Of a stretch of 64,000 nucleotides of DNA, positions 1-64,000 are shown one piece after another (within the stretch, counting starts at the first letter, position 1; every line of letters starts with the position of its first letter). Below the pieces are notes generated by a model that had not been told where the DNA came from, did not search any database, and saw only the letters and a program-made list of their open reading frames with translations. The position numbers and the translations under genes are program-made. This DNA comes from Algiphilus aromaticivorans DG1253 (lineage in GTDB: Bacteria; Pseudomonadota; Gammaproteobacteria; Nevskiales; Nevskiaceae), in NCBI RefSeq assembly GCF_000733765.1, contig NZ_JPOG01000001.1, positions 186,001 to 250,000 of the forward strand, written 5' to 3'.

Positions 1-960
1 TTCGAGAAGGCCATTGCCGGCTCGGATGACTACAACGAGCAGATCAAGGGGCTCGCCGCGCAGGGTGCGGACCGCGACGCGGCCTATGAAGCGCTGGTGC
101 TGGCCGACATTGCTGACGCCGCCGACCACTTGCGGCCGGTCTGGGACAATAGTGACGAAGGCGACGGCTGCGTGAGCATCGAGGTGTCGCCGCATCTGGC
201 GCGCGACACCGAGGGCACGCTGGCCGAGGCACGCCGGCTGTGGTCGGCGCTGGCGCGGCCCAACATCATGATCAAGGTGCCGGCGACGCTCGAGGGTTTG
301 CCGGCCATCGAACAGCTCATCGCCGAGGGCGTCAACGTCAACGTCACGCTGCTCTTCTCTGTCTCTCGCTACGAGCAGGTGCTGGACGCTTTCCTGAAGG
401 GGATGGAGCGTCGCCAGAGCGCCGGCGAACCGCTGGCGGGGCTGCATTCGGTAGCCAGTTTCTTCCTGTCGCGCATCGACAGCCACGTCGACGCGCGGCT
501 GGACCGCTACGGTACCGAGCCCGCGCAGGCGCTGCGCGGCACCGCGGCCGTCGCCAGCGCGCAGCTTGCCTATGCGCATTTCCGCGCGCAGACACAGAGC
601 GCGCGCTGGCAGCAGCTGGCCGCCGCCGGTGCGTCCCCGCAGCGTCTGCTCTGGGCATCAACCAGCGCCAAGGATCCGGCTTATGACGATCTGAAGTACG
701 TCACGCCGCTGATCGGCCCGCAGACCGTGACGACACTGCCCCCCGAGACGGTGACGGCCTTCGGCGATCATGGCGTCTGCGCCGTGGCGATGGAGGGCGC
801 ACCGCGCGGCGCGCGGCGCGCCGTGGAGGGGCTGGCGGAGCTCGACATCGATCTCGATGCGGTGGCCGACCAGCTGGAGGCCGAGGGCATCGACAAGTTC
901 GTGCAGCCTTTCGACGCCCTGCTGGCCACCATCGACGAGCGGCTGCGCGCCGCGCGCTAG
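1..960 (+). CDS. tal: Transaldolase, 5' end missing
   Basis: The frame is open from the first base, so the gene starts before the window; 319 codons and the stop are visible. Transaldolase moves a dihydroxyacetone unit between sugar phosphates in the non-oxidative pentose phosphate pathway, in the cytoplasm. The Schiff-base lysine lies in MIKVPAT (about residue 92 of the visible part), followed by the family block EGVNVNVTLLFS, and the C-terminus DKFVQPFDALL is complete. Spacing and motifs fit the longer bacterial Tal subfamily (about 360 residues), so only some 40 residues should be missing. The next gene, uppP, follows after 42 bases. Confidence 0.93.
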   Translation, partial: FEKAIAGSDDYNEQIKGLAAQGADRDAAYEALVLADIADAADHLRPVWDNSDEGDGCVSIEVSPHLARDTEGTLAEARRLWSALARPNIMIKVPATLEGLPAIEQLIAEGVNVNVTLLFSVSRYEQVLDAFLKGMERRQSAGEPLAGLHSVASFFLSRIDSHVDARLDRYGTEPAQALRGTAAVASAQLAYAHFRAQTQSARWQQLAAAGASPQRLLWASTSAKDPAYDDLKYVTPLIGPQTVTTLPPETVTAFGDHGVCAVAMEGAPRGARRAVEGLAELDIDLDAVADQLEAEGIDKFVQPFDALLATIDERLRAAR

Positions 961-1002
961 ACGACACGCGCTGCGCGACAGCGCTCAAGGAAGCGAGACG
1001 AC

Positions 1003-1818
1003 GTGGACCTGCTCCAGCTCATTCTCCTGGCCCTGGTGCAGGGCATCACCGAATTCCTGCCGATCAGCTCCTCGGCGCACCTGATCCTCTTTCCGCTGGT
1101 TTTTGGCAGTGCCGATCAAGGGCTGGGTATCGACGTCGCCCTGCATGCCGGCACGCTGATCGCGGTGATGGCCTATTTCCGCGAGGACACGGGCCAGCTC
1201 CTGCGCGGTGGGGTCCAGCTTTTGCGACCGGGTGCGCGCAGCGAAGCGCGCACGCTGGCGTTGCAGGTGGCGGTTGCGACGCTGCCGGTGGTCATCGTCG
1301 GCCTGCTGGCGCGCGATCTGGTGGCGAACGAACTGCGCTCGGTGGCGGTGATCGCGACCACGACGGTGCTCTTCGGCCTGCTGCTGGGCGTGGCCGACTG
1401 GCGGCAGCGCCATGTCACCGACAGCGCTGCCATGACGCTGGGCATTGCCTTTGCCATCGGCCTGGCGCAGGTGCTGGCGCTGGTGCCGGGCACCTCGCGC
1501 TCGGGCATCACCATCACGGCTGCGCTGCTTTTCGGCCTGGCGCGCCCGGAGGCCGCGCGCTTTGCGCTGCTGCTGGCGATTCCCACCACCGCGGCGGCGA
1601 CGCTGCTGGGAGGCTGGGAAATCGCACAGGGCAGCGAAGGCTTCGCTGCCGACCCCCTGGATGCGCTCATCGCCGCGGCGCTGGCCATGATCTCCGCCTA
1701 CGCCGCCATCGCCTGGCTGATGCGCTTCGTGCGTCGCGCCAGCTTCATGCCCTTCGTCTACTACCGTCTGGTACTGGGCGCCGCCCTCTTCGCCTGGATG
1801 GCCAGCGGCACGCTCTAG
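1003..1818 (+). CDS. uppP: Undecaprenyl-diphosphatase UppP (BacA)
   Basis: This integral membrane enzyme dephosphorylates undecaprenyl pyrophosphate so the lipid carrier can be reused for peptidoglycan and other envelope polymers. The 271 residues are the normal family length. The N-terminal catalytic block GITEFLPISSSAHL (about residues 14-27) and the second family block PGTSRSGITI (about 165-174) are intact, and the protein is hydrophobic throughout. The start is a GTG, chosen because AAGGAAG lies upstream and the MDLLQ start is typical of the family. BacA overproduction is known to give bacitracin tolerance. Confidence 0.96.
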   Translation: MDLLQLILLALVQGITEFLPISSSAHLILFPLVFGSADQGLGIDVALHAGTLIAVMAYFREDTGQLLRGGVQLLRPGARSEARTLALQVAVATLPVVIVGLLARDLVANELRSVAVIATTTVLFGLLLGVADWRQRHVTDSAAMTLGIAFAIGLAQVLALVPGTSRSGITITAALLFGLARPEAARFALLLAIPTTAAATLLGGWEIAQGSEGFAADPLDALIAAALAMISAYAAIAWLMRFVRRASFMPFVYYRLVLGAALFAWMASGTL

Positions 1819-1917
1819 CGAAGTCGGGCGGCGCTGCGTCCCCGCCCGCCGTCAGCTCTGTTCTCCTGGCCGATGGTGCTAGCCTTTTGCGCCGGACACC
1901 CGACGATTCGAGGACGC

Positions 1918-2868
1918 ATGCGCGCTGCCCGCTACCAGAAGCTATCCGATCATCTGTGGTGCATCGACACCGAGCAGGTGCGCGACGCGCTCGCCTGCTG
2001 CTATCTCCTCGGTGATGGCGAGCATTACGCCTTCATCGAATGCGGCACCAACGAGGGCGTGCCACGTCTGCTGGCACTGCTCGACGAGCTCGGCATTGCG
2101 CGCAGCCAGGTCAGTCACGTCGTTCCCACGCATATCCACCTCGACCATGCCGGCGGCGCCGGCTTGCTGATGCGTGAGCTGCCCGAGGCGCAGCTGGTGG
2201 TGCACCCGCGCGGCGCGCGCCACATGATCGACCCCACTGCGCTGGCCAAGGGGGTGGCGGCGGTCTACGGCGAGGAACGCGCCGCCGAGATGTACGGCGA
2301 GCTGCTTCCAATTCCCGAGGCGCGCGTGCGCGCCGCCGAGAGCGGCGAGAGCATCGCCGTGGGCGAGCGGGTGCTGGAGGTCATGGATTCGCCGGGCCAC
2401 GCCAAGCATCACTTCAGCCTCTGGGACGAAGCCACGCGCAGCTGGTTCACGGGGGATACCTTCGGCCTGTCCTATCGCGAGCTGGATCGCGACGGCGCGG
2501 CGATGGTGATGCCGACGACGACGCCGGTGCATTTCGATCCGGATGCCTGGAAGGCGACGATCGACGCCTATATGGCGCGCGAGCCGGCCTGCATGCATCT
2601 GACGCACTACTGCCGCGTCGACGAGATCGCGCGCCTGGCTGATGACCTGCGCCAGGGTCTGGATGACTACGTTGCCATCGCGCGCTCGCTCAAGGACAGT
2701 CCTAGTCGTCACGAAGCCCTCGTCGACGCCCTGGCAGCGCACGCGGTAGGAGCCGCACAGCGCCACGGTGCACCGCTCGCAGAGCAGGCCGTGCGCGATC
2801 TGCTCGCCCACGATATCGAGCTCAACGCACAGGGCCTTGGCGTGTGGCTGGACCGCGAGGCGGCCTGA
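1918..2868 (+). CDS. MBL-fold metallo-hydrolase
   Basis: A 316-residue metallo-beta-lactamase-fold protein with a canonical di-metal site: THIHLDHAGG supplies the HxHxDH motif, DSPGHAKHH the next histidine and FTGDTFG the bridging aspartate. The ATG at 1918 is preferred over an in-frame GTG upstream because GAGGA lies just before it. The substrate cannot be read from sequence; the layout is that of glyoxalase II/hydrolase-type proteins. The stop overlaps the start of the downstream aminopeptidase gene, so the two are probably co-transcribed. Confidence 0.85.
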   Translation: MRAARYQKLSDHLWCIDTEQVRDALACCYLLGDGEHYAFIECGTNEGVPRLLALLDELGIARSQVSHVVPTHIHLDHAGGAGLLMRELPEAQLVVHPRGARHMIDPTALAKGVAAVYGEERAAEMYGELLPIPEARVRAAESGESIAVGERVLEVMDSPGHAKHHFSLWDEATRSWFTGDTFGLSYRELDRDGAAMVMPTTTPVHFDPDAWKATIDAYMAREPACMHLTHYCRVDEIARLADDLRQGLDDYVAIARSLKDSPSRHEALVDALAAHAVGAAQRHGAPLAEQAVRDLLAHDIELNAQGLGVWLDREAA

Positions 2869-3950
2869 AGCGCCTGCTTCTGACGGCGCTTCTGGCGCTG
2901 CCGCTGGGCGGCTGCCAGCTCGGCTACTTCGGTCATCTCGCAGCCGGCCAGATTGAGGTGCTGCGCGCGCGTCAGCCCATCGATGCCTTGGTCGCCGCTT
3001 CCGATACCGATCCGGCGCTGCGTGCGCGGCTGGAAGCCGTGCGCGACGCGCGCGCCTTCGCCGTAGAGGCGCTGGCGCTGCCCGATGGCGGCAGTTTCGG
3101 TAGCTTCGTGCAGCTCGACCGCGCCTATGTGTTGTGGAACGTCTTCGCCGCACCCGAGCTGTCGCTGCGGCCGAAGCAGTGGTGCTATCTCTTCCAGGGC
3201 TGCCTCGCATACCGCGGCTACTACGACCAGACACGTGCCCACACCGAGGCTGATCGGCTGGCCGACGAGGGCTTCGATACCTACATCTCCGGCGTGCCGG
3301 CCTACTCGACGCTGGGCTGGTTCGACGATCCGCTGCTCTGGTCGATGCTCTATTGGGATGACGCCACGCTGATCGAGACGGTCTTCCACGAACTGGCGCA
3401 CGAGCGGTTCTATGTCGCTGACGCCACTGCCTTCAATGAGTCCTACGCCACCTTCGTCGGCCGCGAGGGCCTGCGTCAGTGGCGCGCCGCGCGCACCGAT
3501 GCGCCGCCGGCCAACATCGCTCAGCGCTGCCGGCGCGCTGATTTCGTCGCGCTGGTCAGCGAGACGCGCGAGACGCTTCAGGCCGTCTATGCAATGGACG
3601 CGCCCGATGCGGTAAAGCGCGCGGCCAAGGAGGCGGCCATCGATGATCTGCGCGCGCGCTACCGCGACATGCGCGACACGCGCTGGGATGGCTTTGACGG
3701 CTACGACGCTTGGTTCGAGGCGCCCATCAACAACGCCAAGCTGCTGCCGGTAGGTCTCTATCACCGCTGGGTGCCGGTCTTCGCCGCCCTATTCGCTGAG
3801 GTTGGGCGCGACTGGACCGGCTTTCACGAGCGCGTCGAGGCGCTCGCCGGGCAGGAGCCGGAAGCGCGCCGGCGGCGGCTCGAAGCGTTGGAGCAGGGGT
3901 ACGGCAGTGCGCGGGAGGAGCCCTCCCGCGCGCCGTCCACGGACTGCTAG
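2844..3950 (+). CDS. Predicted lipoprotein aminopeptidase (COG4324-like)
   Basis: The 368-residue protein begins with a lipoprotein signal ending in the lipobox LGGC, so it is expected to be membrane-anchored in the periplasm. A gluzincin-type site HELAHE lies mid-protein, with the downstream NESYATFVGREG block typical of the predicted aminopeptidase family Pfam Aminopep (COG4324). The GTG start overlaps the end of the MBL gene by 25 bases; alternative starts would leave a very short signal peptide. The 3' end overlaps the convergent TraF-like gene by 4 bases. Peptidase activity is inferred from the family only. Confidence 0.82.
   Translation: MAGPRGGLKRLLLTALLALPLGGCQLGYFGHLAAGQIEVLRARQPIDALVAASDTDPALRARLEAVRDARAFAVEALALPDGGSFGSFVQLDRAYVLWNVFAAPELSLRPKQWCYLFQGCLAYRGYYDQTRAHTEADRLADEGFDTYISGVPAYSTLGWFDDPLLWSMLYWDDATLIETVFHELAHERFYVADATAFNESYATFVGREGLRQWRAARTDAPPANIAQRCRRADFVALVSETRETLQAVYAMDAPDAVKRAAKEAAIDDLRARYRDMRDTRWDGFDGYDAWFEAPINNAKLLPVGLYHRWVPVFAALFAEVGRDWTGFHERVEALAGQEPEARRRRLEALEQGYGSAREEPSRAPSTDC
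3909..3931. other. Perfect 10-bp stem hairpin at convergent gene ends
   Basis: GCGCGGGAGG and CCTCCCGCGC face each other across a 3-base loop inside the last codons of the aminopeptidase gene, just before the convergent TraF-like gene ends. No T-tract follows on either strand, so it is not a standard intrinsic terminator, but its position between converging transcripts suggests a role in 3'-end formation or stability. Confidence 0.5.
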
Positions 3951-5254
3951 AGCGGCAGCGAGAAGCCGATGCGCACGCCGGCGTTGCGCGGTGCCGAGGA
4001 GCCGTCGACCTTGGTCGAATCCAGCGCGTAGAGTGCGTCAATGTTCAGCACGCGGAAGAGCGTGATGCCGGCGGTCAGCGAGGTGATCTTGCTGCCAGCG
4101 AGATTCTGCTTGAGCCCGGCACGCATATTCGGCGCCCACCACGGTCCCTCGTAGCTCAGCCCCGCGCTGAGGAACTGATAGTCGTCGCCGGCGATGTTCT
4201 CGACGCTGTTCGTCTCCAGGCTGCCGAAGACGCGCAGGCCGGTCTCGCCGACGGCATACATCGCCTCGATCATGCCCTGGGTTTCCTGCCGGAAGCTGCG
4301 GTTCAGATCCAGCAGTCCCTGCGCGCCGAGCTCGGCTTCCAGTTCGCAGTCGGCCCGGTCACCGCCGGAGAGCGAGCCGCAGTCCACGCCCAATGGACCG
4401 AAGTCGAACTCCGGCGGCAGCAGGTTGCGCAGTGTCAGGCCCAGGTGGAACTGATCCGCGACGAAGGCCACGCCAGCGTCCAGCGCCACGCCGGTGCTGG
4501 ACTCCTCGTTGCGATCGTAGTTGTCCTCGATGCGGTCGAAGGCATCCTCCTCGTCGTCGCTGTCGATGGCGCCCACGACCTGACTCAGATCGCCGCGGAT
4601 CAGCGATATGCGGCCACCGGCCTGCAGCTCGCCGATGAAGGAACCGAGCCGCCAGCCCATCAGCGAGCGCCCGTAGCCGACGCCGACACGCTGGAAGATG
4701 CCACTCCGCAGCAGCGCGGCGCTATCGGTCTCCACGTCGAAACTGCCGTTGTCCTCGACGATCTGGAAACCGGCATCGATCACCGAGGCGTTGACGGAGG
4801 CAGCGACGTCGGCGTGCAGGGAGATGACACCGCCGAAGGCGCGAAAGACTACCGGAAGCGCCGGTACCGGCATGAAGAGATCAATGGTGGCGTAGCCGTC
4901 GCGCGCGATGTCCGCGAATACCGCTTCGGCGTCGTCGCGTAGCTGCTCTGCCTCTTGCTGATTGCTCACGCCGGCGTCGATGCGATCCTCGATGTCCTCG
5001 AAGCGCTCGGCGAAGTTGTCGGATTCGCCGATCTCCACGGCAAGGCTGGGCAGGTCCAGGATGTTGGTGCGGATGTTCTGATCGCTGCGCAGGCTCTGCG
5101 GTAGCAGGCCCGGATTGCCCTGGGCGAGCGGCAGCATGAAGCCGGCAGTGACGTGGCCGCTGCTGAACTGGCCGCCGTCGGCAAGATTGCCGGGTGCGGC
5201 GAGCGCACTGCTGCTGGCGCAGGCGGCGAGCGCTGCGAAGAGATGCTTTCTCAT
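3947..5254 (-). CDS. TraF-like outer-membrane protein (TraF_2 family)
   Basis: A 435-residue secreted protein with a classical signal peptide (MRKHLFAALA...SALAA). Alternating aromatic/hydrophobic strands and the C-terminal residues IGFSLPL fit an outer-membrane barrel. The family is annotated as 'conjugal transfer protein TraF' (Pfam TraF_2), but such genes are usual on gammaproteobacterial chromosomes and no conjugation genes are nearby, so a transfer role is doubtful. The ATG at 5254 is chosen over an upstream start because the signal peptide begins there and GGGGAA precedes it. Function unknown. Confidence 0.72.
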   Translation of the reverse strand: MRKHLFAALAACASSSALAAPGNLADGGQFSSGHVTAGFMLPLAQGNPGLLPQSLRSDQNIRTNILDLPSLAVEIGESDNFAERFEDIEDRIDAGVSNQQEAEQLRDDAEAVFADIARDGYATIDLFMPVPALPVVFRAFGGVISLHADVAASVNASVIDAGFQIVEDNGSFDVETDSAALLRSGIFQRVGVGYGRSLMGWRLGSFIGELQAGGRISLIRGDLSQVVGAIDSDDEEDAFDRIEDNYDRNEESSTGVALDAGVAFVADQFHLGLTLRNLLPPEFDFGPLGVDCGSLSGGDRADCELEAELGAQGLLDLNRSFRQETQGMIEAMYAVGETGLRVFGSLETNSVENIAGDDYQFLSAGLSYEGPWWAPNMRAGLKQNLAGSKITSLTAGITLFRVLNIDALYALDSTKVDGSSAPRNAGVRIGFSLPL

Positions 5255-5359
5255 TGATTCCCCGATGATGCGTCCGCGGGTGCGGACTTTACCGGCTGAT
5301 ATGCCGGCCCCCGAGAGCATGCTGCCGGCTGCGGCGCAGTCCGCGCAAGCGCGTCGTGG

Positions 5360-6415
5360 TCAACGGGTGCGCGACAGGCGCTGAGTCGCCCCCAGCGGCA
5401 CGGTTCGGAACTCCTCCTGCGGGATGCTGGCAGCAGCGACCGCAGCGCGCAGGCGTTCAGGGGGCTCGTCCATGGGCTCTGGAGTCAGCCGGAAGGTGCC
5501 CCAATGCATGCCGATGGAGGCGCGCGCGCCGACGTCCTGATGGATGCGCACCGCTTCCTCCGGGGTGACGTGCACCGGCTTCATGAAGTCGCGTGGCTCG
5601 TAGGCGCCGATGGGGATCAGGGCGAGATCCACGGGCGCGAAGCGCGCGCCGATGTCGGCGAAATCGCGCGAGTAGCCGGTGTCGCCGGCGAAGAAGACGC
5701 GAAGATTGTCGGCTTCCAGCACATAGCCCGCCCAGAGCCGTTGGTTGCGGTCGAAGAGACCGCGCCCTGAGAAGTGCTGCACCGGCACGGCGTGGATGCG
5801 CAGCGCACCGGCGTCGTGCTGCCGCCACCAGTCCAGCTCGGCGACATTCTCGAAGCCCTGATCGCGCAGCCAGGCGCCGAGGCCGAGCGGGGCGACCAGC
5901 AGCGGATTGTCGCGACTGCGCAGATTCTCCAACGTGGGCAGGTCGAGATGGTCGTAATGGTCGTGCGAGATCACGACGACGTCGATGCCGGGAAGCTCGG
6001 CGATGGCAATGCCGGGCGGCTGCAACCGCGCCGGCCCGGCGAAGGAGAATGGTGAGGCGCGCTCGCTCAGCGCGGGGTCGGTCAGGATGTTCTTGCCGCC
6101 AAGCTGCAGCAGGAAGCTGGCGTGCCCCAGCCAGGTGGCGGTGGGCTGATCGCGGTTGGCTTGCAGGAAGGCCAGTTCCGGCTCGGCGCGTGCCAGCTCG
6201 GGCGGTTCCCAGTCGCCGGTCTGCAGCTCCCAAAGAAAAGCCAGGAAGTCCAGCCCCAAGCCTTTGGCTTCATGCCCGTAGTTGTTGCGGAAGCCGTCGT
6301 CGGCGTGGTGGGACGGTCGATCGCTCTTGCTCATGTTGTCACCGGCGCAGGCTGTGGCCGCGGCCGCGAGGACGGTCGCGCCTAGCAGCCGGCGGGGGAT
6401 GGATGTCGCATTCAC
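5360..6415 (-). CDS. Lipoprotein MBL-fold hydrolase, NAPE-PLD/UlaG-like
   Basis: A 351-residue protein with a GTG start, a lipoprotein signal ending near ATAC, and a full metallo-beta-lactamase site: SHDHYDH, a histidine in PVQHFSGRG, FFAGDTGYS and GMHWGTF. This block order resembles the family that includes N-acyl-phosphatidylethanolamine phospholipase D and UlaG. The protein probably acts at the periplasmic face. It is transcribed away from cysS, whose start lies 89 bases off on the other strand. The substrate is unknown; a lipid or phosphodiester is an inference from the family. Confidence 0.8.
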   Translation of the reverse strand: MNATSIPRRLLGATVLAAAATACAGDNMSKSDRPSHHADDGFRNNYGHEAKGLGLDFLAFLWELQTGDWEPPELARAEPELAFLQANRDQPTATWLGHASFLLQLGGKNILTDPALSERASPFSFAGPARLQPPGIAIAELPGIDVVVISHDHYDHLDLPTLENLRSRDNPLLVAPLGLGAWLRDQGFENVAELDWWRQHDAGALRIHAVPVQHFSGRGLFDRNQRLWAGYVLEADNLRVFFAGDTGYSRDFADIGARFAPVDLALIPIGAYEPRDFMKPVHVTPEEAVRIHQDVGARASIGMHWGTFRLTPEPMDEPPERLRAAVAAASIPQEEFRTVPLGATQRLSRTR

Positions 6416-6504
6416 GCATAGAGCTTATCGTCGCCCGGCCTTTCGTGGTCGTCGTGCAATGACAAGGTAGACTTTTGCGCCCGCGCGCAGCCCGTAACCG
6501 ACAC

Positions 6505-7866
6505 ATGCAACTGCACAACACCTTCAGTGGCCGCAAGGAAGACTTCGTTCCCGGTGACCCAGAACGGGTGACGATGTATGTCTGTGGACCGACGGTGTAT
6601 TCCTATGCGCACATCGGCAACGCGCGTCCCGCCGTGGTCTTCGATGTGTTGGCCCGTGTGCTGCGCCGGCGCTTTGCCCGCGTCGAGTACGTGCGCAACA
6701 TCACGGACATCGACGACAAGATCAACAAGGCCGCCGCCGAGCAGGGCGTGGGTATCGAGGTCATCACGCAGCGCTTCGCGGCCGCCTATCACGAGGACCT
6801 GGAAGCACTCGGCGTGGCGCCGCCGGATGTCGAGCCGCGCGTGACCGAGCACCTGCCCGACATCATCGCGATGATCGAGCGTCTGGTCGCCAAGGGGCAC
6901 GCCTACGAAGCCGAAGGCCACGTGCTCTTCAACGTCACCAGCTTCGAGGACTACGGCAAGCTCTCCAAGCGCGATCGCCGCGAGATGGTGGCCGGCGCGC
7001 GCGTCGAAGTGGCGCCCTACAAGAAGGACCCGGCCGACTTCGTGCTCTGGAAACCCTCCAGCGAAGAGCAGCCCGGCTGGGACTCGCCCTGGGGGCGTGG
7101 CCGCCCGGGCTGGCACATCGAGTGCTCGGCGATGAGTGCGGCGCTGCTCGGCGAGACCATCGACATCCACGGTGGCGGCCACGACCTGGTCTTCCCGCAT
7201 CACGAGAACGAGCGCGCGCAGAGCTGCTGCGCGCACGGCGCGCAGTACGTGCGCTACTGGGTGCACAACGGCTTTCTCAACGTCAACAGCGAGAAGATGA
7301 GCAAGTCGCTGGGCAATGTGCTGCTCGTGCGCGACCTGCTGGCGCAGGCGCCGGGTGAGGTCGTGCGTCTGGCACTGCTCACCGGTCACTACCGACACCC
7401 GCTGGACTGGAACGACGACACTCTGCCGCGTACACGCAAGCAGCTGGACAGACTCTACGGCGCGCTGCGCGACGTCGCGGACGTCGAGGCCGAGGACATC
7501 GAGCCGCCGGAGGCCTTCGTCGCGGCGCTGGAGGACGACCTCAACACCCCGGCCGCGCTGGCCGAACTCTTCGAGCTGGCGCGGGCGCTGAACAAGGCCG
7601 GCGACGACGCCGAACGCGCCCGACTGAAGGGGCAGCTGCTGGCTGCCAGCAAGCTGCTCGGTTTCCTCGGCCAGTCGCCGGAAAGCTGGTTCGCCGGCGA
7701 CACCAGTGATCTCGGCGCCGAGCAGATCGAGAACCTGATCGCCGCGCGTGACGCCGCGCGCAAGGCCAAGGACTTCGCCGAAGCTGACCGTCTGCGCGAC
7801 GAGATCACGGCGCTGGGTGTCACCATCGAGGATTCCCCCCAAGGCACCCGCTGGCGGATGGAGTGA
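6505..7866 (+). CDS. cysS: Cysteinyl-tRNA synthetase
   Basis: CysRS charges tRNA-Cys with cysteine in the cytoplasm. The 453 residues match the usual length. Visible class I signatures are [13 protein letters not shown] (HIGH-type motif and first zinc cysteine), the zinc ligands WHIECS and HHENE, and the KMSKS loop in [10 protein letters not shown]. The start [12 protein letters not shown] is the family start; an upstream in-frame TTG at 6475 would add ten non-homologous residues. No clear ribosome binding site precedes the ATG. Confidence 0.97.
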
Positions 7867-7896
7867 GCCGCGACCGAAGCGCCGGTGGCGCTTCGC
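7866..7896 (+). repeat. 31-bp direct repeat, copy 1, with internal hairpin
   Basis: This copy begins at the cysS stop codon and is repeated at 8033-8063 with a single C/T difference. The core GAAGCGCC-GGT-GGCGCTTC is a perfect 8-bp stem with a 3-base loop. Confidence 0.75.
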
Positions 7897-7908
7897 AGCG
7901 CGGCGAAC

Positions 7909-7931
7909 GCCGGGGGCAGGAAGCCCCCGGC
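7909..7931 (+). terminator. GC-rich hairpin downstream of cysS
   Basis: GCCGGGGGC and GCCCCCGGC form a perfect 9-bp stem with a 5-base loop, 42 bases after the cysS stop. No T-tract follows, so termination is possible but not shown. Confidence 0.4.
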
Positions 7932-8032
7932 CAGGTCACTTGGTGAGACAGGAAGTCGAGCTTAGTGACCGCGGCGGTCCTCGCAAAAAAGGTGGCTTGC
8001 CTGGGGGCGTGGAAGACTCAGGCCATGGTGCA

Positions 8033-8063
8033 AGCCGCGACCGAAGCGCTGGTGGCGCTTCGC
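8033..8063 (+). repeat. 31-bp direct repeat, copy 2, with internal hairpin
   Basis: This matches 7866-7896 at 30 of 31 positions. The single difference turns one C-G pair of the stem into a T-G pair, so the fold is kept. It lies 71 bases before the alpha/beta-hydrolase start. Confidence 0.75.
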
Positions 8064-8134
8064 GGCCGTGGTATCCGCCCGCGACGGCGGCGATACTGCG
8101 CCCGCTTCGGTTGAGCGCAGGGAGACAGAAAGAA

Positions 8135-8956
8135 ATGACGAGCGAATTTCATGATGTACAGGGCGCCAAGGTGCATGTCTGGCGGCAGGGCGAGGGACGG
8201 CCATTGCTGCTGCTGCATGGCAACCCGGACAGCCATCGCAGCTGGCTGCCGCTGATCGAGCGCCTGCCTGCGGGCATCGAGGCCATCGCGCCGGATCTGC
8301 CGGGCTTCGGCGAATCGGCGATTCCGCGCGATCAGGACATCAGCCTGGACGGCCAGGCGCGCTGGCTGGACGCGCTGCTCGACGCGCTTGCGCTGGAGCA
8401 GCCGATCGATCTGATGGTGCACGACATTGGCGGTGTTCTCGGCCTCGCCTGGCTGCTGCGCCATCCCGAGCGCGTGCGGCGTGTCATCGTCAGCAACACC
8501 ATCTTTCACAGCGACTATCGCTGGCACTTCTGGGCGCGCGTCTGGCGCCGCCCGCTGCTCGGCGAATTGAGCATGGCCATGCTGGGCTTGCCTCTGGTCG
8601 GGCGACGCCTTTTGGACCCGACCTTGCGCCTCGGCGGTCCGGGGCTGTCCAAGGCCCAGCGCGACGTCATCTACAGCGACTATCACGCTCGGGCGCGGGC
8701 GCAGGTGCTGCGACTCTATCGCGGTACCAACCCCGAGAAGTTCGCGGCGGAGGAGGCTGTGCTGCAGGCGCAACTGGCACGGATGCCAGTGCGTGTCATA
8801 TGGGGGCGGCGCGATGTCTTCATTCCGGCCGAGTTCGCGCAGCGCTTCGCGACAGTCGATGTCCACATGATCGATGATGTCGGCCACTGGGTGGCTGCCG
8901 AGGCCCCGGAGCGTGTCGCCGCGCTGGTAGCCGAGCATCTGCAGGCCGGCGGCTGA
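8135..8956 (+). CDS. Alpha/beta-hydrolase with aspartate nucleophile (dehalogenase/epoxide-hydrolase-like)
   Basis: A 273-residue alpha/beta-hydrolase. HGNPDSHRSW holds the oxyanion-hole HG motif, the nucleophile elbow VHDIGG puts Asp97 where serine hydrolases have Ser, and DDVGHW near the C-terminus supplies the catalytic His. Aspartate nucleophiles are characteristic of haloalkane dehalogenases, fluoroacetate dehalogenases and soluble epoxide hydrolases; which applies here cannot be told. The ATG at 8135 follows GGGAG. An open frame extends further upstream through the repeat-rich spacer but does not look like protein. Confidence 0.82.
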   Translation: MTSEFHDVQGAKVHVWRQGEGRPLLLLHGNPDSHRSWLPLIERLPAGIEAIAPDLPGFGESAIPRDQDISLDGQARWLDALLDALALEQPIDLMVHDIGGVLGLAWLLRHPERVRRVIVSNTIFHSDYRWHFWARVWRRPLLGELSMAMLGLPLVGRRLLDPTLRLGGPGLSKAQRDVIYSDYHARARAQVLRLYRGTNPEKFAAEEAVLQAQLARMPVRVIWGRRDVFIPAEFAQRFATVDVHMIDDVGHWVAAEAPERVAALVAEHLQAGG

Positions 8957-8966
8957 GTTCGCGCGC

Positions 8967-9395
8967 TCAGCGCGCCTGAAGTGCGCCGTCGAGCTGTAGC
9001 GGTGGCAAGCCCTGGCGGGCGCGCAGCCAGTTCAGCGTGCGTAGCACGCTGGGTCGGCTGACCAGCCAGCGCTCGGCGCGGTACTTGCCCGGGAAGTTGA
9101 GCAGACTGACGCCCAGCAGAATGGTCAGCACGCCCTGACCGGGTGTCACCAGCATGATCAGCCCCATGCACAGCAATACCAGTCCCGCGATATTCTTCAG
9201 TGCCAGCAGCAGCAGACGCGTGGCCGGGTGCATCGTCGACGGGATCACGGGCTGGCGATGCGCGTGCGCGAAGTAGTCGACCGGAATGCGCGCGGCCAGC
9301 CAGGGCACGACGGCAAGGCTGGCGACGAACATCAGCGCCGAGGCGGCGCCCAGCCACCACAGCAGCGCCTCCCGAGCCTCAAGCCATTCAAGCAT
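8967..9395 (-). CDS. Small membrane protein, PGPGW-like
   Basis: A 142-residue protein with an N-terminal transmembrane helix and a second hydrophobic segment (about residues 60-95) containing TPGQGVLTILLGVSLLNFPG, which resembles the PGPGW transmembrane family motif. A basic, cytoplasmic-looking tail follows. It is convergent with the alpha/beta-hydrolase, 10 bases apart. Function unknown. Confidence 0.65.
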   Translation of the reverse strand: MLEWLEAREALLWWLGAASALMFVASLAVVPWLAARIPVDYFAHAHRQPVIPSTMHPATRLLLLALKNIAGLVLLCMGLIMLVTPGQGVLTILLGVSLLNFPGKYRAERWLVSRPSVLRTLNWLRARQGLPPLQLDGALQAR

Positions 9396-9701
9396 GATCG
9401 GAAAGGCGAAGGCTGTACGTCAGGCAACCATCCTTCATGCCCATAGTCGGCGTCCCGACGCGGGCGCGGCTTCTCGCGACCAAGTGAATGCCACGGCGGG
9501 TGGGCGCCTTAGCGTTCCGGCCGCGTGGAGATGATGGAGTGGCCGGGCTCGGGCGGCGGCGAGGGCCTCTGGCGGTGGCGGCATGGTCTCAGTATGCCGC
9601 GAGGGTGGGGTTCAACGCCACGCCCGTACGCAGCAGAAACCGGCCAGCAGAGGGCATGATGAGACGCCTAGGGCGCCGCGCGCCCGCGCCGAGGAGAAGT
9701 C
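9396..9701. other. Intergenic region without a recognisable gene
   Basis: 306 bases between divergent genes. An open frame of about 160 codons runs through it into the DUF445 gene, but its product is arginine/proline-rich with no domain, as expected for chance frames in this GC-rich DNA. It must hold promoters for both flanking genes; no clear -35/-10 pair was found. Confidence 0.5.
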
Positions 9702-11054
9702 ATGACGCGGGATGTCACCGCCTGGGATCGCAGCTTTCGCCATGCGCTACTGCTGGCGACGGCCGTTTTCGCCGCGCTCGACTACTGGCTGGGTGCGCAA
9801 TACGGGTGGCCGCGCTCCGGCTTCGTGATCTGCGTGGCTGGTTGCGTCGGCTACTTCACCAATTATCTGGCCATCAAGATGCTGTTTCAGCCCAAGCGCG
9901 GGCGGGTGTTCGGTTGGCGCGGACTGGTACCCAAGAACCAGCCACAGATCGCGCGCAGCCTCGGTGAGAGTGTGCAGGAGCAGCTGCTGTCGCCGGACAT
10001 ACTGCTTGCCTATATCTCCGAGAAGCGGCTCATCGATGTGGGCACGCAGGGATTGGCTGATTGGGTGGACATCAATCTGCAGAAGCCGGAGGTCCGGCGC
10101 GAGATCGCGGCCCTGCTCGTGCGCCTGCTCAACGAGCGTGGCCCGGAGTTGCTGACCGCGACCTTCGATCTGGGTGAGGAAGCGGCCAAGGGTCTGGCGC
10201 GCAACCCGCAGGCCATCGAGACCTATTGGCAGCGCGTGCGCGCCGCCCTGAGCGCCTTCTCGGAGGACCCGGACAATCGCGAGATGGTCGCGCGCACGAT
10301 CCGCCAGCTGCTGCGCCAGCGGGTGCCAGAGGTCGCCGCCTGGGTGGACGACGCCATCGAGCGATACCTGCAGAGTCACCGCGGCGTGGGGCGGATCGGT
10401 ATGGGGCTGAAAAGCCTGCTATCCCTTGATGAAGCCGCCATCGAAAATATGCTGGTGCGCTTCAGCGAGGATAGCGGCCTGGCTGAGGAGGGCCTGCGCT
10501 TGCTCGATGCCATCATGGCCTCGGTGCAAGCCGATCTTGCTTCGGAGAAGAAGCAGGCGCAGCTGCAGCAAGAGCTCGAGAGCTGGATCGAGACCGTCAG
10601 CGGCCTATCGCGCGAGCATCTGCTGCCGGCGATGGTCGATCAGATCGGCGATTACCTGAACAGTGGCGAGAACTGGGCGCAGATCGAGAGCGCCTTGATT
10701 CGGCTGCTGCAATGGCTGAAGGCGCGCACCCTGACGCTGCTGGAGGCGCCCACCGGGCAGGATTACGTGCGCGCGGCCATCGAGCGGGCGGTGCAGCAGC
10801 TCAATGTCACCGAGTTGGTCGAGCAACAGGTGATGCAGCTGGATACCGACGAGCTGGAAAAGATGGTGCTGGACAATACTGGTGGCAATCTCACGATCAT
10901 CCAGGTGCTCGGTGGTTGCCTGGGGCTAGTGGCCGGCACGGTGCAGGTCCACTTGCTGTTCGCGGTGCCCATCGCCGTGGGCGTGGGCGCCGTGTGGGTG
11001 GCCTATCGCTTCAACGAGTACCGCCTGCGTCGGCAGGATGCTCGCGGCGCCTAG
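9702..11054 (+). CDS. DUF445 family membrane protein
   Basis: A 450-residue protein with two N-terminal hydrophobic segments containing GYFTNYLAIKMLFQP, which is the DUF445 (YheB/YjiN-type) signature, then a long helical, charged middle and a C-terminal hydrophobic hairpin. GAGGAGA lies before the ATG. DUF445 proteins are inner-membrane proteins of unclear role. The TAG stop (11052-11054) lies inside the target duplication of the downstream IS element, so the insertion left the reading frame intact. Confidence 0.85.
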   Translation: MTRDVTAWDRSFRHALLLATAVFAALDYWLGAQYGWPRSGFVICVAGCVGYFTNYLAIKMLFQPKRGRVFGWRGLVPKNQPQIARSLGESVQEQLLSPDILLAYISEKRLIDVGTQGLADWVDINLQKPEVRREIAALLVRLLNERGPELLTATFDLGEEAAKGLARNPQAIETYWQRVRAALSAFSEDPDNREMVARTIRQLLRQRVPEVAAWVDDAIERYLQSHRGVGRIGMGLKSLLSLDEAAIENMLVRFSEDSGLAEEGLRLLDAIMASVQADLASEKKQAQLQQELESWIETVSGLSREHLLPAMVDQIGDYLNSGENWAQIESALIRLLQWLKARTLTLLEAPTGQDYVRAAIERAVQQLNVTELVEQQVMQLDTDELEKMVLDNTGGNLTIIQVLGGCLGLVAGTVQVHLLFAVPIAVGVGAVWVAYRFNEYRLRRQDARGA

Positions 11055-11055
11055 A
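11050..11055. repeat. Left target site duplication of the IS481-like element
   Basis: CCTAGA directly abuts the TGTG left end and is repeated at 12085-12090 directly after the CACA right end. It contains the stop codon of the DUF445 gene. Confidence 0.88.
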
Positions 11056-12084
11056 TGTGATCTCTCAGTAGGTTGTTCATCCGGGGTTGTCTCCCCGAAG
11101 CTTCAGGTGCGACCCAATCCACTTGAGGGAGGCCCCGGATGAACAGCCATAAACATGCCCGTTTAACGGCCCATGGTCGAGCCCTTCTGGTTCGCCGGAT
11201 GCTGGAAGAAGGGCTTCGGGCGGAGGAAGCGGCCCAGGCGATGGGCGTCAGCGTGCGCACCGCCTACAAGTGGCGCCGCCGCTACATCGAAGAAGGTGAA
11301 GCCGGGTTGCGGGATCGCGGTTCGCGCCCAGCACACTGCCCGCATCAGACGGCACCGTCCCAGTGCGAGCGGATCATCACGCTGCGCCGCAAGCGGCGCA
11401 CCTACCGCGAGATCCATGAGTGCACCGGGGTCTCGATGGCGACGATTGGCCGCGTCCTGCAGCGTGCGGGGCTCAATCGGCTGTCCGTGCTGGATCCACC
11501 TCGGCCGATCCGGCGCTATACCTGCGATCGGCCTGGCCAGCTGCTGCACCTGGATGTGAAGAAGCTCGGGCGCTTCCATCGGCCGGGCCATCGTGTGACA
11601 GACAGCCGCCGCATGACCTCGCGCGGGGCGGGCTGGGATTACGTCCACGTCGCCGTCGATGACGCTTCCCGCCTGGCGTTGAGCACGGTGCATGCTGATG
11701 AGACCGGGCGCAGCGCGTGCCGGGCGCTGATCCAGGCCATCCGCTACTACCGGGGCTTCGGCATCACCATCGAGCGGGTCATGACGGACAACGGCGCCTG
11801 CTACAAGTCCCAATGCTTCGCCCGGCTGCTCCGCCGGCTGGGTATCCGCCACATCCGCACCAAGCCCTACACGCCGCGCACCAACGGCAAGGCCGAGCGC
11901 TTCATCCAAACAGCCCTGCGCGAATGGGCCTACGCCCGCAGCTACGACAACGCCGACCAGCGCACCGAGCATCTCCCCGCTTGGCTCCACCAGTACAACT
12001 GGCACCGACCACACGCCAGCCTGAACTACCAACCACCCGTCAGCGCACTCGGCTTATCCGTGAACAACCTGGTGGGTTTACACA
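11056..12084 (+). mobile_element. IS481-like insertion sequence, 1029 bp, complete
   Basis: The ends are imperfect inverted repeats that start with TGTG and share AGGTTGTTCA at positions 15-24 (17 of 24 match). A perfect 6-bp direct repeat CCTAGA flanks the element. One transposase gene fills it. Intact ends, duplication and transposase suggest a recent, potentially active insertion between the DUF445 gene and tag. Confidence 0.9.
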
Positions 12085-12089
12085 CCTAG
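11139..12089 (+). CDS. IS481-family DDE transposase
   Basis: A 316-residue transposase. The N-terminal helix-turn-helix (about residues 10-50, EEAAQAMGVSVRTAYKWRRR) is followed by a second DNA-binding helical region and an RNase-H-fold core. The DDE triad is visible as LHLDVKKL, MTDNGACY and NGKAERF. GAGGGAGG precedes the ATG. The last sense codon and the stop straddle the right end: the element contributes only the A of ACC, and CC plus TAG come from the duplicated target. Another insertion site would give a different C-terminus. Confidence 0.93.
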   Translation: MNSHKHARLTAHGRALLVRRMLEEGLRAEEAAQAMGVSVRTAYKWRRRYIEEGEAGLRDRGSRPAHCPHQTAPSQCERIITLRRKRRTYREIHECTGVSMATIGRVLQRAGLNRLSVLDPPRPIRRYTCDRPGQLLHLDVKKLGRFHRPGHRVTDSRRMTSRGAGWDYVHVAVDDASRLALSTVHADETGRSACRALIQAIRYYRGFGITIERVMTDNGACYKSQCFARLLRRLGIRHIRTKPYTPRTNGKAERFIQTALREWAYARSYDNADQRTEHLPAWLHQYNWHRPHASLNYQPPVSALGLSVNNLVGLHT

Positions 12090-12090
12090 A
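12085..12090. repeat. Right target site duplication of the IS481-like element
   Basis: CCTAGA matches 11050-11055 exactly. It supplies the TAG stop (12087-12089) of the transposase frame. Confidence 0.88.
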
Positions 12091-12128
12091 CGCCGGCTCG
12101 GTCAGCAGAAGCTGACGATGACGGAGGT

Positions 12129-12713
12129 TCAGGCCCCCGGCGCCCGGGTGATCTCGGCGTGCCGGAAGCAGCCCGTGAGATGGTCGTTCACCAGTCCCGT
12201 GGCCTGCAGATAGGCGTATACGATGGTGCTGCCCACGAAGCGGAAACCGCGCTGCTTGAGCGCTTTGCTGATCTGGTCGGACAGCGCCGTGCTGGCGGGC
12301 ACATCCTGCATGCGGCGCCAGTGGTTGACGATGGGCTCGCCGTCGACGAAATCCCAGAGGAAGGGGGCGAGGCCGCCGCACGCTTCGCGCAATGCCAGAT
12401 AGGCGCGAGCATTGCCGATGGCGGCGTCGATCTTGAGCCGGTTGCGCACGATGCCGGCGTCGTGGAGCAGCCGCGTGCGATCGGTCTCGTCGAAGCGCGC
12501 CATCGCTTCCGGGGCGAAGTTCGCGAAGGCGGCGCGGAAGTTGTCGCGCTTGGCGAGGATCGTGCGCCAGGACAGCCCGGCCTGCGCGCCTTCCAGGATC
12601 AGGAATTCGAAGAGCGTGGCTTCGTCATGCTTGGGCACGCCCCATTCGGCGTCGTGGTAGGCGCGTTCGATGTCGCTGTTCTCTGCCCAGTCGCAGCGCA
12701 GCGGCTCGCTCAT
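12129..12713 (-). CDS. tag: DNA-3-methyladenine glycosylase I
   Basis: Tag removes 3-methyladenine from alkylated DNA as the first step of base excision repair. The 194 residues are close to the E. coli length. The zinc-snap ligands are all present: Cys7 (RCDWAE), His20 (YHDAEWG), and the C-terminal NDHLTGC pair. The family block AGLSWRTILAKRDNFR is clear. The ATG overlaps the pyrC stop as ATGA, so the two genes are translationally coupled. The IS481-like element ends 38 bases beyond its stop. Confidence 0.95.
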   Translation of the reverse strand: MSEPLRCDWAENSDIERAYHDAEWGVPKHDEATLFEFLILEGAQAGLSWRTILAKRDNFRAAFANFAPEAMARFDETDRTRLLHDAGIVRNRLKIDAAIGNARAYLALREACGGLAPFLWDFVDGEPIVNHWRRMQDVPASTALSDQISKALKQRGFRFVGSTIVYAYLQATGLVNDHLTGCFRHAEITRAPGA

Positions 12714-14044
12714 GGCCGCGCGAACTGCAGACGCTGGCCGACCGGGCGATCGGATACCGTCCGGCCATCCCAGACCGGCACGCCGTTGACGTAGGTGGTG
12801 TCGACATGGTGCCGAAAGCTGGTGCCCTCGAAGGGTGACCAGGCGCACTTGTAGAGCAGGCTCTCCGGCGTGACGTCGGTGTGATGCTCGGGGTTGATCA
12901 GCACCAGGTCGGCGAACTGGCCCTCGGCGATGCGGCCGCGATCGACGACGCCGAAGCGTTCGGCCGGGGCGTGGCTCATGCGCTCGACGGCGGTGGGTAG
13001 GTCGAAGACGCCGTCGCGCACCAGCTCCAGCACGACGAGCATGGCGTGCTGCACCAGCGGCAGGCCGGCCGCCGCGCGCTTGTAGGCGTGGTTCTTCTCT
13101 TCCAGCGTGTGCGGGGCGTGGTCGGTGGCGATGATATTGAGCCGGCCGTCGGCCACCGCCGCGCGCAGTGCGGCGCGATCCTCGGCTTTTTTTATAGCCG
13201 GATTGCACTTGATGCGCGCGCCCAACGCCTCGTAGTCGGCGTCGGAGAACCAGAGGTGATGCACGCAGGCCTCGGCGGTGATCTGCTTGCCGGTGACCGG
13301 ACCGGGTTCGAAGAAATCCAGCTCGCGCGCGGTCGTCATGTGCAGCACGTGCAGGCGACTGCCGTGCTTGCGCGCCAGGCCCACGGCCAGTTCGGTGGAC
13401 TTGTAGCAGGCCTCGGCCGATCGGATCAGCGGGTGCGCGGACATCGGGATGTCCTCACCAAAGCGCTTGGTGAAGTGTTCCTCGTGGGCGACGATGGTGG
13501 GCGTGTCTTCGCAGTGCGTGGCGATGATGCCCTCGAAGCTGCCGAAGATGGCGTCCAGGGTGTCCGGATCGTCAACCAGCATGTTGCCGGTGGAGGCCCC
13601 CATGAAGATCTTCAGCCCGCAGGCCTCGCCGGGCGGCAGCGCGCGGATTTCCTCCAGGTTGTCGTTGGCGGCGCCGAAGTAGAAGGCGTAGTTGCCGTGG
13701 GCACGGCCCTCGGCCAGGCCGTACTTCTCGCGCAGGCGCTCGCGGGTCACGGTGTTGGGCAGGGTGTTGGGCATCTCCATGAAGCTGGTGATGCCGCCGG
13801 CTACGGCCGCGGCGGATTCGGTGGCGAGATTGCCCTTGTGCGTCAGCCCCGGATCGCGGAAGTGCACCTGGTCGTCGATCATTCCGGGCAGCAGCCAGCG
13901 ACCCTTCGCATCGACGACCCGGTTCACGTCATCGGCAGAAATCTGGCTGTCGACGCGCGCGATGCGCTCGCCGTCGATGAGCACGTCGCCCTCCCGAATC
14001 CGGCCGTCCGTGACGACGCGGGCGTTGCTGATCAGCGTTTTCAT
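12710..14044 (-). CDS. pyrC: Dihydroorotase
   Basis: Dihydroorotase interconverts carbamoyl-aspartate and dihydroorotate in pyrimidine synthesis. At 444 residues this is the longer class I, amidohydrolase-type enzyme. DDQVHFRDPG holds the first metal histidines, KIFMGASTGNM lies in the carboxylated-lysine region, THCED and HVLHMTT give further ligands, and IIATDHAPHT holds the catalytic aspartate. The codons at 13187-13195 contain a run of seven A on the coding strand, unusual in this GC-rich gene. The next gene, tag, overlaps by 4 bases. Confidence 0.93.
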   Translation of the reverse strand: MKTLISNARVVTDGRIREGDVLIDGERIARVDSQISADDVNRVVDAKGRWLLPGMIDDQVHFRDPGLTHKGNLATESAAAVAGGITSFMEMPNTLPNTVTRERLREKYGLAEGRAHGNYAFYFGAANDNLEEIRALPPGEACGLKIFMGASTGNMLVDDPDTLDAIFGSFEGIIATHCEDTPTIVAHEEHFTKRFGEDIPMSAHPLIRSAEACYKSTELAVGLARKHGSRLHVLHMTTARELDFFEPGPVTGKQITAEACVHHLWFSDADYEALGARIKCNPAIKKAEDRAALRAAVADGRLNIIATDHAPHTLEEKNHAYKRAAAGLPLVQHAMLVVLELVRDGVFDLPTAVERMSHAPAERFGVVDRGRIAEGQFADLVLINPEHHTDVTPESLLYKCAWSPFEGTSFRHHVDTTYVNGVPVWDGRTVSDRPVGQRLQFARP

Positions 14045-14096
14045 CCAGGCGCTCGTCGCTGGGCTGGGGCAGCCATCATAGCGAGAGCAGGCGGCC

Positions 14097-14687
14097 TCAG
14101 GGCGCGAGCCACATCCCGCGCCAGCCTTCGCTTTGCTGCCAGCGTGCGCGCCGATGGCCCTCGGCAGCCAGGTGCAGCCATTCCAGGCGTTCGGCCTGCA
14201 GCAGCAACGCGCGGAACTGTGTGCGGCCGGGGTCCGGCGCGTCCGTCTCAGGCTCGGGATGCCGGTAGCCGTCCGGCGTCGCGATCACGCTACCCGGCCC
14301 CGGTTCGATGCGGTAGCAGGTGCGGCTCATCGGCTGCGCGGCCTGCCAGGCGGCTTCGGCCGTGGCGTCGTCGCCGTGCAGGCTGATGCGGCCGCGGACA
14401 CGCAGCTGCAGCTTGCTGCGGGTGTCGTAGACCAGCAGTGCGGCGCGATTATCGGCGGCGAGCTGTGCGCACTTGGCGGAGCGCGTATCCGTGTGCATGC
14501 GCAAAGTCGTCGCATCGGCGTCGGCTGCGCGCAGAATCACCGCGCGCAGATCGGGCGCGCCCTCGGTATCCACGCTGGCGAGCTGGGCGAGATGGAAGCC
14601 GTGGTGCCGGTCCGCGCAGCCGCGCGCGAGTTCCTGCCAGGCGTGCTGCCAGGCGGCGTCGAGATCGTTGTAGTAAGCGCTTGGCAC
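14097..14687 (-). CDS. Pyridoxamine 5'-phosphate oxidase-like FMN-binding protein
   Basis: A 196-residue split-barrel flavin-binding protein. The N-terminal half shows the pattern of the PNPOx-like family: RAVILR, then HTDTRSAKCAQL where PdxH has its FMN phosphate-binding residues, then RVRGRISLHG. The C-terminus (ERLEWLHL...RARW) resembles the PdxH dimerisation region. It is more like the Alr4036/'pyridoxamine 5'-phosphate oxidase family' group than true PdxH, so a role in vitamin B6 synthesis is not assured. Confidence 0.72.
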   Translation of the reverse strand: MPSAYYNDLDAAWQHAWQELARGCADRHHGFHLAQLASVDTEGAPDLRAVILRAADADATTLRMHTDTRSAKCAQLAADNRAALLVYDTRSKLQLRVRGRISLHGDDATAEAAWQAAQPMSRTCYRIEPGPGSVIATPDGYRHPEPETDAPDPGRTQFRALLLQAERLEWLHLAAEGHRRARWQQSEGWRGMWLAP

Positions 14688-14770
14688 GAAGGGCTAGAGG
14701 CGGGTGGTCGTTGACTGCTTACACATTCTGCCCCGCCCCGAGAAGCGCCCGGGCTGTGTGCGGCCCCGGC

Positions 14771-15421
14771 TCAGTCCGTCCCTGCGGGCAGGAAGCGGAT
14801 GGCGCCGTACCAGGCTTCGGCGGTCTGCCCGGCGTTGTCGCAGTCGGTCATGATGGCCACCACGTTGATGCTGTCCAGCTCGCGGTCGTGGAAGCGCTGG
14901 AAGTCCTCGCGCAGATTGCGGCGCTGGCTGTGCCAGCCCTTGTCTTCCGGCACGCCCGAGGCCACGGCCAGCATGTGCGCGCGGTCGGTGAAGGGGTTGG
15001 CCCAGTCGCTGCCCTCGGGCTGGGTATTGGCCCAGACGTAGTTGATGGCGCGCGTGCGCCAGCGCAGTACGCTGTGGCGGTCGACGACGTAGATCCGCGC
15101 CGGATAGTCGTCGCCTTCCTTGCTGTGCGGGTCGAGTCCTTCGTAGACGGCGTCGACGCGCCAGCGCCATTCCATGATCGGCGTTTCGTCCAGGTCGATT
15201 TTCTTTTGCAGCACGTGGCCGGAACCGGTGCTGTCATTGCAGCGTGCGTGCACGGCGTGTTCACCGTCGCGCTCGGCACGGGTGTATTCGGTTTCGCCGT
15301 TGAAGCTGTGCGTCTGCCAGTCAAGGATGTCCGCTGGAGCGAAGTGCAGGCTCTGGGCGGCAGCCGCAGCGCCGGGCAGCATCAGAACGAGCAGCAGCTG
15401 CGGGGCGATTCCTTTGAGCAT
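14771..15421 (-). CDS. Secreted DUF3047 protein
   Basis: A 216-residue protein with a signal peptide (MLKGIAPQLL...AAAA) followed by a DUF3047 domain with the blocks MEWRWRVD, DDYPARIYVV and INYVWAN. The domain family is of unknown function and is mostly periplasmic in proteobacteria. The ATG at 15421 is preferred because the signal peptide starts there and GAGGTG lies upstream. Confidence 0.78.
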   Translation of the reverse strand: MLKGIAPQLLLVLMLPGAAAAAQSLHFAPADILDWQTHSFNGETEYTRAERDGEHAVHARCNDSTGSGHVLQKKIDLDETPIMEWRWRVDAVYEGLDPHSKEGDDYPARIYVVDRHSVLRWRTRAINYVWANTQPEGSDWANPFTDRAHMLAVASGVPEDKGWHSQRRNLREDFQRFHDRELDSINVVAIMTDCDNAGQTAEAWYGAIRFLPAGTD

Positions 15422-15470
15422 GCGCGGTAGCACCTCGATAAAGCGGAGTGGTACCGCTCCCAGCCTACGC

Positions 15471-15953
15471 CTAGTCGCGCAGATTCTCGAACTGCAGAGG
15501 CAGATCGGCATCGGTCTTGCGCAGCAATGCCATGGCGGCCTGCAGGTCGTCGCGCTTCTTGCCCGTGACGCGTAGCTTTTCGCCGTTGATCTGGGCGTCG
15601 ACCTTGAGCTTGGCGTCCTTCAACGCCTTGATCAGCTGCTTGGCCTCGGTCTTCTCGATGCCCTGCTTCATCGCCACCGCCTGCCGCGCGCGGCCCAGGC
15701 TGATTTCCGGCTCCTTCTCGTCGATGGCCTTCAGGTCGATCTTCCGGGCGGCGAGCTTGCCGCGCAGGATGTCCATCATCTGCTTGAGCTGGAAATCGCT
15801 GGGGGCTTCCAGGTTGATGATCGAGTCTTCCAGCGAGAAGCTGGCCTCGACGCCTCGGAAATCGAAGCGGTTCTCCAGCTCACGGCTGGCCTGGTCGACG
15901 GCATTCGTGAGCTCGTGCTTGTCGACTTCGGAGACGACATCGAAGGAGGGCAT
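15471..15953 (-). CDS. yajQ: YajQ family nucleotide-binding protein
   Basis: A 160-residue protein with the family start MPSFDVVSEVDKHELTNAVD and the two-domain pattern of YajQ, including the KRDDLQ block near the C-terminus. Xanthomonas and Pseudomonas homologues bind cyclic di-GMP and affect transcription of virulence genes; older work describes nucleotide and tRNA binding. The ATG at 15953 gives the standard length; an in-frame upstream extension of 30 codons does not resemble the family. Confidence 0.92.
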   Translation of the reverse strand: MPSFDVVSEVDKHELTNAVDQASRELENRFDFRGVEASFSLEDSIINLEAPSDFQLKQMMDILRGKLAARKIDLKAIDEKEPEISLGRARQAVAMKQGIEKTEAKQLIKALKDAKLKVDAQINGEKLRVTGKKRDDLQAAMALLRKTDADLPLQFENLRD

Positions 15954-16115
15954 GGCGGTTGCGGATTCAGGGTGGGCGCACAGCGTACTGCGCGCGCCGT
16001 GCCGGCGGTAGTCACCGCCGGAGCGGCTTCTGCCGTGACACACATGTCCGCGCGAACGGTGGCCAGCGCGCGGCGAGGACGCGCGGTCGTCTTGATCGCG
16101 GGGGATAGCCTTCGT

Positions 16116-16811
16116 CTAGGGCAGTGGCGTGCGTGTGGCGCACCAGACGCTGACTCTCGTCGCCCCGGCCTTGCGCAGTGTTGCCACCAGTGCGCGGGCG
16201 CTGGCGCCGGTCGTCATGACATCGTCGATCACTGCCACGTGCCTGCCGGCCAGCCGCGCGCCGTCGGCGCGGAAGGCGTCGCGCAGATTGCGCCGGCGTT
16301 CGCCGGCATTCAGGTGCGTCTGGTCGGCGGTTTCCCGCCAGCGCCACGCCAGCGTCGAGGCCATTGGCACCGCCAGCGCCCGCCCCATCCAGCGCGCGAT
16401 CTCCTGCGCCTGGTTGTAGCCGCGCTCACGCAGCCGCTTCGGATGCAGCGGCATGGGCAGGATCAGCTCGGGCAGCGGAACGCCTTCGTTGCGGATGGCC
16501 TGGGCGAGCAGTCGCCCCATGCGCCGCCCGGCAGCCAGCTCGGCTTCGTACTTCAGCGCGTGCACCCATCGGTCCGCTGGCGGTGCATAACGCAGCGGAC
16601 AGAGCACGGAATCCGCCACCGGTCCCAGCGCCCGGCACTGCTGGCAACTCGACGTCGGACTGGCCAGCGGCAGCGCGCAGCGCGGGCAGGCCGGCGCATT
16701 CCAGGGCAGGGCGTCGATGCAGGGCGCGCACAGGCCGGCCTCGAAGGCCGGCGCGTGGCACAGCGCGCAGCGCTCGCCGCCCAGCGCCCAGTCGAGCACG
16801 CTGTCAACCAT
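16116..16811 (-). CDS. ComF family phosphoribosyltransferase-like protein
   Basis: A 231-residue ComF/GntX-type protein. A four-cysteine zinc-ribbon pair lies at the N-terminus (CALCHAP...[12 protein letters not shown]...CQQC). The C-terminal PRTase domain shows [15 protein letters not shown] and the PRPP loop [11 protein letters not shown]. Homologues take part in DNA uptake or use of DNA as nutrient. It is transcribed away from bioB, as in many gammaproteobacteria, and its start codon (16809-16811) lies inside the BirA-type operator. AGGTG precedes this ATG. Confidence 0.88.
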
Positions 16812-16833
16812 ACCCGCACCTGGAGGTTGACAG
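16801..16833. promoter_or_regulatory. BirA-type biotin operator
   Basis: CTGTCAACC and GGTTGACAG are perfect inverted 9-mers separated by 15 bases, matching the known BirA operator layout (TTGTAAACC, 15-16 bases, GGTTTACAA). It overlaps the -35 element of the likely bioB promoter and the comF start codon, so the biotin-bound BirA repressor should block bioBFD and may also affect comF. Confidence 0.88.
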
Positions 16834-16855
16834 GCCCACGTGGTCGCCCGACACT
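16827..16855 (+). promoter_or_regulatory. Probable bioBFD promoter
   Basis: A perfect TTGACA -35 (16827-16832) lies inside the right half of the BirA operator. GACACT (16850-16855) follows at 17 bases as a weak -10. Confidence 0.6.
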
Positions 16856-16927
16856 CCGCGCCAGCAGCGGCGCCTTCGGCGCGCGCCCCGGACACAGCGC
16901 TTCGCGCGATCAGCAGGAGACAGAATC

Positions 16928-17950
16928 ATGCAGCCAGGCCCTATCCGTCATGACTGGAGCCGAGACGAGATCGTCGCGCTCTTCGAGCGTCCTTTCAACG
17001 ACCTGCTCTTCATGGCGCAGACCGCCCATCGTGCCCACTTCGATGCCAACAGCGTGCAGCTGTCGACGCTGTTGTCGATCAAGACCGGTGCCTGCCCCGA
17101 GGACTGCAAGTACTGCCCGCAGTCCATCCGCTACGACACCGGCCTGGAGCGCGAGGCGCTGATGGAGGTCGAGGATGTTCTCGCCGCAGCCAGGGCCGCC
17201 AAGGATGACGGCGCCACCCGCTTCTGCATGGGCGCGGCCTGGCGCTCGCCCAAGGACCGCGACATCCCCAAGCTGCAGGCCATGATTCAGGGTGTGCGCG
17301 AGCTGGGCCTGGAAAGCTGCCTGACCGCGGGCATGCTCAGCGACAAGCAGGCCAGTGCCCTGGCCGACAGCGGCCTCGACTACTACAACCACAACCTCGA
17401 TTCCTCGCCCGAGTTCTACGGCGAAGTCATCACGACCCGCACCTACGAGGACCGGCTGGAGACGCTGGCGGCCGTGCGCGAGGCCGGCATGAAGGTCTGC
17501 TGCGGCGGCATCGTCGGCATGGGCGAGACGCGCTCGGATCGCGCCGGCCTGCTCGAGGAGCTGGCCAAGCTGCAGCCGCACCCGGAGTCGGTGCCGATCA
17601 ACAACCTGGTGCAGGTGCCGGGCACGCCGGTGGACGGCCTGCCGCCCATCGACCCGCTGGAATTCGTGCGCACTATCGCCGTCGCGCGCATCGTCATGCC
17701 GGCCTCGATGGTGCGGCTGTCGGCCGGTCGCGAGGAGATGAGCGACGAGCTGCAGGCGCTGTGCTTTGCCGCCGGCGCCAACTCGGTCTTCTACGGCGAG
17801 CGGCTGCTGACCACCGAGAATCCGCAGAACGCTCACGACCGCGAGCTCTTCGCACGGCTCGGCATCACGCCGGAGGCGGGCGAGCCGGGTGCCGTGCACG
17901 CCGGTCACGCGGCGCAGCAGCCCAGCGCTGCCGAGACAGCTGCGGCCTGA
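16928..17950 (+). CDS. bioB: Biotin synthase
   Basis: BioB is the radical-SAM enzyme that inserts sulfur into dethiobiotin. The radical-SAM cluster motif is Cys56-Cys60-Cys63 in [13 protein letters not shown], and the blocks [22 protein letters not shown] and SAGREEM are intact. At 340 residues it is full length. AGGAGA sits 7 bases before the ATG; an upstream in-frame extension is arginine/alanine-rich and not homologous. bioF starts 4 bases after its stop. Confidence 0.97.
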
Positions 17951-17954
17951 GGCA

Positions 17955-19148
17955 GTGAGCGCCGCGGCCGCGCTGGACGCGCGACTGCGCGGGCAACTCG
18001 AGGCGCTGGCGGCGCGCGATCTGCACCGCCAGCGCCGCATCGTCGACGGCGCCCACGGCGTGTCGATTCGCGTCGATGGGCGCGACTGCCTGTGCTTCTG
18101 CGCGAACGACTATCTCGGCCTCGCGGCTGACCCACGTCTGGCCGAGGCCGCGGCGCGCGCCTTGCGCGCCAGCGGCACCGGCAGCGGCGCCGCCGCGCTG
18201 GTCTCCGGCCACAATCGCGAGCACCGCGCGCTGGAAGAGGAGATCGCCGGTTTCCTCGGCTGCGAAGCGGCGCTGCTCTTCGCCAACGGCTGGGCGGCCA
18301 ATCTCGGCGCGCTGCCGGCGCTGGCCGGCCGCGGCGACACGATCTGCTCGGATGCTCTCAACCACGCCTCGCTGATCGACGGCGCGCGGCTGTCGCGCGC
18401 GGCCATCACGCGCGTGCCGCACGCCGACGCGGCGGCTTTCGATGCCGCGCTGGCCGAGGCCGGCGACGGCGCGCTGGCGGTCAGCGACGGCGTCTTCTCG
18501 ATGGATGGTGATGCCGCGCCGTTGCCGGCGCTGGCGGCGAGCTGCGCGCAGCGCGGCGCCACCCTCTATGTCGACGACGCGCACGGCTTCGGCGCACGCG
18601 GGCCGGGCGGCCGCGGCAGCCTGGCAGCGGCGGGGCTGACGCACAGTGAGGTGCCGGTCTATGTCGCCACGCTGGGCAAGGCCGTGGGCGCCGCCGGTGC
18701 CTTCGTCGCGGGCTCGCACACCCTCATCGACTGGCTGGTGCAGCGCGCGCGCACCTGGGTGTTCTCGACGGCGCCACCGCCTTCGGTGGCCGCGGCGGCG
18801 CGCGCCGGGCTCGCCATCATCCGCGCCGAACCCGAGCGCCAGGAGCGGCTTGCCGCCAACATCCGGCATTTCCGCACCGGGGCGGCCGAGCGTGGCCTCG
18901 CGGTGGGCGCCTCCGAGACCGCCATCCAGCCGCTGGTGCTGGGCGATGCCGCGCGCACCATGCGCGTCTCGCGCGCGCTCTGGGAGCGCGGTTTCTGGGT
19001 GGCCGGCATCCGGCCGCCGACCGTGCCGGAGGGCACCAGCCGCCTGCGCATCGCGCTGTCGGCGGCGCACGGCACTGCGCAGATCGAGGCGCTGCTCGAC
19101 GCGCTGGCAGCGGTGCTCGCCGCCGAGACCGAGGGCGCACACGCGTGA
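17955..19148 (+). CDS. bioF: 8-amino-7-oxononanoate synthase
   Basis: BioF condenses pimeloyl-ACP (or -CoA) with L-alanine using PLP. The alpha-oxoamine synthase blocks are clear: FCANDYLGLA, the GTGSGAAALVSG loop, DDAHGFG, and the PLP lysine in ATLGKAVGAAG. A GTG start at 17955, just after bioB, gives 397 residues; a GTG at 17889 inside bioB would add 22 unlikely residues. The stop overlaps bioD. No bioA, bioC or bioH is in the window. Confidence 0.95.
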   Translation: MSAAAALDARLRGQLEALAARDLHRQRRIVDGAHGVSIRVDGRDCLCFCANDYLGLAADPRLAEAAARALRASGTGSGAAALVSGHNREHRALEEEIAGFLGCEAALLFANGWAANLGALPALAGRGDTICSDALNHASLIDGARLSRAAITRVPHADAAAFDAALAEAGDGALAVSDGVFSMDGDAAPLPALAASCAQRGATLYVDDAHGFGARGPGGRGSLAAAGLTHSEVPVYVATLGKAVGAAGAFVAGSHTLIDWLVQRARTWVFSTAPPPSVAAAARAGLAIIRAEPERQERLAANIRHFRTGAAERGLAVGASETAIQPLVLGDAARTMRVSRALWERGFWVAGIRPPTVPEGTSRLRIALSAAHGTAQIEALLDALAAVLAAETEGAHA

Positions 19149-19828
19149 GCGCCAGCGTCATCGGCGTCACCGGCACCGATACCGGCGTCGGCAAGACGCG
19201 CGTGGCCTGCGCGCTGCTGGCAGCGGCGCAGCGCGCCGGGCTGCACGCGGCCGGCTACAAGCCGGTGGCCAGCGGCTGTCGCGAAACGGCCGACGGCCTG
19301 CGCAACGGGGACGCCGAGGCCCTGCTCGCGTATGGCATGCCCGGGCTGACCTATGAGGCGGTCAACCCCGTCGCCTTTGCGCCCGCCATCGCGCCGCATC
19401 TCGCCGCCGAGCGCGCCGGCGCGCCTATCGACACGGGCGTGCTAGACGCCGGCCTGGCCGCGCTGCGCGCGCGCGCCGAACTGGTCGTGGTGGAGGGGGC
19501 CGGCGGCTGGCGCGTGCCGCTGGGCGCGGACACGGACTTCTCGGACTGGATGGCCGGGCACGGTATGCCGGTGCTGCTGGTGGTGGGCTTGAAGCTGGGC
19601 GCGATCAATCACGCCCTGCTGACCGTCGACGCCCTGCGGCGTGCCGGCTGCTGGTGCGGCTGGGTGGCGAACCATCTTCCCGAGGACGACACCGGCACGG
19701 CCGAGGGCATGCGCGCGACGCTGGCCGCGCGCCTCGGTACGCCGCTGCTGGAGGTGGCGCGCGACGAGCCGCCCGAGCAGGCTGCGCTGCGCCTGGACGA
19801 GGGCTGGCTGCGTCAGCCGCGCGGCTGA
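19145..19828 (+). CDS. bioD: Dethiobiotin synthetase
   Basis: BioD closes the ureido ring of dethiobiotin using ATP and CO2. The 227 residues show the P-loop GTDTGVGKT, the substrate lysine region YKPVASG, VVEGAGGWRVPL and the WVANHL base-recognition block. A GTG start overlaps the bioF stop (GTGA), so translation is coupled. Its 3' end overlaps the convergent M56 peptidase gene by 16 bases. Confidence 0.95.
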   Translation: MSASVIGVTGTDTGVGKTRVACALLAAAQRAGLHAAGYKPVASGCRETADGLRNGDAEALLAYGMPGLTYEAVNPVAFAPAIAPHLAAERAGAPIDTGVLDAGLAALRARAELVVVEGAGGWRVPLGADTDFSDWMAGHGMPVLLVVGLKLGAINHALLTVDALRRAGCWCGWVANHLPEDDTGTAEGMRATLAARLGTPLLEVARDEPPEQAALRLDEGWLRQPRG

Positions 19829-20772
19829 GGTGCCGCCGCCAGCAGCGTCTGTACCCACTCCGCGCCGTGATGCGCGAGATTGCCGCCGAGGGCTGTGGAA
19901 GCCAGCAGTAGCACGCCGAAGAGCAGAAGGATTAGGGGGCTCAGTCCCGGCGCCGGCTGCGGTGGGTGCAGTAAATCGCCTACGCGCGCGCTCAGCGCGC
20001 CGCCGCCGGACGGCGTCTCAGCTGAGCTCGGGCGTGGCCGCGCACGTAGCAGCGTGGCAGCGATCAGCAGTGGGTCGCGCAGGCGGCGGGCGGCTTCGGC
20101 GTCGCAGCGCGCCTCCAGCGCGCACCGCAGCGCGCGCATCAGCCCGGATGCCGGTCCGGCGAGCGCTGCCGGTGCCATCCCCGCCAGAAAGGCGAGCCGC
20201 AGATTGTCGCGGTGCGCCACGTGGCTGGCCTCGTGCGCCAGCAGCGAGCGCATCTGCAGCGCATCCAGGCGCGTGCGCATGCCCTCGGAGACATAGACCT
20301 CCGGTCGCAGCAGCCCTGCAGTCACGGCGAAGACCTCCTCGCTGTCGATCAGTCCGAAGCCATCCGGCTGGCGGCGTGCCAGTTGGCGGAGTTGGCGCTG
20401 GCGGCGGCGGTGCGCCGTGAAGAGGCGGGCGGCGCGCCAGCCGGCAGCCAGCAGCAGGCTTCCCGCGACCGCTGTCAGAAGCGGACCGCTGCCCTCGGCG
20501 ATGGCGGCGGGGTGGTGCGGTGCGCAGCCGATGCCGGGATGGCAATGCCTCGTGATCCATAGACCACCCAGCGCTGGGAGTTGTAGCAGCAAGGCGCTGG
20601 CGGTTCCGGCCAGCAGAGGCAGTAGCGCCAGTGCGCTTAGCAGCCGCAGCCGCACCGGCGCGGCGAGGCGGCCCAGGGGCCCTTCGAGCAGGCTCGGCAC
20701 CGGGCGCAGTAGCTGACCGGAGAGCCACCAGACCACAGCGCCCCCGAGAATGGCGACCGCCAGCGCCGTCAT
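19813..20772 (-). CDS. M56 (BlaR1-type) membrane metallopeptidase
   Basis: A 319-residue inner-membrane protein with about four hydrophobic segments and a cytoplasm-facing metallopeptidase site HEASH (His180, Glu181, His184). M56 proteins such as BlaR1 and MecR1 sense a signal and trigger proteolytic removal of the partner BlaI-type repressor. The penicillin-binding sensor domain of BlaR1 is absent, so the signal is not a classical beta-lactam read-out. Its ATG overlaps the stop of the upstream regulator, the usual arrangement of such pairs. Confidence 0.85.
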   Translation of the reverse strand: MTALAVAILGGAVVWWLSGQLLRPVPSLLEGPLGRLAAPVRLRLLSALALLPLLAGTASALLLQLPALGGLWITRHCHPGIGCAPHHPAAIAEGSGPLLTAVAGSLLLAAGWRAARLFTAHRRRQRQLRQLARRQPDGFGLIDSEEVFAVTAGLLRPEVYVSEGMRTRLDALQMRSLLAHEASHVAHRDNLRLAFLAGMAPAALAGPASGLMRALRCALEARCDAEAARRLRDPLLIAATLLRARPRPSSAETPSGGGALSARVGDLLHPPQPAPGLSPLILLLFGVLLLASTALGGNLAHHGAEWVQTLLAAAPQPRG

Positions 20773-21185
20773 GGCTCGCCTCCGCCTTCGCGCGCTCGGC
20801 GGGTGGCCGCTACCCAGACTTCGAGCTGCGTCAGGGTGGCCTCGTCGACATCCTCGGAGAGCTCGACCAGCCCCAGCGCCGCGCTCTCCGACGGGTTGCC
20901 GAGATCGCTGACCAGCTCCGCGACCATGCGCGCGAGCAGCATCTGCCGCGACAGCGCCGGCGTATAGGAATAGGCGCGACCCCGTTTCTCGCGTGTCAGC
21001 AGTTCCTTGCGCACCAACCGTTCCAGCGTGCTCTGCACGGTGCTGAGGCGAATCGGATGCTCGTCGACGAGTTGCGCATGCAGCTGCTGGGCGCTGCTGG
21101 CGCCGTGCGTCCAGAGCAGCTCAAGCATCTGTCGTTCGAGGTCGCCCAGAGGCGGTGTGCGCTTGCGGTAGAGGCCGAAGACCAT
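20769..21185 (-). CDS. BlaI/MecI/CopY-type transcriptional repressor
   Basis: A 138-residue winged-helix regulator. LGDLERQMLELLWTHG opens the domain, LSTVQSTLERLVRKELL is the recognition region and KRGRAYSYTP the wing, all typical of the BlaI family. The C-terminal dimerisation part is short. It is coupled to the M56 peptidase, its likely signal-dependent inactivator. The ATG at 21185 is chosen; a TTG at 21203 would add 6 residues. It diverges from a TonB-dependent receptor 105 bases away. Confidence 0.85.
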   Translation of the reverse strand: MVFGLYRKRTPPLGDLERQMLELLWTHGASSAQQLHAQLVDEHPIRLSTVQSTLERLVRKELLTREKRGRAYSYTPALSRQMLLARMVAELVSDLGNPSESAALGLVELSEDVDEATLTQLEVWVAATRRAREGGGEP

Positions 21186-21218
21186 GGCGGCAATGTAGCG
21201 CAACGCGGCTTGAGCGGG

Positions 21219-21241
21219 AAAACCGATCGCTTCTCGGTTTT
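21219..21241. promoter_or_regulatory. Perfect inverted repeat between repressor and TonB receptor genes
   Basis: AAAACCGA and TCGGTTTT are perfect 8-bp arms separated by 7 bases. The site lies 34 bases upstream of the BlaI-type gene and 49 bases upstream of the receptor gene, and it is AT-richer than its surroundings. It is the best candidate operator for the repressor, possibly controlling both directions. It does not match the TACA-TGTA core of classical Bla/Mec operators. Confidence 0.5.
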
Positions 21242-21290
21242 AGCTGGCGCCCATACCATCGTTATTGCATACATCATTGAGAACAATCGG

Positions 21291-23312
21291 ATGGCGCATC
21301 AGGGGCGCGGGTTTCGGGAAGCGGGCTGCTTGGCGAGTCTGTTGGCCGGATGGGCGATGACAGCAGTCGGTTTCGCGCAGCAGACCGACGGGCAGTCGGT
21401 CACCGAGTTGGACGAAGTGGTGGTCACGGTCGGTCGCCAGACGCAGATGCAGAGCGAGGCCAGCGCTCCGGTCAGCGTCGTCGATCGTGAGGAAATCACG
21501 CGCCGGCAGGCGCGCAGCATCGATGATCTGCTGCGCGATGCCCCCGGCGTCACCATTTCCGGCGGGCCGCGCCGCGATGCGCTGATGCCGACGATTCGCG
21601 GCCTGAGCGATGGTCGCGTCGTGGTGCGACTGGACGGCGCGCGCCAGAATCTGCAGATCCGTCATCGCGGCCAGACTTTCCTCGACCCGACGCTGCTGCA
21701 GCGCGTCGAGGTGCTGCGCGGCCCGGCCTCCACGCTCTTCGGCAGCGGTGCCATCGGCGGTGTCGTCGACTTCCGTACGCTGGACGCCCAGCAGTTCCTG
21801 GCGCCCGGCGAGGTTCTCGGTGGCCGGCTGCTGGCGGGCTATCAGAGCAATGCCGACGAGGGGGTGGGCGGGCTGACGTTGGCCGGGCAGCGCGGCGATC
21901 TGGGCCTGCTTGGCGCGCTGACGCGCAGCCAGTCCGACAATTTCGTCGACGGTGATGGCGTCGAGGAGCCCTTCTCGGCCAGCGACACGCTTTCGGGTTT
22001 GCTGAAGGCGAGCTGGCGTCCTGCGGGCCCGCACCGCCTGTCCGCGAGTTATCTCGACTACGCCGACGACAGCCCCAGCCGCACTACGGCCGACCGGCCG
22101 CGTGGCGATGCCGTGCGCCGGCTGACGCGGCAGCGCACGGCCGCGCTCAACTACGGCTTCCAGCCCGTCGAGGGCAACCTCTGGGATCTGGAGGCCACGC
22201 TCTATCGCACGGAGCTTTCACTCGATGAGCGGCAGCTGGAGGTCCCTGGCCGCAGCCAGGCCGAGCTGGCGACCAGCGGTCTGGATGTCTTCAACATCAG
22301 CCGCCTGTCGCTGCTGGGTATCGAGCATCAGCTCACCTATGGCATTGAGCTCTATCGCGACGACCAGACGGGCCTGGAGGACGGGCAGCCCGATCCGGGC
22401 TTCGCCAGCTCCCGACAGGAAACGCTGGGTGCCTTCCTCCAGGACCGCATCGTGCTGGGCACACGCACGGCACTCACGCTGGGCCTGCGGCACGACCGCA
22501 TCAGCCAGCGCGCCGAGCGGGCCGGGGAAGCGGAGAGTCGCTTCCGCGAGTGGTCGCCGCAGGCGACACTGTCCTATCGATTGTTCGATGGGCTGCGCGC
22601 CTTCGCCAGCTATGCGGAGGCCTTCCGGGCACCGAATCTGCGCGAGCTCTTCGTCGCCGGCGAGCATTTTCCCGGCAATACCTATCTGCCCAATCCTGAC
22701 CTGCAGCCCGAGCGGGCGCACAACAAGGAGCTGGGCCTGAGCTATCTGCGCTCCGGCCTATGGGGCGACGGTGACCGGCTGCGTGGCCAGCTCAGCCTCT
22801 TCCGGAACGATATCGAGGACTTCATCGAGCAGATCGTGCGCGGCGACAGCGGTGATCCGCCCAACACGACGCGCTTCGAGAATGTTGAGGACGCGCGCCT
22901 GCGCGGCGTCGAGCTGTCGCTGGACTATGAGCACCCCGCATATCGCCTGGGGCTTTCGGGCAGTCTGCTGCGCGGCGACGATGAGGGTGACGACACGCCG
23001 CTGGAAGGCATTCCAGCCGACCGCGTCACGCTCAGCGGTGCTTGGAAGCTGCCCGGGCGGGCCATGGAAGCCGGTGCCCGGATCAGCTTTGTCGCTCGGC
23101 AGGACCGCTTGCCGCCCACCACCGATCCCGACGCGGCCGGGCCGGCGCCCGGCCACGTCGTCACCGATGTCTTCATCAATGCGGCGCTAAGTTCGGCGCT
23201 GGATATGCAGTTGCGCATGGACAACGTTCTGGATCGGAGCTATCGCCGAGCCACCAATCTGGTCAACAGTCCTGGACGCAACCTGCGCGTCCAGCTCGCC
23301 TACCGTTTCTGA
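21291..23312 (+). CDS. TonB-dependent outer-membrane receptor, heme/siderophore type
   Basis: A 673-residue receptor. After the signal peptide, a TonB box-like TELDEVVVT leads into the plug (APVSVVDREEI, DLLRDAPGV, RVEVLRGPASTLFGSGAIGG). The barrel carries AEAFRAPNLRELF and NPDLQPERAHNKELG, both typical of hemoglobin/heme receptor-like barrels, and ends in a C-terminal Phe (LAYRF). The substrate is unproven. The ATG at 21291 starts the signal peptide. The AT-rich 40 bases upstream probably hold the promoter, but no convincing Fur box was found. A DUF4198 gene follows after 27 bases. Confidence 0.9.
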   Translation: MAHQGRGFREAGCLASLLAGWAMTAVGFAQQTDGQSVTELDEVVVTVGRQTQMQSEASAPVSVVDREEITRRQARSIDDLLRDAPGVTISGGPRRDALMPTIRGLSDGRVVVRLDGARQNLQIRHRGQTFLDPTLLQRVEVLRGPASTLFGSGAIGGVVDFRTLDAQQFLAPGEVLGGRLLAGYQSNADEGVGGLTLAGQRGDLGLLGALTRSQSDNFVDGDGVEEPFSASDTLSGLLKASWRPAGPHRLSASYLDYADDSPSRTTADRPRGDAVRRLTRQRTAALNYGFQPVEGNLWDLEATLYRTELSLDERQLEVPGRSQAELATSGLDVFNISRLSLLGIEHQLTYGIELYRDDQTGLEDGQPDPGFASSRQETLGAFLQDRIVLGTRTALTLGLRHDRISQRAERAGEAESRFREWSPQATLSYRLFDGLRAFASYAEAFRAPNLRELFVAGEHFPGNTYLPNPDLQPERAHNKELGLSYLRSGLWGDGDRLRGQLSLFRNDIEDFIEQIVRGDSGDPPNTTRFENVEDARLRGVELSLDYEHPAYRLGLSGSLLRGDDEGDDTPLEGIPADRVTLSGAWKLPGRAMEAGARISFVARQDRLPPTTDPDAAGPAPGHVVTDVFINAALSSALDMQLRMDNVLDRSYRRATNLVNSPGRNLRVQLAYRF

Positions 23313-23339
23313 GCCGATTCGAGCTCCTGGAGTCACCCC

Positions 23340-24086
23340 ATGCCAAGTATTTCCCGCCTTTGTCTCGTTGTCTTGCTGTTGCCGCTGAGTGCGTCCGCTC
23401 ACTTTCCGTGGATCGCAGCCGAGACGCTGGCGCCCGCGCCGGGCGAGGCGCTGGCGCTGCAGATCGCATTCGGCGACCGCCCGGACGACTTCCGCGCGCT
23501 CGTCACCGACCGGCTGCAGCCGCTGCAGTTGCACACCGCGGGCGGGGATGTGGTCGACGCCCGCCCCGAGGGTAACGACGCGCTGCGCCTGCACGATGTT
23601 GGCAGCGCCGGCGTCGCGCTTGTCGGTGGTCGGCAGCAACGCAGCTTCTGGACGCGCACGCCGGAGGGCGGCAAGCGTGCCTCTCGTGCCGAGTTGTCGG
23701 ATGCGACGCACTGCAGCCACGCGAACAACGCCTTCAAGGCGCTGCTCGCGGTGGGCGAGGGCGCGGCAGGCGAAGCTAGCAAGGTGCTCGGGCACCCGCT
23801 GGAGCTGGTGCTTCAGGCCGACCCGCATGGCCTAGCGCCGGGGGAGCCGCTGCCGCTGCGCGTGCTCTTCGAGGGCGAAGCCTTGCATGGCGCCACTGTG
23901 GAAGCCTGGCCACTCACGGGCGAGGCGAAGGCGACCGAGGCGGTCAGCACATCCGGCGGCGAGCTGGAGCTGACGCTCGGCGCTGGAACCTGGCTGCTGC
24001 ATACCGCGCATGCCACGCCCTACGCTGATCCGGCCGTTTGCGACGAGAACAGCCACCATGCCACCCTGGTGCTGCGCCGCGATTGA
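23340..24086 (+). CDS. Periplasmic DUF4198 protein
   Basis: A 248-residue secreted protein: signal peptide MPSISRLCLVVLLLPLSASA, then a mature N-terminus beginning HFPWI. DUF4198 proteins are periplasmic, often sit next to TonB receptors or metal transporters, and are related to NikM-type cobalt/nickel uptake components. A mature N-terminal His could bind metal through the amino group, which is an inference. ELEL...TWLLHTAH near the end fits the C-terminal beta domain. It is probably co-transcribed with the TonB receptor. Confidence 0.82.
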   Translation: MPSISRLCLVVLLLPLSASAHFPWIAAETLAPAPGEALALQIAFGDRPDDFRALVTDRLQPLQLHTAGGDVVDARPEGNDALRLHDVGSAGVALVGGRQQRSFWTRTPEGGKRASRAELSDATHCSHANNAFKALLAVGEGAAGEASKVLGHPLELVLQADPHGLAPGEPLPLRVLFEGEALHGATVEAWPLTGEAKATEAVSTSGGELELTLGAGTWLLHTAHATPYADPAVCDENSHHATLVLRRD

Positions 24087-24172
24087 GACGCGGGTCGGGC
24101 TGTCGCAGCGACATCTCGGCGCTGTCGCAATCCGCGTTGAGTGGCCTAGCGAGGCTGCCTACACTCAACGGT

Positions 24173-24709
24173 ATGGATGAAGTCCAAACAAGCCATCCGC
24201 CCGCGCGCACGACCATCGTCGTGCAGCCTAATGCCAGTCTGAGCGTGCGGCAGGCGCTGTGGTTCATGGCCAGCATCAGCACGGTATCGCTCGGCTTGGC
24301 GATCTATCTGGCACTGCTGGGTTTCTGGCCGGTTCTGCCCTTCGCCGGCATCGAGCTGGCGGCGCTGGCGCTGGCGCTGTGGGTCAGCATGCGCGACAAC
24401 GCCTATCGCGAGGTCATCCGCGTCGAGAGCGATCGCGTGCATCTGGAGTTCGGTATGGTGGGCGAGGGCGCGCGCTCGCGGGTGGATCTGCCGCGCGCCA
24501 TGGTTCGGGTGCGCAGCGAGCACGGTCTGGCCGGCGACATTCGTCTGCTGCTGCTCTGCGGCGAGCAGCGCTTCGAGCTTGGCCGCTGTCTCGGACCGCA
24601 GGATCGCGCCTCGCTTGTCGAGCGGCTCCGAGAAGTTTTCCGCCCGGGATGGCAGAATACGTCGGCTTTGCCGGCGGCTGGTGCCGCCTCCCTGGAATCT
24701 GGAGATTAG
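24173..24709 (+). CDS. DUF2244 family membrane protein
   Basis: A 178-residue protein with two transmembrane helices (about residues 28-75) and a beta-rich cytoplasmic tail ending FELGRCLGPQDRASLVERLREVF, which is the DUF2244 pattern. These genes commonly precede coxB in proteobacterial cytochrome oxidase clusters, as here (13 bases upstream), but their role is unknown. The ATG at 24173 is the family start; an in-frame upstream extension overlaps the DUF4198 gene. Confidence 0.82.
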   Translation: MDEVQTSHPPARTTIVVQPNASLSVRQALWFMASISTVSLGLAIYLALLGFWPVLPFAGIELAALALALWVSMRDNAYREVIRVESDRVHLEFGMVGEGARSRVDLPRAMVRVRSEHGLAGDIRLLLLCGEQRFELGRCLGPQDRASLVERLREVFRPGWQNTSALPAAGAASLESGD

Positions 24710-24722
24710 AGGCGTGAAGGCA

Positions 24723-25934
24723 ATGAGGAACTGGCTCGCAGCACCGCTGCTGTGGTTGATGGCGTTTTCCGCGGGCGCGGAATCCGAGCGTTCGATCTGG
24801 AACATGCCGGTGGGCGTGACCGAGATCAGCCGCGAGGTCTATGGCCTCCATATGCTGATTTTCTGGGCCGTCGTCATCATCGGCGTACTGGTCTTCGCGG
24901 CTTTCTTCTATTCGATCTGGGCGCATCGCCGTAGCCGCAATCCGAAGCCGGCGACCTTCCACGAATCGACCACGGTCGAGATCGTCTGGACCATTATTCC
25001 CTTCATCATCCTCATCGGCATGGCGATTCCGGCCACCGGTACGCTGATCAAGATCGAGGACACTGGCGATGCCGAGATGAGCATCAAGGTGACCGGCTAC
25101 CAGTGGATGTGGGGCTATGAATACGTCGGCGAGGACGTCAGCTTCATCAGCCGCCTCGACCGCGAGTCCGATCTGGCCCGGCAGGTCGGTTCGGGCATCG
25201 ACCCGAGCACGGTGGATAACTATCTGCTGGAGGTGGACAACCGCCTCATCGTTCCCGTCGACACCAAGATTCGCTTCCTGCTGACTGCCAACGACGTCAT
25301 TCACAGCTGGTGGGTGCCGGATCTCGGCATGAAGCGCGACGCCATCCCGGGATTCATCAACGAGATGTGGGCGAAGATCGACGAGCCCGGCATCTACCGC
25401 GGCCAGTGCGCCGAGCTCTGCGGCCGCGACCACGGCTTCATGCCGGTGGTCGTGGAGGCGCTACCCAAGGACGAGTACGAGTCCTGGCTGGCCGAGCAGA
25501 AGGGCGACGACGGCACCCAGTCGGCCGAGGCAGAAGGTCAGCAGATGGCCAGCGCCGATGACGCCGGCACAGTCAGTGATGCCGCTGACGCTGGTGACGC
25601 CGAGGCTGCTGCCGAGGACGAACCCGCCGAGGAAATGGAGCTGTCCGCGCTCATGGAAACCGGCGAGAAGGTTTACCGGGGCCAGTGCGTTGCCTGCCAC
25701 CAGGCTTCCGGCGAGGGTATGCCGCCGGCCTTCCCGTCGCTGCACGGCTCTGCGGTCGTCACCGGTGATTCGGCCGAGCAGATCTCGCAGATCCTCAAGG
25801 GCAAGAACGCGATGCCGCCCTTCGGGCATCTCTCCGACGAGGAGGTCGCGGCGGTCGTCACCTTTACCCGCAATTCCTGGGACAACGACTCGGGCGTGGT
25901 CCAGCCGGCCGATGTGGCCGAACTGCGCCAGTAA
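24723..25934 (+). CDS. coxB: Cytochrome c oxidase subunit II with fused cytochrome c domain
   Basis: A 403-residue subunit II: signal peptide, two transmembrane helices, then the periplasmic CuA domain. The copper ligands are His194, Cys229, Glu231, Cys233, His237 and Met240 (QCAELCGRDHGFM). An acidic, low-complexity linker (about 262-305) joins a C-terminal class I cytochrome c domain with CVACH (Cys322-Cys325-His326) and a later MPPFG axial-Met region, so this is a caa3-type oxidase. An in-frame GTG at 24714 is an alternative start. Confidence 0.95.
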   Translation: MRNWLAAPLLWLMAFSAGAESERSIWNMPVGVTEISREVYGLHMLIFWAVVIIGVLVFAAFFYSIWAHRRSRNPKPATFHESTTVEIVWTIIPFIILIGMAIPATGTLIKIEDTGDAEMSIKVTGYQWMWGYEYVGEDVSFISRLDRESDLARQVGSGIDPSTVDNYLLEVDNRLIVPVDTKIRFLLTANDVIHSWWVPDLGMKRDAIPGFINEMWAKIDEPGIYRGQCAELCGRDHGFMPVVVEALPKDEYESWLAEQKGDDGTQSAEAEGQQMASADDAGTVSDAADAGDAEAAAEDEPAEEMELSALMETGEKVYRGQCVACHQASGEGMPPAFPSLHGSAVVTGDSAEQISQILKGKNAMPPFGHLSDEEVAAVVTFTRNSWDNDSGVVQPADVAELRQ

Positions 25935-25952
25935 GATACGGAGCAAGCAGAA

Positions 25953-27587
25953 ATGGCTGAAGCACACGCACACGATCACGCGCACGACGATCATCACCAC
26001 GGCCCGGTCAAGCTCTCCGACGGCTTCGGCAAGTGGGTGATGCGCTGGGTGGGTACGACCAATCACAAGGATTTGGGCACCCTCTACCTAGTCTTCGCAT
26101 TCTCGATGCTCTTCGTCGGCGGCCTCATGTCGCTGGTGATCCGTGCCGAGCTGTTCTCTCCGGGTCTGCAGTTCGTCGATCCCGAGTTCTTCAACCAGAT
26201 GACGACGATGCACGCGCTGGTGATGATCTTCGGCGGCGTCATGCCGGCCTTCACCGGCCTGGCCAACTGGATGGTGCCGCTGCAGATCGGCTGCTCCGAC
26301 CTGGCGCTGCCGCGCGTCAACAACTGGGGCTTCTGGATCCTGCCCTTCGCCTTCGGCCTGCTGTTGTCGACGCTCTTCATGGGGGGCGGTGCCCCGGCCT
26401 CCGGCTGGACGATGTATCCGCCGCTGGTGCTGCAGACGGGCGAGGCCTTCCCCTTCCTGATCTTCGCCATCCATCTGATGGGCATCAGCTCCATCACCGG
26501 CGCGATCAACGTCGTGGTGACCATCCTCAACATGCGCGCCCCGGGCATGACGCTGCTGAAGATGCCGCTCTTCGTCTGGACCTGGCTGATCACGGCCTAT
26601 CTGCTGATCGCCGTCATGCCGGTGCTGGCCGGTGCCGTCACCATGCTGCTGACCGACCGCTACTTCGGTACCAGCTTCTTCTCGGCGGCCGGTGGTGGTG
26701 ACCCGGTCATGTTCCAGCACATCTTCTGGTTCTTCGGGCACCCCGAGGTCTACATCCTCATCCTGCCGGCCTTCGGCATCGTCAGCACCATCATCCCGGC
26801 CTTCGCGCGCAAGCCGCTCTTCGGCTACGCCTCGATGGTCTACGCCACGGCCTCCATCGCCTTCCTGAGCTTCATTGTCTGGGCGCACCACATGTTCACG
26901 GTGGGCATGCCGCTGGCCGGTGAGCTGTTCTTCATGTTCAGCACGATGCTGATCGCGGTGCCGACGGGCGTGAAGGTCTTCAACTGGATCGCGACCATGT
27001 GGCGCGGGTCCATGACCTTCGAGACGCCCATGCTCTTCGCACTGGGCTTCGTCTTCCTGTTCACCATCGGCGGCTTCTCCGGCCTGATGCTGGCCATCGC
27101 CCCGGCCGACTTCCAGTACCACGACACCTATTTCGTGGTGGCGCATTTCCACTACGTGCTGGTGCCGGGAGCGGTCTTCGCCATCCTGGGCGCGATCTAT
27201 TACTGGATCCCGAAGTGGACCGGGCGCATGTACAACGAGAAGCTGGGCCAGTTCCACTTCTGGTGGTCGGCGATCTGGATCAATGTGCTCTTCTTCCCGC
27301 AGCACTTCCTGGGCCTGGCCGGCATGCCGCGTCGAATCCCGGACTACGCCGTGCAGTTCGCGGACTTCAACGTCATCTCCTCGATCGGCGCCTTCGCCTT
27401 CTTCATCGGCCAGTTCGTCTTCATCTACAACATGATGCGCTGCATGAGCGGTCGTGGTGAGCCGGCGCCGGCGCGTGCCTGGGAAGGGGCACACGGCCTT
27501 GAATGGACGGTGCCGAGCCCGGCGCCCTACCACACCTTCGAGGAGCCGCCGGTGGTCGACGACAAGGAAGTCCCGGCCCACGGCTGA
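25953..27587 (+). CDS. ctaD: Cytochrome c oxidase subunit I
   Basis: A 544-residue, 12-helix subunit that holds heme a, heme a3 and CuB and pumps protons while reducing O2. [14 protein letters not shown] (CuB His with the K-channel region), WAHHMFTVG (two CuB histidines) and VAHFHYVL (heme ligands) are all present. The N-terminus is unusually His/Asp-rich (residues 2-17: nine His). It sits between coxB and the small assembly gene, whose start overlaps its stop. Confidence 0.97.
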
Positions 27588-27697
27588 TGCGCGCCAGTAG
27601 CTCACAGCGTCGACGCAATATCCGCACAGCCTTGCTGCTGCTGGTGCTCGTGCTCGGCATCTATGGCGCCTTCTTCGTATCCATGTCGCTGCGCTGA
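27587..27697 (+). CDS. Cytochrome oxidase small assembly protein
   Basis: A 36-residue, single-helix protein (basic [15 protein letters not shown] followed by one hydrophobic segment). The ATG overlaps the ctaD stop (TGATG) and ctaG follows 2 bases later. A tiny membrane protein at exactly this place is annotated as 'cytochrome oxidase small assembly protein' in many proteobacteria. Size, topology and location are the evidence; no catalytic motif exists. Confidence 0.75.
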   Translation: MRASSSQRRRNIRTALLLLVLVLGIYGAFFVSMSLR

Positions 27698-27699
27698 CC

Positions 27700-28260
27700 A
27701 TGACCGAAGCGAGAAAAAAGCCGCGTAATCGCTTCCACGTGCTGCGTCTGGTCGGCACGGTGGCGGCGATGTTCGTCTTCGGCTTTGCGCTGGTGCCGCT
27801 CTACGATGTGCTGTGCGACATCACCGGCCTCAACGGGCGCAGCTCGAACGGCTTTGCCGCCGCCGAGTCGTCCGAACCGAGGCAGGTCGATACCTCGCGC
27901 ACGATAACCGTGGAGATCGTCACGACGGTCAACTCGGGCGCGCCCTGGGACTTCGAGGCCGTCACCGAGCGGCTGGAGCTGCACCCCGGCGAGTTCGTGA
28001 CGGCGCGCGTCACGGCGTCGAATCGCGAGCAGCGCGCCAAGACCGTGCAGGCCGTGCCCTCGGTACTGCCCTATAAGGCGGCGCGTTACGTGCACAAGAC
28101 GGCCTGCTTCTGCTTCGATCAGCAGCCCTTCGAGGCGGGGCAGACCCGCGAGATGCCGGTGGTATTCACCGTCGATCCCGAGCTGCCCGCCGAGGTCGAC
28201 ACCGTCACGATGTCCTACACCCTTTTCGAATTGACCGATACGGCCGCCAAGGGCCGGTAA
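27700..28260 (+). CDS. ctaG: Cytochrome c oxidase assembly protein CtaG/Cox11
   Basis: A 186-residue copper chaperone that delivers Cu to the CuB site of subunit I. One N-terminal helix (FVFGFALVPLYDVLCDITGLNG, a hallmark of the family) anchors an immunoglobulin-like periplasmic domain with the copper-binding motif CFCFDQQPF. Codons AGA AAA AAG near the start form a slippery-looking run, but the -1 frame stops at once. Confidence 0.95.
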   Translation: MTEARKKPRNRFHVLRLVGTVAAMFVFGFALVPLYDVLCDITGLNGRSSNGFAAAESSEPRQVDTSRTITVEIVTTVNSGAPWDFEAVTERLELHPGEFVTARVTASNREQRAKTVQAVPSVLPYKAARYVHKTACFCFDQQPFEAGQTREMPVVFTVDPELPAEVDTVTMSYTLFELTDTAAKGR

Positions 28261-28280
28261 CACTCCGGGGGAATCCTTCG

Positions 28281-29159
28281 ATGTCCAGTCACGCCGCCAC
28301 CCATCACGATCACTACTTCGTGCCGTCTCCCAGCCCGCTGCCTTTCGCGCTGACGGCCTCGCTGACGCTCTTCGTTATCGGGCTCATCCAGATGATCGAG
28401 TACGGCCAGTCCATGCCGGTGCTCTTCTTCGTCGGTGTCGGGCTGTCGCTGATCTGCATCTACGCTTGGTTCTGGAAGATCGTCACCGAAGCCGAAGGCG
28501 GTAAGTACAACGCCCAGGTCGACATGACCTATCGCTGGGGCATGGGCTGGTTCATCTTCTCGGAGGTGATGTTCTTCGGCGCTTTCTTCGGCGCGCTCTA
28601 TTACGCGCGCGCGCTGTCGCTGCCCTGGCTGTCGGGCGAGGGCAACAATCTGTCGACGCATCTGGTGCTCTGGCCCGGCTTCGAGAACACTTGGCCGAGC
28701 AACGGGCCGGGCGATATCGGCGGCAGCTTCCAGACCATCCCGGCCTGGGACATTCCCTTCATCAACACCCTGATCCTGCTGACCTCCGGCGTCACGCTCA
28801 CCATCGCGCACCACGCGCTGAAGGAGAGCCAGCGCCTGAAGTGCATCCTCGCCATGTGGGCGACGGTCGCCCTGGGTGCGATCTTCCTCTTCTATCAGGT
28901 CGAGGAGTACATCCACGCCTATCAGGATCTGAACCTGACGCTGGGCTCGGGCATCTACGGTTCCACCTTCTTCATGCTGACGGGCTTTCACGGCGCGCAC
29001 GTCACGCTCGGCACGCTGATGCTGATCGTCATCACGCTGCGGCTGATGAAGGGGCACTTCACGCCCGACAGCCACTTCGGCTTCGAGGGTGTGGCCTGGT
29101 ACTGGCACTTCGTCGACGTCGTCTGGCTCGGGCTCTTCGTCTTCGTCTACGTCGTCTGA
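28281..29159 (+). CDS. ctaE: Cytochrome c oxidase subunit III
   Basis: A 292-residue, seven-helix subunit III. MGWFIFSEVMFFGAFFGALYY and the C-terminal GFEGVAWYWHFVDVVWLGLF are the characteristic blocks. GGGG precedes the ATG. An intrinsic terminator follows 25 bases after the stop, so coxB to ctaE is probably one transcription unit. Confidence 0.96.
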   Translation: MSSHAATHHDHYFVPSPSPLPFALTASLTLFVIGLIQMIEYGQSMPVLFFVGVGLSLICIYAWFWKIVTEAEGGKYNAQVDMTYRWGMGWFIFSEVMFFGAFFGALYYARALSLPWLSGEGNNLSTHLVLWPGFENTWPSNGPGDIGGSFQTIPAWDIPFINTLILLTSGVTLTIAHHALKESQRLKCILAMWATVALGAIFLFYQVEEYIHAYQDLNLTLGSGIYGSTFFMLTGFHGAHVTLGTLMLIVITLRLMKGHFTPDSHFGFEGVAWYWHFVDVVWLGLFVFVYVV

Positions 29160-29183
29160 CTCGGCGCAGCCTCGAAGCGGACA

Positions 29184-29217
29184 GGGGGCGGAGCGCCGCA
29201 GGCGTTCCGCCCCTTTT
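29184..29217 (+). terminator. Intrinsic terminator after ctaE
   Basis: GGGGCGGAGCGC pairs with GCGTTCCGCCCC (12 bp, one G-T pair) across a 5-base loop and is followed directly by TTTT. Confidence 0.85.
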
Positions 29218-29226
29218 CATGTGCGG

Positions 29227-29430
29227 CTAAAGCGCGTTGGGCTGCAGCCACCCCATGCTCACGGACACGATGAAGACGACGATAAGCGCAATCGACAGCG
29301 CGACGCGCAGCTTCAGCGCCCCCAATGTGCGGCGGCGCGAGCTGTTGTCGCGCACGAGGAAGACCATGCTCGCGCCCAGCGTGAGCACGATGGCAGCCAT
29401 GAGAACGATGATGACGATGCGCGAGTCCAT
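29227..29430 (-). CDS. DUF2909 twin-transmembrane protein
   Basis: A 67-residue protein with two hydrophobic helices joined by the basic loop VRDNSSRRRTLGALKLR. DUF2909 proteins are typically found on the opposite strand between ctaE and SURF1 in gammaproteobacterial oxidase clusters, exactly as here. Function unknown; assembly or stability of the oxidase is an inference from location. Confidence 0.78.
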   Translation of the reverse strand: MDSRIVIIVLMAAIVLTLGASMVFLVRDNSSRRRTLGALKLRVALSIALIVVFIVSVSMGWLQPNAL

Positions 29431-29462
29431 AGTCGGCCCTGTCCGATGAAAGCGTGCAGTCT

Positions 29463-30191
29463 ATGATCGATAGCCCGAAGCTGCGCGCTCGAGCCCGCTT
29501 CCGTCCACCCTTGTGGGCGACACTACTGACGGCCGCGTTGCTTGCCGCCATGGTCGCGCTTGGCTTCTGGCAGCTCGGCCGCGCCGAGCAGAAGCAGCAG
29601 ATGCTGGCCGACTTCGAGGCGGCGGTTGAGCGCGCGCCCGAGGGTCTCGACGAACCGGCGCCACCGGCAGATTCCGCCCCGGCGCATGTGCGGGTGGAGG
29701 GCCGCTATCTCGGGGGCGGGCAGCTGCTGCTCGACAACCAGATCCGCGACGGTCTGCCGGGGGTGCGGGTCTGGACACCTCTGCGCCGCGACAGCGGAGA
29801 GATTATCCTTGTCGACCGTGGATGGGTTGCGGCCCCGAGCCGCGAACGCCTTCCCGACAATCTCGCCGTCGGCTCCGAGCAGCGCCGTGTCAGCGGGCTC
29901 TGGCGCCCGCTTCCGGAGGCCGGGCTCTCGCTGGGGAACAGCCTCTGCCAGCAGCCGGAGGCACCGCAGCGGGTCCAGTATCCGACGGTCGAGGAGATCG
30001 CCTGTCGCTTCGACGGTCCGCTGGCCGATGGCCTGCTGCTGCTCGACCCGGAGGCATCCGACGGATTCCAGCGCCAGTGGCGCCCGGATCATCTCGATCC
30101 CAAGGTGCACTGGGGCTACGCCCTGCAGTGGTTCGGCTTTGCCGTGGCGCTGCTCGTCATTTTTTTTGTGGTCAACCGAAAAGCCGAATGA
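29463..30191 (+). CDS. SURF1 family oxidase assembly protein
   Basis: A 242-residue protein with a helix at each end and a periplasmic middle. The SURF1 hallmarks are present: GFWQLGRAEQK after the first helix, LVDRGWV in the centre and HWGYALQWFGFA before the last helix. SURF1 (Shy1) helps insert heme a into subunit I. The ATG at 29463 is chosen; a GTG nine bases earlier is possible. The stop overlaps the next ATG. Confidence 0.9.
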   Translation: MIDSPKLRARARFRPPLWATLLTAALLAAMVALGFWQLGRAEQKQQMLADFEAAVERAPEGLDEPAPPADSAPAHVRVEGRYLGGGQLLLDNQIRDGLPGVRVWTPLRRDSGEIILVDRGWVAAPSRERLPDNLAVGSEQRRVSGLWRPLPEAGLSLGNSLCQQPEAPQRVQYPTVEEIACRFDGPLADGLLLLDPEASDGFQRQWRPDHLDPKVHWGYALQWFGFAVALLVIFFVVNRKAE

Positions 30192-30802
30192 ACGCTCCCC
30201 CTGATCCCGTTGCTGCGCAGCGCCGCGGCCGCCGCATCTTCCTGCTCATCGCGCTGGTCTTCGCGCTGCCGGTGGCGTCGGCCTGGCTGATCTACTTCGC
30301 CGCCCCCGAGCTCATTCCGCAGGATCGCACCAACCGTGGTCAGCTCGTCCAGCCGGCGCAGCCGGTCGAGGACCTCGCGCTGCTCGACGACGCGGGGAAG
30401 CCGGTGCCCCTGGACGAGCGCTGGAGCCTGATCGTCTTCGACGACGGTGACTGCGGTGCCGAGTGCGCCAACGCGCTGCTGATGACGCGCCAGATGCGGC
30501 TGTCGCTGAACAATCGCATGAAGCGGCTCAGTCGCGTGCTGGTGGTGCCTGCCGACAGCGATCTGGCGGCGCTGCACGAGTTGCTCGACGCGGCGCACCC
30601 GGACCTCACCATCGTCCGCGACATCGACGGCAGCGCCCGCGAACTCTTCGGGGCGGGGTCCGCGGCTGCCGGTGAGTCAGCGCCCGGTCTGCATTTGGTC
30701 GACCCGCACGCCAACTACATGATGCGCTATCCGGCCGGCATCGAGCCCAAGCCGCTGCGCAAGGACATCGTGCGCCTGCTGCGCGCCTCCCAGATCGGGT
30801 GA
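30188..30802 (+). CDS. Sco-like thioredoxin-fold protein, probable copper chaperone
   Basis: A 204-residue protein with one N-terminal membrane helix and a periplasmic thioredoxin-like domain. The DCGAEC motif has the CxxxC spacing of the Sco copper-binding site, and a histidine lies in the later block GLHLVDPHANYMMRYP, where Sco has its third copper ligand. Similarity to textbook Sco is weak otherwise. Position between SURF1 and ctaA, with ATGA overlap, supports a role in CuA assembly. Confidence 0.72.
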   Translation: MNAPPDPVAAQRRGRRIFLLIALVFALPVASAWLIYFAAPELIPQDRTNRGQLVQPAQPVEDLALLDDAGKPVPLDERWSLIVFDDGDCGAECANALLMTRQMRLSLNNRMKRLSRVLVVPADSDLAALHELLDAAHPDLTIVRDIDGSARELFGAGSAAAGESAPGLHLVDPHANYMMRYPAGIEPKPLRKDIVRLLRASQIG

Positions 30803-30806
30803 GCTC

Positions 30807-31805
30807 ATGAACCATCCCCTCCTCTTCCGGCGCCTGGCCGGGCTGGGCGCGGTGCTGGCCCTCTGCGTGATCGTCTTCGGCGCTTTCGTGCGCCTGTCGG
30901 ATGCCGGTCTGGGCTGCCCGGACTGGCCGGGTTGCTACGGCCAGCTGGGCGCGCCCAGTTCGCCCGATCGCATTGCCGCCGCCGAAGCGGCCTTCCCGGA
31001 AATGCCGGTGGACACGGCCAAGGCCTGGATCGAGATGGGCCATCGCTACGCCGCGAGCCTGCTCGGGTTGCTGGTCATCGCCCTGGCCCTGATCGCTTGG
31101 CGCGGTCGCCGCGATGGCCTGCCCTGGAAGACCAGCCTGACACTGCTCGGACTCGTCGTCTTCCAGGGAATGCTCGGCATGTGGACCGTCACGCTGCTGC
31201 TGAAGCCGGCCGTGGTGACCGCGCATCTGCTCGGCGGCATGACGACGCTGGCCCTGCTGTTCGGACTGTGGTTGTCGCAGCGGTCGCCACCCGCGGTCGC
31301 CACGAATGGCGCGCTGCGTGCGCTGGCAGTGGCAGCCATCGCGGCGGTGGGCACCCAGATCGCGCTCGGCGGGTGGGTATCCACCAACTACGCAGCCCTG
31401 GCCTGTACCGAGTTCCCGACCTGCCACGACGGCCAGTGGCTTCCGGCAATGGATCTGACCGAAGGCTTCGTGCTCTGGCGCGGGATCGGGCAAAATTACG
31501 AATATGGCGTTCTCGAGCATCCGGCCCGCACGGCCATCCACATCGTTCACCGTATCGGAGCCGTCGGCGTGACCGCGATTGTCGGCGTCTTCGCGCTGCT
31601 GCTGATGGCGGCCGGTGTCGCGCGGCGCGGGCTGGGGCTCGCCCTGCTCGGCGCGCTGGCGCTGCAGATCGCGATCGGCATCGGCATCGTCGTTCAGCAC
31701 CTGCCGCTCGGCCTGGCGACGGCGCACAATGCCGGCGCCGCGCTGCTGCTGCTGACCTGCCTGACTGCTGCCATGAGCGTGTTGCGCGCGCCGGAGATGT
31801 CATGA
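30807..31805 (+). CDS. ctaA: Heme A synthase (CtaA/Cox15)
   Basis: A 332-residue, eight-helix enzyme that oxidises heme O to heme A. LSDAGLGCPDWPGCYG, with its paired cysteines, and the heme-ligand histidines in EMGHRYAASLLG, TAHLLGGM, IHIVHRIGAV and ATAHNAGAA are intact. The second half carries ACTEFPTCHDG. The stop overlaps the ctaB start as ATGA. Confidence 0.95.
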   Translation: MNHPLLFRRLAGLGAVLALCVIVFGAFVRLSDAGLGCPDWPGCYGQLGAPSSPDRIAAAEAAFPEMPVDTAKAWIEMGHRYAASLLGLLVIALALIAWRGRRDGLPWKTSLTLLGLVVFQGMLGMWTVTLLLKPAVVTAHLLGGMTTLALLFGLWLSQRSPPAVATNGALRALAVAAIAAVGTQIALGGWVSTNYAALACTEFPTCHDGQWLPAMDLTEGFVLWRGIGQNYEYGVLEHPARTAIHIVHRIGAVGVTAIVGVFALLLMAAGVARRGLGLALLGALALQIAIGIGIVVQHLPLGLATAHNAGAALLLLTCLTAAMSVLRAPEMS

Positions 31806-32722
31806 GAGGCGCTGCCGTGACCCAGAACCTGCCGGCGCAGGCGCGCGCGCGTCTCGCGGACTACTACGCGCTGTGCAAGCCGCGCGTGGTGATGCTCATC
31901 ACCTTCACGGCCATCGTCGGCATGCTGCTGGCCGTGCCCGGCATGGTGCCGCCCGGCGTACTGATCTGGGGCTCCGTCGGGATCACCCTGATGGCCGCCT
32001 CGGCCGCTGCCCTGAACCAGATCCTCGACCGCCAGGTCGATGCCCGCATGGCCCGCACCAAGCAGCGGCCGCTGGTGACCGGGCAGCTCGGCATGCTCGA
32101 ATCCGGTCTCTTCGCCGCGCTGATCGGCGCCCTCGGCTTCGCGCTGCTCTACGCGCTGATCAATCCGCTGACGGCCTGGCTGACACTCTTCACGCTGGTC
32201 GGCTACGCCGGTGTCTACACGCTCTATCTCAAGCGCGCGACGCCGCAGAACATCGTCATCGGCGGCGCGGCCGGCGCTGCACCGCCCGTGCTCGGCTGGG
32301 TGGCAGTCACCGGCGAGGTGCATGCGCATGCGCTGCTGTTGTTCCTGATCATCTTCGTCTGGACGCCGCCGCACTTCTGGGCGCTGGCCATCGAGCGCCG
32401 CGACGAATACGCCCAGGTCGACATCCCGATGCTGCCCGTCACCCACGGCATCGCCTACACGCGCACGCAGGTGCTGCTCTACACGCTGCTGCTGGTGGCC
32501 GTGACCCTGCTGCCCTTTGCGACGGGAATGTCCGGGCTGCCCTATCTCTTCGCCGCACTGGCCCTCGGCGGCGGCTTCCTCTGGTACGCCCTGCGGCTGC
32601 GCTTCGCACCCGTGCCGGGGCTGGCCATGCGTACCTTCGGCTACTCCATCGTCTATCTGATGGCGCTGTTCACGGCCCTGCTGGCCGACCACTATTTCGC
32701 TGTCTGGCATGGCGGCGGCTGA
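31802..32722 (+). CDS. ctaB: Protoheme IX farnesyltransferase (heme O synthase)
   Basis: A 306-residue UbiA-type prenyltransferase that attaches farnesyl to heme B to make heme O for CtaA. The aspartate-rich site NQILDRQVDARMARTKQRPL and the second block IFVWTPPHFWALAIERRDEY are both present. The ATG overlaps ctaA; the 3' end overlaps the following GNAT gene by 14 bases. Confidence 0.96.
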   Translation: MRGAAVTQNLPAQARARLADYYALCKPRVVMLITFTAIVGMLLAVPGMVPPGVLIWGSVGITLMAASAAALNQILDRQVDARMARTKQRPLVTGQLGMLESGLFAALIGALGFALLYALINPLTAWLTLFTLVGYAGVYTLYLKRATPQNIVIGGAAGAAPPVLGWVAVTGEVHAHALLLFLIIFVWTPPHFWALAIERRDEYAQVDIPMLPVTHGIAYTRTQVLLYTLLLVAVTLLPFATGMSGLPYLFAALALGGGFLWYALRLRFAPVPGLAMRTFGYSIVYLMALFTALLADHYFAVWHGGG

Positions 32723-33308
32723 GCTCCGGGTCGAAACGCTACTGGGCTCGGCCGCGCGCCCGCGCCTGGAGGCCATCGCCGCGCTGCGCATGCAGATTTT
32801 CGCCGAGTGGCCCTATCTCTACGCCGGCAGTCTCGACTACGAGAAGGACTACCTCGAACAGTATCTCGCCTGCCCGGACAGCCTGATAGGGCTGGCATGG
32901 GACGGCGACAGGGCCGTGGGCGCGACCACCGCGATTCCCATGGAAGCCGCGGAAGCAGAGATGCAGGCGCCCTGGCGGGCGCGTGGCGAGCGCTTGGCGG
33001 ACTGGCTCTACTTCGGCGAATCGGTGGTGCAGCCCGAATACCGCGGCTTCGGGCTGGGTCGGCGCTTTTTCGAGATCCGCGAGGCCCACGCCCGCATGCT
33101 CGGGCGCAAGCGCTGTTGCTTCTGCAGCGTGCAGCGCCCCACGGACCATCCCATGAAGCCGGAAGGCTATGTCCCCAATGACGCCTTCTGGCAGCGCCTG
33201 GGCTATGAGCGGCTCGACGACATGGTCTGCCATTTTCCCTGGACCGACATCGGTGCGGCTCGGGAAAGCGAGAAGCCGCTGGTGTTCTGGCGCAAGAAGC
33301 TGGATTGA
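32709..33308 (+). CDS. GNAT family N-acetyltransferase
   Basis: A 199-residue GNAT-fold protein. The acetyl-CoA pyrophosphate-binding motif A is VQPEYRGFGLGRRFFE (about residues 107-122), followed by the motif B-like end NDAFWQRLGYERLDDM. The ATG overlaps ctaB by 14 bases. The substrate is unknown; overlap with the oxidase operon may be simple read-through. Confidence 0.8.
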   Translation: MAAAELRVETLLGSAARPRLEAIAALRMQIFAEWPYLYAGSLDYEKDYLEQYLACPDSLIGLAWDGDRAVGATTAIPMEAAEAEMQAPWRARGERLADWLYFGESVVQPEYRGFGLGRRFFEIREAHARMLGRKRCCFCSVQRPTDHPMKPEGYVPNDAFWQRLGYERLDDMVCHFPWTDIGAARESEKPLVFWRKKLD

Positions 33309-33372
33309 CGCACGCCGGCGCCCCGGTGGCGCCAGGCTTGAAGGCCCGCTGTCGGGCCCTGACAATCAGGCC

Positions 33373-33843
33373 GTGGAAAGCTTCCTGACCATCGGCCAGC
33401 TCGCCAAGCGCAGTGGCGTCGCCGCCTCGGCGCTGCGCTTCTACGAGGCGCGCGGCCTCATCCGGGCGGATCGGGCCAGCTCGGGTCACCGCCGCTATCC
33501 GCGCTCGATGCTGCGCCGTGTCGCCTTCATCGTCTTCGCAAGGCGCATCGGTATGAGCCTCGACGAGATCCGCGCCGAGCTCGACAAGCTGCCGAGCGAT
33601 CAGGTGCCCAGCGGCGAGGACTGGGCGAAGCTTTCCGGTCCCTGGACGGCGCGCATCGACGCGCGCATCGCCGAGCTGCAGCGGATCAAGGCCGGGCTCA
33701 GCGAGTGCATCGGCTGCGGCTGCCTGTCGCTGCGCAGCTGTGAGCTGCTCAATCCCTCCGACGAGGCCGCAGATGGCGGTGCCGGGCCACGCTACTGGGT
33801 AGGCGAGGGGGATGCCGCGGCGGAGCCATCCGAAGTGTCTTGA
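33373..33843 (+). CDS. soxR: Redox-sensing regulator SoxR
   Basis: A 156-residue MerR-family activator. The N-terminal winged helix (LTIGQLAKRSGVAASALRFYE) and the [2Fe-2S] motif CIGCGCLSLRSC (Cys112, Cys115, Cys117, Cys123) are exact SoxR features. Oxidation of the cluster by redox-cycling compounds turns on target promoters. The start is a GTG. No soxS is present, as usual outside enterics; the probable target is the MBL-fold gene just downstream, whose promoter overlaps the soxR stop codon. Confidence 0.95.
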   Translation: MESFLTIGQLAKRSGVAASALRFYEARGLIRADRASSGHRRYPRSMLRRVAFIVFARRIGMSLDEIRAELDKLPSDQVPSGEDWAKLSGPWTARIDARIAELQRIKAGLSECIGCGCLSLRSCELLNPSDEAADGGAGPRYWVGEGDAAAEPSEVS

Positions 33844-33870
33844 CTTCAACTGGACTTGAAGTTTTATAAG
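33840..33870 (+). promoter_or_regulatory. SoxR-type operator and promoter
   Basis: The palindrome ACTTCAACTGGACTTGAAGT (33843-33862) matches 15 of 20 positions of the enteric SoxR box and lies between TTGACT (33840-33845) and TATAAG (33865-33870). The 19-base spacer is the over-long spacing expected of MerR/SoxR-activated promoters. Confidence 0.88.
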
Positions 33871-33908
33871 AAGCACTCCTTCCATCCGATAGACGACAGG
33901 AGTGCGCC

Positions 33909-34601
33909 ATGCGACAGATCTTTCCTGATCTCTGGCAGACCCGGCTGGAGCAGCCGATTCCGGATGTTCCCGAGCTGAAGACCCACGCCTACCTGCTGCG
34001 ACTCGCCGACGGCGAGCAGATCCTCTTCTACAGCAGCGGCCACGCCGACGAGCATCGCCATATCGCCGAGCTAGGCGGCATCCGCCAGCAATATCTTTCG
34101 CACGCCGACGAGGCCGGCCCGGCCCTGAGGGCCATTGGCGATCGCTTCGGTGCCGAGCTCTGGTGCCACCATCTGGAGGCTGAGGCGGTGCGCGAGCGCA
34201 GTGGCCGGGCGCCCGACGGCACCTTCGGCGAGCGCGAGACCCGCTTCGGCGCACTGGAGATCATCCCGACGCCCGGCCACACGCCGGGCAGCACCTGCTT
34301 TGTCTATACCTCGCCGCACGGCGGGCGCTATCTCTTCACCGGCGACACCATCGGCATGGATGAAGCCGATGTCTGGCGCAATGGCTACATACAGGGCATG
34401 AGCGACAAGGCGGCGCTGGCGACGAGCCTGCAGATGCTGGCCACGCTGCGTCCGGATGTCGTGATTTCCAGCGCCTTCGGCGGCCCGCAGGCCTGCCGGG
34501 CGGTCAGCCCGGAGGAATGGCGCGCGGCCGTCGATGAGGCGCTGGCGCCGCTGTGGCAGTCGGCGCCCGGCGTCCCGGCCGACGACCCCGCGGCGGCGTG
34601 A
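33909..34601 (+). CDS. SoxR-controlled MBL-fold protein with degenerate metal site
   Basis: A 230-residue metallo-beta-lactamase-fold protein. His124 (TPGHTPGST) and Asp146 (FTGDTIG) are kept, but the usual HxHxDH is replaced by SHADEAG (residues 64-70) and the late histidine region reads SSAFGG. It may bind one metal, use other ligands, or have lost hydrolase activity. It is the only gene between the SoxR-type promoter and a strong hairpin, so a stress-linked role against redox-active compounds is inferred. AGGAG precedes the ATG. Confidence 0.78.
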   Translation: MRQIFPDLWQTRLEQPIPDVPELKTHAYLLRLADGEQILFYSSGHADEHRHIAELGGIRQQYLSHADEAGPALRAIGDRFGAELWCHHLEAEAVRERSGRAPDGTFGERETRFGALEIIPTPGHTPGSTCFVYTSPHGGRYLFTGDTIGMDEADVWRNGYIQGMSDKAALATSLQMLATLRPDVVISSAFGGPQACRAVSPEEWRAAVDEALAPLWQSAPGVPADDPAAA

Positions 34602-34624
34602 CCCGGGCGTCCAGCCTGTCGCGC

Positions 34625-34658
34625 AAAGAAAGGGCCGCGCCCTGGCAGGGCGCGGCCC
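34625..34658 (-). terminator. Intrinsic terminator of rpoH
   Basis: GGGCCGCGCCC and GGGCGCGGCCC form a perfect 11-bp stem with a 5-base loop. Read on the minus strand it is followed by TTTCTTT, so it ends rpoH transcription; it may also stop the convergent MBL transcript. Confidence 0.85.
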
Positions 34659-34688
34659 GGTCATCTCACCATCGTCGCCGAGTGGTGC

Positions 34689-35558
34689 CTACTCGGCGAT
34701 GGCCCCGCGCAGCTTCTTCATGGCCGCGACCTCGATCTGGCGGATGCGCTCGGCCGAGACGCCGTACTTGTCGGCCAGCTTCTGCAGCCCCTGCTTGGCG
34801 TCATCGCCGTGCAGCCAGCGGCTCTGGATAATGTCGCGCGAGCGCTCGTCCAGCTTGGCGATGGCGCCCTGCAGACGGTTCTCCTGCCGCGACTGCCATT
34901 CCTCGTCAGCCAGCTCCGAAACCGGGTCGGCGGTGTGGTCGGTCAGCCACTGCTCGGGGGCGTAGGCGCCGTCCTCGTCGCTGCCCTGGATATCGAAGGC
35001 GACGTCGTGACCGGACAGTCGCGACTCCATCGACATGACATCGGCCGGCTTCACGCCCAGGTCCTCGGCCACGTTGCGCACTTCCTCGGCATTCATCCAG
35101 CCCAGCCGCTTCTTGGCGCGGCGGAGATTGAAGAAGAGCTTGCGCTGCGCCTTGGTGGTCGCGATCTTGACGATGCGCCAGTTGCGCAGGATGAATTCGT
35201 GAATCTCGGCCTTGATCCAGTGCACGGCGAAGGAGATCAGCCGCACGCCGACGGCCGGATCGAAGCGCTTGACGGCCTTCATGAGGCCGACGTTGCCTTC
35301 CTGGATCAGGTCGGCCATGGGCAGGCCGTAGCCGAGATAGCCGCGCGCGATGTGCACGACGTGGCGCAGATTGGACAGCACCAGCGCCTGCGCGGCCTGC
35401 AGGTCGCTGCGGTCCTGCAACTGGCGCGCGAGCTCTTTCTCTTCCTCGGCCTCGAGGACCGGGATGTCGCGCACGGCGGCGATGTAGGCGTCCAGGCTGC
35501 CGGTCTGCAGCGCCGGTAACCGGTTGCCGTAGAGTGTCAGCGCATTAGCAGTGGACAT
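34689..35558 (-). CDS. rpoH: RNA polymerase heat-shock sigma factor (sigma-32)
   Basis: A 289-residue sigma-70-family factor. Regions 2 ([38 protein letters not shown]) and 4 ([19 protein letters not shown]) are complete, and the RpoH box QRKLFFNLR (about 138-146), specific to sigma-32, is present. [10 protein letters not shown] is the likely start; an upstream in-frame codon would add ten residues. The gene lies downstream of ftsYEX, as in E. coli. An inverted repeat in its leader is listed separately. Confidence 0.96.
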
Positions 35559-35590
35559 GGTCTTCGAACCCCTTGTAATCCTGTACATCG

Positions 35591-35615
35591 TAGCAGTCGC
35601 GCTATGAGACTGCTA
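35591..35615. promoter_or_regulatory. Inverted repeat in the rpoH leader
   Basis: TAGCAGTC and GACTGCTA are perfect 8-bp arms separated by 9 bases, 33 bases upstream of the rpoH start. It could be an operator or an RNA hairpin in the leader. Confidence 0.45.
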
Positions 35616-35670
35616 ATTTCACCTCAAGTTCCACATTATCAACGGTGTGTGGAAGCCTTGTTGCACAGGT

Positions 35671-36612
35671 TCAGACCGCCTCGATGCCGCGCAGCTGGCG
35701 CGTCACTGCGGCCAGGGCACCCAGCCAGCCGAGCAGGCAGCCACCACCCAGCACGCCGAGGACGGCGCCGCCGTCCGGCCCCTGCAGGCGGAAGTCGCTG
35801 GCGTAGGTGCCGGCCAGCTGCGCCACCGCGCCGTCCAGGCTCATCAGTGCAATGCCCACCATCAGCAGCGCGACCAGGCCGCCGATGAGCCCGTACCAGA
35901 GTCCGCTGTAGAGAAAGGGCCGGCGGATGAAGCCCTCCGGCGCGCCGATCAGCTTCATGACCTCGATCTCCTCGCGGCGCGCGGCCACCTCCAGCCCGAT
36001 GGTGTTGCCGACGATGACCAGCACCGCCGCGGCCAGCGCGCCGGCGAAGAGCAGCACGCCCTGCTCGATGAGCTGCAGCAGCGCCGCCAGCCGTTGCAGC
36101 CACTGCGCGTCGAGCACGACCTCATCGACGCCCTCCAGCGCGCCGAGCTCGACGTGCAGCGCCTCCAGCGCCGCCACCTCGGCCGGCTCCGGGACGACGA
36201 TCAGCGTAGCGGGCAGCGGATTCTCCGGCAGCAGCGCCGCCGCCTCGCCCAGGCCCGAGTGCGCCTCGAACTCGGCCAGGGCTTCTTCGGCGGTCAGCGC
36301 GCGCACCGAGGCGATATCGCCTCGGTCGCGCAGCTCGCCGGCCAACTCGTCCAGCCGACGCTCCCCGGCGTCGGCTTCCAGCAGCAGGCTCATGCGCGCG
36401 CCCTGCTCCCAGCCGGCGCCCAGCGCCTGCAGGTTGGCGACCAGCGTGTGCAGCGCTGCGGGCAGCGCCAGCGTGATGCCGAGCACAGCGATGGACAGCA
36501 GGCTGGCCAGCGGGCGGCGCCACAGCCGTCCGAGGCTGTCGAAGGCCGCCTGCGCGTGCGCCGCGGCCCAGCGGCGCACGGCGGGCGGACGCGGCGCGCT
36601 GCCCCGGCTCAC
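35671..36612 (-). CDS. ftsX: Cell-division protein FtsX
   Basis: A 313-residue membrane partner of FtsE. It has one N-terminal helix, a periplasmic domain (about 65-175), then three C-terminal helices, the standard FtsX topology. The cytoplasmic block RREEIEVMKLIGAPEGFIRRPF links to the ATPase. FtsEX activates periplasmic peptidoglycan hydrolases at the septum. The start overlaps the ftsE stop. Confidence 0.93.
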   Translation of the reverse strand: MSRGSAPRPPAVRRWAAAHAQAAFDSLGRLWRRPLASLLSIAVLGITLALPAALHTLVANLQALGAGWEQGARMSLLLEADAGERRLDELAGELRDRGDIASVRALTAEEALAEFEAHSGLGEAAALLPENPLPATLIVVPEPAEVAALEALHVELGALEGVDEVVLDAQWLQRLAALLQLIEQGVLLFAGALAAAVLVIVGNTIGLEVAARREEIEVMKLIGAPEGFIRRPFLYSGLWYGLIGGLVALLMVGIALMSLDGAVAQLAGTYASDFRLQGPDGGAVLGVLGGGCLLGWLGALAAVTRQLRGIEAV

Positions 36613-37289
36613 GCCGCCTCCCGCAGGCGACCGTCTTCCAGCGCCAGCTCGCGGCAGGGCAGGCTGCGCACTAGATCGAGGGCGTGCGAGGCGATGAGCA
36701 CGCTCACGCCCACCTCGTTGAAGCGCCGAAACAGCGTCATGATTTCTGCCGACAGCGCCGGATCCAGGTTGCCGGTGGGCTCGTCGGCCAGCAGCAGCTC
36801 GGGCTTGGCGACAATGGCGCGGGCGATGGCGACGCGCTGCTGCTCGCCGCCCGACAGCGTCAGCGGCCAGGCGCGCTCGCGATTGAGCAGGTCGACGGCG
36901 TCCAGTGCCGCACGCACGCGGCGGCCGATCTCGCGCGGCGCCATGCCGCGGATGATCAGCGGCAGCGCGACGTTGTCGTAGACGCGCCGGTCGCTGAGCA
37001 GCCGGTACTGCTGGAAGACGATGCCGACGCGCTGGCGGAAGCCCGCCACGCGCCGCCGCGGCAGCCGCGGCAGGTTGATGCCGCCCACCATCAGCTGGCC
37101 GCCGGCCGGCCGCTCCAGGCCGGCGATGAGCTTGAGCAGCGTCGACTTGCCGGCGCCCGAGGCGCCGGTGAGGAAGGCCATCTCGCCGCGCGCCAGTTCG
37201 AAGTCGAGGCCGCCCAGGATCTCGCCGCTGCCCGGGTAGCTGTGGCGCAGGCCGGTGGCCTGGATCATGGCGTCGGAGGCGTTCGGCAT
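36609..37289 (-). CDS. ftsE: Cell-division ATP-binding protein FtsE
   Basis: A 226-residue ABC ATPase. Walker A TGASGAGKST, Q-loop FQQYRLL, signature LSGGEQQRVAIARA, Walker B LLADEPTGNLD and the switch histidine SHALDL are all present. The ATG at 37289, 5 bases after ftsY, is taken; an internal ATG at 37268 is possible. It works with FtsX in septal wall remodelling. Confidence 0.94.
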   Translation of the reverse strand: MPNASDAMIQATGLRHSYPGSGEILGGLDFELARGEMAFLTGASGAGKSTLLKLIAGLERPAGGQLMVGGINLPRLPRRRVAGFRQRVGIVFQQYRLLSDRRVYDNVALPLIIRGMAPREIGRRVRAALDAVDLLNRERAWPLTLSGGEQQRVAIARAIVAKPELLLADEPTGNLDPALSAEIMTLFRRFNEVGVSVLIASHALDLVRSLPCRELALEDGRLREAA

Positions 37290-37293
37290 GGGC

Positions 37294-38241
37294 TCAGCGC
37301 TGGGGCTCCAGGGCCTCGGCGCCGTCGACCAGCGCACGCGCGAAGGCCGCCGCGTCGAAGGGAATGAGATCGTCGATGCCCTCGCCGATGCCGATGTAGC
37401 GCACCGGCAGTGCCAGCCGCTTGGCCAGCGCCAGCAGGATGCCGCCGCGCGCGGTGCCGTCGAGCTTGGTTACCGCCACGCCGGTCAGGCCCAGTGCCTC
37501 GTGGAATTGCACGGCCTGCGCCAGGCCGTTTCCGCCCTGCGTGCCGTCCAGCACCAGCAGGCTCTCGTGCGGGGCGTAGGGGTCGTGCTTCTGGATGACG
37601 CGCTTGACCTTGCGCAGCTCCTCCATCAGATGCGATTGCGTGTGCAGGCGGCCGGCGGTGTCGGCGATGATCAGATCGACGCCGCGGCTGTCGGCGGAGG
37701 TGATGGCGTCGAAGATGACGCTGGCCGGATCGGCGCCTTCGCGCTGCGCGACGATGGGCACGTCGACGCGCTGCGCCCACTCCTTGAGTTGTTCGGTGGC
37801 CGCGGCGCGGAAGGTGTCGCCGGCGGCGATCATGACCTTGCGACCCTGTGCCTTGTAGCGCGCGGCCAGCTTGCCGATGGTGGTGGTCTTGCCGGCGCCG
37901 TTGATGCCGACGACGAAGAGGATGTAGGGCCGAATGAAGTCCGGAATCTCCAGCGGCTCCTCCACCGGTTGCAGCCATTCGGTGATCAGTGCGCACAGCC
38001 GCTCGCGCAGTTCCTCGGCGTTGCGCACCCGGCTGGCCTGCACATCCGCGCGCAGCTTGTCGATCAGCCATTCGGTGGCCTCGACGCCGGCATCGGCGCC
38101 GAGCAGACGCATCTCGATCTCTTCGAGCGCGTCTTCGCCCAGTTTCTCGCTGGTAAAGAGGCGGTTGATGTCGTAAGTCAGCCAGGAGTCGCCCCGGTTG
38201 AGCTTGGCGCGCATGCGCCGGATCAGGCTTTCGTCGCTCAT
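37294..38241 (-). CDS. ftsY: Signal recognition particle receptor FtsY
   Basis: A 315-residue SRP GTPase without the long acidic N-terminal domain of E. coli FtsY. GINGAGKTTTIGKLA (P-loop), DTFRAAA, DTAGR and TKLDGTARGG are the SRP-GTPase motifs. It docks ribosome-SRP complexes at the membrane for co-translational insertion. The ATG overlaps the stop of the upstream DedA-like gene. Confidence 0.95.
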   Translation of the reverse strand: MSDESLIRRMRAKLNRGDSWLTYDINRLFTSEKLGEDALEEIEMRLLGADAGVEATEWLIDKLRADVQASRVRNAEELRERLCALITEWLQPVEEPLEIPDFIRPYILFVVGINGAGKTTTIGKLAARYKAQGRKVMIAAGDTFRAAATEQLKEWAQRVDVPIVAQREGADPASVIFDAITSADSRGVDLIIADTAGRLHTQSHLMEELRKVKRVIQKHDPYAPHESLLVLDGTQGGNGLAQAVQFHEALGLTGVAVTKLDGTARGGILLALAKRLALPVRYIGIGEGIDDLIPFDAAAFARALVDGAEALEPQR

Positions 38242-40235
38242 GGCCTCGATGCGTCGGGTGTCTGCAGCAGCAGCAGGCCGGGGTCCGGCCCCCTGCTGTC
38301 TCGGGGAATGCGCTCTGCCGCGATCCAGCGCCTGCGCGTGTCCGGGATTCCGGCCAGCCAGTCGTCGGGCGGCAGCGCCACCGCCTCAGTGTAGGGCAGT
38401 CGCAGCAGCCCCAGCACGCGCCGCTCGCCGAGGCGACTCAGGCTGCCCAACCACAGTGGAGTGCCGTCCACCGTGGCCGGCGCCCGCCACAGCCGCAGAA
38501 TGATGCGCGTACCGGGGGTGCGCGCCGGATGCTGGAACATTGCCTGCGGCGCCTGCAGACCGAGCGGCTGCGGCGGCACGGGCAGGACTCCGGTGGGCGT
38601 GCTGGCGGCGAGTGTACGCAGCGCGCTATCGGGCGCGAACGCCGGTGCGGTCGACCAGCCCGCGGCGCGCAGCGCGGCGTCGCGCACCTCGGCCTCGGCG
38701 CGCCATTGCAGCACCAGCGGCTCGCCGCTGCCGCGACCTTCCTGTCGCGCCAGCGGCAGCCGTTGCCACGCCTCGGCCCACCATTGCTCGGTAGTCAGCG
38801 GCTCGGATACTTTCCTGTCGGGGAGCGGCAGCGGTGCCGGTTCCAGAACCACCACGGCGACGACAAAGCTCATCGCTATCGGTGGCAGGAAGCGGCGCGC
38901 CGGAACCGGCTGGATGCGATGTCGTCGGTAACCGATGCCAAGCGTCAGCATCCAGAGCACGCCGAGGCCCAGCGCGCCGGCGGCGATGGAGAGCCACTGC
39001 TGTCCCAGATAGAGCTGTGCGGCTACGATCAGGCCGGGAACGGTAACGGCCATCCGGTAGTAGATGAGGTTGCGGTCGGCACCGTGCGGGCGTGCCAGCA
39101 GCAGCGGAAGCAGCCCGTAGACCACGCAGGTCAGCACCAGATCCGCGCCGCCGTAACTGCGTGCGGTCACGCCGGTGTAGTAGTCGACCGGTGTGCCGAC
39201 GCGCAAGCCCTGCGCCAGCCCCAGCGCGATGACCCCGCCGAAGGCCAGCGCTGCCAGGGCATGGGCCGCAGCGCGGCCGCGGCGGAGGGCGAGCAGTGTG
39301 ATGATGGCGGCCGTGGCGCTGGCGAGCATCACCGGCGTGTCCCCCAGGTGCGCGATCCAGCGCGCGATCTCCAGGCCCCAGGGTGTATGCAGCGCTGTCA
39401 TCTGTCGGTGCGCCAGCATGTCCATGGCCAGCGGCATGTCGCGTGCTACGCCCCAGCTCGCCAGCAGGCCGAGCCACCCCAGTGCCAGCAGCAGCAGCGC
39501 GATCAGCAGCAGCGCCGGGGTTTCCGGATAACGCGGATCGGCCAGCCAGCGCGGCAGCCAGCCCAGCCGCCGGTGACGCGCCGACCAGGCCAGCAGGCCG
39601 TGCAGCCAGCGCTCGGCGTGGAAGCCGCAGAGGCGGACCACGACGTTGGCCAGCCAGAACAGCCCGGTGGCCAGCACGATCGTGCCCAGCAGCAGCAGCA
39701 CCAGCCGGGTGCCGACCTCGGCAGCCAGCTGCAGGGAGGCACCGATGGCCACGCCGGGCAGGATGTAGAGCGCCGCCCACAGCGGGCAGGAGACGGCCAG
39801 CACCAGGCCGAAGCGCAGCAGCGGCATGTTGGCGGCGCCGGCGATCATCGGCCCGATGGGGCGCGTCGGCCCGACGATACGGGCGACGAGAAGCGCCAAC
39901 ACGCCGCGGCGCCGAAAGAAGGCGCGCGTGCGCGCCACGCTGTCGGCGAAGCGCGTCATGCGCGGATGCGCCACCCAGCGGTCCAGATAGCGCCGGCCCA
40001 GCCAGAAGTTCAGAGCGTCGCCGGCCGCTGCTCCGAGCGTGGCCGCGATCAGCGTTGGCCACAACGGCAGCGCATCGATGGAGATCAGCGCCCCGATACC
40101 CAGAAGCAGCAGATAGCTTGGTACCAGAAAGCCGAGCAGCAGTAGTGCGTCGAAGAAGCTCGCGAAGGCGATGAAGGCGATCGCCCATCCCGGATAGCGG
40201 GCGATCGCCTCCAGCAGCGGCTCCAGCGTTTCCAC
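38238..40235 (-). CDS. DedA-PAP2(degenerate)-LssY multidomain membrane protein
   Basis: A 665-residue protein in three parts. Residues 1-200 form a DedA domain (FLGFLVPSYLLLL..., ARIVGPTRPIGPMIAG). About 215-440 is a multi-helix segment laid out like a PAP2 phosphatase. About 455-665 is a soluble C-terminal domain resembling LssY_C. In the PAP2 part the catalytic PSGH position reads YGGAD and the final R...H...D block reads AAQLYLGQQWLSIAAG, so the active-site residues are gone. DedA proteins act in membrane-lipid homeostasis. The gene overlaps ftsY by 4 bases. Confidence 0.78.
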   Translation of the reverse strand: METLEPLLEAIARYPGWAIAFIAFASFFDALLLLGFLVPSYLLLLGIGALISIDALPLWPTLIAATLGAAAGDALNFWLGRRYLDRWVAHPRMTRFADSVARTRAFFRRRGVLALLVARIVGPTRPIGPMIAGAANMPLLRFGLVLAVSCPLWAALYILPGVAIGASLQLAAEVGTRLVLLLLGTIVLATGLFWLANVVVRLCGFHAERWLHGLLAWSARHRRLGWLPRWLADPRYPETPALLLIALLLLALGWLGLLASWGVARDMPLAMDMLAHRQMTALHTPWGLEIARWIAHLGDTPVMLASATAAIITLLALRRGRAAAHALAALAFGGVIALGLAQGLRVGTPVDYYTGVTARSYGGADLVLTCVVYGLLPLLLARPHGADRNLIYYRMAVTVPGLIVAAQLYLGQQWLSIAAGALGLGVLWMLTLGIGYRRHRIQPVPARRFLPPIAMSFVVAVVVLEPAPLPLPDRKVSEPLTTEQWWAEAWQRLPLARQEGRGSGEPLVLQWRAEAEVRDAALRAAGWSTAPAFAPDSALRTLAASTPTGVLPVPPQPLGLQAPQAMFQHPARTPGTRIILRLWRAPATVDGTPLWLGSLSRLGERRVLGLLRLPYTEAVALPPDDWLAGIPDTRRRWIAAERIPRDSRGPDPGLLLLQTPDASRP

Positions 40236-40256
40236 GCGCGCGGGCCGCCTGTCGCC

Positions 40257-41537
40257 TCAGCCTAGCTGCGCGAAGACCCGGTCGGCAGCTTCCAGGGTCT
40301 GATCGAGCTCGGCCTGGCCGTGGGCGGCCGAGGCGAATCCGGCTTCGAAGGCCGAGGGCGCGAAGTAGACGCCGCGCTCCAGCATGCCGTGGAAGAAGCG
40401 CGCAAAGCGTTGTCCGTCGCAGGCCACCATGTCCTGGTAGCCCGAGATGGACGCGGCATTGGTGAAATAGAGGCCGAACATCGCACCCAGATTCTGCGCC
40501 AGGAAGGGCACCTTGTGACGCCTGGCGGCAGCCTGCAGCCCCTCGCAGAGCCGACGCGCGTGCTCGGATGCGCAGGCGTGCACGCCGTCGTCGATGGCGC
40601 GCAGCGTTGCCAGGCCGGCGGCAGTCGCCAGCGGGCTGCCCGACAGCGTGCCGGCCTGATAGACCGGACCTTCCGGGCTGAGCATGTCCATCACGGCGGC
40701 GCGCCCGCCGAAGGCGCCCACCGGCATGCCGCCGCCGACGATCTTGCCCAGCGCGGTGAGATCCGGGGTGACGCCGTAGAGCGCCTGGGCGCCGCCGGGA
40801 TGCACGCGGAATCCGGTCATGACCTCGTCGAAGATCAGCAGCGCGCCCTGCTCGTCGCAGATGCTGCGCAGCCCCTCCAGGAAGCCCGGCGCCGGCGGCA
40901 CCATGTTCATGTTGCCGGCCACCGGCTCGACGATGACGCAGCCGATGGCGCCGGGGTTCTGGGCGAAGGCCTCGCGCACGCTGTCCAGATCGTTGTAGGT
41001 CGCCGTGCGCGTGTGCTTGGCAATGTCGGCCGGGATGCCGGGCGAGGAAGGCTCGCCGAAGGTCAGCGCGCCGGAGCCAGCCTTGACCAGCAGGCTGTCG
41101 GAATGCCCGTGATAGCAGCCCTCGAACTTCAGCACGCCGTCGCGCCCGCTGGCCGCGCGCGCCAGGCGTACCGCCGACATCGTTGCCTCGGTGCCCGAGC
41201 TGTTCAGGCGCAGCTTCTCCATGCTCGGCACCCGTTCGCGGATCAGCTCGGCCATCTCCACCTCGGCCTCGGTGGGGGCGCCGAAGCTGATGCCGCGGCC
41301 GGCCTGCGCCTGCACGGCCTGTACCACGTCGGGGTGGCCGTGGCCGAGCAGCATCGGCCCCCAGGAGCCGATGTAGTCGATGTAGCGGTTGCCGTCGACA
41401 TCGGTCATCCAGGCGCCTTCGGCGGTCTCGATGAAGCGTGGCGTGCCGCCAACGGCACGGAAGGCGCGTACCGGCGAGTTGACGCCGCCGGGGATGGTGG
41501 CGCGGGCGCGCTCGAAAAGGCTCTCGGAACGACTCAT
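40257..41537 (-). CDS. hemL: Glutamate-1-semialdehyde 2,1-aminomutase
   Basis: HemL makes 5-aminolevulinate in the C5 heme pathway using PLP. The 426 residues carry [36 protein letters not shown] and the PLP lysine in [16 protein letters not shown] lies before the ATG. Its start overlaps the thiE stop (ATGA), so thiD-thiE-hemL are translated as a unit. Heme supply is relevant to the caa3 oxidase encoded nearby. Confidence 0.96.
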
Positions 41538-42184
41538 GCGGGAGATCCTTTCTGATTCGGGAAATGGAATGCGGCAGTGTATGCGGCTGCCGCGGCGCCG
41601 ACATCCTCGGCGTCGAAGACGCCGGCCACCGCCGCGATCAGATCGGCGCCGGCGGCCACCACCGCGGGCGCGTTCCCGGGCGTGATGCCGCCGATGGCGC
41701 AGAGCGGCAGGCGCGTGGCCGCGCGCGCCGCGCGCAGATCGGCCAGCGTTGCGCCCGGGGCGTCGGGCTTGGTGGTGGAGGCGAAGAGCCGGCCCACCGC
41801 CACGTAATCGGCACCGGCCGCCGCGCCGGCGCGCACGCGCGCCACATCCGGACCGCAGGACACCCCGATGATCGCGCCCGCGCCCAGCAGCTCGCGCGCG
41901 GCATCGACGCCGGCGTCGGAGCGACCCAGATGCACGCCGTCGGCGCCCACCGCCGCCGCAAGCTCCGGCGCGTCGTTGACGATGAAGCGCGCGCCGGCGG
42001 CGCGACACAGCCGAGCCAGCATTTCGGCACGCGTCTGGCGCTGCGGCGCGCTCGCCTGCTTGTCGCGGTACTGGATCATGACCGCGCCGCCCTGCAGCGC
42101 CGCTGTCACGGCCGCACGCAGGCGCGCCTCGTCGGCGCAGACGGCGGCCGAGGTGATGGCATAGAGGCCGCGCGGCACGCTCAT
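41534..42184 (-). CDS. thiE: Thiamine-phosphate synthase
   Basis: ThiE joins HMP-pyrophosphate and thiazole phosphate to thiamine phosphate. The 216-residue TIM barrel shows [28 protein letters not shown] and the phosphate-binding end [10 protein letters not shown]. Its ATG overlaps the thiD stop. No thiazole-branch gene (thiG, thiS) and no TPP riboswitch was seen here. Confidence 0.93.
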
Positions 42185-42969
42185 GGCGTCAAGCGTGTGC
42201 GCGCCGGACTCGGCCGGCCACCGCCGATGACCTTGGGCGCGGCCAGCCATTCGTGCACCTGGGCGGTGGCCGTGTCGATGGCCGTGGCCGGCTCGCGGCC
42301 CTGGGCCAGCAGCGCGGCGATGCTGGAAGCCAGCGTGCAGCCGGCGCCGTGGTAATCCTGCGCCAGCCGTGGCCGGTGCAGGCTGCGCAGCGCGCCGGCG
42401 TGCCAGTGCCAGTCCACGGCCTCGGCGGCATCGCGCTCGTCGCCGCCGGTCACGAGTACATGCGCGCAGCCGGTCTCGCCAAGGCGGGTGGCTGCAGCTT
42501 CCAGGCTTTGCTCGCCGGAGAGCAGGCGCGCCTCGGCGGCGTTGGGCGTCATCACCGTCGCCAGCGGCGCCAGCCGGGCCAGCAACGCCTGCGCCACCGG
42601 CTGGGCGGCCAGCTCGGCGCCGCCGCCGGCGCGCAGCACCGTATCCAGTACCACAGGCACCGCCAGCCGCTCGATCCAGTCCGCGATGACGGTCACCTGC
42701 TCGACGCTGCCGATGACGCCCAGCTTGATGGCATCGATGCGGCAGTCCGCGGCCAGATGCTGGATCTGGGCGTTCAGCCAGTCGGCCTCCAGGGCCTGTG
42801 CGCCGTGGACATTGTCGGTGTCCTGCAGGGTCAGCACGGTGAGCGCCCCCAGAGCGTGTGCGCCGAAGGCGCTGCAGGCCTCGATGTCGGCGTGAATACC
42901 CGCGCCGCCGCTGGGATCATGGCCCGCGATGCAGAGCACCGTGGCGGGATGTTGCGGTGCAATATTCAT
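42181..42969 (-). CDS. thiD: HMP/HMP-phosphate kinase ThiD
   Basis: A 262-residue ribokinase-fold kinase that phosphorylates hydroxymethylpyrimidine and its phosphate. [10 protein letters not shown] (substrate binding), the [13 protein letters not shown] block and the active-site [15 protein letters not shown] are present. The ATG at 42969 follows AAGG; a GTG 15 bases earlier is possible. It heads the minus-strand thiD-thiE-hemL group. Confidence 0.94.
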
Positions 42970-42976
42970 GGCCGCC

Positions 42977-42985
42977 TTATGCACA
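42977..42985 (+). promoter_or_regulatory. DnaA box-like site 1
   Basis: TTATGCACA is an exact match to the TTATNCACA consensus. It overlaps the leader just before the thiD start. Confidence 0.4.
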
Positions 42986-43167
42986 AGCTCGGGGCAGGCG
43001 GTACGCGTCTTTTCCCGAAGGCCACGATTGCCGTCGGAATGTCAATAGCTGCAGCATAAGTTGCTGATTCATAATGATTGTGTCGCTTTGGTTATGTTTT
43101 AGCCGCTGAGGGAGCAGAGCCCGCATTGCGGCGCTTTCGACCATTTGAACAGACCTTTTTCACAGTT

Positions 43168-43176
43168 TTATCCACA
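43168..43176 (+). promoter_or_regulatory. DnaA box-like site 2
   Basis: TTATCCACA is the strongest DnaA box variant, in the same orientation as site 1 and 191 bases away, within an AT-rich stretch. It is embedded in CACAG...CTGTG arms. Confidence 0.45.
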
Positions 43177-43352
43177 GATGCTGTGAGAAAATCGGCTTTT
43201 CGCTTTAGTGGCGGTGGCTTAGCGCGCTTTTGCAGACTCAGCTTGCAAGCTGCCCGCTATCTTGCAGGATGTCGTGCTTCCCGCCGCGAAGCCGTTTCGG
43301 GGGCATTGTGCAGCAGGCGGGCGCCCCGCTACGGGGCGTGCAATGGTGATTC

Positions 43353-43375
43353 TGGTAGTGTATTCTCATTCGCAA
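43353..43375. promoter_or_regulatory. Possible Fur box upstream of the TonB2-Opp operon
   Basis: Read on the minus strand, TTGCGAATGAGAATACAC contains AATGAGAAT, the core of many gammaproteobacterial Fur boxes; the other half is poor (10 of 19 overall). It overlaps TATTCT, a possible -10, about 70 bases before the DUF3450 gene. TonB systems are usually Fur-repressed. Confidence 0.4.
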
Positions 43376-43440
43376 CAAGGGCCGGGCAGCGGTCCCGTCA
43401 TCTACCGGCCGGCACCCGGCCGCATCCCGTGCAGGTGGTC

Positions 43441-44217
43441 ATGCCAACAGCACTACTCCGGCGCGCCGGCGTTCTCACGGCGGCCGTGCTCTTTTTTCAC
43501 GGCACGCTCTTCGCCCAGCAGCAGGATGTCGAGCGCAGCCTTGAGACGCAGTCCGCCGCCGAGGCGGCCGCGGCCGCCTCGCAGCAACGCATCGATGCCC
43601 TCGACGACGAAACGCGTCAGCTGTTGCAGCGTTACCGCGACACCTTGCGCGAGGCCGAGACGCTGGAGCGCTATAACGAGCGCGTCGCCAGGCTGGTCGA
43701 CTCACAGGCATCCGAGATCACCGACAAGCGCGAGCAGCTCGCCGGTCTGGAGGAGACGCGCCGCAGCATCTACCCGCACATCGAGGATCTGCTCGCCACG
43801 CTGGAGCGCTTCGTGCGCCTGGACATGCCCTTCCTCCCTGACGAGCGCCGCAAGCGCCTCGACGAGTTGTCCGCGCTGATGGACCGCGCCAACGTCAGTG
43901 TCGCCGAGAAGTACCGCCGTCTGCTGGAGGCCTACCAGATTGAGTTGGAATACGGCCGCACCATCGAGGCCTACGAAGGCAGCCTCGCCAGCGACAATGG
44001 CGAGCGCAGCGTCACCTTCCTGCGCGTCGGCCGCGTGGCGCTGCTCTACCAGACCCGCGACGGCGCCGAGACCGGCTACTGGGACGCCGAGGCCGAGACC
44101 TTCGTGCGCGACGACGCCTACGCCGACGCCGTGCGCCGCGGCCTGCGCGTGGCGCGCAATCAGGCTGCACCGGAGCTGTTGCACGCCCCCGTGCGCCTTC
44201 CGGAGGCCAGCCAATGA
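43441..44217 (+). CDS. DUF3450 protein of the TonB2 operon
   Basis: A 258-residue secreted protein: signal peptide to about residue 25 (HGTLFAQ), a long coiled-coil (about 27-110), then a globular end with the blocks IEYGRTIEAYEG-like and VGRVALLYQT. DUF3450 genes open the TonB2/ExbBD2 operons of Vibrio and relatives, where the product is thought to be a periplasmic accessory of the energiser. It is the first of ten coupled genes; its stop overlaps the next ATG. Confidence 0.85.
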   Translation: MPTALLRRAGVLTAAVLFFHGTLFAQQQDVERSLETQSAAEAAAAASQQRIDALDDETRQLLQRYRDTLREAETLERYNERVARLVDSQASEITDKREQLAGLEETRRSIYPHIEDLLATLERFVRLDMPFLPDERRKRLDELSALMDRANVSVAEKYRRLLEAYQIELEYGRTIEAYEGSLASDNGERSVTFLRVGRVALLYQTRDGAETGYWDAEAETFVRDDAYADAVRRGLRVARNQAAPELLHAPVRLPEASQ

Positions 44218-45572
44218 AGCGCCTGCCTCTTCTGCCGCTGATCCTGGCCGGCCTCGTCGCGCTGCCCGCCGCCGCCCAGGAGCCGCCACCCGCCGATACC
44301 CTCGAAGCGCTGCTGGAGGACACCCGCGACGCCCGCGAGCGCGAGCGCGCGTTGCATCGTGAACGCGAGGCCGAGTTCCTCGACGAGAAGCAGCAGCAGC
44401 AGCAGCGCGTGCAGGAAGCCGAGGCACGTCTGGCCGAAGCCGAGGCCCGTTCGGAGGAATTGTCGGAGACCTTCGACGCCAACGAGCAAACGCTGAGCGA
44501 GCTGGAGACCCAGCTGCAGGCCGAATCCGGCGAGGTCGGCGAGCTCTTCGGTGTCTTCCGCCAGGTCGCCGGCGACGTCGGCGGCGTGCTCAACGACTCG
44601 ATGATCGGCGGCCAGCACCGCGAGCGCGGCGCCTTCCTGGACAAAGCCGCCGAGAGCGAGGCGCTACCCTCCATCGAAACCCTGGAGAAGCTGCACTACG
44701 AAATCCTGCGCGAGATGACCGCCAGCGGCCGGGTCGCGCGCTTCGATGCACCGGTGGTTGCCGCCGACGGCGAGGTCGCCAGCAGCGAGGTGCTGCGCGT
44801 CGGCCCCTTCACGGCCCTCGGCGAGCAGGGCTTCCTCGGCTATCTGCCCGAATCGAATCGCTACTTCGTGCTCTCGCGCCAGCCCGGCGGCGATGCGCGC
44901 GGCATCGGCCGCAAGCTCTACGCGGCCGAAGGCGGCGGCATGCAGGAGGCGATCATCGACCCGACGCGCGGCTCGCTGCTGGCCACACTGGTGCAGCGTC
45001 CGACGCTGGGCGAGTACGTCGACTCCGGCGGCCTGGTCGGCCGCATCATCATAGGCTTGGCGCTGATCGGCCTGGGCATCGCCGCCTGGCGCGCCGTGGC
45101 GCTGCTGCGGCTGTCCGGCGCCGTGCGCCGTCAGCGCGGCGCCCTCGACCAGCCGCGCGACGACAACCCGCTGGGCCGCGTGCTGGCCGCCTACCGCGGC
45201 GATACCGACACCGAGACCATCGAGCTGCAGCTCGACGACGCCGTGCTGCGCGAGGTACCGGCCATCGAGCGCGGGCTGGGCTCCATCAAGGTGCTGGCCG
45301 CCGTCGGTCCGCTGCTGGGCCTGCTGGGCACCGTCACCGGCATGATCCTGACCTTCCAGCAGATCACCCTCTTCGGTACCGGCGATCCCAAGCTGATGGC
45401 CGACGGCATCTCGCAGGCGCTGGTCACCACCGTGCTCGGCCTGATCATGGCCATCCCGCTGGTGCTGCTGCACAGCGCCCTGCGCGCGCGCGCCGACGCG
45501 CTCATCCAGGTGCTGGAGGAGCAGAGCGCCGGCATGGTCGCCGAGCTGGCCGAGCAGCGGCGCACGTCATGA
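44214..45572 (+). CDS. ttpC: TtpC-like MotA/TolQ/ExbB-type protein
   Basis: A 452-residue protein with a signal peptide, a periplasmic coiled-coil region (about 25-110), a periplasmic globular part, one helix (about 280-300), and a C-terminal ExbB/TolQ-like domain (GLLGTVTGMILTFQQITLFG...ALVTTVLGLIMAIPLVLLH). This architecture matches TtpC, which is needed together with ExbB2-ExbD2-TonB2 for iron-siderophore uptake in Vibrio. ATGA overlaps link it to both neighbours. Confidence 0.88.
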   Translation: MKRLPLLPLILAGLVALPAAAQEPPPADTLEALLEDTRDARERERALHREREAEFLDEKQQQQQRVQEAEARLAEAEARSEELSETFDANEQTLSELETQLQAESGEVGELFGVFRQVAGDVGGVLNDSMIGGQHRERGAFLDKAAESEALPSIETLEKLHYEILREMTASGRVARFDAPVVAADGEVASSEVLRVGPFTALGEQGFLGYLPESNRYFVLSRQPGGDARGIGRKLYAAEGGGMQEAIIDPTRGSLLATLVQRPTLGEYVDSGGLVGRIIIGLALIGLGIAAWRAVALLRLSGAVRRQRGALDQPRDDNPLGRVLAAYRGDTDTETIELQLDDAVLREVPAIERGLGSIKVLAAVGPLLGLLGTVTGMILTFQQITLFGTGDPKLMADGISQALVTTVLGLIMAIPLVLLHSALRARADALIQVLEEQSAGMVAELAEQRRTS

Positions 45573-46105
45573 CGCTGCTGGCCGACGCGCTGTCGCTGGA
45601 GGGCATCCGCCGCTTCATCGAAGCCGGCGGCCCCGTCGTGGCGGCACTTGTGCTGGTTGGTCTGCTGCTCTGGGCGCTGATCTTCGAGCGCGCCTTCTTC
45701 CATCTGCGCGCGCGGCGGCAGCTGCTCGCGGCCGTGCAGCAGCAGTGGGACGCGCGCAGCGATCAGGCGTCCTGGTACGCCCAGCGCACGCGCGAGCGCC
45801 TGATCTCCGAAGCGCGCCTGCGCATCCGCGGCAGCCTGCCGGTGATCAAGGCGCTGGTGGCGGCCTGCCCGATGATCGGATTGCTGGGTACCGTCACGGG
45901 CATGATCCAGGTCTTCGAGGTCATGGCCGCCCAGGGCACCGGCGACGCGCGCGCCATGGCCGGGGGTGTCTCGGCGGCGACGCTACCGACGCTTTCCGGC
46001 ATGGTGCTGGCGCTGTCCGGCATCTATCCCGTCTCGCGCTTCGAGTATCTGCTCGAGCGCAGCACCCGCGCGCTGCGCGACCATATGCATCCGAACCCCG
46101 CATGA
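45569..46105 (+). CDS. exbB: ExbB-type proton channel subunit
   Basis: A 178-residue ExbB/TolQ protein with three helices and the conserved block PMIGLLGTVTGMIQVFEVMAAQGTG...AGGVSAATLPTLSGMVLAL. It forms the pentameric channel that powers TonB with the proton gradient. Coupled by ATGA to ttpC and exbD. Confidence 0.92.
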   Translation: MTLLADALSLEGIRRFIEAGGPVVAALVLVGLLLWALIFERAFFHLRARRQLLAAVQQQWDARSDQASWYAQRTRERLISEARLRIRGSLPVIKALVAACPMIGLLGTVTGMIQVFEVMAAQGTGDARAMAGGVSAATLPTLSGMVLALSGIYPVSRFEYLLERSTRALRDHMHPNPA

Positions 46106-46521
46106 GCCGAAAGCGCCACCGCAGCCGCGAAGAGGATGCCGGCATCGACCTGACGCCGATGCTGGACATCGTCTTCATCATGCTCATCTTCTTCATCGTC
46201 ACGACCTCCTTCGTCAAGGAGTCCGGCGTTGATGTCACGCGTCCGCAGGCCGAGACCAGCGAGCGCCAGGAACGCGGCAATATCCTGGTCGCCATCCGCG
46301 AGAATGGCGATATCTGGATCGACCGCCGGCAGGTGGATCTGCGCGCGGTGCGCGCCAACATCGAGCGCATGCACGCCGAGAATCCGGAAGGCGCGGTCGT
46401 CATCCAGGCCGACACCGACTCGCGCACCGGTCTGCTGGTGCGCGTCATGGATCAGGTGCGGCTGGCCGGCGTGTCGAATATCTCCATCGCCGCCGACGAG
46501 GCCGGTAGCGGCGGTTCCTGA
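46102..46521 (+). CDS. exbD: ExbD-type energiser subunit
   Basis: A 139-residue protein: short cytoplasmic start, one helix bearing the essential aspartate (LTPMLDIVFIMLIFF), then a periplasmic domain ending in DQVRLAGVSNISIAA, as in ExbD/TolR. Its stop overlaps the tonB start (TGATG). Confidence 0.93.
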   Translation: MSRKRHRSREEDAGIDLTPMLDIVFIMLIFFIVTTSFVKESGVDVTRPQAETSERQERGNILVAIRENGDIWIDRRQVDLRAVRANIERMHAENPEGAVVIQADTDSRTGLLVRVMDQVRLAGVSNISIAADEAGSGGS

Positions 46522-47147
46522 TGCGCGCGCTGGCTTCGCTGCTCGCTGCCGCCTTCGCCGTGTTGGGACTCTTCTGGGTCATGCAGTACCTGGTGCTGTC
46601 GGGCGATGACGCGGACGTCGACACCGAGCGCTACCAGGCCGTGGACTTCGTGCGCGTCGAGCGCGAGGAGCGCACGCAGCGCCGCGACCGCAGCAAGCCC
46701 GAGCCGCCGGAGCCCCCCGAGCGCCCGCCCGAGCCACCGCAGCCGCAGATGGACCGCCAGCCCGCCCCGGAGGCCGACGTCAGCCGCGTGCAGGCGCCGC
46801 GCCTGGCGCTGGGTGCCGATGTCGCCGGCGGGCCCTTCATCGGCAGCTATTCGCCCGGCGAAGGGGCGGGGCGGGGCGACTCGCAGCTGGTGCCGCTGGT
46901 GCGGCTGTCGCCGCGCTACCCGCGCAACGCTGCCCGCGACGGTGTCGAGGGCAAGGTGCGGTTGGAGGTCACCGTGCGTCCGGACGGCACCGTCAAGGAG
47001 GCGCGCGTGCTGGAGGCCGAGCCGCGCGGCTACTTCGAGGCCGCCGCCGTGGCCGCCGCGCGCCGCGGCCGTTTCAAGCCGCGCACGGTGGACGGCGAGC
47101 CGGTAGAGTCCACCGGTCAGTACACGATGATCTTCCGTCTCGAATGA
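46521..47147 (+). CDS. tonB: TonB energy-transducing protein
   Basis: A 208-residue TonB with one N-terminal helix, a Pro/Glu/Arg-rich spacer (about 55-80), and a C-terminal domain with LSPRYPRNAARDGVEGKVRL and FKPRTVDGEPV, which binds TonB boxes of outer-membrane receptors. The short spacer is typical of TonB2-type proteins. The TonB-dependent receptor at 21.3 kb is a plausible client. Confidence 0.92.
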   Translation: MRALASLLAAAFAVLGLFWVMQYLVLSGDDADVDTERYQAVDFVRVEREERTQRRDRSKPEPPEPPERPPEPPQPQMDRQPAPEADVSRVQAPRLALGADVAGGPFIGSYSPGEGAGRGDSQLVPLVRLSPRYPRNAARDGVEGKVRLEVTVRPDGTVKEARVLEAEPRGYFEAAAVAAARRGRFKPRTVDGEPVESTGQYTMIFRLE

Positions 47148-48367
47148 TCGTGCGTTGCCTTCCCCTCATCGCGCTGCTCGGTGGCCTGGCCTTCGGCATG
47201 CCGGTCGCCGCGCAGGACTGCGCCGGCGGTGATGACCCGCCGGGCCTGAGCGAGTCGGTATATCGCCAGCTCGAAAGCGCTTCCGAGGCCATCGAGGCCG
47301 GCGCGTCGGGCAAGGCCGTGGCGACGCTGGACAAGCTCGTCGACCGCGTCGACGGTTATGCGCGCGCCATTGCTTTGCAGACACGCGGCTACGCCCACGC
47401 TGAAGCGGGCAGCGACGCCAGGGCGCTGTCCGATTTCCGAGAAGCGCTGGCGATGGAAGCGCTGCCGCGCGAGCCGCAGCAGCAGCTGCGCTACAACACC
47501 GGCCAGCTGCAGATCGCCAGCGGCGAACTGGAAGGCGGCATCAGGACCATGCAGGAATACTTCGCCGCCGCCTGCGAGCCGCCGCCACCGCGTGCGCACA
47601 TGCTGCTGGCCTCGGCCTATGCCGAGCAGGAGCGCTACCGGGATGCGCTCGATCAGGTCGAGCAGGCCGTCGCGCGCAGCGAGGGCGAGGTCGCCGAGAA
47701 CTGGCTGCGCTTCAAGCTCGGCCTGCATTTCGAGCTCGCCGAGTACGGTGCCGCCGCCGAGGTGCTGAAGATTCTCATCGCCCGCGCACCGCGCGAGTCG
47801 CGCTACTGGCGCCAGCTCGTCGGGGCCTACTTCGAGGACGGCCAGCGGCGCCGCGCGCTGGCCGCGCAGGCGCTGAGCGAGCGTCTCGGCCTGCTCACCG
47901 AGCCGCGCGAGCTGCGCAATCTGGCTTCGCTGTATGAGGCGCTGGAGATCCCCTGGAAGGCGGCGCGCCTGCTGCGCGAGGCCCTCGACGACGGGCGGCT
48001 GCCGGGAAACGCCGAGGATCTGGAGCGGCTGGCCAACGCCTGGGTGGCGGCGCGCGAGTGGGCCGAAGCCGATTCCGCGCTGCTGGCCGCCGCCGAGGCT
48101 GCGCCGGACGCCAAGCTCTATCTGCGCCTGGGCCAGGTGCGCATGGAGCGCGGCCGCTGGGCGGAAGCCGTCAGCGCCTTCGAGCAGGCCGTCGCGCGCG
48201 GGCCGGAAGACGCCGGGCGCGTGCACTACCAGCTGGGCATCGCCGCCTGGCGCGCCGGCGACATCGCGCGTGCACGCAGCGCGCTCGAACGCGCCGCCGA
48301 GGACACCGCCCAGCGCGAGGCCGCGCGCCAGTGGCTGGACTACATCGCCCGCAGCGAGTCCGCCTGA
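47144..48367 (+). CDS. Secreted TPR protein of the TonB2 operon
   Basis: A 407-residue protein with a signal peptide (to about residue 23) and about eight helical TPR-like repeats (for example YAHAEAGSDARALSDFREAL and GRWAEAVSAFEQAVARGPED). Vibrio TonB2 operons carry a TPR gene at the same place after tonB2. A scaffolding role in the periplasm is inferred. ATGA joins it to tonB and its stop overlaps the oppA-like ATG. Confidence 0.85.
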   Translation: MIVRCLPLIALLGGLAFGMPVAAQDCAGGDDPPGLSESVYRQLESASEAIEAGASGKAVATLDKLVDRVDGYARAIALQTRGYAHAEAGSDARALSDFREALAMEALPREPQQQLRYNTGQLQIASGELEGGIRTMQEYFAAACEPPPPRAHMLLASAYAEQERYRDALDQVEQAVARSEGEVAENWLRFKLGLHFELAEYGAAAEVLKILIARAPRESRYWRQLVGAYFEDGQRRRALAAQALSERLGLLTEPRELRNLASLYEALEIPWKAARLLREALDDGRLPGNAEDLERLANAWVAAREWAEADSALLAAAEAAPDAKLYLRLGQVRMERGRWAEAVSAFEQAVARGPEDAGRVHYQLGIAAWRAGDIARARSALERAAEDTAQREAARQWLDYIARSESA

Positions 48368-49965
48368 TGCGGCGCCGCCTGGCGGGGGTCGCGCTGCTGC
48401 TGGCAGGGCTGATCGCTACGCCGCTGGCGGCGCAGCAAGGCAACACCCTGCATCGCGGCAACGGCGCCGAACCCGAGACGCTGGACCCGCACCGTGCCAC
48501 CAGCGTGGCCAGCAGCCATATCCTGCGCGATCTCTACGAGGGCCTGGTCACCCACGCCGCCGACGGTAGCCTGATCCCGGGTGCGGCCGAATCCTGGACG
48601 GTCAGCGATGGCGGCCTGCGCTGGGTCTTCGAGCTGCGCGCCGACGGCCGCTGGTCCAATGGCGAGCCGGTCACCGCGCAGGACTTCGTCGCCGGCCTGC
48701 GCCGCAGCATCGCGCCCGCCACCGGCTCCTACTACGCGCAGATGCTGGAGATCATCGAGAACGGCCCGGCGATTCTCGAAGGCAAAGCGGAGCCGCAGAC
48801 GCTGGGCGTGCGCGCGCTGGACACGCATCGGCTGGAGATCCGGCTGGAAACGCCCGCGCCCTATCTGCCCGGCATGCTGACGCATCCGGCCACCTTCGCC
48901 GTCTACCAGCCGGCCATCGACGAATACGGCAAGGCCTTCGACCGGCCGGGCAGGCTGGTCAGCAACGGCGCCTACCAATTGGCGGAGCGCCGCCTGCAGT
49001 CGCACGTCACGCTGGCGCGCAATCCGCACTTCCACGACGCCGACAACGTGGCGCTGGAACGCGTCGTCTATCACAGCACCGAGGACGTCGATTCCGAGCT
49101 GTCGCGCTACCGCGCCGGCGAGCTGGACTGGACGGCCGACGTGCCGGTGACGCGCATGGAGTGGGTGCGCAACAACATCCCCGAGCAGTTCCACGCTCAC
49201 CCCTATTTCGGCACCTACTACTACGGCTTCAACCTGGAGCGCCCGCCCTTCGAGGACGCGCCGGGCCTGCGCCGGGCGCTGGCCATGGTCATCGACCGCA
49301 GCCGCATCGCCGGGCGCATCGTCGGCACCGGCGAGCAGCCGGCCTTCGGCTTCGTGCCGCCCGGGCTGGAGGGTTACGAGGGTCAGCAGCCCGACTGGGC
49401 GGAGTGGTCGCTGGAGCGCCGCCGCGAGGAAGCCCGCCGGCTCTACCGCGAGGCGGGCTACTCCGAGGACGAGCCACTGGAGGTGGAGCTGCGCTACAAC
49501 ACGCAGGAGAACCACCGCCGCATCGCCATCGCCATCGCCTGGATGTGGCGCGAGCATCTGGGCGTGCGCACGCGGCTGATCAACGAGGAGTTCAAGGTCT
49601 TCCTGACCACGCGCCGCCTGAAGCAGGACACGCAGGTGTTCCGCGCCGGCTGGATCGGCGATTATCAGGACGCCTTCACCTTCCTGGAGATCCTGCATTC
49701 CAGCCACGGCCTCAACGACACCGGCTACGCCAGCGACGCCTTTGATGCGCATCTGCAGGCGGCCGCCGCGGAGGCCGACGCCGACGCGCGCGCCGAGCAC
49801 CTGCAGGCCGCCGAGGCGCAGCTGCTGGAAGACCTGCCCGTGCTGCCCATCTACTTCTACACCAGCCGCCGCCTGGTCAAGCCGCATGTCGCCGGCTGGG
49901 AAGGCAACCTGATGGATGTGCACCCCACGCGCTTCATGCGCCTGACGCCGATCGTGACGCCATGA
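48367..49965 (+). CDS. oppA: Oligopeptide-binding protein OppA-like (SBP family 5)
   Basis: A 532-residue periplasmic solute-binding protein. The signal peptide MRRRLAGVALLLAGLIATPL is followed by the family-5 start RGNGAEPETLDPHRATSVAS, then DLYEGLVTHAADGSLIPGAAESW and LPVLPIYFYTSRRLVKPHVAGW. It should capture oligopeptides for the OppBCD importer encoded next. The ATG overlaps the TPR gene stop, so it is translated in the same operon as the TonB2 genes. Confidence 0.93.
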   Translation: MRRRLAGVALLLAGLIATPLAAQQGNTLHRGNGAEPETLDPHRATSVASSHILRDLYEGLVTHAADGSLIPGAAESWTVSDGGLRWVFELRADGRWSNGEPVTAQDFVAGLRRSIAPATGSYYAQMLEIIENGPAILEGKAEPQTLGVRALDTHRLEIRLETPAPYLPGMLTHPATFAVYQPAIDEYGKAFDRPGRLVSNGAYQLAERRLQSHVTLARNPHFHDADNVALERVVYHSTEDVDSELSRYRAGELDWTADVPVTRMEWVRNNIPEQFHAHPYFGTYYYGFNLERPPFEDAPGLRRALAMVIDRSRIAGRIVGTGEQPAFGFVPPGLEGYEGQQPDWAEWSLERRREEARRLYREAGYSEDEPLEVELRYNTQENHRRIAIAIAWMWREHLGVRTRLINEEFKVFLTTRRLKQDTQVFRAGWIGDYQDAFTFLEILHSSHGLNDTGYASDAFDAHLQAAAAEADADARAEHLQAAEAQLLEDLPVLPIYFYTSRRLVKPHVAGWEGNLMDVHPTRFMRLTPIVTP

Positions 49966-50888
49966 TCGGGGTGGCTTTCCGTCGGCTCGCCGCGGCCGTG
50001 CCGACGTTGCTGGTGCTGGTCACCGCCGCCTTCTTCCTGATGCGCGCGGCCCCCGGCGGGCCCTTCGACGACGAGCGCGTCATGCCCGAGGAAATCCGCG
50101 CGCAGATCGAGGCCGCCTATCACCTCGACGAGCCGCTCTGGCGCCAGTACCTCATCTACATGGGCAATCTGGCGCAGGGCGATCTCGGGCCCTCCTTCCG
50201 CTACGAAGGGCGCACGGTCAACGAGCTGATCGGCGAGGGCCTGCCGGTGTCGCTGACCATCGGCGGCCTGGCACTGGCTCTGGCGCTGACGCTGGGCATC
50301 CTCGCCGGCACCACGGCAGCGCTGCGGCGAGGACGCGCCACCGACCATATCGTGATGGGCCTGTCGATGACCGGCATCTCCATCCCCAACTTCGTCATCG
50401 CGCCGCTGTTGATCCTGGGCTTTGCCGTGTATCTCGGCTGGCTTCCCGCCGGCGGCTGGGAAGGGGCGAGCTGGCGGCATCTGGTATTGCCGGTGATCGC
50501 GCTGGGGCTGCCGCAGGTGGCCTATGTCGCGCGCCTGCTCAGAGGCAGCCTGATCGAAGTCTTGTCCAGCGACTACATCCGCACCGCCCGCGCCAAGGGT
50601 CTTCCCGGACGCACCATCGTGCTGCGCCACGCGCTGCGTCCGGCGCTGCTGCCGGTGCTGTCCTATCTGGGGCCGGCCGCGGCGGCGCTGATCACCGGCT
50701 CGGTGGTCATGGAGCAGATCTTCGGCATCCCGGGGCTGGGCCGCCACTTCGTGCAGGGCGCGCTGAACCGCGACTACACGCTGGTGCTGGGGCTGGTGCT
50801 CTTCTACGGCGCGCTCATCATCGCCTTCAACTTCGTGGTCGACGTGCTCTACGGCGTGCTCGACCCGCGCGTGGGGCGGCCGACATGA
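49962..50888 (+). CDS. oppB: Oligopeptide ABC transporter permease OppB
   Basis: A 308-residue, six-helix permease. The N-terminal RRLAAAVPTLLVLVTAAFFLMR, GDLGPSFRYEGRTVNELI and the EAA loop SDYIRTARAKGLPGRTIVLRHALR are typical of OppB/DppB. ATGA overlaps connect it to oppA and oppC. Confidence 0.94.
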   Translation: MIGVAFRRLAAAVPTLLVLVTAAFFLMRAAPGGPFDDERVMPEEIRAQIEAAYHLDEPLWRQYLIYMGNLAQGDLGPSFRYEGRTVNELIGEGLPVSLTIGGLALALALTLGILAGTTAALRRGRATDHIVMGLSMTGISIPNFVIAPLLILGFAVYLGWLPAGGWEGASWRHLVLPVIALGLPQVAYVARLLRGSLIEVLSSDYIRTARAKGLPGRTIVLRHALRPALLPVLSYLGPAAAALITGSVVMEQIFGIPGLGRHFVQGALNRDYTLVLGLVLFYGALIIAFNFVVDVLYGVLDPRVGRPT

Positions 50889-51752
50889 GCGGCGCGACGA
50901 TGGCCCCCGCGCTGCCGGTGCGCGCCGGACTGGGCAGGCTGGCGCGCCGGCATCCGGCGGCGCTGGTGGCGGCGGTTCTGCTGCTGCTCATTGCCGCGGC
51001 CTGCGTCGTCGGCCCCTGGTTGTTGCCGCACGAGCCCGCGGCGCTGGACTGGGACCACTTCAGCACACCGCCCGGCGTCGACCACGGCCACTATCTGGGC
51101 ACCGACGCCATCGGCCGCGACATCCTTGCGCGCACGCTCTCCGGCGGGCGTCTGAGCCTGGCCGTGGGCCTGGCCGCGACGCTGGTGTCGCTGCTCATCG
51201 GCGTCACCTGGGGCGCGACGGCGGGCTATCTGGGCGGGCGCGTCGACGCGCTGATGATGCGCTTCGTCGATGTGCTCTACGCGCTGCCCTTCATGTTCTT
51301 CGTCATCCTGCTCATGGTCTTCTTCGGCCGGCATCTGCTGCTGATCTTCGTGGCCATCGGCGCCATCAACTGGCTGGACATGGCGCGCATCGTGCGCGGC
51401 CAGACCATCGCGCTGAAGAACCAGCCCTTCATCGACGCTGCGCGCGTCGGCGGCTCCAGCAGCGCGCGCATCATCATTCGCCACATCGTGCCCAACCTGC
51501 TGGGCGTGGTCGCCGTCTACGTCACGCTGACCATTCCGCAGGTCATCCTCTTCGAATCCTTCCTCAGCTTCCTCGGCCTGGGCGTGCAGGAGCCGCAGGC
51601 CAGCTGGGGCAGCCTCGTCAACGATGGCGCGCGCGAGATGGCGCAGGCGCCCTGGGCGTTGCTGGCGCCGGCCGGCATGCTGGCGCTGACCCTGTTCTGC
51701 TTCAATTTCCTGGGTGACGGCCTGCGCGATGCCCTCGACCCCAAGGACGACG

Positions 51753-51763
<11 letters not shown>
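50885..51763 (+). CDS. oppC: Oligopeptide ABC transporter permease OppC
   Basis: A 292-residue permease with the OppC-type N-terminal helix, HYLGTDAIGRDILARTLSGG, and an EAA loop FIDAARVGGSSSARIIIRHI followed by FLSFLGLGVQEPQASWG. It pairs with OppB in the inner membrane. oppD begins 11 bases before its stop. Confidence 0.94.
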
Positions 51764-52718
<955 letters not shown>

Positions 52719-52859
52719 CGCTTACGGCGGGGCTATTCCGCTGGAACCCATGCGGCTTTGCGCTGGTCCGAGAGACGATATTTCGCGGACGGACGATGGG
52801 TGATGCGCCCGGCATTGGTTGCGGCGCAGGCGGGCTCATTGCATTTCACGGGAGCGGTG

Positions 52860-54073
52860 TTGCCTCGCAGTTGCTTCTACATCCTGGTGGCATGCGTGCT
52901 GCTCACGGCTGGCTGTGCCAGCACTTCCGAGCGCGACGCCGACGGAAGCCTGACCGCGGACACAGCCCGCGGCCCCTATCTGCTGCGCAGTCGTGCGGAG
53001 CTGGAAGCGCGCGTGGTCGGCCCGGTCGCGCTGAACCTGGACAGCGCCCTGCCCGTGGTGCAGTCGCGCGAGGCCAGCCTGCTCGCCGGTGGCCTTGCGC
53101 TCGGTGAGGCGGACGGGCCGCTGAGCTACAGCGCCAGCTACGCACTGAGCCCTGGCGACATCGTTCACGCCGGACAATCGCCATTTGCGGCCCCGCCCAG
53201 CGGGCTCGGCGAACAGCGCATCAATCAGCAAGCCATGCTGAAGCTGCCGGAGCTGGCGGGCGCACCGCTGGCGCTGGGCTACTCGCGGTCCAGCGCCGAC
53301 CGCTGGACCACCGACGACGCCTACGAGCAGCATCGGCAGGTCGCCAGCCTGCGCTGGGCGCCGGAGTTTGCGGAGTTCGATCTGCGCTGGGCCGGGCCGG
53401 GAAGCGGCTTCAGCGATCCCGATCTCGCCCTGGACTGCGACATCACCGGCGACCTGCAGCTGCCCCTGGCCGCGGTTGATCGCAGCGGTAACAGCTATCT
53501 GCAGCTGAGCGGGCGCGGCTGCGATGTCACCGGATCCGGAGCGCGCTTTTCGGATCTGGATGCCCAGACCTACGGGTTGGCGTATGGCTGGCAGCGGTCC
53601 GGTCGCGAAAGCCGCCTGGAGCTGGCCGCCATCGATCCGGTATGGGGTGGCGGGCAGACGCGCCAGCATGCCGACCCGAGCTATGAGCTGGGCCTGACCC
53701 AAACGCTTCGCCGCGAAGCGTGGTCGACCTCCTTCAAGGCCGCACGGCGCCAGCTTGCGTCGAGCGCCGGGGCGACGCGCCCGAAGCCCGTGCGCAGTGG
53801 ATGACAAGCGCGAAGCTGACCCGCGAGCTGTCCGACTTTTCGGTATCGGCCAGCTGGGCGCATGGTCACGATCCGCAGTGGTTCGCGCCCGAGTCCGGTG
53901 CGCCCAGCGATCGTCTCGGCCTCGCCATGAACTTCTCGCGCTGGGCGCAGACGGTGGCCCCGCACTGGAACCCGAATCTTTCGCTTAGCTGGCGCTGGGA
54001 GCGCGACCGCGCGGCCGAGACTGCCCCCGGCGTCGAGCAGGCGCTGCGACTGGATCTATCGGCCTACTGGTGA
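52860..54073 (+). pseudogene. Frameshifted outer-membrane lipoprotein-like gene
   Basis: The first frame (to the stop at 53802-53804) starts with a lipoprotein signal SCFYILVACVLLTAGC and then strand-rich sequence like a beta-barrel. The same style continues in another frame to 54073 (SDFSVSASWAHGHDPQWF, LSLSWRWERD), ending in a C-terminal aromatic residue. Rejoining them needs one lost base near 53750-53800, so this is either a broken gene or a sequence error. The start is uncertain: a TTG at 52860 after GGGAG gives the best signal peptide, and an ATG at 52803 is the alternative. No family recognised. Confidence 0.6.
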
Positions 54074-54097
54074 GCTGGCGACGGGGCTGCTTGTCGC

Positions 54098-54117
54098 TGT
54101 AGCACAGTCGTGCTACA
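54098..54117. promoter_or_regulatory. Palindromic operator of the toxin-antitoxin operon
   Basis: TGTAGCAC and GTGCTACA are perfect 8-bp arms separated by 4 bases, 8 bases before the antitoxin ATG. Ribbon-helix-helix antitoxins bind such short palindromes to repress their own operon. Confidence 0.8.
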
Positions 54118-54125
54118 AATACGCC

Positions 54126-54425
54126 ATGGCCAGTGAGACGAAGACCACAACCCTGCGCATCCGCCCCGAGCTGCGCGCGCGCATCAACGAGCTGGCAGCG
54201 GCCGAGGGCATCAGCCCGCACAGCTTCATGCTCGGCGCCATCGAGCAGTGTGCGCAGAGCGCCGAGCACCGGCAGCGCATGCACGCCGAAGCTGAGCAGC
54301 GGATGCGCCGGATCGCCCAGACCGGGGATGTCCTCGACTGGGCCGAGATGAAGGAGTATCTGGAATCGCGGGCCGAAGGCCGCGAGGCGACTCCGCCGCA
54401 GAGCCGGAAGCTGTCCAGCGACTGA
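54126..54425 (+). CDS. Ribbon-helix-helix antitoxin
   Basis: A 99-residue protein. The N-terminal part (TKTTTLRIRPELRARINELAAAEGISPHSFMLGAIE) is a ribbon-helix-helix DNA-binding domain. The C-terminal helical, charged tail should wrap the toxin. Only one base separates its stop from the toxin gene, and a perfect palindrome lies before the start, as in autoregulated type II systems. Confidence 0.85.
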   Translation: MASETKTTTLRIRPELRARINELAAAEGISPHSFMLGAIEQCAQSAEHRQRMHAEAEQRMRRIAQTGDVLDWAEMKEYLESRAEGREATPPQSRKLSSD

Positions 54426-54426
54426 G

Positions 54427-54726
54427 ATGTCCCGGATCGTCCTCGCTCCGGAGATCGCGGAGGATTTCGACCGCATCCTCGACCACCTGTTGGCCAAGGA
54501 GGCGGAAGACCCGCGTGCGCGGATTCGCGCCATTGTTCGCGGAATCGACGTTCTTGCCGACAACCCTCTCATTGGCAGACCCACGAGTGGCGTCTCCCGC
54601 GAACTGATCATCGGGCGCGGCAATCAGGGATACATCGCCCTCTACAGCTATGACGAGATCCTGGACATCGTCTTCGTGACCGCCATCCGCAGCCAGCGCG
54701 AAGCCGGTTATCGCTCCGACAGCTGA
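54427..54726 (+). CDS. ParE/RelE-family toxin
   Basis: A 99-residue toxin-fold protein with the ParE-type pattern: APEIAEDFDRILDHLL, a LADNPLIGRPTSGVSRELIIG middle and YIALYSYDEILDIVFVTAIRSQRE at the end. ParE members poison DNA gyrase and RelE members cleave mRNA; which applies cannot be told here. It forms an operon with the upstream antitoxin. Confidence 0.85.
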   Translation: MSRIVLAPEIAEDFDRILDHLLAKEAEDPRARIRAIVRGIDVLADNPLIGRPTSGVSRELIIGRGNQGYIALYSYDEILDIVFVTAIRSQREAGYRSDS

Positions 54727-54854
54727 GCCCGCGTCAGCGCCCGGCCAGGGTGGGCCGCAGAGCAGCCTCTGCTGCACCACGAAACCGGGACATGACTTCG
54801 GCAGATACCTCCGGTAGCCTCGACAGAAGCCGACAGGGTGCACGGGGGTAGGGC

Positions 54855-55745
54855 ATGAGCGCGAAGGGACAGCCCATCGTTCTGGCGACGGATTTCTCCG
54901 AGCCCGCGCGGAACGCGCTGGACCACGCCGCCGTGCTGGCGCGCGAGGCCGGCGCCGACATCCACGCCCTGCACATCAACCTCGTTACCGCCGCTCTCGC
55001 TGGCGAAGAGGACCTGCCCGGCCAGCAGGAGTTCGCCGAAGCCCTGGGCAAGGCCGCCGGCAAATCCCTGGACGAGCTGCCCTGGCCGGACGATATCCGC
55101 GTGCAGAACATCGTGCGCGACGACTTCTCGCCGGCGCACGGCATCCTCAGCTACGCCGAGGAGCTGAACGCCGCCATGATCGTGCTCGGCACGCACGGCC
55201 GCACCGGCCTGTCCGCCCTGATGGGCAGCGTCGCCTCGCAGGTCACCCGCGGCGCGCACATTCCGGTGCTGGTCACCGGTGACGAGGAAGGGCACCACGC
55301 CCACCCCGAAGGCATCCGCCAGGTGCTCACCGCCACCGACCTGTCCGAGGAATCCGTACCCGGCGTGCGCCACGCCGCGCGCTTCGCCCGCGAGCACGGC
55401 GCCCGGCTGCTCGTCGTCCATGCCATGGAGCCGCAGTACCGGCCGCCCTATGCCAGCGCCGTCACGCAGAGCACCACCGACCTGGAGCTTGCCCAGAACG
55501 CGCTGGCCGAATTCCTGGACGCGATCGGCCTGCCGCTGGAGGACGTGCAGCAGGAAGTCGACATCGGTCCGCCCGACGAAGTCATCGCGACGGTTGCCAA
55601 GCGCGAGACGACCGACCTCATAGTCATCTCGCCGCACACGCGCTCCGCCATCACCCACTTCTTCCTGGGCAGCACATCGGACCGCGTGCTGCGCACCGCC
55701 CCGTGCCCGGTGCTCATCTACCGCGAGCCATCCGACCACCGCTAG
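54855..55745 (+). CDS. Tandem universal stress protein
   Basis: A 296-residue protein with two UspA domains. The first carries LATDFSEPARNALDHA and the ATP-binding loop GTHGRTGLSALMGSVASQVTRGAHIPVLV. The second carries LTATDLSEESVPG and SPHTRSAITHFFLGSTSDRVLRTAPCPVLIY. The second loop begins SPHTRS rather than G-x-H-G, so the two sites may bind nucleotide differently. No oxygen- or stringent-type operator was recognised upstream. Confidence 0.9.
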   Translation: MSAKGQPIVLATDFSEPARNALDHAAVLAREAGADIHALHINLVTAALAGEEDLPGQQEFAEALGKAAGKSLDELPWPDDIRVQNIVRDDFSPAHGILSYAEELNAAMIVLGTHGRTGLSALMGSVASQVTRGAHIPVLVTGDEEGHHAHPEGIRQVLTATDLSEESVPGVRHAARFAREHGARLLVVHAMEPQYRPPYASAVTQSTTDLELAQNALAEFLDAIGLPLEDVQQEVDIGPPDEVIATVAKRETTDLIVISPHTRSAITHFFLGSTSDRVLRTAPCPVLIYREPSDHR

Positions 55746-56173
55746 CGGTGCCCAGCCCGAATCGCAACCGGCGTACCCATGCGAGCAAAGCCACCCACCA
55801 CCGCGCAGGAGCCGCCGAAGTGCAACCAAGAATCAGCATGCTTACCCTCGGCGTCCGCGACCTGGAGCGCTCCGTGCGCTTCTACGAGCAGGGCCTCGGC
55901 TTCCCGCGCATGGAATCCCCGCCGGAAGTCGCCTTCTTCCCCCTCAACGGCAGCTGGCTCGCCCTCTTCGGCCGCGAATCCCTGGCCGAGGATGCCGGCA
56001 TCTCCGCAGAAGGCAGCGGCTTCGCCGGCATCACCATCGCCCACAACGTCGAATCCGAAGTCGCCGTCGACGCCGTCATCGACCAGGCCGTTACCGCCGG
56101 CGCCCGTCTGGTCAAGCCCGCCCAGAAAGTCTTCTGGGGCGGCTACTCCGGCTACTTCGCCGACCCCGACGAC

Positions 56174-56179
56174 TACCTA
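56174..56179. repeat. Left target site duplication of the IS5-like element
   Basis: TACCTA here and at 57681-57686 flank the element; both encode Tyr-Leu of the VOC protein. Confidence 0.7.
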
Positions 56180-57680
56180 GTCGTCCCTGAAGATTCCCTC
56201 ATGAGGCCGCGTCCGGCGTCATAGCCGTGCGGTTCGGCAGGGTGAGCGGCAGTAACGCGGCCAGGATTTGGGCCCAAAAAGCGATGATCCAGCGCATCAG
56301 CCACCGTAGGTTGTAGCCGGCAGCGGCCAGCACCGGGTTCATGGCATCGCCGAGCGCGCCCTTGAGGTGGCAGCGTCGCATGCGGTTCTCTTCCTTGAGG
56401 TGCCCGATGGTGGGTTCTACGGCCTGTCGGCGTTTGAGCAGGCGTTTCTGGCTGGGTGTCAGGGTCTTGGGCTTGCCGCGATGGATGACGGCGACGCCTT
56501 CAGGTTGGCGACCGCGATAGCCGAGGTCGACGATGGCGGTGGTTGGTGGGATGCCGGTGAGGATTTCGGTCTGTTCCAGATGCTCGGCCAGGGTGTCGCC
56601 GTCATAGGGATTGCCGGGGAAGCTGCGGGCGCCGACGATGAGGCCTTGCTTCGCGGTGATGGCGATGCCGGCCTTGACGCCGAACTCGTAGGGCTGGCGG
56701 GCCTTGCCCTTGCCAATGCACTCGACTTCCGGGGCGTGCAGGGCGTAGAGCTTGTGCTTGTCTTTCTTCTGCTGGCTGCGGATGCGCTCGGCGCGCGTCA
56801 GCAGGGTGGCGAGCTTCTGCTGTTGCTCGGTGGTGGCCTTGCGCTGGATATCGCGGATCAGCCGGCCAACGAGGGTGCGCTGCTTGCCCAACACGCGCCG
56901 CAGGCGCTTGTACTGCTTGGCATGCGCGTAGCCGCCGGCGCGGCGGCGCAGGCTGGGGCCGATGCGGGCGTAGCTTTGCCGCAGGCCGATGCCTTCTGCC
57001 TGGGCGGCTTGGACGAGCTTGCCTCGGGCAATCTCCAGCAGGCGGCTGTCGGTGGGATAAGCCACGGCCTTCTCCTGCACGGTGCTGTCGATGACCACGC
57101 GTTCCAGATCCCGAGGCCGGATGGCCTTCATGGCCTTGGCGGCTTCGATGGTCTGGGCCAGCAGCTCTTCGACACCGGCTTCGCCGAGGCGCTGGCGGAA
57201 GCGGGTCAATGAGGAGGGGTCGCAGGGCAAGGTGGTCTGAAAGTAGACCTCGCCGCAGAAGTGCTGCCAGTAGGGATTCTCCAGCCAGCGGGCACAGACC
57301 TGTTCGTCGGACAGGTTGTAGGCGTGCTTGAGATACAGCAGGCCGACAACCAGGCGCATGGGCAGCGCCGGGCGGCCCGCACCGGCCGGCTCCGGTGGCA
57401 GCACGCCGGAGAGCCGCTCGGCGATGGCCTCCCACGGCATCTTCTCGGCCAGCTTCACCAGCGGGTGCTCATTCCCGATCATCTGATCGAGCCGCGCCCG
57501 AAACAGATCGTCGCTTCGTCCTTCGGGGCCTTCGCAGGCCGCAGGCTTGTGGCGCATCAGCAGGCGTCCAAGTTTTGCAAGGTTTCGAGGCCCATTATCG
57601 CCGTTGCTGGCGATTTCGGAAAGCAGAAATCTCTGATTTCTCGCGCCTGGTCAATGGGTTGCGGATTGTTCAGGGCCGAC
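56180..57680 (-). mobile_element. IS5-like insertion sequence, about 1.5 kb
   Basis: The left end GTCGTCCCTGAAGATTCC and the inverted right end GTCGGCCCTGAACAATCC match at 15 of 18 positions. With these ends the flanks show a 6-bp duplication TACCTA. The sequence CGACTA also lies just outside the left end, so the exact boundary could shift by a few bases. It carries one complete transposase gene and splits a VOC gene. Confidence 0.82.
56199..57557 (-). CDS. IS5-family (IS1182-like) transposase
   Basis: A 452-residue DDE transposase. The N-terminal DUF772-type domain has ALPMRLVVGLLYLKHAYNLS and CDPSSLTRFRQRLGEAGVEE. The catalytic core shows VVIDSTVQEKAVAYPTDS (first Asp), AIVDLGYRGRQPEG (second Asp) and RRQAVEPTIGHLKEENRM (Glu). 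A charged insertion (about 215-270) separates the first two blocks. The frame is intact, so the element may be active. Confidence 0.92.
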   Translation of the reverse strand: MRHKPAACEGPEGRSDDLFRARLDQMIGNEHPLVKLAEKMPWEAIAERLSGVLPPEPAGAGRPALPMRLVVGLLYLKHAYNLSDEQVCARWLENPYWQHFCGEVYFQTTLPCDPSSLTRFRQRLGEAGVEELLAQTIEAAKAMKAIRPRDLERVVIDSTVQEKAVAYPTDSRLLEIARGKLVQAAQAEGIGLRQSYARIGPSLRRRAGGYAHAKQYKRLRRVLGKQRTLVGRLIRDIQRKATTEQQQKLATLLTRAERIRSQQKKDKHKLYALHAPEVECIGKGKARQPYEFGVKAGIAITAKQGLIVGARSFPGNPYDGDTLAEHLEQTEILTGIPPTTAIVDLGYRGRQPEGVAVIHRGKPKTLTPSQKRLLKRRQAVEPTIGHLKEENRMRRCHLKGALGDAMNPVLAAAGYNLRWLMRWIIAFWAQILAALLPLTLPNRTAMTPDAAS

Positions 57681-57686
57681 TACCTA
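57681..57686. repeat. Right target site duplication of the IS5-like element
   Basis: TACCTA, identical to 56174-56179. Confidence 0.7.
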
Positions 57687-57749
57687 TGGGAAGTCGCGCA
57701 CAACCCGCTGTTCTGGGTGGGGCCGAAGGATGATGACCGTGAAGCCTGA

Positions 57750-58105
57750 AACGGCACACGCTAAAGCGCATTGCGTGCGCGGAACGATGCCCGTTCGCGA
57801 TGACCGAGTTCAGCCCGAAGCGGGCGTATACGCATGCCTGATCCGTTCCGCTTGCACCGGGGTCTACCCAGTCTTTGGCTCGTATAAGACTTATGCGAGC
57901 CTGCGTCCAGATAAGTGCGCGATGAAACGTGCAGGTGGCGAACCTCATCAAGGCCGGCGAGGCCACAGAGTCCTGATAAGTAAGAAATTCATTGCGTCGG
58001 GTGCAGCTTGGAACCTCGGGAGAAAGCACAACCTCTTGAGCGTTATACGGCCTACGGTTAGGTTTACATGCAGTCTCCGTCCAGATAATAACTGTTAGGC
58101 GTTTT
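57750..58105 (+). other. Gene-poor leader of the cassette array
   Basis: 356 bases from the VOC stop to the first cassette gene. An open frame crosses it but has no recognisable domain. CGTCCAGATAA occurs twice (57904-57914, 58078-58088). The segment ends in GTTAGGC (58094-58100), an exact GTTRRRY recombination core, 5 bases before the first cassette ATG. It could be an attI-like leader, a cassette without an ORF, or the remains of an integron platform. No integrase fragment was found on either strand. Confidence 0.5.
58094..58100 (+). other. Integron-type recombination core (GTTAGGC)
   Basis: It is an exact GTTRRRY match directly before the first cassette gene, the position of the attI/cassette junction in integrons. 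The sequence upstream does not fold into a clear attC stem. Confidence 0.5.
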
Positions 58106-58807
58106 ATGAACATTCCGATCCACGCGAGACTGGGCGCGGTATTCACCGTTTCAATACTCTCCGTGTGGCTGCTTCCTGCGGCCGAGTGGGTTAAGGGCAT
58201 GCTTGCTGTGCCAGGAGTCGGTGCGCTCGTTGGTGCATTGCTACAAATATCTAGGGACGCGGCGGCATTTGAGCGTCAGAAGTATCTGCAACGAGATCAG
58301 CAGATATTTACGCTCGGCGCGGGCTCGCACATGTCGACGGTCGCCTTTGACAAGCACGTGGCCTTTTGCGAGGCGTACATGAAAGAGGTCCACGAGACTA
58401 TTGGCACATTGTTTCGAGAGGGCCCAACCGACAAAGGCATGCACTGTGCACAGAAGCTATTTGAATTGAAGCGAGACTATGCGGCGTGGGTGACGAAGGC
58501 AATGGCGCTTAAGCTTGAGCCATTCGAAAACGCTATTCATCAGATCGGAGTGCAGACGCATCTAGTGAACGCATTAAGAGGCGAAGACCAACAGGCTCGG
58601 TCAAAAGCCATTGATGAGTCGTATGCGCTCTTCAGAAATATTCTAGGCTTGGGAAAGATGAAAGAGACCGATCCGGACCATAAGCAAGAACTCGCGATTG
58701 AAAACGTTAAGGAGCAAGTCCGGGCAATACTTGGTATCAATGAGCTGGTCGATATCCGGACATTCATCATCCAGCGGTCCGCGGCCTATGCGCGAGAGAA
58801 CGCCTAA
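58106..58807 (+). CDS. Cassette gene 1: membrane-anchored protein of unknown function
   Basis: A 233-residue protein not recognised as a known family. Two N-terminal hydrophobic segments (AVFTVSILSVWLLPAAEWV and AVPGVGALVGALLQI, about 10-48) precede a soluble, helical, charged part. Its base composition is near 50% G+C, lower than the chromosomal genes around. The ATG starts 5 bases after a recombination core and its TAA stop lies inside the R'' site of the following attC, both typical of integron cassettes. Confidence 0.75.
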   Translation: MNIPIHARLGAVFTVSILSVWLLPAAEWVKGMLAVPGVGALVGALLQISRDAAAFERQKYLQRDQQIFTLGAGSHMSTVAFDKHVAFCEAYMKEVHETIGTLFREGPTDKGMHCAQKLFELKRDYAAWVTKAMALKLEPFENAIHQIGVQTHLVNALRGEDQQARSKAIDESYALFRNILGLGKMKETDPDHKQELAIENVKEQVRAILGINELVDIRTFIIQRSAAYARENA

Positions 58808-58870
58808 CCACGCGTTGCAGCCGGACGGGCCTCGTTCCGCTCGGCCCGCCGCTGAACGCGGGCGTTCTGT
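58802..58870 (+). other. attC site A
   Basis: It begins GCCTAAC (perfect RYYYAAC). CGCGTT-CAGC-GG-CGGGCC pairs with GGCCCG-CC-GCTG-AACGCG, leaving unpaired bases (G58817, C58822, A58825) on one side only, and it ends GGCGTTCTG. Long imperfect palindrome plus extrahelical bases is the defining attC architecture. The last core is degenerate (GTTCTGT). Confidence 0.82.
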
Positions 58871-58891
58871 GAATGAGGCTGATTGCTCTAA

Positions 58892-59263
58892 ATGAAGCAG
58901 GTCTACAAAATCACGTACCCTACCGGGAAGATTTATATCGGCAAGGATAGTATCGGGAGCCATCGATACTTCGGGAGTCCGGATATGAACCTGGTGAACG
59001 AAGATTTCGAAAGTCTTTCTGAGGAAGAGAGGAAGGACTATACGGTCCGGAAAGAAATACTCTGGGAGTCAGATGATTGCTCAGAATCGGAGCTTGCTGC
59101 GAAGGAAGTCGAGTTTATTCGCAAATTCAATTCAAATGACCCCGCCATTGGCTACAACCGATGGCCAAAACCAACCGCCGATCACATAATAAAGCCTTCA
59201 ACCGGACGCGGGGAAAGCTCCGGGCCGGCAAAGCCGGGCAAGCTCGGTGGCCGCACCAGTTAA
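58892..59263 (+). CDS. Cassette gene 2: GIY-YIG nuclease-like protein
   Basis: A 123-residue protein. The GIY-YIG pattern is visible as Tyr5-Lys-Ile and Tyr15-Ile-Gly (VYKITYPTGKIYIGKD), followed by an arginine in SHRYFG, where the family has its catalytic Arg, and a late acidic helix AAKEVEFIRKF. GIY-YIG domains cut DNA in repair, homing and restriction. From about residue 97 the protein is encoded by the attC site itself and looks non-structural, so the cassette boundary sets its C-terminus. Confidence 0.72.
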   Translation: MKQVYKITYPTGKIYIGKDSIGSHRYFGSPDMNLVNEDFESLSEEERKDYTVRKEILWESDDCSESELAAKEVEFIRKFNSNDPAIGYNRWPKPTADHIIKPSTGRGESSGPAKPGKLGGRTS

Positions 59264-59277
59264 GGCAAACGTTGCGC
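59182..59277 (+). other. attC site B
   Basis: GCCTT-AAC-GG-GCGG (59194-59211) pairs with CCGC-CC-GTT-AAGGC (59251-59266), with an extrahelical C59199, and an inner GC-rich stem lies between. It is followed by ACGTTGCGC, a degenerate core, 17 bases before the next ATG. Confidence 0.65.
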
Positions 59278-59293
59278 GTATTAACGAAAATCC

Positions 59294-59824
59294 ATGGTCG
59301 GAATATCCAACAACAACTGGAAAGCCATTGCTGGACTGGTCTCGGAGTTAAAGCGCTGCGAGGAATGCGGTGTTACGACCGCATCCATAGCAATGGCGTA
59401 CATTTGTATCGATACCCTTGCCAACCTCGCGCGCCCGGCGGACAAGGAGAAGGTCACTCGTGCAGATTTCACGGAATGGGTCGAGAAGTACCTTAAAGCC
59501 CATAACGATCAGCCGTACCACTATCGCGGCAAAGACGTCTACGCCGCGCGATGCGCGTTTTTACACACGTACGGTTCAGATGCGCAGTTACATGATGAGG
59601 ATCCGGACACAATGAAATTCGGATACCATGATGGCGGAAAGCATGAGTGCAAGCCCGACACTGATCTGTGTTTAGTTCTGATCGGAACGAAATCGTTTGT
59701 GAATGATGTCGTTATTGGGACGGAATCATTTCTTCACGAGTGCCAGAAAGATCAAGCGCTCCGAGAACGGGTTGAGGCCAGACTTCCGAAAGTACTGCAA
59801 ACACTGCCATATCCAGCAGAATGA
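59294..59824 (+). CDS. Cassette gene 3: HEPN-like protein
   Basis: A 176-residue, mostly helical protein. It contains RCAFLH (Arg86-His91), an Rx4H motif at the start of a helix, after a hydrophobic helix AYICIDTLANLA. This layout resembles HEPN-superfamily proteins, many of which are RNases in toxin-antitoxin and phage-defence systems. The residue after Arg is Cys rather than the common Asn or Asp, so the assignment is tentative. No partner nucleotidyltransferase is next to it. Confidence 0.6.
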   Translation: MVGISNNNWKAIAGLVSELKRCEECGVTTASIAMAYICIDTLANLARPADKEKVTRADFTEWVEKYLKAHNDQPYHYRGKDVYAARCAFLHTYGSDAQLHDEDPDTMKFGYHDGGKHECKPDTDLCLVLIGTKSFVNDVVIGTESFLHECQKDQALRERVEARLPKVLQTLPYPAE

Positions 59825-59830
59825 AAAATA

Positions 59831-59918
59831 CGCATAATAACGCCACCATCTCGGACGGTCTTGGTCAACGCGCCTATGGCGCGCCGCCCAAGACCGCCGG
59901 TTATGGCGAGCGTTGTGT
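59831..59918 (+). other. attC site C
   Basis: It is the best folded of the set. AACGC pairs with GCGTT, CCAT with ATGG, and CGG-CGGTCTTGG with CCAAGACCG-CCG (13 bp) with a single extrahelical A59855. The end GCGTTGTGT carries the core GTT. It begins directly after the stop of cassette gene 3. Confidence 0.82.
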
Positions 59919-59939
59919 ACCACTAGAGGCGGCTCACGA

Positions 59940-60674
59940 ATGGTGAGCAGAAAGGCATTCGTCGAGAGCCACGGCGCCACCTGCAGCAATTGGACTTGGA
60001 GTTGGTCGTTCGTAAATCACGAGGAGCGTTTCGTGATCTTCGGCGCGTGGGATACGGAAGACGACGGCAGCAAGGTCATGATTCTCGATGAAGAGTGGGC
60101 AACGCTCCGAGACCGGAGGCAGCCTGGGTATCCGCAGTCGAGAGAACACATTCGGCTCGTCGAGGAGGAAGGCTATCGGCTCCTCACCTTCCCCATGCAA
60201 CAGTCTCGAACCGAGCCCGGAAATGACGAAAGCGCTGCGAAGATTGCCGGGTTCACTCCTAAACTATCGGAGCGCGAGCTCATCCGGGTAGGTACTGGCT
60301 GGTACGCGGTTACTGACGGGCTTATGCCCATGCCGGAGGAGGTGCGAGTAGCGGAGCTGCTCACGGAGGGGGCTGCACGCACCGTTCAGGTCAACAGCTA
60401 CGAGCGAAACCCTGAGGCGCGTAGGCGCTGCCTTGAGCACTATGGTCATCGCTGCATTGTCTGCGATTTCAGCTTTGAAGATAGATACGGCTCAATCGGG
60501 AGGTGCTACATCCACGTTCATCACTTGGTCCCGCTCTCCGAGATCGGGGAAGAATATGAGGTGGATCCCTTGCGGGATCTCGTACCCGTTTGCCCGAATT
60601 GTCACGCGATGATCCACGCTGTTCGTCCGATGCTATCCATTGAGCAATTGCACGATGCCCTCCGCGATGATTGA
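59940..60674 (+). CDS. Cassette gene 4: HNH endonuclease with unassigned N-terminal domain
   Basis: A 244-residue protein. The C-terminal HNH domain is clear: Cys172-Cys175 (RCIVC), the double His194-His195 (HVHHLVPLS), Cys218-Cys221 (CPNCHAMIH) with His226. The first 150 residues (SNWTWSWSFVNHEERFVIFGAWD, then a beta-rich stretch) are not a family I can name; in McrA-like enzymes this position holds a modified-DNA-reading domain. A role in restriction of modified or foreign DNA is inferred. An in-frame start at 59913 would lie in the attC site, so the ATG at 59940 is preferred. Confidence 0.82.
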   Translation: MVSRKAFVESHGATCSNWTWSWSFVNHEERFVIFGAWDTEDDGSKVMILDEEWATLRDRRQPGYPQSREHIRLVEEEGYRLLTFPMQQSRTEPGNDESAAKIAGFTPKLSERELIRVGTGWYAVTDGLMPMPEEVRVAELLTEGAARTVQVNSYERNPEARRRCLEHYGHRCIVCDFSFEDRYGSIGRCYIHVHHLVPLSEIGEEYEVDPLRDLVPVCPNCHAMIHAVRPMLSIEQLHDALRDD

Positions 60675-60679
60675 GGTAG

Positions 60680-60740
60680 CACACAGCAAGCGCTTCGTTC
60701 GGACTGCGCTGGGCGCAGCCGAACAAGCTTGGCGTTACGC
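60680..60740 (+). other. attC site D
   Basis: TTCGG-CTGCG pairs with CGCAG-CCGAA with an extrahelical A60703 and a 5-base loop. An outer AAGC/GCTT stem and a final GGCGTTACG core complete the site. It starts just after the HNH gene stop and ends 20 bases before the next ATG. Confidence 0.75.
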
Positions 60741-60760
60741 ACTATCTCGCGGGTAGGGCA

Positions 60761-61189
60761 ATGACGGACCAAGGGAGTTTGGAAGTCTCGAAGCTAGAAG
60801 CCGCGAGTCGGCAGTTGGAGCGAGCCTTGGAACTCTTCCTGAATGAAGACGACTTCATCTGCAGCATTACCTTGGCCGGTGCCGCTGAAGAGATTCTAGG
60901 CAAGCTCTTGGAAGAAAAAGGGCAGAAGAGCACGCATGCAGAGTTCGTCGAAGGCTGCGTGGAGGTGGGAAAGCGGGTATTCGGAGAAGAATGGCCCGCA
61001 AAGCATTTCTCGGATATGGCCAGTTATTTCCGAAATGGTCTAAAGCACTACCGGCAAGGTGAGTATCTGACTGTGCCGCGAGAAGCGAGCGTAGAGATCA
61101 TAGACCGCGCAATCGAGAACTATTGGAAGCTGCTCGCAGACGAAACGTTCCTGATGCGCCGATTCATGGAAGAAGTTCATGGTCTTTAA
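60761..61189 (+). CDS. Cassette gene 5: HEPN-like protein
   Basis: A 142-residue, all-helical protein. FRNGLKHY (Arg91-His96) is a textbook RNxxxH-type HEPN motif, placed after a helix SITLAGAAEEILGKLLEEKG typical of HEPN N-terminal halves. HEPN proteins act as RNases or as antitoxin/sensor partners. A second HEPN-like protein in the same array (cassette 3) has different sequence. Base composition is lower in G+C than the chromosome. Confidence 0.7.
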   Translation: MTDQGSLEVSKLEAASRQLERALELFLNEDDFICSITLAGAAEEILGKLLEEKGQKSTHAEFVEGCVEVGKRVFGEEWPAKHFSDMASYFRNGLKHYRQGEYLTVPREASVEIIDRAIENYWKLLADETFLMRRFMEEVHGL

Positions 61190-61609
61190 GTGAATAACAC
61201 GGCGCTTGAAGGTATGCGCGCGAGGCTCGCGCCCGTCAGCTCTGCTTTATGAGGATGTCCGCTGTTGGCACAAGACGGAAGTGAACCGTGGTGTGTCCTC
61301 GAGTCGCGCCGGACGGAATAGGGCATCTCACCGAGCGGCGACCCGGCCATTGACAGGCTTCCGGGAAAGGCTGACTATCCAGCTATGCAGCAAGTAACCA
61401 GTCCGCAGCCGCCGCGCCCACGCGCGGCGCATCTCATCTCCGGCTCCTAGGCCCCGGGCTGCGGCATCGCGCCCCGGTCCGGGGCGCCTGATCTTGTGAC
61501 TTCCTCCTGGCGGTGAACCGCTGCCGCGCTCTCGCGCGCGCGGTCGCCGCCGAGCTCTCTTTTCAGGGCCTCGACCCGTCGGGCGCGCCCTTCCCCGCAG
61601 GAGCACGTG
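61190..61609 (+). other. End of the cassette array and rnk leader, no gene seen
   Basis: 420 bases. Bases 61191-61270 may be a decayed fifth attC: AACACGG pairs with CCG(C)TGTT around a GCGCGA-GGC-TCGCGC stem, but both cores are poor. From about 61400 the composition returns to chromosomal GC. No convincing frame is present. A hairpin at 61469-61487 is listed separately. Confidence 0.45.
61469..61487 (+). other. GC-rich hairpin upstream of rnk
   Basis: GCGCCCCG and CGGGGCGC form a perfect 8-bp stem with a 3-base loop; CTGATCTTGTG follows, so only a weak T-rich tail. It may terminate cassette transcription or be part of the rnk leader. Confidence 0.4.
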
Positions 61610-62029
61610 ATGCACCACCGTCAGTCCACCATCCAGGAAAATCCGCCGCTGATCATCGACGAGGCGGTCTACGACTACCTCTATCGCCTGGCCGAACAGG
61701 CCACCCAAACCGCACCCGATGTAGGCGAATACCTGCTCGAAGAAGTGTCGCGTGCGCGGCCGGTTCCTAGCGATCGGATGCCGGCGGATGTGGTGCGCTT
61801 CGGATCCTGGGTGACTTACCGAGAAGTCGACAGCGGCGCCGTGCGCCGCGTCCAGCTCGTCTATCCCTGTCAGGCCGACGTCGCGGCTGGACGGATTTCG
61901 GTAGTCAGCCCGCTGGGCGCTGCACTCATCGGGCTGTCCGTTGGCCAGACGATGCGCTGGCATATCGAACAGCGCGCCGATCGCAGCCTTCAGGTGGTGG
62001 GTGTCGAGCCCGGGACGCTTCCGGGCTGA
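61610..62029 (+). CDS. rnk: Rnk family nucleoside diphosphate kinase regulator
   Basis: A 139-residue protein. A helical N-terminal part (DEAVYDYLYRLAEQA) is followed by the GreA/GreB C-terminal-type domain: EEVSRARPVPSDRMPADVVRFGSWVTY and ISVVSPLGAALIGLSVGQTMRW. Rnk binds RNA polymerase without the Gre coiled-coil tip and influences nucleoside diphosphate kinase levels. AGGAG precedes the ATG; a GTG three bases upstream is possible. It marks the return to ordinary chromosomal sequence. Confidence 0.88.
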   Translation: MHHRQSTIQENPPLIIDEAVYDYLYRLAEQATQTAPDVGEYLLEEVSRARPVPSDRMPADVVRFGSWVTYREVDSGAVRRVQLVYPCQADVAAGRISVVSPLGAALIGLSVGQTMRWHIEQRADRSLQVVGVEPGTLPG

Positions 62030-62204
62030 GCGCGGCGGACTTACTACCCGCAGGTCAGACGGTGGATGCAACAGATGGGACTGCGACTGGAGAACAGACC
62101 ACGATCTGTGTCGACTGACGGCTTTTGGCACAACCGTGCCTATAGGCTCAATGCAGTCGCGTGCTGAGCGTGGGCGTTAAGGTACAGCCCGAAGCGGACG
62201 TTGA

Positions 62205-63215
62205 TCACGCATCGCTGAAGGTCGCCTCCTCCCCGCGCCGCTGTCGCGCCCAAGCGCGATACGCAGTCGGCGTCATGCCGGTGTGCCGCTGGAAAGCGCG
62301 GCGGAAGCTGCCTTCGTCGCGCCATCCGCAATGCTGCGCCACAGCCTTTACCGCCGCACTATCGGTCTCCAGCAGGGTGCGGGCGGATTCAAGCTGCACG
62401 CGGCTGATGAATGCCTTGGACGACTCCTCACCGAGTTTCTTCAGACGCCGAAGCAGGGTGCGCTCGCTGGTGGCGAGCTGCGCGGCCAGTGCGCTGGGCG
62501 TGAGCGGCTCCTCGGCACGGTGACCACGCACGGCGATTTCGGCCGCAACCAGAAAAGGATCGCGCGCCTGCACATGGCCCGGCGGCACGTAGACGCTCTG
62601 TGCCAGCGGTGCGGTGTCAATCACGGCGAAGTCGGCGGTGGTGCGCGCCGCTTTGGGTCCCACCAGTACGCGGATGGTGTAGAGCGCAAGGTCGATCCAC
62701 GACAGGGGCCCGCCCGCCGTCACCACGCGGCCATCCTCGATCAGCGCACTGCCCCAGGCCGCGTCGCAACGGGGAAAGCGGTGTTTGAGCTCGTCATTCA
62801 GCCACCAGGTGGTGGTGCAGCGGCGGCCATTGAGCAGACCCGCCTCGCCGAGCACGAACACGCCGGAGCAGCTACCCAAGACCCAAGCGCCGTGCGCGTG
62901 CTGGTGACGGAGCCAGGTAGCGGCCTTGGCGGTCTGGGCGTTACGTGGCGGCAGGCCATCGCCCGCGGGCATGAGGCCTGGCACGAGCACGGCGTCGGCG
63001 CGGGGGATGTCGTCGAGCGCAGCGTCCACCTGCAAGGGGCGACCCCGACCGTCCGTCACGGCTCGGCCATCGGGACTGGCAAGGATCACCTCGCAGGGCC
63101 AGTGCGGAGCGTCGGGCTGGAGCGCGCTGGCCTTGCCAGCGAGCCAGAACACATCGGCGAGGCCTACGAGGCCGGAGGGCAGCTTCCCATCGAGAGCGAG
63201 CAACACGATGTTCAT
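62205..63215 (-). CDS. GlxA-type AraC-family regulator with DJ-1/PfpI domain
   Basis: A 336-residue regulator. Residues 1-180 form a DJ-1/PfpI-like amidotransferase domain with the nucleophile-elbow-like GSCSGVFVLGEAGLLNG. The C-terminal AraC helix-turn-helix pair covers about 230-325 (LTPSALAAQLATSERTLLRRLKK and VAQHCGWRDEGSFRRAFQRHTGMTPTAYR). It is divergent from the monooxygenase-like gene 182 bases away, which it may control. Confidence 0.9.
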   Translation of the reverse strand: MNIVLLALDGKLPSGLVGLADVFWLAGKASALQPDAPHWPCEVILASPDGRAVTDGRGRPLQVDAALDDIPRADAVLVPGLMPAGDGLPPRNAQTAKAATWLRHQHAHGAWVLGSCSGVFVLGEAGLLNGRRCTTTWWLNDELKHRFPRCDAAWGSALIEDGRVVTAGGPLSWIDLALYTIRVLVGPKAARTTADFAVIDTAPLAQSVYVPPGHVQARDPFLVAAEIAVRGHRAEEPLTPSALAAQLATSERTLLRRLKKLGEESSKAFISRVQLESARTLLETDSAAVKAVAQHCGWRDEGSFRRAFQRHTGMTPTAYRAWARQRRGEEATFSDA

Positions 63216-63397
63216 GGGTTTCTCCGACCTGCGATTGGTTTGGCGGATTTTGCCGGATCATTGTCTTGTACGCCACATGTTATGAGGCGCTGTACGGGAC
63301 CACACTGCGCCACATCGTCGCTGCCACCGGCTGCCGATGACGCTCGCGGCACGCTTCAAACACTCGTCATTAACCGTTTCGCAATAGGAGTTCAATC

Positions 63398-63700
63398 ATG
63401 GTCACAACCGCACTGTGGGTTCGTATGGAAGCCAAGCCTGGCAAGGAACAAGAAGTCGAGGAATTTCTGCTCGGGGGCCGTCCCCTCGTGATGGAAGAGC
63501 CCGCGACCATCGCCTGGTTCGGCGTGAAGCTCGGACCTTCGAGCTACGCCATCTTCGATGCATTTCCGGACGACGCCGGCCGTCAGGCGCATCTGTCCGG
63601 GAAAGTCGCTGCGGCGCTGATGGCGCAGGCGGCCGAGCTGTTCTCGCAGCCGCCTAGCATCGAGAAGATCGACGTGCTCGCATCAAAGCTGCCCGGCTGA
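63398..63700 (+). CDS. Antibiotic biosynthesis monooxygenase-fold protein
   Basis: A 100-residue ABM-type ferredoxin-like barrel subunit: LWVRMEAKPGKEQEVEEFL opens it and SSYAIFDAFPDDAGRQAHLSGKV follows, as in small putative quinol/heme-type monooxygenases. AGGAG is 7 bases before the ATG. The substrate is unknown. It lies opposite a GlxA-type regulator and before a truncated glcG-like gene. Confidence 0.82.
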   Translation: MVTTALWVRMEAKPGKEQEVEEFLLGGRPLVMEEPATIAWFGVKLGPSSYAIFDAFPDDAGRQAHLSGKVAAALMAQAAELFSQPPSIEKIDVLASKLPG

Positions 63701-63733
63701 ATCCCACGACCACATCACACGGAGCCTCATCTC

Positions 63734-63859
63734 ATGGAAAACTCGCTGGTCACCCTGAAGGACGCCAGGACCATCCTGGCGGCCGCCGAAAACCGCGCCG
63801 TGGAAATCGGCGAGCCGATGAACATTGCCGTCGCCGATTCTGGCGAAGCAGCAATTTGA
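63734..63859 (+). pseudogene. Truncated GlcG/HbpS-like gene
   Basis: Only 41 codons remain: MENSLVTLKDARTILAAAEN and EPMNIAVADSGE match the start of the GlcG/HbpS heme-binding-like family, which normally continues for about 140 residues. After DSGE the sequence loses the family pattern and stops. No frame in the next bases restores the GlcG sequence, so it was cut by a deletion or rearrangement near 63845 rather than by a simple frameshift. Confidence 0.65.
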
Positions 63860-63879
63860 CGGGGTGGCCAGCGAGGATC

Positions 63880-64000
63880 ATGGGCCGATGTCCTTGGGAC
63901 GGGAGGGGTGACGACGTCACTTACGGTCTCGTGTGGGCACGCGGCGCGCGCGAGCACAATCTGCGCGATGTTGACGTGAACATCCTGCGGAACGCGCTCG
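63880..64000 (+). CDS. UvrA-like excinuclease ABC subunit, 5' end only
   Basis: The last 40 codons of the window read ARGAREHNLRDVDVNILRNA, matching the universal UvrA N-terminus (RGAREHNLKNVDVDIPRD) that precedes the first Walker A. The ATG at 63880 gives an 18-residue leader; a GTG at 63931 is an alternative. ILRNA instead of IPRDA is a small departure. The setting beside accessory genes suggests a UvrA2-type paralogue rather than the housekeeping gene, which only the missing sequence can settle. Confidence 0.7.
   Translation, partial: MGRCPWDGRGDDVTYGLVWARGAREHNLRDVDVNILRNAL

Follow-up and report, generated by a model that had tools for sequence, protein, structure and literature searches.

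Five genes on one strand of the Algiphilus aromaticivorans DG1253 chromosome, separated by long imperfect palindromes, raise the question of whether they form an integron-type cassette array without an integrase (CALIN), and by which route such an array would have reached its present site. The window analyzed here is the whole stretch of 64,000 nucleotides (contig NZ_JPOG01000001.1, positions 186,001 to 250,000), and coordinates refer to the window unless a contig or locus is named.

Layout and composition of the array

The features identified, in order of position, are as follows.

56199-57557, minus strand: IS5-family transposase gene, left bound of the array (NF033578, 534 bits, over cut-off)
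58043-58100, plus strand: attI-like stretch, weak, ending in the core GTTAGGC (G at 58094) with which cassette 1 starts
58095-58864, plus strand: cassette 1; ORF 58106-58807, 233 aa, hydrophobic N-terminus, no family
58802-58870, plus strand: attC A; core G58864, 55.3 bits
58865-59271, plus strand: cassette 2; ORF 58892-59263, 123 aa, GIY-YIG-like, 3' end running into attC B
59184-59277, plus strand: attC B; core G59271, 16.0 bits
59272-59912, plus strand: cassette 3; ORF 59294-59824, 176 aa, no family, RCAFLH string
59832-59918, plus strand: attC C; core G59912, 17.6 bits
59913-60734, plus strand: cassette 4; ORF 59940-60674, 244 aa, HNH endonuclease (PF01844 over cut-off)
60681-60740, plus strand: attC D; core G60734, 30.7 bits, found with filters off only
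60735-61252, plus strand: cassette 5; ORF 60761-61189, 142 aa, HEPN-like, RNGLKH
about 61192-61252, plus strand: site E, decayed terminal attC; core TTTATGA, 1.2 bits only
61255-61276, plus strand: copy of a dispersed palindrome, a pattern match with two mismatches

The five same-strand genes are of lower G+C content, as an earlier note on this DNA had described them: the cassettes range from 50.1 to 58.0% G+C, against 67.7% for the window. Their start codons do lie close behind the preceding core, at 11-27 nt as measured, in place of the about 5-25 bases given previously. The stop codon of cassette 1 (TAA at 58805-58807) falls within the GCCTAAC box, as had been claimed. A duplicated segment begins at 61254, adjoining the decayed site after cassette 5.

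attC sites and cassette ends

A strict motif finder (RYYYAAC...GTTRRRY plus fold symmetry) returned no site in the window and recovered none of the attC sites of the resident integron; a covariance model was therefore built. From 84 array-strand candidates in 22 loci, 63 were retained after loci L006, L162, and L171 had been removed and the rest screened by length (55-80), orientation, and stem, with duplicates taken out, and 37 once one spurious site and all those longer than 73 nt had been discarded. Removal of the L159 site and one L168 near-duplicate left 35 aligned sites from 14 loci, all from integrase-linked arrays of relatives, with the window left out of training. In this set 91.6% of stem cells were paired, with a covariation score of 0.463 compared with 0.168 after shuffling. 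Because the training sites are all short, the model gives low scores to long attC sites.

At least three matches on one strand had been set as support for an integron-type array, and the search found four, all on one strand, two strong (A and D) and two weak (B and C), while the next-best score in the same 5 kb was 8.8 bits. Elsewhere on this chromosome, in 152 kb with no known attC, the best full-length match reached 14.7 bits and the best partial match 16.1 bits. A control of 209 kb gave two stray matches of 16.2 bits (full-length, in L006) and 16.1 bits (partial). Sites A and D are clear; B and C are weak when taken alone and, because of these stray matches, not beyond chance by score alone. 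Nothing in Rfam matched positions 56000-64000 up to an E-value of 1.

In the covariance-model alignments, the extrahelical bases named in the earlier note (G58817, A58825, C59199, A59855, and A60703) all fall on unpaired columns, and a second unpaired base was found in site B (A59206) and in site D (C60696). One core is corrected: that of site B is GTTGCGC at 59271 and not at 59260, where GTTAAGG forms the inner L' arm.

The cassette ends provide evidence of another kind. The R'' box of cassette 1, GCCTAAC, is the complement of the GTTAGGC at which that cassette starts. The R'' boxes agreed with the start of their own cassette at 13 of 16 variable positions, compared with 5 of 16 for the next cassette. 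Only 4 of 120 assignments of boxes to cassettes were equally good, as were none of 100,000 random draws; cassette 3 alone matched at only two of four positions.

The four sites are G+C-rich intergenic hairpins, and together with the low scores of B and C this could suggest REP-like repeats or common transcription terminators that separate genes with no relation to one another. Such a reading is very improbable, however, since sites A-D show the arms and unpaired bases of the attC model, none of the hairpins is followed by a T run on its 3' side, and the R'' boxes fit their own cassettes. Moreover, attC A shares 79% identity with an attC of the array that adjoins intI in genome G013.

Integrase content of the genome and CALIN status

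The window was said to lack intI on either strand, and a profile search indeed found no integron integrase over cut-off there. Across the genome, TIGR02249 exceeded its cut-off only at C1:1635052-1635978, in a complete integron 1.39 Mb from the array (L006:15019-15984, equal to C1:1635019-1635984) with an open intI and an array of its own. Two further attC loci without intI were found in this genome. As an open intI exists elsewhere in the genome, the cluster lacks a neighboring integrase but the cell does not lack one.

Conservation of the region as ordinary chromosome in many relatives would have spoken against the integron reading. The longest DNA match among 99 other genomes was 246 bp; of 350 genomes, only one to five carried any given gene from cassettes 1, 2, 3, and 5. 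The sequence shows attC sites, mutually matching cassette ends, a foreign base composition, a patchy distribution, and cassette 4 and 5 genes that lie in cassettes of other hosts. Given the attC sites from an independent model, the fit of the R'' boxes to their own cassettes, and a sole intI 1.39 Mb away, the array is very probably a CALIN, with four integron cassettes that have attC sites and a fifth whose site has decayed, on the chromosome of a genome that holds a complete integron elsewhere. It shares with the published class at least two same-strand attC sites, the absence of an integrase nearby, and a small array. It differs in the decayed terminal site and the attI-like sequence ahead of it, neither of which is essential. 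The published averages are almost six attC sites in a CALIN and 14 in a complete integron.

Genes carried by the cassettes

With the host genome included in each count, the gene of cassette 1 was found in one of the 350 genomes, that of cassette 2 in four, and that of cassette 5 in five; cassette 3 was found in the host genome only. An attC adjoined the cassette 5 homologue at all four loci elsewhere. For cassette 4, an attC was directly adjoining at four of 29 scanned loci and lay about 1 kb away at a fifth; at the other 24, our model found no attC. Cassette 2 homologues had attC sites at one of three loci, not adjacent. Plasmid searches returned nothing for cassettes 1, 3, and 5, six records for cassette 2, and 192 for cassette 4.

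Cassettes 1, 2, 3, and 5 had no match over cut-off in Pfam or NCBIfam, and PADLOC gave weak matches only, to cassettes 4 and 5. Five of the six plasmid homologues of cassette 2 are annotated as GIY-YIG; homologues of this cassette align with residues 1-102 only. The structure model of cassette 3 was unusable (pLDDT 39), and its HEPN hint consists only of the Rx4H-like string RCAFLH.

Cassette 5 yielded an AF2 model with a pLDDT of 90. The top structural matches were AbiV (Z 9.2), Csm6 (Z 8.3), and AF0298 (Z 7.2), where matches between helical bundles below Z 13 may be due to chance, and the first Foldseek match was a HEPN protein (E 0.12). The Rx4-6H motif is present as RNGLKH, with the K and H invariant in five sequences and the R in three of the five. 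The model suggests a predicted HEPN-like protein. An integron-cassette HEPN family with an Rx4H motif (PDB 3jrt) appears in PMC3710099; as described there, it resembles cassette 5 in being cassette-borne, HEPN or HEPN-like, and equipped with Rx4H. A phmmer search with cassette 5 returned no PDB chain of that family, and 3jrt was absent among the structural matches listed. Taken together, a membrane-type protein, a GIY-YIG-like protein, one protein of no family, an HNH endonuclease, and a HEPN-like protein suggest a cargo that may act in nucleic-acid conflict or defence.

Origin of the array

An integron integrase would have delivered the cassettes in the form of folded single-stranded circles, and their expression, if any, would come from promoters outside the array. 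They may have entered an attI that afterwards lost its intI and where the IS5-family element now lies, or the resident IntI may have acted in trans at a chromosomal site adjoining a palindromic repeat. Decay of a second complete integron, which would have kept attI and cassettes but not intI, the loss perhaps dating from the arrival of the IS5-family element, is plausible, if somewhat short of even chances. That element lies immediately left of the array, and a GTTAT stands 52 nt ahead of the cassette 1 core, compared with 51 nt in the attI of the genome's integron. The genome also carries a solo attI, identical to that of the integron at 52 of 62 positions and with no integrase match nearby, which has TAATNACTGTTAG in common with the attI-like stretch. 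By summed score, the stretch was the best of 206 GTTRRRY sites, attI copies excluded. Its likeness to attI is weak, however, with a score of 7 of 51, rank 2 by best single score, and rank 8 against attI1, and no intI remnant was found between the IS gene and the core (best tblastn E-value 5.4). A similar left core, TTATTAACTGTT, also occurs at a site in the sister species G038 and G040 whose longer left side, judged by eye, is unlike attI. A simple pattern search of attI regions in relatives produced no usable result.

Insertion by the resident integrase in trans, with a dispersed palindrome marking the secondary, attG-type site, is given only just less than an even chance. In this case ATAATAACTG on the left and the palindrome on the right would flank the inserted array. 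All three attC loci without intI found in the genome (the window, L179, and L146) end on the palindrome, preceded by the core GTTAGRC in L179 and L146 and by a decayed core in the window. At one palindrome, G038 and G040 carry differing single cassettes between the same flanks. From site E to the palindrome the spacing is 11 nt, as at three other loci, but 7 nt in G038 and G040. Furthermore, 27 of 29 scanned palindrome loci of relatives had no convincing attC, and a first, looser palindrome pattern, with 14 matches against 9 in the control, was hardly above background. No empty site was among the loci compared. The palindrome was not convincingly found in 1.86 Mb of other loci (two matches, none after shuffling). 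None of 80 candidate attC sites was followed by it; these came from 21 loci, almost all of which are arrays linked to an integrase in relatives.

The dispersed palindrome, close to AWGWCCGCTNYTGGCACAWAGC and about 25-30 bp in length, occurs in scattered relatives and could be a preferred chromosomal landing site where IntI inserts and swaps cassettes in trans, so that CALINs, including that of the window, would have grown at repeats and not only by decay of integrons; we offer this tentatively and consider it rather doubtful. No report of cassettes landing at repeats was found among the listed titles and abstract openings of open-licence PMC papers, and the palindrome strings led to one unrelated paper only.

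Relation to known systems and significance

Loot et al. 2024 reportedly described attG sites, which are cassette insertion sites in the chromosome that are neither attI nor attC. They resemble the present loci as candidate insertions outside attI and attC, and differ in that a recurrent palindrome marks the sites of this genome. PMC12444791, citing that work, places attG sites broadly over many E. coli loci and reports chromosomal CALINs in about half of Xanthomonas genomes. As described there, the latter resemble the present case in having intI at one locus and CALINs at other chromosomal loci, but are placed by neighboring genes, whereas the arrays of this genome abut a dispersed palindrome.

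CALINs are common, and two origins have been proposed, decay of an integron and direct insertion; the former is repeated in the IntegronFinder 2.0 paper, and the work on attG points to the latter. The HEPN-like, HNH, and GIY-YIG-like genes would be further candidates for defence-type cassettes. This genome holds, side by side, a complete integron, three attC loci without intI, and a solo attI; together with a sister pair carrying differing cassettes at one palindrome, this set makes the question of CALIN origin directly testable.

Array structure and attC sites

Five ORFs, all on the + strand, occupy 58106-61189 with a G+C content of 50-58% against 67.7% for the whole window, in agreement with the same-strand, low-G+C genes described in the earlier note. 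The array and its boundaries comprise the following features, where bit scores refer to R1, an attC covariance model.

56199-57557, - strand, IS5-family transposase gene, left boundary of the array
58802-58870, + strand, attC A (55.3 bits, E 7e-12 over the whole window)
59184-59277, + strand, attC B (16.0 bits, E 0.086 over the whole window)
59832-59918, + strand, attC C (17.6 bits, E 0.032 over the whole window)
60681-60740, + strand, attC D (30.7 bits, E 1e-6 with filters off over 5 kb)
61254-62130, duplicated segment, right boundary of the array (second copy at C1:3094862-3095738, 98% identical)

To build R1, an integron integrase was searched in 100 genomes (own included) and found in 62 at E <= 1e-60, with 60 above the cut-off. 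Array-side DNA was taken from 20 integrase-bearing genomes and one further locus, and 35 attC candidates from the array strand of 14 loci were aligned, the window being excluded. The hand-written stem was paired in 91.6% of cells, with a covariation score of 0.463 versus 0.168 for shuffled and 0.06-0.09 for slid versions.

This model, built without the window, thus placed four attC sites on one strand, as the earlier note had anticipated, and the next-best match with filters off over 5 kb reached 8.8 bits. In 152 kb of the organism's own chromosome without known attC, the best full-length match was 14.7 bits and the best partial match 16.1 bits. Across 15 loci (209 kb), two stray matches accompanied six in attC loci: a full-length match of 16.2 bits in the resident integron locus, and a partial match of 16.1 bits in L184, identical to the partial match of the control. 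Because stray matches reach 16.1-16.2 bits, sites A and D are clear as attC, but B and C lean also on position, strand, and the R''-box comparison. Site B was retained as a palindromic attC with its core moved: R1 places the core at 59271, and the GTTAAGG previously read as the core belongs to the L' arm.

In an attC site, which recombines through its bottom strand, the R'' box at a cassette's end pairs with the start of its own cassette, as both derive from one circle. When compared at the four variable positions per box, the R'' boxes of A, B, C, and D matched their own cassette starts at 4, 3, 2, and 4 positions (13/16), versus 1, 1, 2, and 1 (5/16) for the start of the next cassette. Only 4 of the 120 possible box-to-start assignments reached 13 matches, the best reaching 14, and none of 100000 random draws from the region's 57 GTT starts did so. 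Such a fit would not be expected if the palindromes were transcription terminators.

Upstream of cassette 1, the sequence, with a GTTAT 52 nt before the core GTTAGGC, resembles the genome's own attI and may be the attI of a lost integron. The comparison set held 209 GTTRRRY sites (overlapping loci counted twice in part), three of which are attI copies. Of the remaining 206, the window's site had the highest value when two scores were added, the second-highest when the better of the two was taken, and the eighth-highest against attI1, each of them low.

Distribution and predicted folds of the cargo genes

The 3.8 kb region of the array had any match in 11 of 100 genomes (own included), and none in other genomes exceeded 246 bp. 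Among 350 genomes of the class (evenly sampled from a larger group, own included), cassette genes 1, 2, 3, and 5 occurred in 1, 4, 1, and 5, respectively. The conservation as ordinary chromosome that would have spoken against an integron array was therefore not seen. Site A accounts for one of the matches of the 3.8 kb region: it is 79% identical to an attC of genome G013, located in the array adjoining that genome's intI.

The family of cassette 4 (HNH endonuclease) is wide, with a relative encoded in 191 genome-contig stretches and 192 plasmid records. Of 79 homologue loci, the best 29 were scanned with R1: L011, L015, L017, and L036 had a same-strand attC within 30 bp of the gene, L022 had one about 1 kb away, and none was found in the other 24. 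In L011 an attC flanked the gene on either side, although one of the two reached no better than E 0.1. For cassette 5, an attC adjoined the gene in all four homologues outside the own genome (L200-L203), and for the GIY-YIG-like cassette 2, attCs were near one of three homologues, but at least about 850 bp away.

The highest-scoring structural matches of the predicted fold of cassette 5 (pLDDT 90, from five sequences) were the HEPN proteins AbiV (9bj7; Z 9.2, rmsd 4.4, 111 residues), Csm6 (5fsh; Z 8.3, rmsd 3.8, 100 residues), and AF0298 (2hsb; Z 7.2, rmsd 4.6, 100 residues), Z values of 7.2-9.2 that can arise by chance for such helical bundles. A Foldseek search of the model gave nothing at E < 0.12. 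From the structural matches and an RNGLKH motif, cassette 5 is likely a HEPN protein. The model of cassette 3 had a pLDDT of 39, too low to be of use.

The resident integron and other attC loci

TIGR02249 was matched above its cut-off at a single place in the genome, C1:1635052-1635978, as an uninterrupted ORF of 321 aa starting with ATG, and four weaker, sub-cut-off integrase matches lay at two further places, both outside the window. The reported absence of intI from the window (C1:186001-250000) was thus borne out, the integrase being about 1.39 Mb distant. The resident integron has an attI-type site and three attCs on the opposite strand (37.3, 35.9, and 24.2 bits); within its cassette array lies a gene that we take to encode an IS30-type transposase (L006:12705-13736, - strand).

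A genome-wide R1 search returned four loci: the window, L179, L146, and the resident integron. It scored 150 of 9586 candidates and overlooked the 35.9-bit integron site seen in the 15-locus run, so further attC loci may exist. The loci without integrase, together with a solo attI, were as follows.

L179:10090-11580, intI-less array with two attC sites
L146:7634-8333, intI-less locus, LysE/RhtB-type transporter cassette with one attC
L147:1145-1206 (about C1:3431145-3431206), solo attI, identical to the integron's attI at 52 of 62 positions, palindrome directly after

Neither an integrase nor an attC match was found near the solo attI.

A dispersed palindrome at cassette ends

In L179, L146, and the solo attI, the terminal core GTTAGRC leads into an imperfect palindrome of the form AGAAGTYCRCTN(N)YTGGCRCAWAGC. 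In the window, the distance to the palindrome from the start of TTTATGA, the R1 end of the decayed terminal site E (1.2 bits), is 11 nt, a spacing common to all four places. Selection of the loci was uneven, the palindrome having led to L228, L230, and the solo attI, and attC to L146 and L179. The resident integron's own array showed no palindrome copy at its end, and none lay within 60 nt 3' of any of 80 attC candidates, which came almost entirely from relatives' intI-linked arrays and were mostly internal to arrays rather than terminal.

The first palindrome pattern, at up to 2 mismatches, occurred in 14 places versus 9 for a reversed control, and a longer pattern, at up to 3 mismatches, in 10 places versus 1. 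At up to 2 mismatches, a set of 240 genomes that included the organism's own had the longer pattern in 35 and its control in 3.

Several other arrangements involve the palindrome. The 877-bp segment at window 61254-62130, repeated at L146:8862-9738 (- strand, 98% identity), carries a GreA/GreB-C-terminal-domain gene and has palindrome-like copies at both ends in direct orientation. At L146:9919-12129, two copies flank two neighboring ORFs of 319 and 409 aa, presumably DUF5131 and three-Cys-motif partner proteins. At L184:5670-6544, small AT-rich ORFs lie beside and between two copies 577 bp apart with no recognized attC, and are possibly decayed cassettes or another module type.

Origin of the array

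The sequence evidence bears out the earlier call of a CALIN, an attC cluster without a neighboring integrase, here of at least four cassettes. Such an array could have arisen by loss of the integrase from the site or by insertion in trans, the latter being the bolder reading.

A site in the sister species G038 and G040 bears on this choice. Among 29 palindrome loci of relatives scanned with R1, two had a strong attC (63.1 and 36.5 bits) whose core GTTGAAC leads into the palindrome; a third match, of 14.1 bits, was not at the palindrome. The two are one chromosomal place in G038 and G040, with flanks about 95-99% identical, the left ending at TTATTAACTG and the right starting with TTGAAC and the palindrome in both. 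Unlike single cassettes thus share one placement and one palindrome (L238:10013-10702 and L239:9451-10292). An ORF left of the cassette at L238:9235-9774 presumably resembles a REP-type transposase. The inserts differ in length (689 versus 841 bp), genes, and attCs, a difference that would favor insertion in trans for the G038/G040 site only.
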